From positions 1 through 38,885 of IMG/VR virus record IMGVR_UViG_3300009514_000053: a stretch of DNA of 38,885 nucleotides; one strand, 5' to 3'. Origin of the DNA: a virus. How positions within the stretch are numbered: position 1 is the stretch's first letter; every line of letters starts with the position of its first letter. The position numbers and the translations under genes are program-made. The notes beneath the pieces are model-generated. The model had not been told where the DNA came from. It made no database searches and was given only the letters and a program-made list of their open reading frames with translations. Below are positions 1-38,885 of this stretch, in pieces.

Positions 1-311
1 TCTTTTATTTCTTCCATCTTGATTAGATTATGTAATCCAATTGTAGATAAGTTATCATCTAAGTATTTAGCGACTGGTGCAATGTTTATTCTCTCTTCGC
101 CCAGTGTATCTTTAAGTTCGTTTATAACTTCGCATTCATTTCCCTTAAAAAACAGGCAGATCGCTATACGTGCTATTTCTTCATCTTCATTACGAGAGCT
201 TGTACGCATACGCATCATCTTAATATCACCACGTTCCATAATTGTCTCTGCTTGCATACCATGCACTGAAAAATGGAACGAGAGCATCAATAAGAGCCAA
301 AGTAATACCAT
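1..311 (-). CDS. Signal-peptide protein, C-terminal part runs off the window (continues at 38885 if circular)
   Basis: The frame opens with ATG at 311, one base after the stop codon of the tail-hub gene, whose last codons supply a perfect TAGGAGG ribosome site. Residues 1-18 form a hydrophobic leader (VLLWLLLMLSFHFSVHG) typical of an export signal. The rest is charged and helical with no family I recognise. There is no stop before base 1. The last two bases (GA) plus the first minus-strand base at 38885 make a GAT codon and continue in frame into the partial gene at 38534-38885. The joined product would be 220 residues with a C-terminal membrane helix. Its position directly after the tail hub suggests a late protein. 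Function unknown. Confidence 0.75.
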   Translation of the reverse strand, partial: MVLLWLLLMLSFHFSVHGMQAETIMERGDIKMMRMRTSSRNEDEEIARIAICLFFKGNECEVINELKDTLGEERINIAPVAKYLDDNLSTIGLHNLIKMEEIK

Positions 312-2624
312 CTATCCTCCTAGCTGGTTGATAGCCTCTACGTAGAATATCATTGCATTAAGTTGGAAGTCTTGGAAGGCGATGTAGTCATATACAGTTG
401 CATCATCAGGATCTTCTGTTTTTGATCGTATTTGATCATCAGTCCAGTAGAAATGAAGTTGTATATTCTCGCCATAGAAGTTTGGATAGATTGTATGCCA
501 ATATCTATTCTGTGCTATTTCCATATCTACAAGTGCGTATGGTGTAGTTTCTAATATACTTGTTCCAAGTAAAGCGCCTGATGCTATTGCAGGCTGAATA
601 GTGAGATTTGTATTAGTTGATAGATAGAAGTCTACTGTTACTTGCCCTGGTGCTGTATTAGAGTTTTTATCTACATAGAAATCAACTTGGTTAATTGCCA
701 TATTAGATGCTTTGTCATAGAAGAAGTTATATTGCTTAGTGAGAATGTCTATTTCGCTTACACGCGTTACTATCCCACATCCACCATATAGGCCTGTAGG
801 AGATGATTCTAAATTAATAGTAAATGTATCTACATCATTAGTTGTCTGTACTTGATATATATTTCCATTAATTGCTGCTGCTACTGTTCCATCATCAGTT
901 ACATTCTGTATAAATACGTAACTATTAACTTCAAGGTTATGATTATAGCTTGTTATTGTCGCAATATTAGCAGCTACAACTAGATTAGTTATCTGTAGTG
1001 ACATAGCATTATTATTAAAATCTGCATGCATTACAAATGTCCAACCTTGCTGGTTTCCCCCTAAAACTGACCTAAATCTATTCTGCGTAGAAGGATCATT
1101 CCATGTTAGATCTAAGTCTAACCATGGAGCAGATACGGCAGACCATATTAAGTCTTGAGTAAGTTGATAGAATCCAAATGCTGTTATTGAATCATCGTTA
1201 TAAGACCAGTTATCTTCAGTATAGTTATATACAAGAATACGTGTAGGAAAAACTTGGTTAGCTCCACTATCAGTATCTATTGATGGATATGACCAATAGG
1301 CGAGCTCATTGTAATAATCTCTTACCCCTGTTACTCGCTGAGGTCCTGAATTAGAATTACTTACTTCAAAGATAGTTGACGGTATGAGCTCATCAATACG
1401 TTCAACATTAAGTCCATTACACGCATGTATACCAACGTTTCCAAACCCAAGAACTGCTTTATCAAAGTGTATAACTGAGTTCATAGACTCTACGCCAAGC
1501 TCAGAATCTAGTTGTTGTAATATAAATGGTTGATTCTTATTGCCAGTATATACCAGTTCCCAAGTAGATGACTCGTAGAACACAATGCATCGATCTTTAA
1601 TAAACTGAACTGATGTTATAGATTCTTTGACTGGAGCTTCGACATAATTACCACCACCAACAATATCCTGATTCCAAGCATTTGCTGAAAATGGAGAGCC
1701 TTCTGCTGAGTACCTTATTCTATTTCTAAATACTTTATCTGATGCTGCAAGATTCTCAGTTACATTAAACAGTAATAATCTTCCCTTAAAGGGCTCAATA
1801 ATTGCACATGTCTTTATAAAATCTACACCTGCTGTATCTATTGGTGTAGTTCCTACTGATCCCCATGCATTCCAATCTGTACCATTCCAATAGCGCATTG
1901 CATCTGCTGCTACATTATTAGTTACAAAAAAAATAAAGTTATCTGATGTTGCTCCGCGATAGTTAGTCGTCCAAAAGAATTCACTATTAGATCCAGTCCA
2001 CGTGTCATTTGCTTGCGGGAATACGCTTGTATTGACTGATCGATCCCATCCAGTTGCGTAGGTAAATGTATATGCAAACTGTGTATCAAATGCGAATGTA
2101 GTTTCATCATTTATTTCTGCAACATTATATACCCCAAAATTCATAACTGGATCTGAAGGGTAGTAATATACATCTGCATTTGCTGGTCCACCAACAATAG
2201 TAAGCGCACCAGTAGCTGTATTATAGGTAGCTGTTCCAGTTCCGCACGCTTTAGTATCTGCAGGAGCACCAGCTTTCCATACCGTATATGTAGTTGTATC
2301 AACTGAAAACATTTTACCTAAAGTAGCTCGAGTAGATGCAGCACCTGGTATGACAGTTGGGCCAAATGCGCCCGTACCACTCGTTTGAACGGGGTTTCCA
2401 TTTTCTGGATCAACAAATTTAACACGCAGTCGAGTAAATAACTGTTGGTCTGTAACAGCTTGGCTCGTATTCATAGGATGTGCACCAAAACGTTTCTTAA
2501 CTGATCCTCGCCATGTATAACAGTTCCTTAGGCTTTGATAAGCATTATCTGCAATTAACCAAGGCTTAAATCGCTGCTCCTGGCCTTTTTCTAGTGGAGC
2601 TATAAGAAACTTTTGTATAGCCAT
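312..2624 (-). CDS. P22 gp10-like tail hub / packaged-DNA stabilisation protein
   Basis: A 770-residue protein in the place where podoviruses encode the hub that plugs the portal after packaging. Its middle (about residues 330-440) matches the layout of P22 gp10: a short 'IKDRCIVFYESSTWEL' segment, then 'SELGVESMNSV', a hydrophobic strand, and an 'RIDELIPSTIFEV' segment, as expected for a beta-propeller hub. It is much longer than P22 gp10 (about 470 residues). The extra part near residues 550-620 looks like an inserted FCCH-type beta domain (TSYNHNLEVNSYVFI ... DTFTINLE). The ATG at 2624 follows AGGA and abuts the stop of the upstream gene. The family call rests on pattern similarity and gene order. 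Confidence 0.6.
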   Translation of the reverse strand: MAIQKFLIAPLEKGQEQRFKPWLIADNAYQSLRNCYTWRGSVKKRFGAHPMNTSQAVTDQQLFTRLRVKFVDPENGNPVQTSGTGAFGPTVIPGAASTRATLGKMFSVDTTTYTVWKAGAPADTKACGTGTATYNTATGALTIVGGPANADVYYYPSDPVMNFGVYNVAEINDETTFAFDTQFAYTFTYATGWDRSVNTSVFPQANDTWTGSNSEFFWTTNYRGATSDNFIFFVTNNVAADAMRYWNGTDWNAWGSVGTTPIDTAGVDFIKTCAIIEPFKGRLLLFNVTENLAASDKVFRNRIRYSAEGSPFSANAWNQDIVGGGNYVEAPVKESITSVQFIKDRCIVFYESSTWELVYTGNKNQPFILQQLDSELGVESMNSVIHFDKAVLGFGNVGIHACNGLNVERIDELIPSTIFEVSNSNSGPQRVTGVRDYYNELAYWSYPSIDTDSGANQVFPTRILVYNYTEDNWSYNDDSITAFGFYQLTQDLIWSAVSAPWLDLDLTWNDPSTQNRFRSVLGGNQQGWTFVMHADFNNNAMSLQITNLVVAANIATITSYNHNLEVNSYVFIQNVTDDGTVAAAINGNIYQVQTTNDVDTFTINLESSPTGLYGGCGIVTRVSEIDILTKQYNFFYDKASNMAINQVDFYVDKNSNTAPGQVTVDFYLSTNTNLTIQPAIASGALLGTSILETTPYALVDMEIAQNRYWHTIYPNFYGENIQLHFYWTDDQIRSKTEDPDDATVYDYIAFQDFQLNAMIFYVEAINQLGG

Positions 2625-3236
2625 TTAGGTTCCTATTGCTAGAAAGGCAATCGTAGGGTTTGATGTAGCATTAGTATAAAGAGTTGCTTTTAATATAGTT
2701 GTTCCTGGAGCAAGTACATAGGTAGGACCTGACCAACTATTTCTTACAATATCTGTCATAACAAATGGAGCTGTAGCAAATACAGGAATATTACCTGCTA
2801 CTGGAAAAGTTAAATCGCGCGCAGTTCCTGTATTCCCTGATCCAACAGATACATCAACTGGGACCTGTCCCCATTTAACAAGAGTTCCTGATGGAAATCT
2901 ATACCATCCACTTGTTGTTTCTAATACATTTGGAAGACCTTCAGTTATAGGAATAGCTGCTGCACCCTCACGCCTATAGAATAAATTCTGCTGACTCGTT
3001 AACGTCAACCCTATAGAATTAAAGAAAGTTATATCGGGAGCAGTAGCTGTTGGTATAGCTGCACTTTGATTAGTCATATCAAGCTTAAAGTGTTTACCTT
3101 CTGGAGTTCCAGCACCTGTAAGCGCTACATGGTTTACATCAAACGCAGTCTTTATATCAGCAAAGTTAGTTTGAATATCTCCTTGAGATACTCGTAATCT
3201 ATCGCCAGCTGCTGGCTTTGTACTTTGATATGCCAT
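2625..3236 (-). CDS. Short tail-fibre-like structural protein
   Basis: A protein of 203 residues. The N-terminus has the pattern 'KPAAGDRLRVSQGDIQTNF ... VNHV' with a later 'GKHFKL', common at the virion-binding end of phage fibre proteins. The C-terminal half (YRFPSGTLVKWGQV ... TFPVAGNIPVFATAPFV) resembles the C-terminal domain of gp53/gp37-like fibres, where a glycine-tryptophan strand precedes a 'FPvaFptaP' segment. The ATG at 3236 follows AAGGGG. It sits between the head-tail adaptor and the tail hub, so a small tail appendage is plausible. The exact role is inferred. Confidence 0.5.
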   Translation of the reverse strand: MAYQSTKPAAGDRLRVSQGDIQTNFADIKTAFDVNHVALTGAGTPEGKHFKLDMTNQSAAIPTATAPDITFFNSIGLTLTSQQNLFYRREGAAAIPITEGLPNVLETTSGWYRFPSGTLVKWGQVPVDVSVGSGNTGTARDLTFPVAGNIPVFATAPFVMTDIVRNSWSGPTYVLAPGTTILKATLYTNATSNPTIAFLAIGT

Positions 3237-3245
3237 CTTATCCCC

Positions 3246-4286
3246 TTACCATCCATTATTCCAAGGTCCACGCACGCCAGAAAGTCCAGATTGAAGCGTA
3301 TAAATGGTAGCTGAGCGCTTATCGCCTTGTTGGATTAATGTTCTTCGTTCTACTAATGTTTTTTGTTCTTCTAATGATGGCATCAATATTTGTATTGTTT
3401 CCATATCATTTCTATCTTCACAAACTTTCTTAGCTGCAAGATATGCTATGAACTCAAACCATTGTTCAAGTTCAGGTACATTCGCATCATCACCCAAGAT
3501 ACTCGTTGGTCGTACTTGCGCTTCAATAGTTACTGGGTATGTACCATCAGGTACTTGTCGTATCGTAAATGTATTATTGAAAAACAGAACTGATGTTGGT
3601 CTTCCTGCAGCATACTGAACACCGGATGAATATATAGGCTGCCCTGATGCTGGTGCGGTTGGGAATGTAACCGTGTAATCTCCATCAACATAGCTAATTG
3701 AGTTAGTCACATCTAATACTGTCGGGTTAACTGTTGGTATAGGACCATTAACGTCATAGAAGTTACCGTCTTGCGTCTGGTTACCATTTGCATGGACTAC
3801 TGGAACTGCGGTAACTGCCGTTGATCTACCAAGTGCATTAATAGAAGACATCTGCACATTCTCATGCAATATCGGCTTACCAGTAAGTGTTCCTGCAAAT
3901 ACATCTTCAACACCATCGCCTGTCCCTATCTTCTCTCTTGTTTGAACCATAGGCCATTGAATGAAGAACTCAGTACGAGATTGGCTAAAGCTTGCAGGAT
4001 ACCCTCCAATATAAACTGGATCTGAAGACTGGAGGATTAAATTTTTAAAGTTAAACATTGGGCTTTGTGCGTTCAATGTATTGGTAGTGTACGTATCTAC
4101 ATTTGGCTGCGTATAGAATGTGAATGTCTTACGTAGAGTAAATAGCTTTACATGACCTGGAAAGTCATACAGTAATGCGAGATCGATATAGTTATTAATA
4201 TCTGCATCAGATACCTGAGCAGCAGTTGGAACACGACTCAGCCTTCTGACCTTGTTCCGTAGAGCGAGTAAGTTAACATTGGCCAT
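3246..4286 (-). CDS. Head-tail adaptor / connector protein
   Basis: A protein of 346 residues. The N-terminal 60 residues are helical with an acidic 'VSDADINNYIDLALLYDFP' segment, followed by 'TLRKTFTFYTQPNVDTY'. This resembles the adaptor proteins that form the ring below the portal in many podoviruses: a helical anchor followed by beta-rich domains. The C-terminal 100 residues return to helix (ELEQWFEFIAYLAAKKVCED). The ATG at 4286 follows AAGGA with good spacing. It lies between capsid genes and tail-hub genes, which fits an adaptor. The family name is not certain. Confidence 0.5.
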   Translation of the reverse strand: MANVNLLALRNKVRRLSRVPTAAQVSDADINNYIDLALLYDFPGHVKLFTLRKTFTFYTQPNVDTYTTNTLNAQSPMFNFKNLILQSSDPVYIGGYPASFSQSRTEFFIQWPMVQTREKIGTGDGVEDVFAGTLTGKPILHENVQMSSINALGRSTAVTAVPVVHANGNQTQDGNFYDVNGPIPTVNPTVLDVTNSISYVDGDYTVTFPTAPASGQPIYSSGVQYAAGRPTSVLFFNNTFTIRQVPDGTYPVTIEAQVRPTSILGDDANVPELEQWFEFIAYLAAKKVCEDRNDMETIQILMPSLEEQKTLVERRTLIQQGDKRSATIYTLQSGLSGVRGPWNNGW

Positions 4287-4294
4287 GTTCTTCC

Positions 4295-4651
4295 TTAACG
4301 ATTTCGAGTTGGGAGCGTATTTCTAACCGCTCCCACTACTGTATTACTTGCTTCGGCAAACGGTACAACCTGAGCATACTGGGTATTACTTGGGTCACTA
4401 TACGCATCCATCAAGGTTGTATCAACAGGGAATGAAAAACTTGTATCATCAATCACTGTTACTTGTCCTATCCGGTTACTGAGTTCATGGAGCCCAAATG
4501 CTCTTGGTATATATAGCATAACAATATCAGTGCTGTAAAAGTTATGAGCAAATGATGTAGTAATAACGCACGGATTAGCGTTTGTTATATTGGTTATCAT
4601 TCTCATTGCTGGCTGAAATACAGGACTTGCTACTGCACCGTTATTTGCCAT
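4295..4651 (-). CDS. Small virion protein made of one FCCH-like beta domain
   Basis: A protein of 118 residues that consists almost entirely of a module with the pattern 'ITNITNANPCVITTSFAHNF ... D ... IPRAFGLHELSNR ... VTVIDDTSFSFPVDTT'. The same pattern is common in phage structural proteins and resembles the E1 FCCH fold. Related segments occur inside the tail-hub protein (312-2624) and the protein at 5237-6283. The start follows AGGA. Its place between head and adaptor genes suggests a decoration or head-completion role. Confidence 0.45.
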   Translation of the reverse strand: MANNGAVASPVFQPAMRMITNITNANPCVITTSFAHNFYSTDIVMLYIPRAFGLHELSNRIGQVTVIDDTSFSFPVDTTLMDAYSDPSNTQYAQVVPFAEASNTVVGAVRNTLPTRNR

Positions 4652-4657
4652 GATTTC

Positions 4658-5152
4658 CTACTTAGTGAATTCAACTGTCGTTAAGTTATTAACTTCATCT
4701 GATTCAGGAATAAACTCGTTTATTGGGAAGAAGTCCATAATCTTAATCTTCTCACTTAAACGTACCCCTTGAACGCCATCAGTTCCCTGATACAGCTCAT
4801 TACGCTTATAGAAACAACCCTGCTTGATTGATTTGGCTACATAGTAAGGTAACTCAGTCATTTCTCCATCAACAAGCTTGTACGTTGTTATACGTTCGCC
4901 TGGGTATTTACGTTGTGAGAACACCGTCAGCAAGTTAGGAGTTTGATAGTTCTTGAATATTCCTTTAATCATGCGACGGTCTAACTCTTCTTCTGTTTTC
5001 TTAATATTAGCAGCTGTTGGTTCTTCGATCTTCTTAGCAGCAGGTTTTCGTCGTCTACGTGAAGGAATAGATTGTGTCTTATTCGGTTCACTGATGCCTA
5101 TTAAGCTCTTAGTTGTTTCAGCTTCTTTTATGATATCGGTCTTATTTTCCAT
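4658..5152 (-). CDS. Hypothetical structural-region protein with a basic N-terminus
   Basis: The ATG at 5152 is preferred over an in-frame ATG at 5164, because AGGACAAAT gives it a Shine-Dalgarno site at proper spacing. The product has 164 residues. Residues 25-45 are very basic (SRRRRKPAAKK), and the later part is mixed alpha/beta with 'GERITTYKLVDGEMTELPYY'. It lies just downstream of the large hairpin that follows the capsid operon and before the adaptor genes. I do not recognise the family. A minor head or neck protein is the simplest guess. Confidence 0.6.
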   Translation of the reverse strand: MENKTDIIKEAETTKSLIGISEPNKTQSIPSRRRRKPAAKKIEEPTAANIKKTEEELDRRMIKGIFKNYQTPNLLTVFSQRKYPGERITTYKLVDGEMTELPYYVAKSIKQGCFYKRNELYQGTDGVQGVRLSEKIKIMDFFPINEFIPESDEVNNLTTVEFTK

Positions 5153-5173
5153 ATTTGTCCTCATTATCTTTGA

Positions 5174-5233
5174 GTCTTGTTAATTAGTAGGAGAGGGCGT
5201 AAAGCGCTATCCCTCTCCCAAAGATAACAAGAC
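5174..5233 (-). terminator. Double-stem hairpin after the capsid genes
   Basis: A perfect 9-bp outer stem (GTCTTGTTA, 5174-5182 with 5225-5233) encloses a perfect 8-bp inner stem (GGAGAGGG, 5190-5197 with CCCTCTCC, 5211-5218). It starts four bases after the stop codon of the gene at 5237. There is no T-run after it on the minus strand, so it may work as a partial terminator or as a 3' stabiliser of capsid mRNA. Confidence 0.6.
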
Positions 5234-5236
5234 GTT

Positions 5237-6283
5237 TTATGCGTTATCTACGCTAAATGATTTACCAGCTACCCAGTACATCACGTCGTTATTTGCACCA
5301 CCTGGCATATCTGCACCACCAGCAAGCTTAACACCAACTACTAATTGGTTATAAGTTGCATCAGCAAGTACATCAGCCGCTTGTGCGATTGCATACGCAG
5401 TATCCATACCATATGGTATAACACTTGCAGGCGTATACCCACTAGCAGCAGAAACATTCGCTGAAGTTGGGAATACAAATGCATCGAATCCAGTTGTATC
5501 TAGATTACAAGTAAAGTAGTATGCATTGGTAGTTGCATCAGTTACTGTTCCAACTAATCCATGTGCTTGAACCATACCGTTTAATGAACTTGGTACATTA
5601 AATCGTACTTTATCACCAACTGCTAATCCGTGTTTAACAGAAGTATAAACAACTGGTAACAATGGATCAGATACATCAACTTGAGTGATATATCTTAAAG
5701 CAGGTAAAAATGCACTTTCAGGATTCAGTAATCTGAAATCCCCTGCAGCACCTGTTAATCCAGCTGGAGCAGCAGATAATGTTGCACCAAATGTATAACT
5801 AACACCTGAACTTACTGCGCCAACTTGCCATGGAATACCCATTAAAGCAGTTGCATCATCAGCAGCCTTATCAGCAGCTGTTTGTGTCATTAATACAATA
5901 TCACCAACGCTTACATTAGTTGCAGCAGTTGATACTACTGGAGAAGCAGCAGCTGATATTGCAGTAGTTGCTTGTGAAGTTGATACCCAGCTACTTCTAT
6001 CTGCTTGATTGATAGGAGTAAACCCTGTACCAGCAGCAAGAACATTAATATTTACTGTATCATTAGTTTGAGCACCGAGAAGTGTCCACTTCAGTCCTTG
6101 ACCAGAAGCCATTCCGCGTTGCCAGTAAAATTCTACTGCTTTATCAGCAGTTTGTGATCCACCCTGATATATTTGGGTATAATCATAAACACGAATCCAA
6201 TCGAAATCAGATCGTATGTTTAAGATCTTGCTGGCACCATCAGAGGTAAATTTACCTTGTTGAATTACACCAAAACTAGCCAT
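5237..6283 (-). CDS. Putative capsid decoration / head structural protein
   Basis: A protein of 348 residues, rich in alanine, valine and threonine and predicted mostly beta. Its gene follows the major capsid gene after 12 bases, behind a very strong AAGGAGGAATT ribosome site, which implies high expression. The N-terminus (GKFTSDGASKILNIRSDFDWI) is of the kind found beside N4-gp56-type capsid genes. Residues about 190-270 contain an FCCH-like segment (VYTSVKHGLAVGDKVRF). It may decorate or stabilise the capsid, but that is inferred from position and composition. Confidence 0.5.
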   Translation of the reverse strand: MASFGVIQQGKFTSDGASKILNIRSDFDWIRVYDYTQIYQGGSQTADKAVEFYWQRGMASGQGLKWTLLGAQTNDTVNINVLAAGTGFTPINQADRSSWVSTSQATTAISAAASPVVSTAATNVSVGDIVLMTQTAADKAADDATALMGIPWQVGAVSSGVSYTFGATLSAAPAGLTGAAGDFRLLNPESAFLPALRYITQVDVSDPLLPVVYTSVKHGLAVGDKVRFNVPSSLNGMVQAHGLVGTVTDATTNAYYFTCNLDTTGFDAFVFPTSANVSAASGYTPASVIPYGMDTAYAIAQAADVLADATYNQLVVGVKLAGGADMPGGANNDVMYWVAGKSFSVDNA

Positions 6284-6295
6284 AATTCCTCCTTA

Positions 6296-7246
6296 TTAGT
6301 TTGCTAATGAACAACGTAAGTTGAACAACCATTCTGGGCGAAGCAAACGTGGTACTTGCGCCATTTTCCAACCCATACTTACTGATTGTCTCAACTGATC
6401 TGAAAGATATGGAGGATTGTAGATAAACTCTGCAGAAGCTCCGCCTTGTTTAATACAAGCGTAAGACTCTTTAGCAGCGATGAATACGTTAGCAACATCT
6501 TGCCCGCCAGAAGAAGCATTCAGAGAAATTGATCCTACTGGTGATACGAAATAACGTACGTTACGTACAGTACCCCATTCACCTGGCATTACGTTATCTT
6601 GGAATGCATAGTTAGCAGAAGAGATAAAATCATCTGCATTTTCAAGATCATCTATGATACGGCTATGAGCCATACCAACGAACGCATTACGCACTGGAGA
6701 TGATCCGATAATGTCTGCACCCTTGATGCCGCTTAAGAACATGCTCGCTGAGTTGTTGATCAATGCAGTAGTTACCGCAACTGAATCAGCTTGTGAAAAC
6801 TCAGTAGGAACTTGTCCGTTTGTTCCACCAACACAGTTTACTTGTGATGGAGTAGCAGCTAATACATCTTTGATCAATTCATCTTCAGTTTCTCGAAGTT
6901 GAAGACCTAAGATAAGAGCAGCTTCGTTGAGAACCTTTTCTTGGTTCGCAAGTACTACCTGTTCAGACACGCCTACCCAGTCACCATACCAAGAAATCTT
7001 AGCATCGAGATCTGAAGCAGAAAGTGTTTTACCAGCAATAGGAGCTGCACTGGGTCCAAGAGGAGCAGTTGCAGTCGCGAATTTGTTATACAAACGATAT
7101 CTCTTAGTATCACCATGTTTGGCTTCTAGGATATCTTTCATAGCAAATTCTTTGTGAATTAAGTTTGGAGTCGGCAAGGACAACATGCGCATCGCTAAAT
7201 CTTGACGCACTGCTGGAGCCAAATCTCCTGAAGTTGTGATAGCCAT
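6296..7246 (-). CDS. Major capsid protein, N4-gp56-like family
   Basis: The ATG at 7246, with GAGG seven bases upstream, is preferred over the in-frame TTG at 7258. The product has 316 residues. Family-like signatures are 'EAKHGDTKRYRLYNKF', 'PLGPSAAPIAGKTLSASDLD', and the helix 'LQLRETEDELIKDVL' after 'WYGDWVGVSEQVV'. Later come the strands 'KGADIIGSSPVRNAF' and 'NVFIAAKESYACIKQGG'. It forms the icosahedral shell. The gene is preceded by its own leader with three hairpin repeats (7283-7388) and a terminator for the scaffold transcript, so it seems to be controlled separately from upstream genes. Confidence 0.8.
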   Translation of the reverse strand: MAITTSGDLAPAVRQDLAMRMLSLPTPNLIHKEFAMKDILEAKHGDTKRYRLYNKFATATAPLGPSAAPIAGKTLSASDLDAKISWYGDWVGVSEQVVLANQEKVLNEAALILGLQLRETEDELIKDVLAATPSQVNCVGGTNGQVPTEFSQADSVAVTTALINNSASMFLSGIKGADIIGSSPVRNAFVGMAHSRIIDDLENADDFISSANYAFQDNVMPGEWGTVRNVRYFVSPVGSISLNASSGGQDVANVFIAAKESYACIKQGGASAEFIYNPPYLSDQLRQSVSMGWKMAQVPRLLRPEWLFNLRCSLAN

Positions 7247-7282
7247 AATTTTCCTCAAAGTTAATGTTTTAACTTCAAGCTG

Positions 7283-7388
7283 GACGAGATCTTGTTTTGC
7301 TTTTGCGTCCGAGATATAAGCGCGACGAGTGCCTATAGTTTTTTTCGTCTAATGAGTAAGTATGACGAGAACCTACAATTTATGCGTC
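7283..7388 (-). promoter_or_regulatory. Three phased hairpin motifs in the capsid-gene leader
   Basis: Read on the plus strand, GACGAG occurs at 7283, 7324 and 7364, and CGTC occurs at 7306, 7346 and 7385. Each GACG can pair with the CGTC that follows, giving three small hairpins about 40 bases apart. On the minus strand each copy reads GACG, 15-17 bases, then CTCGTC followed by NNNCTT. They occupy the space between the scaffold terminator and the capsid ribosome site. They could be protein-binding sites, a structured 5' leader or phage-specific promoters. The sequence does not tell which. Confidence 0.55.
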
Positions 7389-7430
7389 AGTACAATAATA
7401 AACAGAAATGAATCTTAAGCGCAAGTAAGT

Positions 7431-7455
7431 AGAAAACCGGGAGGTTAGTCCCGGT
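7431..7455 (-). terminator. Rho-independent terminator after the scaffold gene
   Basis: A 6-bp GC-rich stem (ACCGGG, 7436-7441, with CCCGGT, 7450-7455) and an 8-base loop, followed on the minus strand by TTTTCT. It lies about 40 bases downstream of the scaffold stop codon and separates that transcript from the capsid leader. Confidence 0.7.
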
Positions 7456-7491
7456 CCAAAATAAGTAGAGTAGGAATGAAAAGAAGCCTAA

Positions 7492-8334
7492 TTAATAAAG
7501 ACCCCAGCCTGCCTTCTTTTTCGTGTCTTCATACAATCTCTCAGAATCTTCTTTAGACAGTCCATACTCATAACTCTTAAGGTTATCTAATGGACTTGCC
7601 TTTTTCTGTGGTGAGATTGCAGCAGCTGATCTTGGTTTGTTAGCGTTACGCTCTAATTGATAATCTTCTCGCGCATACTTGTTCGACTTGTATATACCGA
7701 AGTCTCTAATCGCTTCATATGCCCCAACAGCTTGTTCATAAAGATCAGGGTTATATGAAAGTGATTTGAATATGTGTGGCTTTTGTTGTTTAAGCTTCTC
7801 AACGTTCTCAGCAGATACAACATCCTTAAAGTCACCAAACTCAGATCGTATACGTGATTCAACATTAGTCACATACGATGACTTCTTACTACGTTCAAGG
7901 TCTTCTTGTATCTTCTTGTAATGCTTCTGTTGTTGTTTAAGGATCCGCTTAAGCTGTTTGTTATCTGTATACTCTTCATCGGGAAGTGTATTGATATCAA
8001 ACTCTTCTTCTTCTACTGGCTGTGCTTCTTTCTTTTGCTGTCCGTACATATTCTTCTCTACAAACTGAAGCATGCGGTACGCTTCGTCTCGTTCACGTTG
8101 TAGATCATCTGCACGTTGTGCTTTCTCTCTGAGTTGTTTCCAGCTTTGTTGAGCAGGAGTTTCCTCGGGAGCTTCTTCTACTTGCTCTTCTTGCTCAGGG
8201 GCTGCATGTGCTTCATCAAGTGAAACATTCTCAGCATCAGTTTCTTCAATCTCTGGTGCTTCTTGTTCTTTAACTGGAGCTGGTGTTGGCTCTACATCAA
8301 CAGCTGATAGTAATTGTCCTGTTATATCTCTCAT
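7492..8334 (-). CDS. Putative scaffolding protein
   Basis: A protein of 280 residues with a very acidic N-terminal half (many Glu in residues 15-120), long charged helices (QRADDLQRERDEAYRMLQF), and a basic, partly disordered C-terminus ending in 'KKKAGWGLY'. It lies just upstream of the major capsid gene and shares an ATGA overlap with the preceding gene. Those are the usual marks of a phage scaffold, which guides capsid assembly and then leaves. A short capsid-binding basic tail would fit. No enzyme motif is present. Confidence 0.6.
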   Translation of the reverse strand: MRDITGQLLSAVDVEPTPAPVKEQEAPEIEETDAENVSLDEAHAAPEQEEQVEEAPEETPAQQSWKQLREKAQRADDLQRERDEAYRMLQFVEKNMYGQQKKEAQPVEEEEFDINTLPDEEYTDNKQLKRILKQQQKHYKKIQEDLERSKKSSYVTNVESRIRSEFGDFKDVVSAENVEKLKQQKPHIFKSLSYNPDLYEQAVGAYEAIRDFGIYKSNKYAREDYQLERNANKPRSAAAISPQKKASPLDNLKSYEYGLSKEDSERLYEDTKKKAGWGLY

Positions 8335-8933
8335 GCTATCTCTTTCTTGTTATCTTTTAGTTTCGTATCAGTTTCAGGGACAAAGTCATTCAGTTTAAGG
8401 ATACGATTATCTACTGCATTAGATTCTTCGCCATTAAACTTACGCGCCATCTTTAAAAGTGATCCATCTTCGTATTGGTAGATAAACGATATAAGATCCT
8501 TAAGGTCTGAAGCCACATCTATAATATTGTCTTTAATAACTTGGATGTAATGTGGTTCAGGTAATACCCATAATAGTTCAGTAGCTTGGTTCTTAGCATT
8601 GTAATGGTACACATGGTGACCGGGTCTAGGAGTTGGGCAGCTTTTACGATCAAGCATCTTTAAGTTGTCACCTTGCATGTTAACAATATCAAGAAGGGAG
8701 TCCTTTATAGGATATAACTCTATAAAGAAATCCCCTTCACGTATCTTAGCCACACGATCTATAAATGAAAGTAGGTTCTTATTGTATTTGTTGTCTTTGT
8801 TATGCGCTTCTTCAACAAACTCATGAATGCCCACATCTTCCGACTTATCAGAGAGCTTCTTTTCACGATTATCTTTCTGTAACTCGAGCATGTCTTGAGT
8901 GCTGAGTACAATCGGTGAGATATATTCTGCCAT
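8331..8933 (-). CDS. Hypothetical protein of the head-gene cluster
   Basis: A protein of 200 residues, highly charged, with helical ends and a central conserved-looking segment (SCPTPRPGHHVYHYN ... TELLWVLPEPHYIQ). The stop overlaps the scaffold start by four bases, so the two are probably translationally coupled. I do not recognise the family. Its place between portal and scaffold suggests a virion or assembly role. Confidence 0.6.
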   Translation of the reverse strand: MAEYISPIVLSTQDMLELQKDNREKKLSDKSEDVGIHEFVEEAHNKDNKYNKNLLSFIDRVAKIREGDFFIELYPIKDSLLDIVNMQGDNLKMLDRKSCPTPRPGHHVYHYNAKNQATELLWVLPEPHYIQVIKDNIIDVASDLKDLISFIYQYEDGSLLKMARKFNGEESNAVDNRILKLNDFVPETDTKLKDNKKEIA

Positions 8934-8948
8934 GTTATCTTCATTCAG

Positions 8949-9233
8949 TTACTTACGTTTCTTAGACTTCTTTAATGAAGGATACTTGTTGCGCACCTTC
9001 TTCTTAATCTCTGCAGCTTCAGGGCTATTATGTGCAAGCTTTAATGCACTCTTACCACGAGCCTTAGTATTAATAGGGTATGTTCCATCAGGACCAGCAA
9101 AGTCATCCTTAGACACCTTAACATATTTGCCAAGGTTACTTTGTCCTGGCTTCTTCTTGCGCTTAGCTGCTACCTTCTTAGAGATCTTTACGCCCTTAGC
9201 GATAGTAACCTTCTTTTCTTTCTTCTTCTTCAT
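8949..9233 (-). CDS. Small very basic protein with a DUF6582-like motif
   Basis: A protein of 94 residues in which Lys and Arg dominate both ends. Residues 45-85 (KDDFAGPDGTYPINTKARG ... AL ... AAEIKKKVRNKYPSL) resemble the 'FAgPd.sYPi...A..AL....k.kikakI..kyP' pattern of DUF6582, often encoded near phage portal and capsid genes. Its ATG overlaps the previous stop by one base (TAATG). The high charge suggests DNA binding or packaging inside the head, which is an inference. Confidence 0.55.
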   Translation of the reverse strand: MKKKKEKKVTIAKGVKISKKVAAKRKKKPGQSNLGKYVKVSKDDFAGPDGTYPINTKARGKSALKLAHNSPEAAEIKKKVRNKYPSLKKSKKRK

Positions 9234-9403
9234 TAGAACCTTCCTATACCATTATTAGGGGGTGTTCCTGGATATATCGAGCCTCCTGGGATGCCAACTT
9301 CTTTCTTCTTCTTGTTGTAATCCTTCTTCAAGGTAGCAGGAAGACCAAGAATACGTTCAGCGATCTTAGAAGCTTTGTCATTGGGTCGAAGCATTGCAGG
9401 CAT
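9233..9403 (-). CDS. 56-residue hypothetical protein
   Basis: The ATG at 9403 follows AAGGAGGCACT, a near-perfect ribosome site, and the frame ends in TAA, whose last base is the first of the next ATG. The product begins MPAMLRPNDKASKIAERI, has a lysine-rich middle (KKDYNKKKKE) and a glycine/proline-rich end (GIPGGSIYPGTPPNNG). The tight coupling and strong ribosome site argue that it is real despite its size. Function unknown. Confidence 0.65.
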   Translation of the reverse strand: MPAMLRPNDKASKIAERILGLPATLKKDYNKKKKEVGIPGGSIYPGTPPNNGIGRF

Positions 9404-9450
9404 AGTGCCTCCTTAAAGTAGTGGGTGCTTTTACACACCCACCAAATCAA

Positions 9451-9666
9451 TTAGAAATGTTTATTAAGCTTTTGTTTCTTAGCTTTAGCAACCATTTCAT
9501 TAGCTTGTTTATCTTGGTAGCTCATTCCTTGCTCATATAACTCGTTGTTATAATCGCATTCAGGATACTTTTTGCTGATTACTTGTTGTGGTAAGTGAGC
9601 AAATGCTGATGAATCTTCGTTGATCATCATAGACTCACCTGAGTGGTACTTTTTCTTTTTAGCCAT
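9451..9666 (-). CDS. 71-residue hypothetical head-region protein
   Basis: It starts with a lysine run (MAKKKKYHSGESMMINED), then 'AHLPQQVISKKYPECDYN', and ends in a basic helix. Small proteins with a basic start and a 'LPQ..v.K.YP' segment are common near portal genes of podoviruses. The ATG follows GAGGAG at good spacing. Function unknown. Confidence 0.6.
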   Translation of the reverse strand: MAKKKKYHSGESMMINEDSSAFAHLPQQVISKKYPECDYNNELYEQGMSYQDKQANEMVAKAKKQKLNKHF

Positions 9667-9711
9667 GGTAGCTCCTCGTGAAAACGTCCGTTAGGACAGG
9701 TTTACCTCTAT

Positions 9712-11787
9712 TCACTGTAGGCCTGAAGCAGGAGGTTGTGCTGCATCAAACGTATTTCTATTCAATTGCGACAGTCTACTTATAAGATCATTATCAACTG
9801 TCTCTTCTTCTACAACTTCTTCATCAACTTGAAGCATTTTAGCCAGCTTAAGTATCTGTTCGATCTGCTTAAGGTCAATCTCTTGAAGCTCTTTCATTGT
9901 CTTAGCTTTATTAAGTAGTGCTTGTTCACGATCTTTCTCAGCTTCAGCTTTTCTTTCAACTGCAAGTTGTTCATTCTCGTTAACTCGAGACAATCTTTCA
10001 ACAGCCATACCTTGATCAGCTTGAGCGCGTGCCTTAGCCATTTCAATAGTAGCTGCTTGCTCTTGCATTTGCATTTGAGCTTGAGCTTGTTGTTGTTCTT
10101 GAGCAGCTTGTGCTTGTTGCTGTAACGTCTCAATAAGCTTGTTCTTATTCTGTAATGTACATGCTTCGATCATAGTCTCATCTGGTATCGGTATACCAAG
10201 CTGCTTAAGCTGTAAGAGTTGAGCGAACTGCTGTTGTCTTTGTGTTGAGGTATTAAACCCTTCTTCAATGGCAACATCGTACTTACCGAAGTTCTGGTTG
10301 TAGAACTCTTCTGTTGGCTCTTCTTCTATGATCCTTTGAACCTTACCTGGTGTGAAGTTGTTCTGTATAACCTTCATGGTTAACTGACCGAGTAACTTCT
10401 GAGCTGAGTCTGCATTGTTGAACAATCTTTGAAGAGTGATAAGACCTGCGCCTTGTCTCATCATTGATAATACACCAGGGATATCATCTTCAGCAGCACC
10501 AAGCATTTCTTCGTTAACACCAGATATTTGTTGGATAAGACTAGACATATCTTCTGTCATCTTAGCCATACCTGGAGATATATCGCTTGGCTGTATTCTT
10601 GTTAGATCTTCGGGAGCGGAACCTTTCTTCTTCCAAATAACTACACCCTGACCAGTCTTGTACAACGATTCAGGATCAATTACAGAACCTTCCGTTGCTG
10701 TCCAGCCAGATGTCGGAATAGACTCGAGTGCATCAAGTGAAATAACTTGTCGTCTGTTGAATAAGTACTGTGGATCTCTTAACGCTCTAACAATCCCCTG
10801 CATACGCCATTGGTAATCTGAAAGATCAGGAGAGTAATACCCCATAAATGGAGCAAATGGATATTGGTCTAGTCCAAGCAAGTTACCACCAGAATAGAAG
10901 AGTCTTCCATTAAGAACGATAGCTTGTTTGACTGTAGGGACAATTGTATCAACCAGCGTAAGAGATTGATCTTGGGATAGCATGTAACGAAGCATATCTT
11001 CTTTGCCATTCCATTCTTTCTGATCACCAGTTTCTTTATCAACAATAAGTTTTTGTTCCCGCGTGTCCATGTAATAGTATTCGTCATAGGACAGTAACTT
11101 AGTCACATCGAAGTTAAAGTTCTCCGGCATATATTGGAACTTACCTTCACGAGTTTCAGAGCCACGCATCTCCATAATCTCTTTACGATAGTCAGGCAAG
11201 AGAGCAGCAGCTTGTTGATTAGTTACAAACGACCTCTTCCAGATAGAGTTACAGTCAGATAGATCCATCTTCTTAAAGTAAGGGTCCATCATGATTGAAT
11301 TATGAGCTACTCGATCAAACTTTATATCCCCCGATACTGGATCATTAGAATAATCTACGTAGATCTCAACAAGGTTTAACCCTGTGATAAGAGTACCGTA
11401 CGTGAATGCATCTGATATCGTATCAAGCATCCCCGAGTTACGTTCAACCCATGAGAAGATCTTACTCATTTGGTCAGCTGTTCTTTGATCACCATTCTCT
11501 ACCGGTATGGCAGTCGTACTCTTACGATGTTGTCTTTGATAACCACCCGGCATCTCAACAACACGCTTGATTAAGTTAAACACAAACTGTCTTTGACCCT
11601 GGTAGGTATCACGACCAAAGTACTGGTTCCAGACAGCCTGATCACCAGCATAGTATTGTAAATCTAAGTTAGCTTCAGCTTGGAAGGCTTGATTAGCCGA
11701 GTTATAGTTACGGTAATCCTCTTCCATACGTTCTTTAATAACGTAGTCGTCTTGATATATAGATGATTTCTGTTCAAATAAGGCCAT
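9712..11787 (-). CDS. Portal protein, P22-like
   Basis: A protein of 691 residues, close to the 725 of P22 gp1. It forms the dodecameric ring at the capsid vertex through which DNA enters and leaves. The N-terminal part has 'NLDLQYYAGDQAVWNQ', 'FNLIKRVVEMPGGYQRQHRK' and 'AFTYGTLITGLNLVEIYVDY'. The middle carries 'YPFAPFMGYYSPD' and 'GIVRALRDPQYLFNRRQ', and the 'SGVNEEMLGA' segment fits the clip/stem region. The C-terminus is a long Gln/Ala-rich coiled coil (residues about 545-660), like the barrel of P22-type portals. The gene lies downstream of terminase. Confidence 0.85.
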   Translation of the reverse strand: MALFEQKSSIYQDDYVIKERMEEDYRNYNSANQAFQAEANLDLQYYAGDQAVWNQYFGRDTYQGQRQFVFNLIKRVVEMPGGYQRQHRKSTTAIPVENGDQRTADQMSKIFSWVERNSGMLDTISDAFTYGTLITGLNLVEIYVDYSNDPVSGDIKFDRVAHNSIMMDPYFKKMDLSDCNSIWKRSFVTNQQAAALLPDYRKEIMEMRGSETREGKFQYMPENFNFDVTKLLSYDEYYYMDTREQKLIVDKETGDQKEWNGKEDMLRYMLSQDQSLTLVDTIVPTVKQAIVLNGRLFYSGGNLLGLDQYPFAPFMGYYSPDLSDYQWRMQGIVRALRDPQYLFNRRQVISLDALESIPTSGWTATEGSVIDPESLYKTGQGVVIWKKKGSAPEDLTRIQPSDISPGMAKMTEDMSSLIQQISGVNEEMLGAAEDDIPGVLSMMRQGAGLITLQRLFNNADSAQKLLGQLTMKVIQNNFTPGKVQRIIEEEPTEEFYNQNFGKYDVAIEEGFNTSTQRQQQFAQLLQLKQLGIPIPDETMIEACTLQNKNKLIETLQQQAQAAQEQQQAQAQMQMQEQAATIEMAKARAQADQGMAVERLSRVNENEQLAVERKAEAEKDREQALLNKAKTMKELQEIDLKQIEQILKLAKMLQVDEEVVEEETVDNDLISRLSQLNRNTFDAAQPPASGLQ

Positions 11788-11856
11788 TAATCTACCTTAA
11801 GTTATGTATTGCCATAGGTAACCCTATATTAGAAATCTATTCGCTAGCACGCAAGT

Positions 11857-12252
11857 TTAGTCTCTCTCGATAAGTTGGTAACTCACTTCACCAGGCTCTA
11901 AGTAAAACTTCATAAGTATATCAAATTGCTTCCAGTCGCATGTATCACCACAGGTAAACAGATCAACAAAGCAAGCCCCATGCTCCGGATATGTATGTAT
12001 CGAAGCATGAGACTCTGACAATAGGAATAACGCTGTAACCCCTTCATTACCAAATATTGCTACATTCTTATCCAAAATAGTTGCACCCGTAGACAGCACT
12101 GAACCCTCGAAGGCTATTAGTAAATACGGTATGGATGTGAGTCGACTACGCTCACATTTTCTATAGCTGGCAATGTAGTGTTTGCCCTTAAACTCATAAT
12201 CTGAGTGTAAAGTTGTAAAAAATATGAGTGCAAGTACGAAGATCTTGTTCAC
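11857..12252 (-). CDS. speD: S-adenosylmethionine decarboxylase (SpeD) homologue with N-terminal signal peptide
   Basis: The enzyme removes CO2 from S-adenosylmethionine to give the aminopropyl donor for spermidine. The core motif 'LLSESHASIHTYPEHG' followed by 'VDLFTCGDT' is diagnostic. Using the GTG at 12252 (AGGAG five bases upstream), the self-cleavage pair is Glu80-Ser81, and His86 and Cys101 match the catalytic His and Cys of the Thermotoga enzyme (Ser63, His68, Cys83) with a constant offset of 18. Those extra 18 residues (MNKIFVLALIFFTTLHS) look like an export signal, which is unusual for this cytosolic enzyme. An alternative GTG at 12258 lacks ribosome-site spacing. The gene sits between terminase and portal. 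Confidence 0.8.
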   Translation of the reverse strand: MNKIFVLALIFFTTLHSDYEFKGKHYIASYRKCERSRLTSIPYLLIAFEGSVLSTGATILDKNVAIFGNEGVTALFLLSESHASIHTYPEHGACFVDLFTCGDTCDWKQFDILMKFYLEPGEVSYQLIERD

Positions 12253-12254
12253 AA

Positions 12255-12578
12255 TCACTCCTGGAATACGTGGTTATCGTATTGTTCTTTTAAGTTGTTT
12301 GCTGCTTCAATAAACCCACGGATCCATTCTGGTGTGGGGTTAACTAATCTTCTATGAAATGAAATATATCTTAAAGTTGGTAAATGACCTACTTGGAATT
12401 GCATTCTAAGTTCTTCGAATGGCTTTACACCGAGTGCATATTCTTCTATATCACGGCACCTGACTTCTTTGTACTTGTAGATAAGTCTCTTCATCTTAGC
12501 TACACGTTCATTAACTGGGTTCACATAAGGCTTTGTGGGCTTTGCCATCATAAACTCAAATTTTAATTGTACATCCAT
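12255..12578 (-). CDS. Hypothetical protein upstream of speD
   Basis: A protein of 107 residues, basic, predicted helical, with 'NERVAKMKRLIYKYKEVRCRD' and 'PTPEWIRGFIEAANNLKEQY' as its clearest segments. The ATG at 12578 has GGGGAGG five bases upstream, but this ribosome site can pair with an upstream CATCCTCCC (see 12581-12636). Its stop precedes the speD start by two bases, so the two are probably coupled. Family not recognised. Confidence 0.6.
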   Translation of the reverse strand: MDVQLKFEFMMAKPTKPYVNPVNERVAKMKRLIYKYKEVRCRDIEEYALGVKPFEELRMQFQVGHLPTLRYISFHRRLVNPTPEWIRGFIEAANNLKEQYDNHVFQE

Positions 12579-12580
12579 AA

Positions 12581-12636
12581 CATCCTCCCCGTGGAGCGAG
12601 TAATAAGGTTTAACACTTAAAGACTCAGGGAGGATG
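12581..12636 (-). promoter_or_regulatory. Inverted repeat that can mask the ribosome site of the speD operon
   Basis: CATCCTCCC at 12581-12589 (plus strand) and GGGAGGATG at 12628-12636 are perfect 9-bp complements separated by 38 bases. In the minus-strand transcript the upstream arm would pair with the Shine-Dalgarno region of the gene starting at 12578. A second stem (AAGACT/AGTCTT) close to the terminase stop encloses the upstream arm and could compete. It looks like a translational switch. No ligand class is recognised. Confidence 0.4.
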
Positions 12637-12652
12637 CGTATTCTTTGAAGTC

Positions 12653-14059
12653 TTACCAGTTTCCTTGTCTATTATGCCCAGCTATACCAGGCTTAAAATT
12701 CTGTAGCTGCTTAGGTAGCTCTTGAGTATTACCATAAAGCGCTTGAGTTTGTAATGCTTTCACATCTGCTGCTGACATACCCATATTACTAACCATCTCA
12801 TAACCCATGCAAAGTGTTCGTAAAGCGTCTGCTGCATCTGAGTTCTCATCATGCAATGGAGTATCGCGATATACCTTGCGCTGGTGATCATATTCTTTGC
12901 GGTAGTCACGTAATGCTTTGATGAGTGGCTTGCATGTCTTCTCGTTGATATTTATGCGTGAGAGCATAGTTCTGACCTTCTCTATGCCAGTTGATATACG
13001 TCCGACTGGTACTATGGTTGGATCAAGGCCCATCTCACGAGCTATATCGTCTAGCTTTTGTGCGTTGTGCTTCTGTCGTTGAGCGCCATCATGAGGCCAG
13101 AGGTGAGTACCATAAAGATAAGGCTTTTCTTTAATGATACTTATGTAGTGGTCCATACCTACGTTACGAGATGCATAGTAATCGATGATGTTAATAGATC
13201 CGTTAGGACGAGATTGCCAGAAGATGATACACGTCTGATCGTTAACCCCGATATCGAAAGCTGTATGAACTGGCTTACCACGTTCCCATGGAAAGCTATC
13301 TATCTGTTCGTTAAGTTCCATCTCGTTAAGGTATCGTGCGTAGTATGATCCATCAGCACCAATGGTAAACGAGCAGTAATATTCTGATTGTGCCATGTCC
13401 CATGAGATCTTACCGTCTTCTATCTGTTGGTCTATCTGTTCTGGTGTTGAGGTCTTAGTTTCGTTAATGGTTAATGTCTCTACAAACCAGTTGTCTGATT
13501 CCTTAGCTGATTCATACAGATCATGGAACCAGTTGTAACCGTTTGGGGTACTTATTAAGAGTGTGAATGCATCGTTTCTCTCAAGGGCTGGAATAAAAGT
13601 TGGTAGGCATTGGGCGTGTGAAAAAGCTGCTTCTGACATCACGAGCCCCATAGGTGATATACCACGATAGCTGTCGTAATAGTTAGACCCACAAAAGTAG
13701 ATGATTGAGCCGTTTACCAGATGGATCTCCATTGCCTGCTCAAGCTTACGTGCTATCAGTTCTTTAGGGATGTAATCGAGTAGTGGCTTACCTTCAAAGG
13801 TCATGCCTTGATAGATAACTTGGCGAGCTTGTTTCTGTTGAGGAAGCATATAGAGATAAGCACCTCTACGCTTTAACGCTTGTCTTACCATGATATTCAG
13901 ACAGGTGATGTCCTTGCCTGCTCTCCTGTTCCAACAGAGGATAGCGTTGCGTTTACCGTCTCTCTCAATAGCGTCTATTACAGGCCACTGATAAGACTCT
14001 GGTACAAACTGTTGTAATGCTTCGTTAGTCTTTGGTGGAAGGATTAGCTTTTGCGTCAT
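12653..14059 (-). CDS. Terminase large subunit (packaging ATPase/nuclease)
   Basis: A protein of 468 residues that drives DNA into the capsid and cuts it. Residues 44-50 (NRRAGKD) are the Walker A variant, 138-143 (GLVMSE) Walker B with the catalytic Glu, and 170-174 (STPNG) the coupling motif. The RNase H-like nuclease has Asp269 (FDIGVNDQT), Asp324 (PHDGAQ) and Asp408/Asp411 in 'HDENSDAADALR'. All key acids are present, so it should be active. It overlaps the previous gene by 35 bases. The replacement of Ser/Thr by Asp after Lys in Walker A is seen in other phage terminases. Confidence 0.9.
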   Translation of the reverse strand: MTQKLILPPKTNEALQQFVPESYQWPVIDAIERDGKRNAILCWNRRAGKDITCLNIMVRQALKRRGAYLYMLPQQKQARQVIYQGMTFEGKPLLDYIPKELIARKLEQAMEIHLVNGSIIYFCGSNYYDSYRGISPMGLVMSEAAFSHAQCLPTFIPALERNDAFTLLISTPNGYNWFHDLYESAKESDNWFVETLTINETKTSTPEQIDQQIEDGKISWDMAQSEYYCSFTIGADGSYYARYLNEMELNEQIDSFPWERGKPVHTAFDIGVNDQTCIIFWQSRPNGSINIIDYYASRNVGMDHYISIIKEKPYLYGTHLWPHDGAQRQKHNAQKLDDIAREMGLDPTIVPVGRISTGIEKVRTMLSRININEKTCKPLIKALRDYRKEYDHQRKVYRDTPLHDENSDAADALRTLCMGYEMVSNMGMSAADVKALQTQALYGNTQELPKQLQNFKPGIAGHNRQGNW

Positions 14060-14315
14060 TGATTCCTTCTAAATCATTACTTACTATTTCTTCTAAGCAT
14101 TTCATCCAATCTATTGTGGATTGAATTATCGATTGAATATCGGGGTTATTTTTTTCAACAAAGTGATCAAACTTGTAAAACAAATCACAATTGATGCAAT
14201 AAAACTTAAAGTCGTTCTCTTTCTGCTCGTACAGCCTTATAGGCATTTTATGATCACCATGGTCATCAGGAGAAAGAGGGCACCTTAAAGAAGATATTTC
14301 TTTATATTCCTTCAC
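14025..14315 (-). CDS. Small Cys/His-rich protein before terminase
   Basis: A protein of 96 residues from a GTG at 14315, directly after the stop of the preceding gene. Cys12, two nearby His residues and the later 'FYCINCDLFYKFDHF' pair could bind one zinc. The C-terminus is helical. It overlaps the terminase start by 35 bases. The ribosome site is weak, so translation probably depends on the gene upstream. Role unknown. Confidence 0.5.
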   Translation of the reverse strand: MKEYKEISSLRCPLSPDDHGDHKMPIRLYEQKENDFKFYCINCDLFYKFDHFVEKNNPDIQSIIQSTIDWMKCLEEIVSNDLEGINDAKANPSTKD

Positions 14316-14915
14316 TTACTTATCTTTCTTACGAGTATCGAGCTTAGGCAGTTCGACTTGCTTGTTCTCAAAGTACTTGAGTAACTCACCAGCCATGCCT
14401 TCAGCTTCTTTAGCTCTCAGCTTTATCATTTCCTTTTGATGCTGTTTATCTTCTTTACGCTGTCCATCTTCACGCTTCCATTCTTCTTCATACATAACAG
14501 AAGGACGATAATCTTCGAGATACTTACGTAGGTGCATCTTAGTCATACCTGCGTCTATTCTTCCTACAAGAGCAAGGTATCTTTGTCTTGTTCCAATACG
14601 CTCTTTAACTAATGGGTATACATGCTGGAGTACTTCAAACTTCTCTACTCGTCTTAAGAAAGAGAACCGAGTAAGTCCTATTGGAGCGAGGAAGTCTTCT
14701 ATGAATAAAGAGGAGTCTTTCTTTGACCATTCCCATAGTGCTTCAGCGAACTCCATTGCGTCTTCTTCAGTCCATTTATCATTGAGTCTATGGCATGCAA
14801 AAGAGGCAGTTAATATATTCGGTGCGGTTTTCCACCAATTTTTAACTGATGTGATATTATGGGGATTTTTTCTTCTTGACTTTGATTCTGATTTTTTTTC
14901 TTTTATCTTTGCCAT
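14316..14915 (-). CDS. Putative terminase small subunit
   Basis: The ATG at 14915 with AAGGATTCAG is preferred over the longer frame from 14942. The product has 199 residues. A basic N-terminal stretch (KIKEKKSESKSRRKNPHN) is followed by helices with 'DKWTEEDAMEFAEALWEWSK' and 'LFIEDFLAPIGLTRFSFLRR', which fits a DNA-recognition domain. The C-terminus is a charged coiled coil ending in a lysine tail. Its position just before the large subunit (one small gene apart) supports packaging-site recognition. Sequence similarity to a named family is not certain. Confidence 0.5.
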   Translation of the reverse strand: MAKIKEKKSESKSRRKNPHNITSVKNWWKTAPNILTASFACHRLNDKWTEEDAMEFAEALWEWSKKDSSLFIEDFLAPIGLTRFSFLRRVEKFEVLQHVYPLVKERIGTRQRYLALVGRIDAGMTKMHLRKYLEDYRPSVMYEEEWKREDGQRKEDKQHQKEMIKLRAKEAEGMAGELLKYFENKQVELPKLDTRKKDK

Positions 14916-15180
14916 CTGAATCCTTTGGGGAAATGGCTGCAAGTTTCTGAGTAAGCTTATCTATATGCTTTTTACGTATAGCAGCTATTTGTTGGTATGT
15001 GAAGAGTTGTGTTTCAAGAGCTTCGTATTCTTCTCTGGTAACTGTGTAGGGGATAAGAGCGGAGTCACTTGAGACTGATAGTCCTGATATTTTCTTCTTT
15101 GAGGAGTCGGGGGCCATTGAAAAAGCGACAAGGCTTAATGTCAGGCCTATACACAAAACTCCATTGCTCATCTTCATCAT
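14857..15180 (-). CDS. Possible small secreted protein, overlapping its neighbours
   Basis: An open frame of 107 codons. Residues 5-20 (SNGVLCIGLTLSLVAFS) look like a signal peptide. The rest is a charged coiled coil (EALETQLFTYQQIAAIRKKH) ending in a basic tail. It overlaps the upstream gene by 116 bases and the small-terminase gene by 59 in other frames, and its ribosome site is poor. The clear signal peptide and heptad pattern favour a real gene, perhaps a spanin-like or periplasmic protein, but I am unsure. Confidence 0.4.
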   Translation of the reverse strand: MMKMSNGVLCIGLTLSLVAFSMAPDSSKKKISGLSVSSDSALIPYTVTREEYEALETQLFTYQQIAAIRKKHIDKLTQKLAAISPKDSDGKDKRKKIRIKVKKKKSP

Positions 15181-15265
15181 ATTCTATACTCCTTATATGC
15201 CATCCATTTTTATCTCTAACATGTATTCTATAGAACTTTCTATCTTTTTTTCGTTTAGGTTTCAT
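15065..15265 (-). CDS. Small basic hypothetical protein
   Basis: A protein of 66 residues (MKPKRKKDRKFYRIHVRD...). Its ATG overlaps the stop of the gene upstream in an ATGA motif, so it is part of the coupled early gene chain. Its 3' half shares 116 bases with another open frame (14857-15180), and both may be translated. Function unknown. Confidence 0.5.
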   Translation of the reverse strand: MKPKRKKDRKFYRIHVRDKNGWHIRSIEYDEDEQWSFVYRPDIKPCRFFNGPRLLKEENIRTISLK

Positions 15266-15495
15266 TGTGATTCCTTAATGTAGTCTATATAATCCTTTAA
15301 GCTTAGTTGCCATAGTTCTCTATCAAAAATTAATGTAGCGCTATGAAGATCATTATCATCACCATATTTGCTTACACTTACTACCCAGTTATTATCTTTA
15401 GTTTGATTTATTAATGGAACTACGTGAAAAGAACCATCATATTTTAATAGTTCATTTTTAACGCGTTCACAAAATTCTTTAGCACATTTATTCAC
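15262..15495 (-). CDS. Hypothetical early protein, 77 residues
   Basis: It begins with a GTG at 15495 directly after the small frame at 15497. It encodes a compact alpha/beta protein (FHVVPLINQTKDNNWVVSVS ... SATLIFDRELWQL). It overlaps the next gene by four bases. No family recognised. Confidence 0.5.
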   Translation of the reverse strand: MNKCAKEFCERVKNELLKYDGSFHVVPLINQTKDNNWVVSVSKYGDDNDLHSATLIFDRELWQLSLKDYIDYIKESQ

Positions 15496-15496
15496 T

Positions 15497-15586
15497 CTAC
15501 TTCTCTTGCTTTGATTCTAAAAGTGATGAAGCAATCATCCACATCTTAATAAAAACTTTAATGTCTCTAGTGGTTACATGGCGCAT
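15497..15586 (-). CDS. 29-residue peptide gene filling a junction
   Basis: ATG at 15586 with AGAGG at good spacing, ending in TAG. It overlaps the previous gene by 20 bases and is followed within one base by the next start. The peptide begins MRHVTTRDIKVFIKMWM. The ribosome site and the exact fit between neighbours are the only evidence. Confidence 0.35.
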   Translation of the reverse strand: MRHVTTRDIKVFIKMWMIASSLLESKQEK

Positions 15587-15794
15587 ACAATCCTCTTGCC
15601 TCCATATTATCTATTTTTACCTTATGTTCATTAGATAGCATATCATAGGGAGCGCTCAGTATTGTAGGAGAATCGTTGGAATGGATTGGTCTTAGTGCAT
15701 GAGTAAAATGAATAGACTCGTGTTTACATTTTCCCTGATGAATTGGTTCGAACTTTTTAAGTCTATCTTTAAGTATTTTAGATTTATCACTCAT
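15567..15794 (-). CDS. Hypothetical protein, His/Cys-containing
   Basis: A protein of 75 residues with several His and Cys (HQGKCKHESIHFTHALRPIH, and a CNH end), which could bind a metal. It is coupled to the upstream gene by a four-base overlap. No family recognised. Confidence 0.5.
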   Translation of the reverse strand: MSDKSKILKDRLKKFEPIHQGKCKHESIHFTHALRPIHSNDSPTILSAPYDMLSNEHKVKIDNMEARGLYAPCNH

Positions 15795-15976
15795 TCTTCA
15801 ATCTCCTTAAGGCATTCTTTACATCCAATTGATCGAGCGCGATCATATTTCAAGGCATCTCCAATTGTTTTAAACGTAGGAGTGTCATCTTTTATTGGTA
15901 TGGAGAATACCTTTTCAACTAAAGAAGGCGCTTCTACACTTAATAATTGCTTATAAAAATCTTTTTCTTTCTTCAC
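15791..15976 (-). CDS. Hypothetical early protein, 61 residues
   Basis: It starts from a GTG at 15976 that overlaps the stop of the RusA gene by four bases. It is charged, with 'CKECLKEIEE' at the end. The coupling to RusA supports expression. Function unknown. Confidence 0.5.
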   Translation of the reverse strand: MKKEKDFYKQLLSVEAPSLVEKVFSIPIKDDTPTFKTIGDALKYDRARSIGCKECLKEIEE

Positions 15977-16392
15977 TCTAATACCTTCACGGTTATCTCA
16001 GTCCGTTCATTATCATCAAATAACTTACGACACGTTGTTGAAACTATAAACCGATCGTCATCCCATAGTATTCCATTACCCGTATCTAAAACGTATTTAA
16101 GCATGTTGTCTATATCTTGGGCGCCTACGTAATAATGGGACGCTGTTCTTTTTTTTTGTGACATTGCTTTGGGATACTTAAAATAGAAATCTACGTCTAA
16201 ATGCATAGGAAATTCGTATGGCAATGGCGCTGAACAATGTCCCGACTTAGATACGGTCACCCTCTCGAGTTGCTGCTGCCTTAAAATCCATCCGTGTGAA
16301 ATCTTTTCATCTCTCTGCGAGTCAAACACGTTGCTCTTGCCATATCGTGGCCGTGCGAGCGAAATTGGTCGTCCTGGTATGGTGTACTTCAT
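15973..16392 (-). CDS. rusA: RusA-like Holliday junction resolvase
   Basis: A protein of 139 residues, near the usual 120 of RusA. It cuts four-way DNA junctions and branched replication or packaging intermediates. The N-terminus has 'GRPISLARPRYG', typical of the family. The acidic active site is 'AQDIDNMLKY' (Asp93, Asp95) with 'ILWDDDRFIV' (Asp111-113). Together with the ERF protein on the other strand it gives the phage a simple recombination toolkit. The ATG follows AAGGAGTGAG, the same junction sequence used by the two genes upstream. Confidence 0.85.
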   Translation of the reverse strand: MKYTIPGRPISLARPRYGKSNVFDSQRDEKISHGWILRQQQLERVTVSKSGHCSAPLPYEFPMHLDVDFYFKYPKAMSQKKRTASHYYVGAQDIDNMLKYVLDTGNGILWDDDRFIVSTTCRKLFDDNERTEITVKVLE

Positions 16393-16393
16393 C

Positions 16394-16579
16394 TCACTCC
16401 TTGTTCATCTTTTGCTCTAATTCAAATAGGAGAATATCAATCTCTCTCTTTTTATCATAAAACTCACTGATAGCTTTTATTTGCGCTATAGCTTCTTGCG
16501 CGTTGCGCGCTGTACGCTCTATTTCTATCTTGCCTTCTTTAGTTCGGAGACCAATTTTTGAAAGAAATGTATTGATCAT
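16394..16579 (-). CDS. Hypothetical coiled-coil protein, 61 residues
   Basis: Almost entirely helical and charged (KIEIERTARNAQEAIAQI ... REIDILLFELEQKM). The start is set by the GAGGAGTGAGATG junction shared with neighbours. Function unknown. Confidence 0.55.
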   Translation of the reverse strand: MINTFLSKIGLRTKEGKIEIERTARNAQEAIAQIKAISEFYDKKREIDILLFELEQKMNKE

Positions 16580-16580
16580 C

Positions 16581-16880
16581 TCACTCCTCAGGTTTTAAAA
16601 ATCCTGCATCTTTCCACTCTTGATATGTCTCATAGGGCACACGTAGCTCATCTAATTCTAAAAAACATCCACCGCAACACTCATAACATGGCTCTCTGTC
16701 TTGGTAGTTCCATTCATGGAATATATCTTCCAGATAATCGTTTTTATCAAGGTGTGAAAAACGTGCAGAATCATTATCCGGATAGACTACCAGTACACAA
16801 CCGTCTGTATATTTACGCGCTTTAAATGGGGAGTTTTTGTTAATTAATTCGACGAACTTTTCTTTGTTTTTTTGGTCCAT
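16581..16880 (-). CDS. Hypothetical protein with a cysteine cluster
   Basis: A protein of 99 residues. 'REPCYECCGGCFLEL' gives four closely spaced Cys that could hold zinc or an iron-sulphur cluster. The rest is acidic and aromatic. The ATG at 16880 lies in the same GAGGAGTGAGATG junction. No family recognised. Confidence 0.55.
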   Translation of the reverse strand: MDQKNKEKFVELINKNSPFKARKYTDGCVLVVYPDNDSARFSHLDKNDYLEDIFHEWNYQDREPCYECCGGCFLELDELRVPYETYQEWKDAGFLKPEE

Positions 16881-16881
16881 C

Positions 16882-17046
16882 TCACTCCTCGTGCTTTGCA
16901 GTCGCAGGCTCCTCAGTCTTCAAATATTTCTCGATCAATTTCTCAATGATCTTCCGCATAGAAGTGCCATTATTAAATGCGCGTATTCTTAACTTCTTTT
17001 TTGTTTCTGGGTGTAAATATATGGTTGTTTGTTGGTCTTTATTCAT
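16882..17046 (-). CDS. Ribbon-helix-helix DNA-binding protein
   Basis: The ATG at 17046 with AAGGAGAATA is chosen over a longer frame. The product has 54 residues. 'QQTTIYLHPETKKKLRIRA' is the DNA-contacting beta strand plus first helix, and 'GTSMRKIIEKLIEKYL' is the second helix of an Arc/CopG-type fold. It probably acts as a dimeric transcription regulator of phage promoters. It overlaps the stop of the upstream gene by eight bases. Confidence 0.7.
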   Translation of the reverse strand: MNKDQQTTIYLHPETKKKLRIRAFNNGTSMRKIIEKLIEKYLKTEEPATAKHEE

Positions 17047-17407
17047 TATTCTCCTTAGGTGGTTCAAGAGGCATCCAATGCGTAGGAAAAACATCATCTT
17101 TTCCCCATCGCTCTATCCACTTTATTTGTTGTTTATGCGGCTCACCATACTTAATCGTATGCGATTTAACCCATCGTGCTACAGCGTATTTCTCATTGGG
17201 GATAAAGACATCATCGCCTTGATATATCAATACAAATTCATACTCTTCAGGGATTCGATCTTTAACGCTAATCCATTTCATTTTTTTAAACTCATTTAAT
17301 ATATCTAATAATGGAGTTATTTTTTTTTCTTTTGCTTGACCGGTAAGCAAATCAAACATCTCATTTCCAAGCTCAGGTGTTTCAAAATCTTCGTTGTTCC
17401 ATTCCAT
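17039..17407 (-). CDS. DUF551-domain protein
   Basis: The ATG at 17407 with AGGATTAAG is chosen, giving 122 residues. The second half has the DUF551 pattern 'MKWISVKDRIPEE ... VLIYQGDD ... A.W ... THWMPLEPP', common in phage early regions and of unknown function. A second copy lies at 22383-22610. Confidence 0.7.
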   Translation of the reverse strand: MEWNNEDFETPELGNEMFDLLTGQAKEKKITPLLDILNEFKKMKWISVKDRIPEEYEFVLIYQGDDVFIPNEKYAVARWVKSHTIKYGEPHKQQIKWIERWGKDDVFPTHWMPLEPPKENNE

Positions 17408-17414
17408 CTTAATC

Positions 17415-17648
17415 CTATGCCGATTTAAGCTGCTTAATTTGCTTACGAAGCGCTTTATTCTTTTCAAGAGCCTTACAATATAGCCCGTAGGTATAAGAAT
17501 TATTATTTTGAGCAGTTTCTACCCATCCCGCTAGAACCTTTTGTAAAAACTCAGAATGTTCGTAATCAGATTGAGAAATTATCTTATTAGCTTGTTCAAC
17601 AATGTCATTAATCATAACTGGTCGTGTTGATAGATTTGTGTTTTTCAT
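17415..17648 (-). CDS. Hypothetical early protein, first gene of the promoter-1 operon
   Basis: A helical protein of 77 residues (VMINDIVEQANKIISQ ... KALEKNKALRKQIKQLKSA). Its start lies in the conserved AAAGGAAGAAAATG leader end that follows promoter 1. The next start is seven bases beyond its stop. No family recognised. Confidence 0.6.
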   Translation of the reverse strand: MKNTNLSTRPVMINDIVEQANKIISQSDYEHSEFLQKVLAGWVETAQNNNSYTYGLYCKALEKNKALRKQIKQLKSA

Positions 17649-17721
17649 TTTCTTCCTTTGTGTTCGACGTTTGTTTCATTCCATCTATATATATTGTATT
17701 ATATCTTTATTGCATTGTCAA
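17649..17721 (-). promoter_or_regulatory. Early promoter 1 with conserved leader
   Basis: On the minus strand TTGACA (17716-17721), a 17-base spacer and TACAAT (17693-17698) make a near-consensus sigma70 promoter. It is followed by a leader containing GAAACAAACGTCGAACAC and AAAGGAAGAAAATG. The -35 box starts one base after the stop of the previous gene. No terminator is seen for about 10 kb downstream, so this promoter may feed the packaging genes. Confidence 0.8.
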
Positions 17722-17847
17722 CTACTTATCTTCATCATCAAAATGATCTTCAGGGCATTCACAATCTGAAAGATCGTCGTCGAGCAAAAAGTCTTTGGCT
17801 TTCAAAGGACAACCTTGAGCGTGTTCTTCTGGTAAATCCATTCTCAT
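17722..17847 (-). CDS. Small acidic Cys-containing protein, 41 residues
   Basis: ATG at 17847 with AAGGATAGCG. The sequence is MRMDLPEEHAQGCPL followed by an acidic stretch with 'DCECPEDHFDDEDK'. It resembles acidic DNA mimics or small zinc binders, but nothing decides this. It belongs to the promoter-2 operon. Confidence 0.55.
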   Translation of the reverse strand: MRMDLPEEHAQGCPLKAKDFLLDDDLSDCECPEDHFDDEDK

Positions 17848-17855
17848 CGCTATCC

Positions 17856-18005
17856 TTATTTAGTTAATGCTGATTTACATTCTTTTTTTAGTTCGTTCAT
17901 AAATCTTTCTCGACAGCTGTTTTGGCAGAAATTTATACGCTTTACTTCTTTAACTTGGAAACCGGTGTAACATGTTCGGCATCTAACTGTTTGTGTCGTT
18001 GTCAT
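17856..18005 (-). CDS. Small zinc-finger protein
   Basis: The ATG at 18005 in the AAAGGAAGAAAATG leader is preferred over 18053. The product has 49 residues with CxxC pairs (VRCRTCYTGF and NFCQNSCRERF), consistent with one zinc site of the MYM/TRASH or treble-clef kind. It is the first gene after promoter 2. A regulatory or host-takeover role is possible. Confidence 0.6.
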   Translation of the reverse strand: MTTTQTVRCRTCYTGFQVKEVKRINFCQNSCRERFMNELKKECKSALTK

Positions 18006-18074
18006 TTTCTTCCTTTGTCTTTGACGTGTTTCATTTACATAAGCAAGTATCACATAGTTATTTCATTGTGTCAA
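18006..18074 (-). promoter_or_regulatory. Early promoter 2 with conserved leader
   Basis: TTGACA (18069-18074), a 17-base spacer and GATACT (18046-18051; a TGATAC reading gives 16), then a leader with TATGTAAATGAAACACGTC and AAAGGAAGAAAATG. The leader is nearly the same as at promoters 1 and 3, a few bases shorter in the middle. Confidence 0.75.
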
Positions 18075-18104
18075 GAAATAATCACATAATATATTTTAGG
18101 CACT

Positions 18105-18120
18105 AAAAAACCCTCCGGTT
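18105..18120 (-). terminator. Weak terminator-like element after the truncated HNH gene
   Basis: AACC-GGAG-GGTT followed by TTTT on the minus strand. The stem is only four pairs, but the T-run and the position just before promoter 2 fit a terminator. Confidence 0.4.
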
Positions 18121-18334
18121 AAGGATCTATTCGATCTAAAGAATATGCACCATCTGGCTTTTCTCCCATATCTTCAACAAAATTAAAAAAGTTATCTAAC
18201 CATCTATCGCAGACAATAACCCCCTTAGCTCCGTAGTACTTGTAAGGTGGGAAGTTTTCACTGTAACATCTCACTTTCATTGCATACCACGTACTATAAA
18301 GCGGATGCTTACTTTTCAGTACCTTTTTTGTCAT
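18119..18334 (-). pseudogene. Truncated HNH homing endonuclease
   Basis: The 71 residues from the ATG at 18334 (GGGAGTAGCA upstream) match the HNH protein at 24358-24960: 'KHPLYSTWYAMKVRC', 'YYGAKGVIVCDRWL' and 'FVEDMGEKPDGAYSLDRIDP'. The frame stops straight after DRIDP, where intact members go on with the catalytic 'NYEPSNCRW' part, and the first His of the motif is Tyr here. The bases after the stop do not encode the rest. It is therefore probably inactive as a nuclease. Confidence 0.65.
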
Positions 18335-18476
18335 TGCTACTCCCACCAAGCAAATGTTCTTTTATTATCTTTCCAAAACTCTTACGCTTTCCTTCTCTCA
18401 GCGAATCTGCTTGTATATTCCGCAACTGCTGCAGTGTTTCTTCTTCCATCATCATATTTACTCTTACTTTACTCAT
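18309..18476 (-). CDS. Ribbon-helix-helix-like regulator
   Basis: ATG at 18476 with GAGG six bases upstream, giving 55 residues (MSKVRVNMMMEEETLQQLRN...). A short strand, a helix (ETLQQLRNIQADSLREGK) and a second helix (SFGKIIKEHLLGG) fit an Arc-type DNA-binding fold, less clearly than the protein at 16882. It overlaps the truncated HNH start by 26 bases. Confidence 0.5.
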   Translation of the reverse strand: MSKVRVNMMMEEETLQQLRNIQADSLREGKRKSFGKIIKEHLLGGSSNDKKGTEK

Positions 18477-18669
18477 CATCATCCTCACAGTCACAATCGT
18501 TACAAATGTCATCGGGTGAATCTGGCTGCCCGTAGCGACAACCATTTGCTACGTGGTCTTGCCAAGTTTTTTCTTTATTACCTAAGTTCTTTATAATTCG
18601 GCCAACTTCTTCGGGTGGCATGTCAGGTAATTTGCTTGCTGCTTTTATAAGTTCTTTGAATTTTTCCAT
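18469..18669 (-). CDS. Hypothetical protein with acidic Cys tail
   Basis: A protein of 66 residues: a helical N-terminus (KFKELIKAASKLPDM), 'PPEEVGRIIKNLGNKEKTW', and an acidic tail 'DDICNDCDCEDDDE' with three Cys. ATG after AGGAATTAAA. It overlaps the next gene by eight bases. Function unknown. Confidence 0.55.
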   Translation of the reverse strand: MEKFKELIKAASKLPDMPPEEVGRIIKNLGNKEKTWQDHVANGCRYGQPDSPDDICNDCDCEDDDE

Positions 18670-18677
18670 TTTAATTC

Positions 18678-18839
18678 CTATTCAATATTATTGAGAGCAA
18701 TTAATACTATGCACAATAGAGAAACAACCATCATTTCAAAAAAAACTGCCGGTTTTGAATTATTTATTATAAATTCATAGCTAATCTTCATCATAATCGC
18801 ACCAAAGATGCCCCTTAAAAACAAGTCAAAATCAATCAA
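18678..18839 (-). CDS. Possible 53-residue membrane protein (TTG start)
   Basis: An open frame filling the gap between two early genes. TTG at 18839 has AGGGG seven bases upstream. Near the C-terminus, 'MMVVSLLCIVLIAL' is a membrane helix, and a second hydrophobic stretch (FLRGIFGAIMM) lies near the start. A later start at ATG 18800 or 18797 is possible but lacks a ribosome site. Confidence 0.4.
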   Translation of the reverse strand: MIDFDLFLRGIFGAIMMKISYEFIINNSKPAVFFEMMVVSLLCIVLIALNNIE

Positions 18840-18851
18840 GTTAAACCCCTA

Positions 18852-19496
18852 TTAGTCTAAACGACCCCAGTTATACATATACTCAACACCTTTAGACTTT
18901 AAAAACTCCTTAACTACATCCATAGTTGATTCGTACACATGTGCTCCCTGATATTTGCGAGGAACAATAACATAGGTTTCGTGTCCGGTACGTTTTCGAG
19001 GCCACTGAATATAAATTGTAAATCCTGCTCCTATAACACATGATCCATTCATATCGCCGCCGTCATCTTTATACTTGTCCATTGCTTCAACCCAAATACG
19101 TTCTGCTTCTTCAAAAACTGGCAGTAAATCGTTCGCTTCTTTCCAGCTGTAAACTTTTCTAAAATCATTCTTGAGGCTAACAGTTGATCGCCATACTTTG
19201 TGATACTCTTTTATTTTACTTACCAATGGATTTTTCTTGCGAAAGCTAACGATATATTTATTTAAATCTTCCTCTGCCTTATCGAATTTTTCTACAAAAA
19301 CTGGATTGTCTTTAACTGTATATATTTTTTCACCTTCTGGAGTAACATTTCCTGTTTCTATCCATAAACTATTCTTTAAGTTTGATTTATCTTGAAATGC
19401 TTGCGTCCATTTGTCATAAAGCTCTTTAAAATTGCTGTCTTGATAGAGGCATTTGAAGTTATCGTTTAAGTAAGCTGCTATTTCATTTTTGTTCAT
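18852..19496 (-). CDS. Hypothetical early protein, 214 residues
   Basis: First gene behind promoter 3, starting in the conserved GAAGGAAGAAAATG leader end. The N-terminal two thirds is helical and charged (WTQAFQDKSNLKNSLW, FVEKFDKAEEDLNKYI). The C-terminal third is beta-rich (SCVIGAGFTIYIQWPRK, ETYVIVPRKYQGAHVY). I know of no matching family. Its promoter suggests early expression. Confidence 0.6.
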   Translation of the reverse strand: MNKNEIAAYLNDNFKCLYQDSNFKELYDKWTQAFQDKSNLKNSLWIETGNVTPEGEKIYTVKDNPVFVEKFDKAEEDLNKYIVSFRKKNPLVSKIKEYHKVWRSTVSLKNDFRKVYSWKEANDLLPVFEEAERIWVEAMDKYKDDGGDMNGSCVIGAGFTIYIQWPRKRTGHETYVIVPRKYQGAHVYESTMDVVKEFLKSKGVEYMYNWGRLD

Positions 19497-19567
19497 TTTC
19501 TTCCTTCGTGTTCGACGTTTGTTTCATTTACATAACACAATCATACCACACGTGTCAGATGTGTCAA
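19497..19567 (-). promoter_or_regulatory. Early promoter 3 with conserved leader
   Basis: TTGACA (19562-19567), a 16-base spacer and TATGAT (19540-19545). The leader TATGTAAATGAAACAAACG, TCGAACAC and AAGGAAGAAAATG matches those of promoters 1 and 2. The spacer contains the perfect palindrome ACACGTGT, a possible operator. Confidence 0.78.
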
Positions 19568-19601
19568 GCGCTGTCTTTAAATTAATTTTAGACAAGCAAA
19601 A

Positions 19602-19629
19602 CCCCCCGGGTGATCTGTAACCCAGGGGG
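19602..19629 (-). terminator. Strong GC-rich terminator before promoter 3
   Basis: A CCCCC-GGGT arm pairs with ACCC-A-GGGGG around an eight-base loop, and TTTTG follows on the minus strand. It ends the transcript of the gene at 19650 and isolates promoter 3. An A6 run on the other side would also let it act on the plus strand. Confidence 0.75.
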
Positions 19630-19649
19630 AAAAAAGGAAGCGTTGGTTA

Positions 19650-19952
19650 TTAATCCTTGGTTGAGCGGCGGAGAAATTCTCGGCCTTCGTAGGCCATCTG
19701 TCTGAGTGGGTTGTTTCTTATTTCTGCCTCGTTAAGTCTATCTCTTAATATCTCAATCTGTTTTTTGATCTCTTCAATCTGTGCTTGAGTTTCATCAACA
19801 TCCTGAATATCAAATAGCTCAACATCCGTCTTCGCCTCGCGGCTTCGTCGGACATAGTACCTGTCTACCTTCGCTGATGGATGCTCTTGAGGGAAAGAAC
19901 GTCCGGGGATAAAAGAGATAATAAAAGCAATAATTCGAGCGATCATATTCAT
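19650..19952 (-). CDS. Membrane-anchored coiled-coil protein, possible inner-membrane spanin
   Basis: A protein of 100 residues. Residues 3-17 (MIARIIAFIISFIPG) are hydrophobic. Residues 50-85 are a coiled coil (QAQIEEIKKQIEILRDRLNE) and the end is basic. A membrane anchor plus coiled coil is the shape of an i-spanin (Rz-like), but the position among replication genes is atypical, so this is only one option. ATG after AGGTAACT. Confidence 0.5.
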   Translation of the reverse strand: MNMIARIIAFIISFIPGRSFPQEHPSAKVDRYYVRRSREAKTDVELFDIQDVDETQAQIEEIKKQIEILRDRLNEAEIRNNPLRQMAYEGREFLRRSTKD

Positions 19953-19973
19953 AGTTACCTGCCCGGTAGGGGT

Positions 19974-20141
19974 TTACCATTTTGTCCCCACCACAGTAAC
20001 AGAGTTATCTTTTTCCTCAACTGGGTCGCTTTTATCGCCATATTCTTGCTCGTAATGTTCCGTAACTTTGTCATTACACTGTTGTCTATCTGAATCAGAT
20101 ACGTCGGGTGCCAATATCGCCGCAAGTAGAAGCGCTATCAT
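19974..20141 (-). CDS. 55-residue protein with a signal-peptide-like start
   Basis: ATG at 20141 with AAAGGTAGATA, coupled to the stop of the gene upstream, ending in TAA at 19974. The N-terminus MIALLLAAILAPDVSDSD looks exported. The mature part is acidic with one Cys (RQQCNDKVTEHYEQEYG). It may form a pair with the membrane coiled-coil protein that follows. No family recognised. Confidence 0.55.
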   Translation of the reverse strand: MIALLLAAILAPDVSDSDRQQCNDKVTEHYEQEYGDKSDPVEEKDNSVTVVGTKW

Positions 20142-20144
20142 TAT

Positions 20145-20774
20145 CTACCTTTCAAAAAGTGTGTGGAACTCAGCATCATAGTTAACATAATCATCATTAT
20201 CAGTCATATCAATCTCTGTTTCAACGTGTGACATAGTGTCACGGATTGGTTCAGCTGTCGAGATGGTCATCGGTTCTTTTGTTTCTAGATCCACTGGTTC
20301 GGTTACTGATGGTATTGCTGGATTAGATAATCCTTTCACTATGACATACTCTCTGTTCATTTTTTCCTTCAAGTGAGGAAACACCTCAAACATCTCTGCT
20401 CGTTGAGAACTATGCAGTCCACGCCAATATGGATTTCCTTCATGCGCCACTCTGCCCTGCTCAAACAGATATGCCTGATGCCCTTGCTTTATCAACCTCT
20501 TGCTGCGCTCTGTTGTTGTTTCTGTGTTTGGCACATATTCGCTATGTGAGGGATTTGCTCTCTTGGCTGTCTTTTTTGTGGTCGGCTGTTCGTTGTTATA
20601 TTCTTCGCTTGCTAAATACGACTTGATAATGCCCATAAAGTAGCCAAAATTGACTAGCTTACGTTTCTTATGCACTTGCTTAATCGCATATTGGACAGCT
20701 TTGTCCGGGCACGCAGTGACTGTCTCTTGTTGATCGGCTGTCATTGCTTGTACTAACACTTCGTTTGGGTTCAT
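20145..20774 (-). CDS. Putative replication accessory protein with DnaD-like motif
   Basis: A protein of 209 residues. The segment 'DKAVQYAIKQVHKKRK' followed by 'VNFGYFMGIIKSYL' resembles the C-terminal helical motif of DnaD-type replisome organisers, where an 'A..YA' helix precedes an aromatic 'N..Y...IL..W' helix. The rest is polar and probably flexible. The ATG has its own strong AGAGGAGTATT ribosome site inside the end of the preceding gene, with 95 bases of overlap. It may load helicase together with the protein upstream. Inference only. Confidence 0.4.
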   Translation of the reverse strand: MNPNEVLVQAMTADQQETVTACPDKAVQYAIKQVHKKRKLVNFGYFMGIIKSYLASEEYNNEQPTTKKTAKRANPSHSEYVPNTETTTERSKRLIKQGHQAYLFEQGRVAHEGNPYWRGLHSSQRAEMFEVFPHLKEKMNREYVIVKGLSNPAIPSVTEPVDLETKEPMTISTAEPIRDTMSHVETEIDMTDNDDYVNYDAEFHTLFER

Positions 20775-21360
20775 AATACTCCTCTTCCCCTTTAGGGGTG
20801 TTTTTTATAGATACTTCATGGCCCGAAGATCCCGTCTTGCGGTTCGGGCCTGTAAACTCTCCCTCCCAACCAGGAGGTATATAAGAATTGATAGCGTATG
20901 ACACAGCAGCAGTCGCCATGTAAGCGTATCTTTCTTTAACTCTTAATACTCGTGTGCGGTGAGTAGATTCAATCGCATAATTGCGCAATAATACGTGATA
21001 GAGAATCTGGCTTTTGAGCCATGGAAATAGCTCATATAATTCTGCTGCAAATGAAGGATCTTTAATGATTGGATCAATATGATACGAGCACGTCTTTCTT
21101 ACCCCGCGATTGCGCTTAGTAAAGATTGAAACCTCTCTATGCATCTCTTGTAAGTTACGGTTGGCCTGTGAGCGTGTGATATCTCCAACATATAACCCCA
21201 AGTACTCTTGAGACATGTATATGCTCTTAACTTTGAACGACATCCAGGCAATACGAGAGAACATTGATCGGTGCGACTCGGGGCAAAAAGTAAAATATTC
21301 CCTAACTTCTAGGGCTTTTTGTTCTTTTTGCTTGACATGTGTGTTGTGAATTGTGTACAT
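20680..21360 (-). CDS. Putative replication initiator (winged-helix)
   Basis: The ATG at 21360 (AGGA upstream) is preferred over 21366. The product has 226 residues. 'SMFSRIAWMSFKVKSIYMS' followed by 'YLGLYVGDITRSQANRNLQE' looks like a winged-helix DNA-binding domain with 'ITRSQANRNLQEM' as recognition helix, like plasmid and phage initiator proteins. The C-terminus is disordered and Cys-rich (CVPGQSCPICD). The gene has its own promoter with a 13-bp inverted repeat, suggesting self-regulation or an origin there. Confidence 0.45.
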   Translation of the reverse strand: MYTIHNTHVKQKEQKALEVREYFTFCPESHRSMFSRIAWMSFKVKSIYMSQEYLGLYVGDITRSQANRNLQEMHREVSIFTKRNRGVRKTCSYHIDPIIKDPSFAAELYELFPWLKSQILYHVLLRNYAIESTHRTRVLRVKERYAYMATAAVSYAINSYIPPGWEGEFTGPNRKTGSSGHEVSIKNTPKGEEEYYEPKRSVSTSNDSRSTRDSHCVPGQSCPICD

Positions 21361-21382
21361 TATCATCCTATTTAAGTGGATT

Positions 21383-21440
21383 GATTATCGTAATAAATGA
21401 TAACAAGACAGGTATTACGATAATCGGTCTGAAAGTACAA
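21383..21440 (-). promoter_or_regulatory. Promoter with 13-bp inverted-repeat operator before the replication genes
   Basis: GATTATCGTAATA (21383-21395) and TATTACGATAATC (21413-21425) are perfect inverted arms with a 17-base spacer. On the minus strand TTGTAC (21435-21440), 17 bases and TAATAC (21412-21417) form a promoter whose -10 lies in one arm. A protein bound to the repeat would block it. It may also be part of a replication origin. Confidence 0.65.
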
Positions 21441-21472
21441 AAAAAATAGCGACTCAGTCAAGAGCCGCTATT
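21439..21472 (-). terminator. Strong rho-independent terminator
   Basis: AATAGCG (21445-21451) pairs with CGCTATT (21466-21472), with an inner CTC/GAG stem, and is followed on the minus strand by eight T. It ends the transcript of the small membrane-protein operon, just before the replication promoter. Confidence 0.85.
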
Positions 21473-21511
21473 ATCATTTCTACACAAGTCCTTTAGAAAT
21501 CGATAAAGAAA

Positions 21512-21751
21512 TTATTTATATAATTCTCCACGAGCATGTTTTCGGTGTAATTCATCCAACCATAGAGATGCTTCTATCTGTTTAGGTGTCTTGGGTGGTT
21601 TTCCCTTATACCAGTCATACGATCCCTGCATAATCACCGCTAAGAATAGGAACGCTACCAGGTTTATTACCGCAGGTAACACCGATCCTATTATCTCAAG
21701 CAGGAAGCAGACAATGAAAAGAAGTATAATTCCCCCTAATATCTCACTCAT
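21512..21751 (-). CDS. Small membrane protein, 79 residues
   Basis: Two long hydrophobic stretches: GIILLFIVCFLLEIIGSV and AVINLVAFLFLAVIM. They are followed by a charged C-terminal tail with 'TPKQIEASLWLDELHRKHAR'. The shape fits a class II holin or another inner-membrane effector. Last gene of a cluster of five tiny membrane proteins. Confidence 0.6.
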   Translation of the reverse strand: MSEILGGIILLFIVCFLLEIIGSVLPAVINLVAFLFLAVIMQGSYDWYKGKPPKTPKQIEASLWLDELHRKHARGELYK

Positions 21752-21763
21752 ACTTATTCCTTC

Positions 21764-21937
21764 TTATCCTAGATAATCATCATATTCATCATATTTATGT
21801 TCTTCTAACCATTTATCGGCATAGTCAGTGTCATACATCATATTGATCTCATGCGTACGCTTTGTTTCATCTGCCCATGCACCAATCCCTGCAAACACTA
21901 AGACCAGGATAATAAAGCCCTCTATTACTTCACTCAT
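21764..21937 (-). CDS. Small membrane protein, 57 residues
   Basis: The ATG at 21937 overlaps the upstream stop (ATGA). Residues 5-20 (IEGFIILVLVFAGIGA) are a membrane helix, followed by an acidic Tyr-rich tail ending 'KYDEYDDYLG'. One helix near the N-terminus is the typical micro-protein form. Function unknown. Confidence 0.6.
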   Translation of the reverse strand: MSEVIEGFIILVLVFAGIGAWADETKRTHEINMMYDTDYADKWLEEHKYDEYDDYLG

Positions 21938-22143
21938 TGGTCTCTCAGTGTGTAATACGCTACTACGGGGAACGATACCCCAATCAATATCATCGTTATA
22001 TAGAACCCAAATGATGTGGAGTGGTTTAAAGTCCTATCATACTCACTGAGCCCCATAATCGTCTTCAGTACAACGTTTCCACTCTCAGTGAATATCTGTG
22101 CCAGTACAATGCCTACTGCTATATCTAGTGCTGTTGTTTTCAT
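21934..22143 (-). CDS. Small membrane protein, 69 residues
   Basis: Hydrophobic segments at about residues 6-18 (LDIAVGIVLAQIF) and 46-64 (FGFYITMILIGVSFPVVAYY). A short polar loop with several charges lies between them. It is coupled to the next gene by ATGA. Function unknown. Confidence 0.55.
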   Translation of the reverse strand: MKTTALDIAVGIVLAQIFTESGNVVLKTIMGLSEYDRTLNHSTSFGFYITMILIGVSFPVVAYYTLRDQ

Positions 22144-22159
22144 TCTTATTCCCTTGGAG

Positions 22160-22258
22160 TTAGTTAAATTTATCTTTCACATATATGTACGTAAATGCAA
22201 CCGTACATAAACAGAGAGACCATAATATGATTGATACTGCTACATCGTTATTAATCAT
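22160..22258 (-). CDS. 32-residue membrane micro-protein
   Basis: ATG at 22258 after AGGATAAAGA, TAA at 22160. The peptide is mainly one helix (AVSIILWSLCLCTVAFTYIY) with a short charged end. It lies in a chain of coupled small membrane genes, which supports it. Confidence 0.5.
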   Translation of the reverse strand: MINNDVAVSIILWSLCLCTVAFTYIYVKDKFN

Positions 22259-22261
22259 TCT

Positions 22262-22396
22262 TTATCCTCGTCTTAAATATTCAACCGCTTCTCTCTTGAT
22301 CTGGTAGTCCAGATAGGTCATATACCCACCAAATATCAACGCTGCTGCAACTGCTAATACAACCACTACTCCTAGTATTACCTCAGACCATTTCAT
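22262..22396 (-). CDS. 44-residue membrane micro-protein
   Basis: ATG at 22396 after AGGACAGCA, TAA at 22262. Residues 5-24 (EVILGVVVVLAVAAALIFGG) are a membrane helix, followed by a charged amphipathic tail. It overlaps the upstream DUF551 gene by 14 bases. Confidence 0.55.
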   Translation of the reverse strand: MKWSEVILGVVVVLAVAAALIFGGYMTYLDYQIKREAVEYLRRG

Positions 22397-22610
22397 TGCT
22401 GTCCTTTGGTGGTTTAGGTATATCCATCCAGTGAGTTATCTTTTCTATCGATGCTCCTGGAAAGTGATTACCATTCTCATAACAATATTCTTCAAGGATA
22501 TGATCATTATAGTCATACACTGATGTATGAGCGCTCTTGCAGTAGTCCGACCATACTAAGACACTTCTATCCGTAGGAATGGCTTGTTCTTTTACACTAA
22601 TCCATTTCAT
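22383..22610 (-). CDS. DUF551-domain protein, second copy
   Basis: A protein of 75 residues that starts directly with the DUF551 signature 'MKWISVKEQAIPTDRSVLVW' and ends with 'ITHWMDIPKPPKDS'. It is the minimal domain, without the N-terminal part seen at 17039-17407. Its function is unknown in all hosts. Coupled to the upstream regulator by a four-base overlap. Confidence 0.7.
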   Translation of the reverse strand: MKWISVKEQAIPTDRSVLVWSDYCKSAHTSVYDYNDHILEEYCYENGNHFPGASIEKITHWMDIPKPPKDSNEMV

Positions 22611-22819
22611 TCTTTATCCTTTAAGAATCCTCGTATGCGTGCAAGGGTATTCGGTGATGATGGTCTCACACTATTAAGAAAATCCTTCAGCGTTGCATTG
22701 CTGATATCTATACGCCGGGCATACCAGTTCATCGACTGGGGGTGATTCTGCATATAGCTCTTTAATTTTTCTCTTAGAGCGTTTATATCTTTTTCATCCA
22801 TATTAAATTCTTTCATTAA
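22607..22819 (-). CDS. Small helix-turn-helix regulator, possible repressor
   Basis: The frame opens at 22861, but the predicted transcript starts near 22837, so ATG 22819 (70 residues) or 22798 is more likely. The part 'SMNWYARRIDISNATLKDFL' followed by 'SSPNTLARIRGFLKDK' fits an XRE/Cro-type helix-turn-helix, with R-I-D-I-S-N-A-T-L as the turn and recognition helix. It is transcribed divergently from the plus-strand operon, the usual layout of a phage switch. Confidence 0.55.
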   Translation of the reverse strand, partial: LMKEFNMDEKDINALREKLKSYMQNHPQSMNWYARRIDISNATLKDFLNSVRPSSPNTLARIRGFLKDKE

Positions 22820-22823
22820 ACGT

Positions 22824-22872
22824 TTGACAGTATCTATACAAATATGGTAATATTTATACATATGAAAGTCAA
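22824..22872. promoter_or_regulatory. Divergent overlapping promoters of the regulator and the plus-strand operon
   Basis: Plus strand: TTGACA (22824-22829), 18 bases, TAATAT (22848-22853). Minus strand: TTGACT (22867-22872), 17 bases, TACCAT (22844-22849). The -10 boxes overlap, so only one can be used at a time. An imperfect palindrome (ACAAATATGGTAATATTTAT) covers both and could be the operator. Confidence 0.65.
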
Positions 22873-22886
22873 TCCAATAATGGGAG

Positions 22887-23075
22887 ATGAAAATGAAAAC
22901 ACTATTCTGCGATCACTGCGATGACTCCATCAAACTATACCAATCTGTATTTGCCTATGGGCACAAGTTCTGTTCTCCCAAGTGTTGTACTTCATGGGAA
23001 GAAAATCATTCACGAGAGAAGAAATTTGAGCGCTTTGAGAAGGTGAATACTATGCCGTATCGGGTGCAAAGATGA
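22887..23075 (+). CDS. Small zinc-finger protein, first gene of the plus-strand operon
   Basis: A protein of 62 residues with 'FCDHCDDSIKLYQ' and 'HKFCSPKCCTSWEE', a four-cysteine zinc site of the type found in small phage proteins. GGGAGATGAAA precedes the ATG. As first gene after the divergent promoter it is a candidate for an early regulator. Confidence 0.65.
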   Translation: MKMKTLFCDHCDDSIKLYQSVFAYGHKFCSPKCCTSWEENHSREKKFERFEKVNTMPYRVQR

Positions 23076-23086
23076 TAACCGCTTGT

Positions 23087-23118
23087 TTGGGCCAGTTTCT
23101 TAATAGAGGCTGGTCCAA
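23087..23118 (+). promoter_or_regulatory. Hairpin between the first two operon genes
   Basis: TTGGGCCAG (23087-23095) and CTGGTCCAA (23110-23118) pair over nine bases with one G-U. No T-run follows, only the A-rich ribosome site of the next gene. An mRNA-stabilising or attenuating stem is more likely than a terminator. Confidence 0.45.
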
Positions 23119-23135
23119 CTTAAAAAAGGAGAGAG

Positions 23136-23489
23136 ATGAGTCACCCAAAAGATGATCAATACTACAAGTTGATATTTATCGCGTTATCAAAAGTTAAAGA
23201 ATCGGAGCATGAAAAGAAGTTCCAGATCATGAAGAATCTCAGGAACATATTCAAGCGTGCCAAAAGGCGAGCTGAGCTTTTAGAAGACTTTCATTACTAC
23301 TGTTATTGGGAAGATAGCCCTCAACTGGTCGAGGTAAAACAACAGCTTACCGACCATGAAGAGAAGCTGATAAGATCGTTTGAGGCGCTATCTCCCTTTA
23401 TGGACGATCTTAAAAAGATAGATAAGAAAGTTGTCGAGTTCGTAAATAAAATCAGTTCGGGAATAAAGAAGGAAGAAGATGGAAAATAA
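23136..23489 (+). CDS. Hypothetical helical protein, 117 residues
   Basis: Charged and almost all helix (KVKESEHEKKFQIMKNL, RAKRRAELLEDFHYYCYW, MDDLKKIDKKVVEFVNKI). AAGGAGAGAG precedes the ATG and the next gene overlaps its end by 11 bases. No family recognised. Confidence 0.6.
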   Translation: MSHPKDDQYYKLIFIALSKVKESEHEKKFQIMKNLRNIFKRAKRRAELLEDFHYYCYWEDSPQLVEVKQQLTDHEEKLIRSFEALSPFMDDLKKIDKKVVEFVNKISSGIKKEEDGK

Positions 23490-23760
23490 AGATACCGGAA
23501 GTAAAGTAGGGAAAGTTCAAAGAAATATATTTAGAAAAGAGATATATGACTTCTGCAAGGAAGAGATAGCAAGACAGGTAGAGCATGAGGTTGCCAATAA
23601 GGTTGTGGTTACCCTGGCTAATGAAGAGCTGGAAGAGCCATCATTGAATGATAAGCTGGTGGGATATATGATGCGTATTGGTGCGACGTATGGATTTGCA
23701 GTATTAATATTCCATCTATATTGTGTGGTCATGTTTTTTATGAACGCTAAGCAGTTTTAG
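23479..23760 (+). CDS. Hypothetical protein with C-terminal membrane helix
   Basis: A protein of 93 residues: a charged soluble part (RKEIYDFCKEEIARQVEHEV), then a C-terminal membrane segment at about residues 70-88 (YGFAVLIFHLYCVVMFFM). Tail-anchored topology. Ribosome site AAGGAAGA. Function unknown. Confidence 0.6.
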   Translation: MENKDTGSKVGKVQRNIFRKEIYDFCKEEIARQVEHEVANKVVVTLANEELEEPSLNDKLVGYMMRIGATYGFAVLIFHLYCVVMFFMNAKQF

Positions 23761-23768
23761 GATAGAAC

Positions 23769-24137
23769 ATGTTAGGATATCTTATTGTTTTCCTGTGTAT
23801 TGCTGTATGTGCGATGGTCTGTATATTCCTCGCTCTTGGCGAAAGAAGTACATTTAAGAAAATAGCTCGTGCTCCGTATATCAGTGACTATAAAAGTGCA
23901 TTCAAGGCCATTGAAGAAATGAGACGAATGGATAATATCACATCCCCACGATTGAGAAACACCCAGTGCAATATCATGATGCGTACATTGATATGGGTTG
24001 AAGACAACGAAAAACGTCACAAAAGAAATCAAAACAATATCGATACCTTAAACCAACGACTACAACGGTTTGAGGAAACAGAAAAGCTGGTTAAGAAGAT
24101 GTCAGTCATCGTATTAAACCAACAAGAAAAACAATGA
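23769..24137 (+). CDS. Hypothetical protein with N-terminal membrane anchor
   Basis: A protein of 122 residues. Residues 2-23 (LGYLIVFLCIAVCAMVCIFL) are a membrane helix. The rest is a charged coiled coil (RQNNIDTLNQ-like repeats near residues 85-115). Its topology mirrors the tail-anchored protein before it. Ribosome site AGGATAGAAC. Confidence 0.6.
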   Translation: MLGYLIVFLCIAVCAMVCIFLALGERSTFKKIARAPYISDYKSAFKAIEEMRRMDNITSPRLRNTQCNIMMRTLIWVEDNEKRHKRNQNNIDTLNQRLQRFEETEKLVKKMSVIVLNQQEKQ

Positions 24138-24244
24138 CAGCCATCTTAGCAGCCATATTTGTATCACTATTACTGTGCTGCTGCGTAAAAGAACAAAGAA
24201 AGATAATACACTACAATCGAGATAGACATGCAAGAACAAAATAA
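24134..24244 (+). CDS. 36-residue membrane micro-protein
   Basis: The ATG overlaps the previous stop (ATGA), and TAA ends at 24244. Residues 3-17 (AILAAIFVSLLLCCC) are hydrophobic with three Cys at the end, followed by a basic tail. It has no separate ribosome site, so it relies on coupling. Confidence 0.45.
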   Translation: MTAILAAIFVSLLLCCCVKEQRKIIHYNRDRHARTK

Positions 24245-24371
24245 CATTACTACAAGTCCTCCTAGCTTAAATTTAATAATGTCAGACAAACTTGATCAAA
24301 TATTCACTGCCCTCAGTGAACTTCAAGGGGAAATGGAGGCCGTACAGAAATCAGACCATGGACATGTATAA
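24228..24371 (+). pseudogene. 47-residue remnant resembling an ERF N-terminus, cut at the HNH gene
   Basis: ATG at 24228 after GAGATAGAC. The peptide ends 'LDQIFTALSELQGEMEAVQ' plus 'KSDHGHV'. That part lines up with the start of the ERF protein at 24969 ('VIEIHAALSKSQADM ... DSSGY'): I, ALS, Q, M, S and G fall in the same places. It stops inside the first codons of the HNH gene. I read it as the old N-terminus of the ERF gene, severed by arrival of the HNH element. It may still be translated. Confidence 0.45.
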
Positions 24372-24960
24372 TAAAATTTCTCCAGGCGACAGATTTGGAA
24401 ATCGTGTTGTTTTGGAGAGACTATATAAAAATGAAAAAACACATTGGAAGTGTAGATGTGATTGTGGGCATGAGTCTTATGTTTTAGATCTCAATTTAAA
24501 AAGAGGTCATTCAACTAAATGTAGAGAATGCCAATATAAATACTGGAAAGAAAAGAGTGAAACAAATCATCCACTATATAAAATATGGCGTGGAATGATT
24601 AGACGTTGTGATAATGAAAAAGATCATGCATATAAATGGTATGGTAAACGTGGCATATCTGTTTGTAAAGAATGGTACAATTTAGAAAAGTTTTCAGAAG
24701 ATATGGGTTTAAGACCTTCAAATAAACATACTATTGATAGAATAGATAATGATGCAAATTATGAACCTTCTAATTGTAGGTGGTCTACATATAAAGAACA
24801 AGCAAATAACACGCGTGTTAGTAGAAAATTTACTTACAAAAATATGAAAAAAACAGTGATTGAATGGGCTACATATTTTAATACAAAGCCACGAAGATTA
24901 AGAGATTATATAAGAAACCATTCTTTTGAAGAAGCAATTAAATTCTACACCACCAAATAG
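24358..24960 (+). mobile_element. HNH homing endonuclease (free-standing)
   Basis: A protein of 200 residues from ATG 24358, or 24364. N-terminal 'GDRFGNRVVLERL' and zinc pairs 'CRCDCG' and 'CREC' precede the HNH core 'HTIDRIDNDANYEPSNCRW', with all catalytic residues present. A C-terminal helix-turn-helix (KKTVIEWATYFNTKPRRL) follows for DNA recognition. Such genes copy themselves into related phages by cutting the empty site. It is more A/T-rich than its neighbours, has a poor ribosome site, and interrupts the apparent ERF reading frame. Confidence 0.8.
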
Positions 24961-24968
24961 GACACAAC

Positions 24969-25583
24969 GTGGATATATTTGAATTACAATCAGCTGAGGT
25001 TATTGAGATACATGCAGCTCTTAGTAAATCACAGGCAGATATGCCAACATTACTTGTAGATTCATCAGGATATAGCGGTAAGTATGTCTCTCTCCCGGGA
25101 ATAATAGCTCACATAAGAAAGCCACTTACTGATAACGGGCTAAGCTATACACAAGAGATAAATGAATTTGATGGAAAGTATTTCCTTATAACTACGCTTA
25201 GGCATAGCAGCGGTCAATGGATCAGATGCAAGGCTCCTCTATTTCTACCGGTACGCGATGAAATACCTTCCAACAAGGACTATAATCAAGAGTGTGGTAA
25301 GGCAATATCATATATGAGACGTTATTCGCTAGAGAGTCTTTTAGGGCTAAAAGGAGATAAAGATGACTTCGATAATGACGCAAATGATGTAAAGAAACAG
25401 CCAGCCCAACAAGCACAGCCTGTTAAGCAGTTGATACGTGGTGATCAAGTGAAAGCATTGATAGAAGCAATTGGTGATGATAGCGAGCTGATTGATTTGA
25501 TATTGAAAACGACAAAAGTTTCTGATCTGAGTAAGATGAGTGAAAAGCAATACTATTTCGTACTTAAGAATTTCTTCGAATAA
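24969..25583 (+). CDS. ERF-family single-strand annealing protein
   Basis: A protein of 204 residues from a GTG at 24969 with AGGA upstream. It anneals complementary single strands in phage recombination and in end repair or circularisation. Family marks are 'GYSGKYVSLPGIIAHIRKPL', 'NGLSYTQEI', and above all 'CGKAISYMRRYSLESLLGL' followed by an acidic 'DKDDFDND' tail. A C-terminal helical domain (residues 150-204) follows. The first 40 residues look like a replacement for the remnant at 24228-24371. Last gene of the operon, followed by a terminator. Confidence 0.8.
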   Translation: MDIFELQSAEVIEIHAALSKSQADMPTLLVDSSGYSGKYVSLPGIIAHIRKPLTDNGLSYTQEINEFDGKYFLITTLRHSSGQWIRCKAPLFLPVRDEIPSNKDYNQECGKAISYMRRYSLESLLGLKGDKDDFDNDANDVKKQPAQQAQPVKQLIRGDQVKALIEAIGDDSELIDLILKTTKVSDLSKMSEKQYYFVLKNFFE

Positions 25584-25609
25584 AAACGTTTCATTCTACT
25601 CTCCATTGG

Positions 25610-25641
25610 GGCTCTCCTATCGACGTGGGGGAGCCTTTTTT
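25610..25641 (+). terminator. Rho-independent terminator of the plus-strand operon
   Basis: GGCTCTCC (25610-25617) pairs with GGGGAGCC (25628-25635) with one U-G, followed by six T. It lies 27 bases after the ERF stop and faces the converging minus-strand late genes. Confidence 0.88.
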
Positions 25642-25652
25642 ATAGGAGGTCG

Positions 25653-25850
25653 TTATTCAGCAGTGTCTGGACTTAGATCAAAATCCTCACCAGTTTGAGC
25701 CTTAAGAAGTAGCTCAATCTTCTCTTCAACTGGGTTATCTTGTTGAATCCATGGACAATATTTATAGAAAGCAGCGCCGGCTGCCATAATAAGGGGAATA
25801 AGCATCCATTTTAACAGTGGCTTCGCTAATATAAGTTTAATATCTATCAT
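25653..25850 (-). CDS. Small membrane-anchored protein at the end of the late operon
   Basis: A protein of 65 residues with one membrane helix (LKWMLIPLIMAAGAAFY) and an acidic C-terminal tail (EEKIELLLKAQTGEDFDL). It is coupled to the upstream gene by four bases. Being last in the late operon and membrane-bound, it is one candidate for a pinholin or lysis regulator, but that is weak. Confidence 0.55.
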   Translation of the reverse strand: MIDIKLILAKPLLKWMLIPLIMAAGAAFYKYCPWIQQDNPVEEKIELLLKAQTGEDFDLSPDTAE

Positions 25851-26503
25851 GATTTTACCTCACCGTTTAAGGTTATCTTTTTCATGAACTCCTTGTTCTC
25901 AGGAGCATCCTTAAGCACATGCAATATACCATCAATTGATAATCGCTCTTCTGCCGAGATATCCTTCGGTGCAACCTGTGCACGATTAAGAACTTGTCTA
26001 AAGAGTGATTCTTTCTGGTGACTGTTCACATTTTTATCGTCAAATGATCCGTCATTTACTTCATCTTTGATCTTAGACCATTGCATAATCTCTCTAACTC
26101 TGTCCTTAGCTACCGCTTTACCTGAAGCTAAGTGAAACAGACACTCATCTCTGTCTACGAGTAGCCTGTCGCGATCAAATTTGGTCAAGGCTGTATCTTT
26201 CTCTGATAGCTTATAGTCTATCTCCCTGAGAGCTATTTCTTTGCGTCTGATCTCAAATGACAACGTAGTAAGCTCGTCAAAGTGAACACACTGTTCTCTG
26301 ACTGCTTGCCAATACTTACCTGCTTTGGTTGGGAACTTAAAATCATTGAGAACGGCGTAGCGTGCTTCAGTGTCTGTACGGAATATCTGCCTCTTGTGCC
26401 ATGAGTCCATGAGCTCTTCTTTGATGGCGTCTATTTGTTTGTACTCTTCGGGGAGTAAAACTTGTTCAATTGGTTTGAGTTGGTTCATCTTGTTATCTTT
26501 CAT
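25847..26503 (-). CDS. Hypothetical late protein, 218 residues
   Basis: Helical and charged throughout (QIDAIKEELMDSWHKRQ, YWQAVREQCVHFDELTTLSF, LTKFDRDRLLVDRDECLFH). It follows the kelch fibre genes. No family recognised. It could be a virion-assembly or chaperone protein for the fibres, from position only. Confidence 0.55.
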   Translation of the reverse strand: MKDNKMNQLKPIEQVLLPEEYKQIDAIKEELMDSWHKRQIFRTDTEARYAVLNDFKFPTKAGKYWQAVREQCVHFDELTTLSFEIRRKEIALREIDYKLSEKDTALTKFDRDRLLVDRDECLFHLASGKAVAKDRVREIMQWSKIKDEVNDGSFDDKNVNSHQKESLFRQVLNRAQVAPKDISAEERLSIDGILHVLKDAPENKEFMKKITLNGEVKS

Positions 26504-26505
26504 GT

Positions 26506-27669
26506 TTATGTAACGGTAAAGGTTACTATTGACGCACCACTATATTGCTCTGTAGTACCAACTAAAACTGTAGTAAATCCGCCAAATGATAATGCATCAG
26601 TACTCGTACCGCCCCCTGCTAATGTTAATCTTGCAGTATTCATTGAAGTTACTGATGTCCACGCATCAGCAGTTAAATTATAGCGCTCTGTAACAGCAGA
26701 TGGTCCATTACCGCCAAATGCTAATGCGGATGTTGCACTTCCTGCTCCCCACAGTTGCAACCGACCAGTATTCATGCTTCCTTTAGTAGTCCATGAATTG
26801 CCAGCTCCATTATATTGTTCTGTAACAGCAGATGGTCCATTACCACCAAATATTATTGCTGCTGCTGCCGTTCCTCCTCCTCCTGTGGCGGCTCCAGCAT
26901 AATTTGGTGAGTTTGTATTAGTTTTAGCCGTCCAGGTATTTGCACCGCCGTCATATCTTTCTGTCGTTCCTGTTACTCCAGGAGTCTGTCCATTAGCATA
27001 CAACGTATCGTCAGCAGAACCAGCAGAGGCACCAGTCTGCCTTTTAGTATTTAATCCAGTCTTAGCAGTCCAGGTATTGGCACCCCCATCATATCTTTCT
27101 GTAGTAGTAATTTGAGTGGAGATAGGAGCTTGCCCACCAGCAGCAAGTGCATCTGCTGCACTTCCAGATCCTCCCAAAGTAATACATCCAGTATTTTTAG
27201 CTGTTTTTGCTGTCCAATTAGTTCCATCAAATCGTTCTGTAGTAGTAACTATCCCTGTAGTATATCCAGCAAAAGATAATGCATCTGAACTTGAAGTTGC
27301 TGCACCTGCGAGCCATCGACGCGCCGTAATCATACTGTTCTTTGCAGTCCACGTGCCAGCGACTAATTTATAACCCTTGAACAAATTTGTCGTAGTATTA
27401 TACCAACTGTCACCTGCCGCTGGAGATGCTGGATCTGCTGATAAAAGTTCGAAGTAAGTTGGTAATGCAGCTGATGACCATGTAGGCAAAGAACCTGCAC
27501 CGGCTGAGACAATAATCTGATTAGCGGTACCAGTACCAATGCTTTGTACAGCTCCCGTTGCTGTAGTGCCACCAGCTAATGGTGAATAGGCGGTATGAGA
27601 AGCTGCTCCAGTTCCACCACCATCAACTGGAATTGGGATAGGGCAATTTATACTATTTATTGTAGCCAT
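26506..27669 (-). CDS. Kelch-repeat fibre protein A
   Basis: A protein of 387 residues. Residues 1-100 form a fibre cap shared with the next two genes ('IPVDGGGTGAASHTAY', 'WYNTTTNLFKG'). About six kelch-like repeats of 40-50 residues follow, each with 'A.aFGG', 'TERYdG' and 'tWT.kt..NT.R', which should fold as a beta-propeller. It ends in 'VTFTVT'. A receptor-binding or enzyme-like tail tip is the likely role. Sugar binding is possible but not shown. Confidence 0.65.
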   Translation of the reverse strand: MATINSINCPIPIPVDGGGTGAASHTAYSPLAGGTTATGAVQSIGTGTANQIIVSAGAGSLPTWSSAALPTYFELLSADPASPAAGDSWYNTTTNLFKGYKLVAGTWTAKNSMITARRWLAGAATSSSDALSFAGYTTGIVTTTERFDGTNWTAKTAKNTGCITLGGSGSAADALAAGGQAPISTQITTTERYDGGANTWTAKTGLNTKRQTGASAGSADDTLYANGQTPGVTGTTERYDGGANTWTAKTNTNSPNYAGAATGGGGTAAAAIIFGGNGPSAVTEQYNGAGNSWTTKGSMNTGRLQLWGAGSATSALAFGGNGPSAVTERYNLTADAWTSVTSMNTARLTLAGGGTSTDALSFGGFTTVLVGTTEQYSGASIVTFTVT

Positions 27670-27676
27670 ATTATTC

Positions 27677-28855
27677 CTAAGTTACGGTGAAGGTTACAAC
27701 GGCTATTCCATCATATAATTCTGTAACAGCTGAATTTGCGGGACCACTTTGCTGTCCACCAAATGATAATGCTGAAGTTGAGGTTCCTGCTCGTGAACCA
27801 GCAAGTCCATATCTCCCAGTATTCATAGCGGTTGTTGTTGTCCATGAGTCTCCAACACCATTATACGATTGAGATACAGCCGAAAAACTACTCTGGTTAC
27901 CACCAAATATTAATCCAAAATCTGCACTTCCAGAACCCGCAGCGTCTTGTTGAGCGGTATTCATTCCAGCTTTATTAGTCCATGAGTTTCCAACACCATC
28001 ATATCGCTGAACTGTAGTAACAGGTCCAATTCCACCACATGCAAGAATGTCCCCTCCATCTGTACCTGTTCCTGCAATACCATAATATGCAGTATTAAGA
28101 GCAGTCTTTGCAGTCCACGTATCAGTTCCGCCACCAGTATATCTTTCAACCGTCCCTAAAGTTCCAGTATCATATCCACCATATGAAAGTGCATCTGCTG
28201 CATCATTTCCTCCACCACCAATAAGTCTACGGGATGTATTTAATGATGTTTTAGCGGTCCATGTGTTGCCGGTCCCAGAGTAAAGCTCTGTTACCGCTGA
28301 ATGAGCTCCTGTAGTTCCGCCAAAACTTAAAGCTGCTTCTGCAGTTCCAGCACCTCCCAATTGACTACGAGCGGTATTCATTGAAGTCTTTGCTGTCCAA
28401 TTAGTTCCATCCCATCTTTCAGTAGTTGCCTTTTCACCTGCTGCATTACCACCAAATGACAATGCATCTGCTATAGTTCCTGCTCCAGCTACATATTGTC
28501 GAGCTGTATTCATACTGTTTTTAGCAGTCCAAGTACCAGCGGCAACTTGACCACCCTTGTACAAATCAGTTGTAGAATTGTACCAAACCTGCCCCATGGA
28601 AGGAGTTGCTGGATCTGAAGTTAATGACTGAAATAACTTAGCGGTAGTAACGGTTTGGAAGGTTGGCAATGCAGCACTTCCACCTGATACAAACAGTTGC
28701 CCTGAGGTACCAACAGAAGCAATAGATTGAACAGGAGATGTACTAGTAGTACCACCACATTGCACGGTATAAGCAGTTGTTGCTGCTACACCAGTACCGC
28801 CCTTAGAAACTTCTATAGGAATATTAGAGTTAATTGCATTCTTCGTAGCCATCAT
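27677..28855 (-). CDS. Kelch-repeat fibre protein B
   Basis: A protein of 392 residues with the same plan as the neighbouring copy: cap (IPIEVSKGGTGVAATTAY ... VWYNSTTDLYKGG), six kelch-like repeats (TERWDG, TELYSG, VERYTG, VQRYDG, SQSYNG, TELYDG) and the same 'VTFTVT' end. The start overlaps the stop of the gene upstream. The two copies differ most in the loops between strands, where receptor contacts would be. Confidence 0.65.
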   Translation of the reverse strand: MMATKNAINSNIPIEVSKGGTGVAATTAYTVQCGGTTSTSPVQSIASVGTSGQLFVSGGSAALPTFQTVTTAKLFQSLTSDPATPSMGQVWYNSTTDLYKGGQVAAGTWTAKNSMNTARQYVAGAGTIADALSFGGNAAGEKATTERWDGTNWTAKTSMNTARSQLGGAGTAEAALSFGGTTGAHSAVTELYSGTGNTWTAKTSLNTSRRLIGGGGNDAADALSYGGYDTGTLGTVERYTGGGTDTWTAKTALNTAYYGIAGTGTDGGDILACGGIGPVTTVQRYDGVGNSWTNKAGMNTAQQDAAGSGSADFGLIFGGNQSSFSAVSQSYNGVGDSWTTTTAMNTGRYGLAGSRAGTSTSALSFGGQQSGPANSAVTELYDGIAVVTFTVT

Positions 28856-29190
28856 GTCACCGTGAATGTTACTGTTGAACTATTTGCTTGGCCTTTGAAG
28901 GTATTGCTTGTGGTGTTGTACCATACTTGAGAATCAACTGGTGTAGGATCTGATGATACTGGATCATAGTCTATATTTACATTAGGCGCTGTTTGGAAGG
29001 TAGGAAGTGCAGCTGCACCATTAGAAGTTAATACCTGACTAGCTGTTCCTACAGAAGCGATAGATTGTAAAGGTCCTGTAGTAGTTGTTCCGCCGCAGAT
29101 AATCGCATAGGTAGTAAGTGTAGCAACACCGGTCCCACCTTTTGGTACATCAATTGGCATTGGTGCATTTATATTATTTTTAGTGGCCAT
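28852..29190 (-). CDS. Kelch-less member of the fibre family
   Basis: A protein of 112 residues: the full fibre cap (MPIDVPKGGTGVATLTTY ... VWYNTTSNTFKGQ) joined straight to the 'STVTFTVT' end, with the whole propeller missing. It may be a natural short fibre, or the backbone from which the longer copies were built. Confidence 0.65.
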   Translation of the reverse strand: MATKNNINAPMPIDVPKGGTGVATLTTYAIICGGTTTTGPLQSIASVGTASQVLTSNGAAALPTFQTAPNVNIDYDPVSSDPTPVDSQVWYNTTSNTFKGQANSSTVTFTVT

Positions 29191-29199
29191 ATTATTCTC

Positions 29200-30645
29200 C
29201 TATACGACAGTTATATTTCCTTTAGAGGATAATACTGTCCACGTAGTGTCAGCAACAGTGCATAATAATTCTACAGAGTCATAATCATCCGTTGAGGCTA
29301 AAGATCCACCAACACCTGTTGTAGTAGAGGATGATTCATCCCATATAATAGTCTCTCCAGCATTCTGAGCTATCTTCCAGCCACCAGCACCTTTACCAAC
29401 AACTCTTACTACTGATCCTAATGCTGCAGTATCAGGAAGCGTTGCCGTAACAAGACCAGCATTATTTAATATATAGCCATTATCAACAGCCATTGCTTGT
29501 GATGTACCGGTAACTTCACTCCATGTTATGCCGCCACCAGAAGCTGCTTGGAACGTTGGTAATGCGCCAGCACCATTTGAAGTTAATACTTGTCCTGAAG
29601 TTCCAACTGAAGCAATAGATTGCTGAGCTCCCGTTGTAGTTGTTCCACCACAAAGAACTGCATAGGCAGTATGTGAAGATCTACCCGTTCCACCATCAGT
29701 TACGGGGACATCTATACCACCAGCGCGGTAAATATAATTACCACCAAGGGTAACCGCAGTATCTAAATCACACGTAGGAGGATTACCGGCAGTCAGAGTT
29801 ATAAATGGTATGTTAGCAAGTGTGTTGGTATTCCACGCACTAAGCGTATAATCATGACCAACTGATCTATTAGATGTTATAAGTCCCGTATCTTGAAAAA
29901 GAATATCTTGAACATTTCCAAGCGTCTCTGGTTGAAATGTATTACCAAGAATAAATATCTTTGAATTAGCTCCATTTTCATATACCTGGATTGCCGCTAT
30001 TTGTTGTGACTCAGTAGGCAAATCAGGGTCGTCATCAGTAAGATCACCTGGTGTAGCGCTTGCATATAATGGAGTATTAGCCCCTAGAGCTGACCATGCT
30101 GGAACATTTTCAACAAGACCAAAGACAACAATGTCTCCTTCAGCGAGATGATCAATAGCAGCTATTGTATATCCAATACCAGGCATAGTACTTATAGCGC
30201 TTGCATCAGCCAATACAATTTCAACAGGATCATTATTACCCGTTCCTATTGAAACTAATTGATCCTTAGCAATTGTTACCCCTGTTCTATTTTGAACATG
30301 CAGTAATATCTGACCTGCCGCAGAGCTATTATTCGTAATAAGATCTAATGTATTAGAGCCACCCGTAACAGTAATAGATCCATCAGACGAAGTAACTGAA
30401 GCGTATGCAGGAGATCCAGCAGTAGAACCAATAATAAGTTGACCGTCAGTACCATTGTCTAGATTTAAGGTAAGCGTATTTGCACCAGTACTATCGGTAT
30501 TAATAAGTGTACCACCTTCAATAACGATATTACCGCCCCCATTGGGTGTAACGGGACTGGTACCAGGAGGAGTAGAAGCATCAGGAACGAGTCCTGTGAC
30601 TCCACCCATTGATGCCATTGTTTGATGTTGTAATATTTGCGACAT
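29200..30645 (-). CDS. Tail fibre protein, MSQILQHQ group
   Basis: A protein of 481 residues. The first nine (MSQILQHQT) match those of the next gene upstream. The N-terminal half has beta-rich fibre repeats, then the same 'VTDGGTGRSSHTAYAVLCGG' cap found in the kelch proteins. The C-terminus has the domain 'GYILNNAGLVTATLPD ... GWKIAQNAGETIIWDESS', common at phage fibre ends. It joins both module families and may be a central fibre. Confidence 0.6.
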   Translation of the reverse strand: MSQILQHQTMASMGGVTGLVPDASTPPGTSPVTPNGGGNIVIEGGTLINTDSTGANTLTLNLDNGTDGQLIIGSTAGSPAYASVTSSDGSITVTGGSNTLDLITNNSSAAGQILLHVQNRTGVTIAKDQLVSIGTGNNDPVEIVLADASAISTMPGIGYTIAAIDHLAEGDIVVFGLVENVPAWSALGANTPLYASATPGDLTDDDPDLPTESQQIAAIQVYENGANSKIFILGNTFQPETLGNVQDILFQDTGLITSNRSVGHDYTLSAWNTNTLANIPFITLTAGNPPTCDLDTAVTLGGNYIYRAGGIDVPVTDGGTGRSSHTAYAVLCGGTTTTGAQQSIASVGTSGQVLTSNGAGALPTFQAASGGGITWSEVTGTSQAMAVDNGYILNNAGLVTATLPDTAALGSVVRVVGKGAGGWKIAQNAGETIIWDESSSTTTGVGGSLASTDDYDSVELLCTVADTTWTVLSSKGNITVV

Positions 30646-30661
30646 AATTTTCCTTTATTTG

Positions 30662-31150
30662 CTACCAAATTTCATATGAAACTCCATTAAAGATAACTCT
30701 CAATACTTCATAGTTACTATTAATGGTAAAACTTGTAGCGCTATCAATAAGAACCGTACCGCCAACTGTTGTTACTGTTATATTATTAGTGCCAGCAAAC
30801 CCTACTCCGTCTTTAATAATATAAAAACGCCCTGTATCGGTAGTATTAGGTAATGCAATTGTTAATGTTCCACTCAATGTATCACACGTTAAATACACAT
30901 CATTGGGAAGAGCTGTATATGGTGACTGGCTATCATCAACAGATGTTACTAAAAAACGTCTTGCGCCAGTAGTATCAAGAATTACTTCATTGTTTTCAGC
31001 ATCACTTGTAAGAGTGAGCCCTGATCCTACCGCTGACTGTAGATTTACATTACCCGCACCATCTGGGCTTACCGCAGTTCCACCATCACCAGATAAGGTA
31101 ATAACGGATCCAATTGATAAACCGGTTTGATGTTGCAGTATTTGAGACAT
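30662..31150 (-). CDS. Short tail fibre protein, MSQILQHQ group
   Basis: A protein of 162 residues that starts MSQILQHQTGLSIGSV, as the gene downstream does, and ends with a beta domain 'LSGTLTIALPNTTDTGRFYI ... VIFNGVSYEIW' typical of phage fibre tips. It likely attaches to the same virion site as its neighbour. Confidence 0.6.
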   Translation of the reverse strand: MSQILQHQTGLSIGSVITLSGDGGTAVSPDGAGNVNLQSAVGSGLTLTSDAENNEVILDTTGARRFLVTSVDDSQSPYTALPNDVYLTCDTLSGTLTIALPNTTDTGRFYIIKDGVGFAGTNNITVTTVGGTVLIDSATSFTINSNYEVLRVIFNGVSYEIW

Positions 31151-31495
31151 TTAGTCTCCTTTTCCGTAAGCTCCACCAATATATACATATGCTCCAGCAG
31201 TAGGCGTGTCAATTCTTCGTAAGTAAACTTTACTTCCAGCAGCAAGCCAAAGACCACGATCTTGGACTTGATCACTTGAAAGATCGAGAACCATCTGCGT
31301 ATTTGCCTGTATAGGGAAATGAGGATTCACACCATCAAACGAAACTTCTAATGTTGCATCAGTAAGGTTAGCAAGAAGCAAGAGTCTTACTGGGTTTGAA
31401 AATGAATCTGATGCTGTCCACGTAACTGCTGATGTAATATCGTCTGCTAATACACTTTTTGACGTCTCAAATAACGCCCTTATACCATATGACAT
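31151..31495 (-). CDS. Hypothetical fibre-region beta protein
   Basis: A protein of 114 residues, beta-rich (NPVRLLLLANLTDATLEVSF, WLAAGSKVYLRRIDTPTAG). Proteins with this 'ATLEVSFDGVN' pattern occur in tail regions of marine podoviruses and may be small baseplate or fibre connectors. Its start overlaps the upstream stop by one base. Confidence 0.5.
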   Translation of the reverse strand: MSYGIRALFETSKSVLADDITSAVTWTASDSFSNPVRLLLLANLTDATLEVSFDGVNPHFPIQANTQMVLDLSSDQVQDRGLWLAAGSKVYLRRIDTPTAGAYVYIGGAYGKGD

Positions 31496-31710
31496 TATTC
31501 ACCTTCCTTAACTTCAGGAGCTTCAGAAGCTGATTTTTCCTGCTCTTCTTTAAGCGCTAAATCACGCTGCTCCATCTCAACTATTTCTTTCTTAAAGCTT
31601 TCCAATACTTCTAGCACTTCTGAGTACGCTTGTCGCATCTGAGGCACGCTTAAGCTGTATGGTCGACCTTCTATCACTTTAAATAAATTTACGCTTAAAT
31701 ACTTATCCAT
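31495..31710 (-). CDS. Small coiled-coil protein, 71 residues
   Basis: Mostly one helix with heptads (QAYSEVLEVLESFKKEIVEM ... LALKEEQEKS), ending in an acidic tail. It could act as a fibre assembly factor. No family recognised. Confidence 0.5.
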   Translation of the reverse strand: MDKYLSVNLFKVIEGRPYSLSVPQMRQAYSEVLEVLESFKKEIVEMEQRDLALKEEQEKSASEAPEVKEGE

Positions 31711-31754
31711 AAAGTCTCCTGAGTTAATATCTTAGATGTTAGTACAGATAGAGG

Positions 31755-31782
31755 ATCCCCTCAAGTATTACCTCGAGGGGAT
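31755..31782 (-). terminator. Hairpin after the large fibre gene
   Basis: ATCCCCTC (31755-31762) and GAGGGGAT (31775-31782) form a perfect eight-base stem 18 bases after the stop. There is no long T-run, so it may only reduce readthrough into the smaller fibre genes. Confidence 0.55.
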
Positions 31783-31799
31783 TGTTAATTAGTTAACTA

Positions 31800-33770
31800 T
31801 CAGGCAGCTGTCGTTATTGCTGTCCATGTACCCACCGCGTCCGTCGCGATATATGCACGTGTACTTGTACTGGATCCATCAGTTCTCATATACAAGCTTC
31901 CTTTAGGAGAGTTATGAGAAGGAGCGCCTGTCCCTACTTGAAGGGCTACTGTTTGAGCACCTTGAACTAAGTGAAGTCCAGTGGTAGCTGCTAAAGCACC
32001 AGTAGTGACTTGAACACCACCAGCAGCATTAGTAGTAGTAAGCTGAATAGCGTCTAGTACCGCTTCTCCTGCAGTTACAACAACTGATCCTGATGTAGCA
32101 GTTGCGCTCACACCATCACCAGCAAGTCCTGAAAGAAGAGTTATACCACCAACATCTGATTCTAACTCAACAGAATCAACTGCAGTACCCTGATCAGAAT
32201 GTAAGCGTATCTTCTCAGATGTACCTGCATCAGCATGTAAGTAAATCGCATCAGCTGCATCTTCGCCAGCAGTAACAATTACGCGACCGGCTGCAGAAGC
32301 TAAATCAAGATCAATACCAGCACCTGAAGTACTAAAGTTAGAAGCAGCAGCAGCGTCAATAGATACAGCACCTGTTGAATCAATAGTGATTCCGCCTGTT
32401 CCTGCATCAATATCAATACCACCGTCAGCAGCAGACGCTACTATACGAACTGCATCCGCAACAGCCGCTTCAGAAGAATCAATATTGATTTCAAGAGCAC
32501 CATTTATATCAACTCCGCCAGAACTTGCAGCAAGGTTAATCGCATCTGTAGAAGCTAAACCTGAAGTAAGTGTTATACCGCCAACATCTGATACGACATT
32601 AATAGAGTCTGCCCCAGTACCTTGATCTGAGTGGATGTATACTGTTTCTGATGTACCTCCATCTGCCTCAATAGTTACCGCTGCTGCAGCATCCTCAGTA
32701 GAGATTATATTAATTCCACCAGAACCTGATACATCAATATCTTCTGCAGATGAAGCCGTTATATCAATACCACCGTTTGTAGATGAAATAACAACTGAAG
32801 TAGCTACGTTTTCAGTAGAGTTAATATTTACTGAAGAACCAGTAGCGATAATATCAATGTCTTCACCAGCGGCAGCGCCTGAAGCAAGAATATCAATACC
32901 ACCAGTAGTAGCTTCTAACTTAATTGCATCAACAGCAGATTCTGTAGCACTTAATACAATAGAAGCACCAGTGTTAGTAATGTTAATATCTTCACCAGCT
33001 GATCCAACAGCGTCAATATCGATACCACCAGCAGAGGATACAATTCGAATCGCGTCAGCAGCATTCTGTGACGAAGCAATGTTTATTTGTAATGCAGCAT
33101 CAACATCTACACCACCAGATCCAGCTTCAATGTTAATTGCATCTGCTGAAGCGAGTCCTGAAGTAAGGGTAATACCACCAACATCTGATTCTAGATTGAT
33201 AGATTCAACGCCAGTACCTTGATCAGAATGAATATTAATACTTTCAGAGGTTCCACCATCAGCTTCAATGAAAATTGAGCTAGCAGCATTCTCTGTTGAT
33301 CTAATGTTAATACCACCAACAGCGTTAAGGTCCATATCAAATGCACCACCGGCAGTAATATCTACTCCGCCTGCTGAAGCATTAATAACAATCGCGTCCG
33401 CAGCAGCTTGAGAAGAACTCAAATCTAACTGTCCAGATGCTGAATAGTTAAAGTCTCCTGAAACAGAGAGGTTCACTAACGTTGTATCGCCAGTTACATC
33501 TAATGTTCCGCCAATAGTTACATTACCTTGAAGATCAGAGGTAGTAGTTACTATTAATGAAGATAGCGTTGTTGCTCCTGACGCTGGTGATGTCGTCCAT
33601 ACCGGAAGCCCAGCAGCATAAGAAGTAAGCATGTAGATAGTATTAGCACTTTTATTAATCCATGTTCGACCGAGTTCATAACGATCTCCATTACCTGGAG
33701 CACGTTCTGCAATAATCGGCGAAGGGAACATTTGTAATGCGGAGCCACTTGCCCCATATACCATAGCCAT
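31800..33770 (-). CDS. Large repeat-built tail fibre
   Basis: A protein of 656 residues. The N-terminus (MAMVYGASGSALQMFPSPI ... GRTWINKSANTIYML) is a virion-binding cap. Residues about 120-560 are a repeating beta pattern of about 20-25 residues, 'AADAI.I.a..GGIDI.A', giving a long beta-solenoid rod. Longer units (SDQGTG-ESINLESDVGGIT) recur at least three times. The C-terminus (GSLYMRTDGSSTSTRAYI ... GTWTAITTAA) resembles fibre tips. The repetition at DNA level makes length changes by recombination likely. Confidence 0.65.
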   Translation of the reverse strand: MAMVYGASGSALQMFPSPIIAERAPGNGDRYELGRTWINKSANTIYMLTSYAAGLPVWTTSPASGATTLSSLIVTTTSDLQGNVTIGGTLDVTGDTTLVNLSVSGDFNYSASGQLDLSSSQAAADAIVINASAGGVDITAGGAFDMDLNAVGGINIRSTENAASSIFIEADGGTSESINIHSDQGTGVESINLESDVGGITLTSGLASADAINIEAGSGGVDVDAALQINIASSQNAADAIRIVSSAGGIDIDAVGSAGEDINITNTGASIVLSATESAVDAIKLEATTGGIDILASGAAAGEDIDIIATGSSVNINSTENVATSVVISSTNGGIDITASSAEDIDVSGSGGINIISTEDAAAAVTIEADGGTSETVYIHSDQGTGADSINVVSDVGGITLTSGLASTDAINLAASSGGVDINGALEINIDSSEAAVADAVRIVASAADGGIDIDAGTGGITIDSTGAVSIDAAAASNFSTSGAGIDLDLASAAGRVIVTAGEDAADAIYLHADAGTSEKIRLHSDQGTAVDSVELESDVGGITLLSGLAGDGVSATATSGSVVVTAGEAVLDAIQLTTTNAAGGVQVTTGALAATTGLHLVQGAQTVALQVGTGAPSHNSPKGSLYMRTDGSSTSTRAYIATDAVGTWTAITTAA

Positions 33771-33888
33771 ATATAAATCCTTGTAGATTAAAAGTTTTAC
33801 CTAGTTGACTACATAGCGAGAATAGACGCAAGATTACATAAAGGAAAAAGACACACGATAATGTTACAAATAGAAAAGGCTCACTAGG

Positions 33889-34047
33889 ATGAACAAGAAT
33901 AAAACAAAGAGATTATCCATTACATTACCCTTGACTGTGCATGATAACATTCGTCGTAGAGCAGATATAAGGCATATAACGATAACCAGGTGGGTGTTGC
34001 GTTGTATCATAGAAAAGATTATAAGAGAAGAGAACGAGGGTAAATAA
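33889..34047 (+). CDS. Small ribbon-helix-helix protein, opposite to late genes
   Basis: The ATG at 33889 encodes 52 residues. 'TKRLSITLPLTVHDNIRRRA' (strand plus first helix) and 'ITRWVLRCIIEKIIREEN' (second helix) fit an Arc/CopG DNA-binding fold. It lies on the plus strand between two late minus-strand genes, with the exported protein at 34062 downstream. Likely a regulator of a two-gene island. Confidence 0.65.
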   Translation: MNKNKTKRLSITLPLTVHDNIRRRADIRHITITRWVLRCIIEKIIREENEGK

Positions 34048-34061
34048 ATAAGGAGGCATTC

Positions 34062-34322
34062 ATGAAACGTTTATTGTTTATAATAGTGATGGTTATGACA
34101 TGTGGGCACGTTTTATGTATGTCTCCTTTTCTGTTCGATAATGCAGACTCATCTACATCTACCAGTGACCTTGAAGAGGTTCTTGGTATCCCTAAAGAAA
34201 AAAGACAAGAGCGTAGGCGGTATAAGAAGCCCTCACATAAAAAGAAAAGACGACATCATAAAGATACCGTCTTCATAAAAAAAAGTGGGGGGACACTTAT
34301 TATCTATTTAGTCTTACGTTGA
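34062..34322 (+). CDS. Small secreted basic protein in a plus-strand island
   Basis: A protein of 86 residues after a strong AAGGAGGCATTC site. Residues 1-19 are a signal peptide (KRLLFIIVMVMTCGHVLC). A short acidic stretch follows, then a very basic run (KRQERRRYKKPSHKKKRRHH). Its end overlaps the converging ejection-protein gene by 19 bases. A periplasmic or surface role (for instance superinfection exclusion) is possible but unproven. Confidence 0.6.
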   Translation: MKRLLFIIVMVMTCGHVLCMSPFLFDNADSSTSTSDLEEVLGIPKEKRQERRRYKKPSHKKKRRHHKDTVFIKKSGGTLIIYLVLR

Positions 34323-36526
34323 TCTTTATTCATTTCTTTTGCATACCCTTGAATTATATTTTCTAAGTGTGGCTTCATACCAGCTGAATTGTTCTTTACC
34401 GCTTCTGGAACTAATTTCATAAATTCACTCGTAAAATAAGGCAATTTCATTATCTTAAGAAAACTACTTACCTCATCTGCAGTAGCACCGACCACAGCTC
34501 CAGCAGTTCCTCCCCTATACCCACCAAAAATTCTCCCGATAACATGACCTACTCGTCCACCATATGATTGTGTAAGTATTCGAGATGTTCTTGTATGAAA
34601 GTTTCCTTTAGAGAACTCTTTCTGTATGTTTTCTAATGCTGATTCAGCTTGACTCAATCCTGCATATGCTTGCTTAGCAGTAGCAAATTTTTTATATTCT
34701 CCACCAAGTCTATTCTTTATTGAACCTTCTTTAAGTGCATTCTCAGCAGCAATTTTTACATCAAAGAATTTTTCTTTCATCTTCCTGGTAGAAATATCTT
34801 TACCTTCGTTATACCACCATTGATTCATGCCACGTATCTCTTGTCGTAATTTTCCCATATCAAACTTTTTTAATTCAGCTGGTGACAATTTAGCTGGTGA
34901 AATAGAACGAGCTTTTTTTATTACTTCCTCAGGAAATTTTCCTGTTTTAAGAAAGTGCTTTGCTCGTCTTAGTTCATCTTGTGGCGATAAGTTAGCAGGC
35001 GGTGTAACTTTTACTTTAGGTGCTTTAGGTACTTTAGGAATTTTTGCCTTAGGATTAATCTGATTTTCTAATCGCTTTAACTGTTTTACAAGAGATTGCG
35101 TTTTAGCATCAGTACTTGCTGATAATTCTTCAATTGAACTAGTTACTTTATTGTGTACCTTACTCATATCAGTAAATTTGCCAGGCAATTTCGAATCAAA
35201 TTTATTTATTACGCCACCAGAAACTTTTGCAATACCATCACGAACTTTATCGAATATTGGATCAGCTAATGATGACATACCTATATCAAATACCATCTCT
35301 GCAGTTGGTCCTAGATCCATTGCTTTAGCTGCTTGTCTTCCTCCTTCACCAAGTCCTAGTCCAACAATTGATCTAACTATACCTGGATCTGAAAACATGC
35401 GTCGTGCACCAAGTTTCTCTGCGAGATAGCTAATATTCTTATCTAGATTATTCTTTGGTGTTACATAGTCTTTACCAATCGCAGCTGTTACTAACTTTCT
35501 AATATTATTCTTCGATGGCATTACTGAATTAAGAGCGGATGTTATCTCTTTATCGCTTCTCATTTCTCCATAAGCATTCTTCATATTTTCTTTTTGCTCA
35601 GGGGAAAGATTCATTCGATCAGCTAATTCATCTATTTGTTTATCTGATGGCAATGATGCTTTACTTGCTGCTTCTGCGTGTGGTTGAAATGCTTCGGCAA
35701 TATCTCCTGCACCCGTAATTCCAGCTACTGCTGCGCCAGCTGGCCCTACATAGGGTATTGCTGGTGCATATGGAATTGGTGCACCTGAAGTTAAATATGA
35801 AAATAACCCACTTCCAGCGGCTCGTGCTGCTGGACTAACATTTTGATCTGATTGTGGTCCACCTTGAAGCATTTGCTGTACTGATCTTGGTTGCACTAAT
35901 TGCTCTGGCAGTTGTCGATCTTGTCCGGGTTCTTGTTGTAGTTGCCCATCTTGCTGTTTAGGCTCTACGCCATCTTCTTGTGTTTGATCTGATTGCTTAG
36001 GTCCAAGATTATAATACTCTGCCAGTTTTTTCTTAGTTGCCATTATTTGTTCTGGTAGTTTAGAACCTAAGTCTATACTCGGCGTTACTCCACCAGATTT
36101 TCTAATGTATGGATCATTTTGTAATGACTTTAAAATATCTTTAGCACGAACGTATTCTGCCGATGACCAACTTTTAGGGGTAACTCCTTCATAACCAATA
36201 GTTTGACCAAAAAACTGTTCAGCTTCGTCTAATTTAGTTAATGCTCTAAGAGCGCCTTGTGAGTCTTCTTGTTGTTTAGCATCTCTTTTTGGACCTTCTT
36301 TTATTTCATTAAGAAGAATGCTTTGCAGTTGTTGTGGACTGAATGGAGCAAGATCTTTAGGAGAATATCCCTTAGATGAAAGAAGATCTCTTAGGCCAGA
36401 CATCTGTTCTTGTTCACCAAAATGTTTCTGTGCGGCACCAGCACCTGCAGCACCACCTCTAACTATATCGCTTAGTCCTGAAAGAATGTTAAATAAAGAA
36501 CCGCGATCATTTTCTATACGTGCCAT
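34304..36526 (-). CDS. Large internal virion / DNA-ejection protein
   Basis: A protein of 740 residues, helical, with Gln-rich linkers (residues 180-230). Glycine/alanine-rich membrane-active stretches lie near residues 15-32 (GLSDIVRGGAAGAGAA), 255-275 (YVGPAGAAVAGITGAGDI) and 680-700 (GYRGGTAGAVVGATA). Large proteins of this kind beside fibre genes are ejected with the DNA and form a channel, like P22 gp16 or gp20. No enzyme motif is seen. The assignment rests on composition, size and order. Confidence 0.5.
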   Translation of the reverse strand: MARIENDRGSLFNILSGLSDIVRGGAAGAGAAQKHFGEQEQMSGLRDLLSSKGYSPKDLAPFSPQQLQSILLNEIKEGPKRDAKQQEDSQGALRALTKLDEAEQFFGQTIGYEGVTPKSWSSAEYVRAKDILKSLQNDPYIRKSGGVTPSIDLGSKLPEQIMATKKKLAEYYNLGPKQSDQTQEDGVEPKQQDGQLQQEPGQDRQLPEQLVQPRSVQQMLQGGPQSDQNVSPAARAAGSGLFSYLTSGAPIPYAPAIPYVGPAGAAVAGITGAGDIAEAFQPHAEAASKASLPSDKQIDELADRMNLSPEQKENMKNAYGEMRSDKEITSALNSVMPSKNNIRKLVTAAIGKDYVTPKNNLDKNISYLAEKLGARRMFSDPGIVRSIVGLGLGEGGRQAAKAMDLGPTAEMVFDIGMSSLADPIFDKVRDGIAKVSGGVINKFDSKLPGKFTDMSKVHNKVTSSIEELSASTDAKTQSLVKQLKRLENQINPKAKIPKVPKAPKVKVTPPANLSPQDELRRAKHFLKTGKFPEEVIKKARSISPAKLSPAELKKFDMGKLRQEIRGMNQWWYNEGKDISTRKMKEKFFDVKIAAENALKEGSIKNRLGGEYKKFATAKQAYAGLSQAESALENIQKEFSKGNFHTRTSRILTQSYGGRVGHVIGRIFGGYRGGTAGAVVGATADEVSSFLKIMKLPYFTSEFMKLVPEAVKNNSAGMKPHLENIIQGYAKEMNKDQRKTK

Positions 36527-36536
36527 GCTATTCCTA

Positions 36537-37280
36537 TTAAAGTTTTATTCCAGCACCAGCGGCAGCTCCAGGTATTATTCCTGCTGGCCCACCAGCTACG
36601 CCTCCAGCAATACCACCAGCAATTGTAGGAATCATAGGCTTAACGCCTTGAACAATATTTTCTGCTGTTCCAGGTTGGCGTGAATGCGTAGTTCTTTCAA
36701 GGGGATTTCTAACATTGCTCAGCATATTTATAAGCTGTTGTAATTGCTCAGACTGTTGGTTATTACCAAACTGATACGCATTCTGTCTATTACTTGCTCT
36801 ATTGAGTCCATAGTTTTGTTGCCCTTGAAGGTAGTTACCAAGCATTCCCATTCTATTCTGCTCAAGTCCAGCATTCTGAAGACCAAACTGTTGCTGTAGT
36901 GATGCTAGTCGAGCTGACAGATCAGTTGTTGCTCGTTCTTTTCTTAAGTTGGGTGCTCCACTTCTAATTCCCGCGTATTCTTCACCAATCATTGGAAGGA
37001 GTTCTTCTCGAAATCTTCTAATTTCTTCTTGTCGTATTGGTTCAAAATCAAACTGGTTCGGTTGCTGTAACTGCTGCAAGTATCCAGATCGAGCTTGTTG
37101 ATCTTCTGGAGAGGGCCCAGTACCACCACCAAACATTTTCTGAAATCCCATACCAGCTAATCCAGTACCTAAGTTTCCTAATATTTGTTGTCCTACATTA
37201 GATCCTAATGCTGAACCTGCGTATCCTGCACCTTGCGATAATAACGGGCCAAGCCCTGCTAACATTGCTGGTAATGGCAT
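36537..37280 (-). CDS. Glycine-zipper ejection-type protein
   Basis: A protein of 247 residues. Gly/Ala-rich ends (GLGPLLSQGAGYAGSALGS and IAGGIAGGVAGGPAGIIPG) flank a Gln/Asn-rich helical core (LASLQQQFGLQNAGLEQ). Such glycine zippers insert in membranes, as in small ejection proteins (P22 gp20-like). It is the middle gene of three consecutive similar genes. Confidence 0.5.
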   Translation of the reverse strand: MPLPAMLAGLGPLLSQGAGYAGSALGSNVGQQILGNLGTGLAGMGFQKMFGGGTGPSPEDQQARSGYLQQLQQPNQFDFEPIRQEEIRRFREELLPMIGEEYAGIRSGAPNLRKERATTDLSARLASLQQQFGLQNAGLEQNRMGMLGNYLQGQQNYGLNRASNRQNAYQFGNNQQSEQLQQLINMLSNVRNPLERTTHSRQPGTAENIVQGVKPMIPTIAGGIAGGVAGGPAGIIPGAAAGAGIKL

Positions 37281-37295
37281 AATTATTCCTTAGAT

Positions 37296-37970
37296 TTAGG
37301 GATTTTCATTAAAATTCCCAAATTCATTTCCATATATCTTTTTATTTAATTGACGTTGTCTTGCAGCTTCATCGCGTGCTTTTGCAAACGGCGTCTTTCT
37401 GCTTTCAGCAATACCATATTTATTCGTTAGATCTTGTACCTGTTGTTGAACTTCTGGTGATGCATTCGCAAATGATTCAGAAGTTAAGTTTTCCATCAAA
37501 TTAACAATCTCCGGAGATACTCCAGGATATTGATTCATCGCAGTTGGTGAAGGCTGAGGTTGCATTTGAGGCTCTTCCTGTTGTCCGAATCCTTGGAACC
37601 AGTTTCCTAAGTTTCCCCCTAATGCCTGAGCGCCTTGACCACCAAGTTGTGCAAATATTGGCCCGAGTAAGTCACTTAGCCCATATTCAGGGTCACCATA
37701 CATATCAGGATTAAACTGTTGCGGTCCACTCATTTGTTGTAATCGTTGCATGAGCAATGGTTCAATAATCTGACGCATACGTTGATTAGATTGCACTGTT
37801 TTTGGGTCTAATATATCTGCATAGCTATCATATGAAGGAGTGCCACCAAAAAAAGTAGGCTCTTGCTTATTGCTCATCGCATCAATATCTTTTTTTCGCT
37901 GCTCATATGCTTTTAGTTCATTCATCTGATTCTGTAAAACTGAAAGGCCAGAATTATTTTGGTTAGCCAT
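37296..37970 (-). CDS. Ejection-region protein, P22 gp7-like position
   Basis: The ATG at 37970 with AAGGATACAA is preferred over 37997. The product has 224 residues, near the 229 of P22 gp7. It is Gln/Pro-rich and low in structure, with 'MSGPQQFNPDMYGDPEYG' and a Gly-rich 'FAQLGGQGAQALGGNLG'. It is the first gene of the ejection trio. The match is by size, order and composition only. Confidence 0.45.
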   Translation of the reverse strand: MANQNNSGLSVLQNQMNELKAYEQRKKDIDAMSNKQEPTFFGGTPSYDSYADILDPKTVQSNQRMRQIIEPLLMQRLQQMSGPQQFNPDMYGDPEYGLSDLLGPIFAQLGGQGAQALGGNLGNWFQGFGQQEEPQMQPQPSPTAMNQYPGVSPEIVNLMENLTSESFANASPEVQQQVQDLTNKYGIAESRKTPFAKARDEAARQRQLNKKIYGNEFGNFNENP

Positions 37971-38002
37971 TTGTATCCTTACGATTACCATCATCACGTG
38001 CT

Positions 38003-38032
38003 AGTATAAAATCATACCATACTAAAAGTTAA
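38003..38032 (-). promoter_or_regulatory. Putative promoter of the ejection/fibre genes
   Basis: TTAACT (38027-38032), 18 bases, TATACT (38003-38008) on the minus strand, 33 bases before the ATG at 37970. The -35 is imperfect. It overlaps the leader of the divergent plus-strand gene. Confidence 0.45.
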
Positions 38033-38042
38033 GGAATTAATC

Positions 38043-38537
38043 ATGTGTGCATTACTTGTCCCAACAACTCCTATTCTCGATATAACTAAATTAAAGGGCA
38101 AATCTCTCGATAGTCCTGAATTTACTGAGTTTATGATTAGATTGACTCAATATCTTAATCAGTTGGCGACATCAGCTAATAACAATGATTCTGGCGAGTA
38201 TTCATTAGCGCAATCTCCTAACAAACAATCATTCTGGGCATTAAATGCTGGAGAGACGCCACGATCAGTGAATCGTATCGTCGTTGATTTTGGTGGATTG
38301 CCGAATGCAGGTACTACAAGTGTTGCGCATGGTATTACGGTAACTGCCACAACTATATTCACGCGTATCTATGGTGTAGCGAATGATCTTTCTACAAGCT
38401 TTAAACCATTACCATACTCATCACCAACTCTTGTTGATAATATTGAACTGGAAGTAGACGCTACAAATGTAAATATTACTACTGGTGCAGATGAGACGGG
38501 ATATACATCTTGTTATGTTATTCTTGAATGGATTTAA
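38043..38537 (+). CDS. Virion-type beta protein on the opposite strand
   Basis: A protein of 164 residues. 'FTEFMIRLTQYLNQLATSAN' is a helical start. The second half is beta-rich with 'GTTSVAHGITVTATTIFTRI' and a C-terminus 'GYTSCYVILEWI', a pattern seen at the ends of phage tail proteins. AAGGA precedes the ATG. It is one of few structural-looking genes on the plus strand. Its stop overlaps the converging gene by four bases. Confidence 0.55.
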   Translation: MCALLVPTTPILDITKLKGKSLDSPEFTEFMIRLTQYLNQLATSANNNDSGEYSLAQSPNKQSFWALNAGETPRSVNRIVVDFGGLPNAGTTSVAHGITVTATTIFTRIYGVANDLSTSFKPLPYSSPTLVDNIELEVDATNVNITTGADETGYTSCYVILEWI

Positions 38538-38885
38538 TCTACAAAACTAACAACCAATGTTGTAGTTGTTCCAACCACTAGGGTTGCTAAAGCAACTCCA
38601 ATTGCCCACCGTTTGTGACATTCTTTACGTGCGGCTCTCTCTTCAAGATATTTAATAGCACGATCTTTATCTTCACCATATTCACGTAAAGCATCCATAA
38701 CCATGCCATTGATCATTGCCTCAAGCTCTCTATCTTTATGAAGTTTCTTTCTAAGCTTTGAGCCCCGAGGGTCTTTTCTGTCACCAGGTGGCGTAAGCCT
38801 TCTTAGCCTATCCAGATTTTCTTCATCTCCTTCAGAGCTTCTAAGCTGTCGTATCTTGATTTTAATTCTATCTTTAAGTTCGTTA
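38534..38885 (-). CDS. Membrane-anchored protein, N-terminal part cut by the window (continues at base 1 if circular)
   Basis: The frame is open from the window end to TAA at 38534. A charged helical part (LKDRIKIKIRQLRSSEGDEE, RKKLHKDRELEAMINGMV) is followed by a C-terminal membrane helix (WAIGVALATLVVGTTTTLVV). An internal ATG at 38716 would give 60 residues, but the upstream frame has no stop and joins in phase with the signal-peptide part at 1-311. The whole would be 220 residues with membrane segments at both ends. Function unknown. Confidence 0.7.
   Translation of the reverse strand, partial: NELKDRIKIKIRQLRSSEGDEENLDRLRRLTPPGDRKDPRGSKLRKKLHKDRELEAMINGMVMDALREYGEDKDRAIKYLEERAARKECHKRWAIGVALATLVVGTTTTLVVSFVD

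Follow-up and report, generated by a model that had tools for sequence, protein, structure and literature searches.

A gene for an AdoMet decarboxylase (SpeD) with an apparent export leader was identified in the window, i.e., the whole stretch of 38,885 bases of an IMG/VR record analyzed here. It is considered moderately probable that this is an auxiliary metabolic gene of a phage infecting intracellular bacteria and that its exported product would feed a spermidine pathway located outside the cytoplasm. Polyamine synthesis is, by textbook knowledge, cytosolic. If true, the polyamine pathway has been moved to a compartment offering host AdoMet, in two phyla of intracellular bacteria and in their likely phages, which would thereby reinforce an exported pathway of the host; this would be an unexpected answer to spermidine synthesis in AdoMet-auxotrophic parasites.

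The window belongs to a tailed phage with a terminase large subunit (TerL), a P22-like portal protein and a major head protein, all encoded on the minus strand. The SpeD coding sequence is located at 11857 to 12252 (minus strand) and comprises 131 amino acids, with a GTG start codon at 12252-12250 and the stop codon at 11859-11857. A Shine-Dalgarno sequence AGGAG was read from the sequence at 12258 to 12262 (minus strand), 5 nt upstream of the GTG at 12252; an alternative in-frame GTG is possible at 12258. As stated in the original prediction, speD is placed between the genes for TerL (12653 to 14059, minus strand; PHROG 2, E 6e-30) and the P22-like portal protein (9712 to 11787, minus strand; PF16510, E 3e-75), the latter being the basis of the host link. 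TerL and speD are separated by a small ORF of 107 amino acids (12255 to 12578, minus strand) directly upstream of speD, for which the family search gave no match and whose stop codon sits within the ribosome-binding region of speD. Genes for SpeE and SpeDC were not found in the window phage. Further small proteins with signal-like or membrane N-termini are encoded at 34062-34322, 14857-15180 and 23769-24137 of the window; two of them were scanned and had no Pfam match.

By sequence and structure model, the gene was confirmed as a class 1b AdoMet decarboxylase. The Pfam model AdoMet_dc (PF02675) covers residues 25-130 with 83.3 bits (cut-off 25), and the protein passes the AdoMet decarboxylase equivalog TIGR03330 of NCBIfam (82.6 bits, cut-off 75.65). 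A PDB sequence search returned class 1b AdoMet decarboxylases only, with T. maritima 1vr7 as the best match. A structure model, suggested as a check in the original prediction, was obtained with AlphaFold2 (pLDDT 93.1) and comprises a leader helix at residues 3-13 and the SpeD core from residue 23; its top Foldseek match was 1vr7 (TMt 0.87, rmsd 1.1). From these searches and models, the predicted mature domain spans residues 18-131 (11860 to 12201, minus strand). The presence of all catalytic residues was likewise confirmed in the alignments, where S81, H86 and C101 correspond to S63, H68 and C83 of T. maritima with a constant offset of 18 and are invariant. The respective codons are located at 12010-12012 (Ser81, the predicted pyruvoyl-forming serine and self-cleavage site), 11995-11997 (His86) and 11950-11952 (Cys101), all on the minus strand. 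These Ser, His and Cys residues are essential for SpeD processing and catalysis (PMC9992855; PMC10407285). The window protein thus resembles class 1b SpeD/SpeH (T. maritima TM0655, 1vr7/1tlu) in fold, in catalytic residues and in Pfam and NCBIfam models. It differs in its export leader, whereas members of this class are described as cytosolic, and, compared to the T. maritima enzyme, in a Tyr at position 70 and the lack of a Pro at position 51.

Homologues of SpeD in phages can decarboxylate AdoMet, arginine (then termed SpeDA) or ornithine (SpeDC) (PMC9992855; PMC10407285). A SpeDC identity of the window gene was ruled out, as the diagnostic Gln, Thr, Phe and Tyr are missing and the window has LLSESHASIHTYPEHGACFVDLFTC. 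A conserved gamma-Pro distinguishes AdoMet from arginine decarboxylases (PMC10407285), its position being left unspecified in the cited text. P89 (T. maritima P71) is kept in the window protein, and Pro51 of T. maritima is replaced by Asn69, an exchange shared with four other phage members. Due to this replacement, the window SpeD may have arginine decarboxylase activity. With the SpeDC residues lacking and the prolines giving no clear verdict on SpeDA, AdoMet is the likeliest substrate. A neofunctionalized SpeDA-like enzyme, which would be exported and turn arginine into agmatine in order to resist acid or to alter host arginine, acting outside the cytoplasm, is weighed as an unlikely reading: it fits the Asn found in the five phage proteins and the arginine and ornithine decarboxylases known among phage homologues, whereas the equivalents of P71, Y/W70 and E72 are invariant across the clade of the window SpeD and the TIGR03330 equivalog cut-off is passed.

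The export leader comprises residues 1-17 (MNKIFVLALIFFTTLHS; 12202 to 12252, minus strand), as delimited by hydropathy and by the leaders of the nearest relatives, and would be cut after S17, so that the N-terminus reads MNKIFVLALIFFTTLHS-DYEFKGKHY.... In a Kyte-Doolittle h-region scan it scores 3.44 (type I), which has a probability of 0.00055 for random N-termini with the same phage composition. By this heuristic the leader follows the Sec pattern of an N-terminal positive charge, a hydrophobic h-region and a small-residue cleavage site, the L-H-S before the presumed cut being a moderate cleavage site only. All leader calls were made with a purpose-made hydropathy rule, which is also positive for 27% of the neighbouring bacterial ORFs; within the SpeD and SpeE sets the leader scores are nearly bimodal.

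No ATG, GTG or TTG is found from the GTG at 12252 to the enzyme core, the next start codon being codon 52. For this reason the leader is not an annotation artefact, barring a rare start codon, and a misannotated speD start was ruled out. An overlap artefact as the origin of the leader was ruled out as well, as leader and upstream ORF do not overlap. The 18 extra residues originally described as a possible signal peptide therefore stand as a signal-peptide-like leader of about 17 hydrophobic residues, with a Shine-Dalgarno sequence upstream and no internal start. Homologues starting after residue 18 had been named as counter-evidence to this idea; a leader was found in 9/9 other phage lineages and in most of the nearest bacterial homologues. 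This recurrence in relatives supports the suggestion that the product acts outside the cytoplasm, and we infer that the window SpeD is exported and its leader cleaved.

The leaders of the SpeD relatives are unrelated in sequence and have kept their hydrophobicity; that of L095 has a lipobox. A clear cleavage site is missing in a few members (G315 and, by the rule, the phage in L096). These cases, together with hydropathy as the sole basis of the export case, would suit a leader that is retained as an anchor, or that is an extension devoid of function, on an enzyme that is cytoplasmic like other phage SpeDs. This is considered improbable given the short hydrophobic stretches, the frequent cleavage-like sites or lipoboxes, the divergence of leaders that yet remain hydrophobic and the leader habit shared by SpeE and SpeDC. 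The permanent anchor offered as an option in the original prediction is thus less likely, as the stretches are short, an A-x-A-like site comes after most of them and some members have a lipobox instead.

The assumption that phage copies of SpeD are uncommon proved wrong, with 147 INPHARED records and at least 599 IMG/VR stretches. A single-sequence IMG/VR scan with the window SpeD gave zero matches and an alignment-based search was required. About 90 other viral SpeDs from IMG/VR were read, of which 88 could be scored for a leader; outside the window clade, none of these (0/88) has one. Leader-bearing SpeDs were found in ten phage lineages, the window included (the others are L013, L014, identical to L098 and L099, L093, L094, L095, L096, L097, L100 and L367, equal to L368), and all closest viral relatives have leaders. 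The window gene belongs to the enzyme family of the phage SpeD, SpeDA and SpeDC described previously (Li et al., 2023, PMC9992855; PMC10407285) and is, like these, an auxiliary gene of polyamine metabolism in a phage lacking SpeE. The window clade differs in being limited to phages and relatives that have leaders, and in the absence of the SpeDC residues. Signal peptide, periplasm and export are unmentioned in the searched text of both articles, and no relevant publication on exported SpeD or SpeE or on polyamines in Parachlamydia or Dependentiae was found in the open-access literature searched. Phage SpeD as such is already known and common; an exported phage SpeD is apparently undescribed in the open-access literature searched, where we found none.

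The position of speD between TerL and portal in the window, and of SpeD close to packaging or head genes in Pseudomonas phage ZRG1, Thermus phiYS40 and Moorella MTATph1, could point to a virion or packaging component, with SpeD or its spermidine helping DNA packaging. This is highly improbable: in related phages the slot between TerL and portal carries several other, varied leader-bearing accessory genes, and SpeD is relocated before TerL (L013, L095, L097) or lies apart from both TerL and portal (L100). The earlier proposal that spermidine synthesis supports DNA packaging accordingly found no support. The apparent hydrophobic N-terminus of the phiYS40 SpeD was not counted as a leader because the annotated start of its relative T72 falls downstream of the hydrophobic stretch.

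In three related phages (L093:4775-5224, L094:6388-6810 and L096:6358-6786) a leader-bearing SpeDC-type decarboxylase is encoded directly behind the leader-bearing SpeD. These second genes show QLIETSxIxxHF...YIDIFSC, i.e., the Q/T/F/Y signature of SpeDC. The predicted products of the two enzymes are decarboxylated AdoMet and putrescine, precisely the two substrates of SpeE; neither the window nor the related phage loci read showed a gene for SpeE itself.

Other genes of the related phages have leaders, too. A leader-bearing, SpeD-like protein at L367:6110-6520, two genes past an intact leader-bearing SpeD, is apparently degenerate and lacks ESHxSIHT; in concept it is comparable to an inactive paralogue (prozyme). 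A further leader-bearing family (L093:5316-5849, L094:7872-8447, L096:6858-7394, L097:10477-10992) sits between SpeD or TerL and the portal, with Met-Glu or similar past the leader, and gave no Pfam match for the one member scanned. The AAA ATPase (PF00004) encoded at L093:7126-8265 apparently has a signal peptide and, if exported, would require extracytoplasmic ATP.

Among the bacteria, the best GTDB matches are from environmental Chlamydiota and Dependentiae and have leaders such as MVHLIALFLCAFSSLLCAEES; where a record bears the title Chlamydia trachomatis, this is a MAG label that does not denote the species. The next matches (Melainabacteria-type, planctomycete and other members) are mostly leaderless, the Melainabacteria-type ones having no leader. 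The genomes examined include at least 46 of Chlamydiota and 16 of Dependentiae with a leader-bearing SpeD. These proteins (e.g., L115, L125, L129) share 45-52% identity, the leader habit and the ESHASIHTYPE core with the window SpeD. In contrast to the phage gene, the bacterial speD is a chromosomal core gene with conserved bacterial neighbours, often in a genome with a leader-bearing SpeE. In the phylogenetic tree, all of these phage and bacterial SpeDs form one family (SH-aLRT 99), and about six changes of leader state are required on it. Of the nine phage sequences included, seven fall together with two Dependentiae sequences (values of 85 and 90, not starred).

The window-type SpeD family was detected in 66 of 234 Chlamydiota genomes and a strong SpeE in 41 of 234. 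Of the SpeE-bearing genomes, 36/41 also have this SpeD (Fisher p = 6e-19). This strong co-occurrence argues against the conversion of arginine to agmatine, as do the separate SpeDC paralogues in the same genomes. Conversely, SpeE was not detected in 30 of the 66 SpeD-bearing Chlamydiota genomes, about half, which would suit an arginine decarboxylase, and due to which SpeD may serve a different role in some Chlamydiota.

The N-termini of SpeE are also signal-like leaders, e.g., MKISIALFLCTLLSSVCSYSQ and MRYWMGVLLSISVASVASAE, and leader-bearing SpeE passes the equivalog cut-offs of TIGR00417 and NF002010. Most Chlamydiota and Dependentiae having both genes carry the SpeE leader. For 45 genomes of these phyla with both genes, a leader cut-off of 1.5 gave 33 genomes with both leaders, 10 with neither and 2 with a SpeD leader only; at a cut-off of 2.0 the numbers were 29, 10 and 6 discordant (same state in 39/45). 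The striking agreement of 43/45 at cut-off 1.5 reflects just 2-4 independent transitions and is therefore not significant after kinship correction. Leaderless SpeD-SpeE pairs occur in Anoxychlamydiales, the Simkania-like G035, G185-G189 (a speD-speE operon) and Dependentiae G316. The SpeDC-type paralogue, a predicted ornithine decarboxylase, is leaderless in the Chlamydiota examined and leader-bearing in Dependentiae G014, G017, G286, G328, G338 and G339, so that in the latter the full route from ornithine to spermidine would be exported.

The lack of SpeE in the window phage and in many SpeD-bearing chlamydiae could also be explained by an exported enzyme that removes host AdoMet, e.g., blunting methylation or restriction, rather than serving spermidine synthesis. 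AdoMet hydrolases are an established phage strategy. AdoMet destruction is nevertheless rather unlikely, as the leader-bearing SpeE of 34 genomes and the adjacent SpeDC of three phages suggest synthesis, and extracytoplasmic depletion would not directly affect the methylases of the bacterium itself.

In a complete Simkaniaceae genome (G001, L201, 1838604-1839145) SpeE is in two pieces and the leader-bearing SpeD is intact; the split gene may be a pseudogene or a sequencing error. In Dependentiae, fusions were observed for L304, L308 and L314 (G310, G312, G304): SpeD is joined to SpeE in G304 and to SpeDC in G312, and the SpeE ORF of G310 is doubled.

Among the 101 Dependentiae and 234 Chlamydiota genomes, AdoMet synthetase (MetK, PF02772) was detected in 4 and 61, respectively, with MAG incompleteness possibly exaggerating the absences. 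It was not found in 31 of the 34 genomes with leaders on both SpeD and SpeE, for which reason AdoMet is probably supplied by the eukaryotic host. MetK is present in 6/12 genomes with leaderless SpeD compared to 7/62 with leader-bearing SpeD (p = 0.005, kinship ignored); the leaderless MetK-positive genomes are G185-G189, one lineage with the speD-speE operon, and G316. This pattern fits an extracytoplasmic location of the pathway, which would be due to the entry of AdoMet from the eukaryotic host.

In the favored interpretation of an exported auxiliary enzyme, the leader would direct the unfolded proenzyme across by the Sec machinery of the intracellular bacterium (Dependentiae or Chlamydiota). 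Beyond the inner membrane the proenzyme would fold and self-cleave at Ser81, forming the pyruvoyl cofactor, and could then decarboxylate AdoMet derived from the eukaryotic host. The exported SpeE of the bacterium would attach the aminopropyl group to putrescine, yielding spermidine; the putrescine may be derived from ornithine via the exported SpeDC-type enzyme, which three related phages encode as well. The place of action would be the periplasm, the vacuole or the host cytosol, and a benefit to the phage is presumed. More specifically, and as a tentative proposal, the phage enzyme may act on the eukaryotic AdoMet pool within a complete extracytoplasmic pathway (ornithine decarboxylase, SpeD, SpeE) of Dependentiae or Chlamydiota, which would be run outside the cytoplasm because these bacteria lack AdoMet synthetase. 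If true, the phage alters metabolism two hosts away.

Intracellular bacteria, either Dependentiae or Chlamydiota, are the best reading of the phage host. Portal profile matches above 400 bits were obtained in 9/234 Chlamydiota, 0/101 Dependentiae and 0/294 Planctomycetota genomes. The Chlamydiota portal contigs that were read have the length of a phage genome (35-41 kb) and may have been co-binned, and SpeD is absent from them. Dependentiae are favored by the SpeDC identity (57-59% versus at most 42%), the tetranucleotide usage (r 0.62, 0.60) and the placement in the SpeD tree; the TerL search of Dependentiae gave a weak match only (85 bits).

Different gene arrangements were observed in other SpeD-encoding phages. 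The cultured Microcystis phage MaAM05 (L007) has two SpeD genes and SpeE in succession, which constitutes a putrescine-to-spermidine module. The SpeD domain is part of a 357-aa ORF in Bacillus phage vB_BcoS-136 (L005:1264-2337) and of a 555-aa ORF in a gut phage contig (L008:1606-3273).
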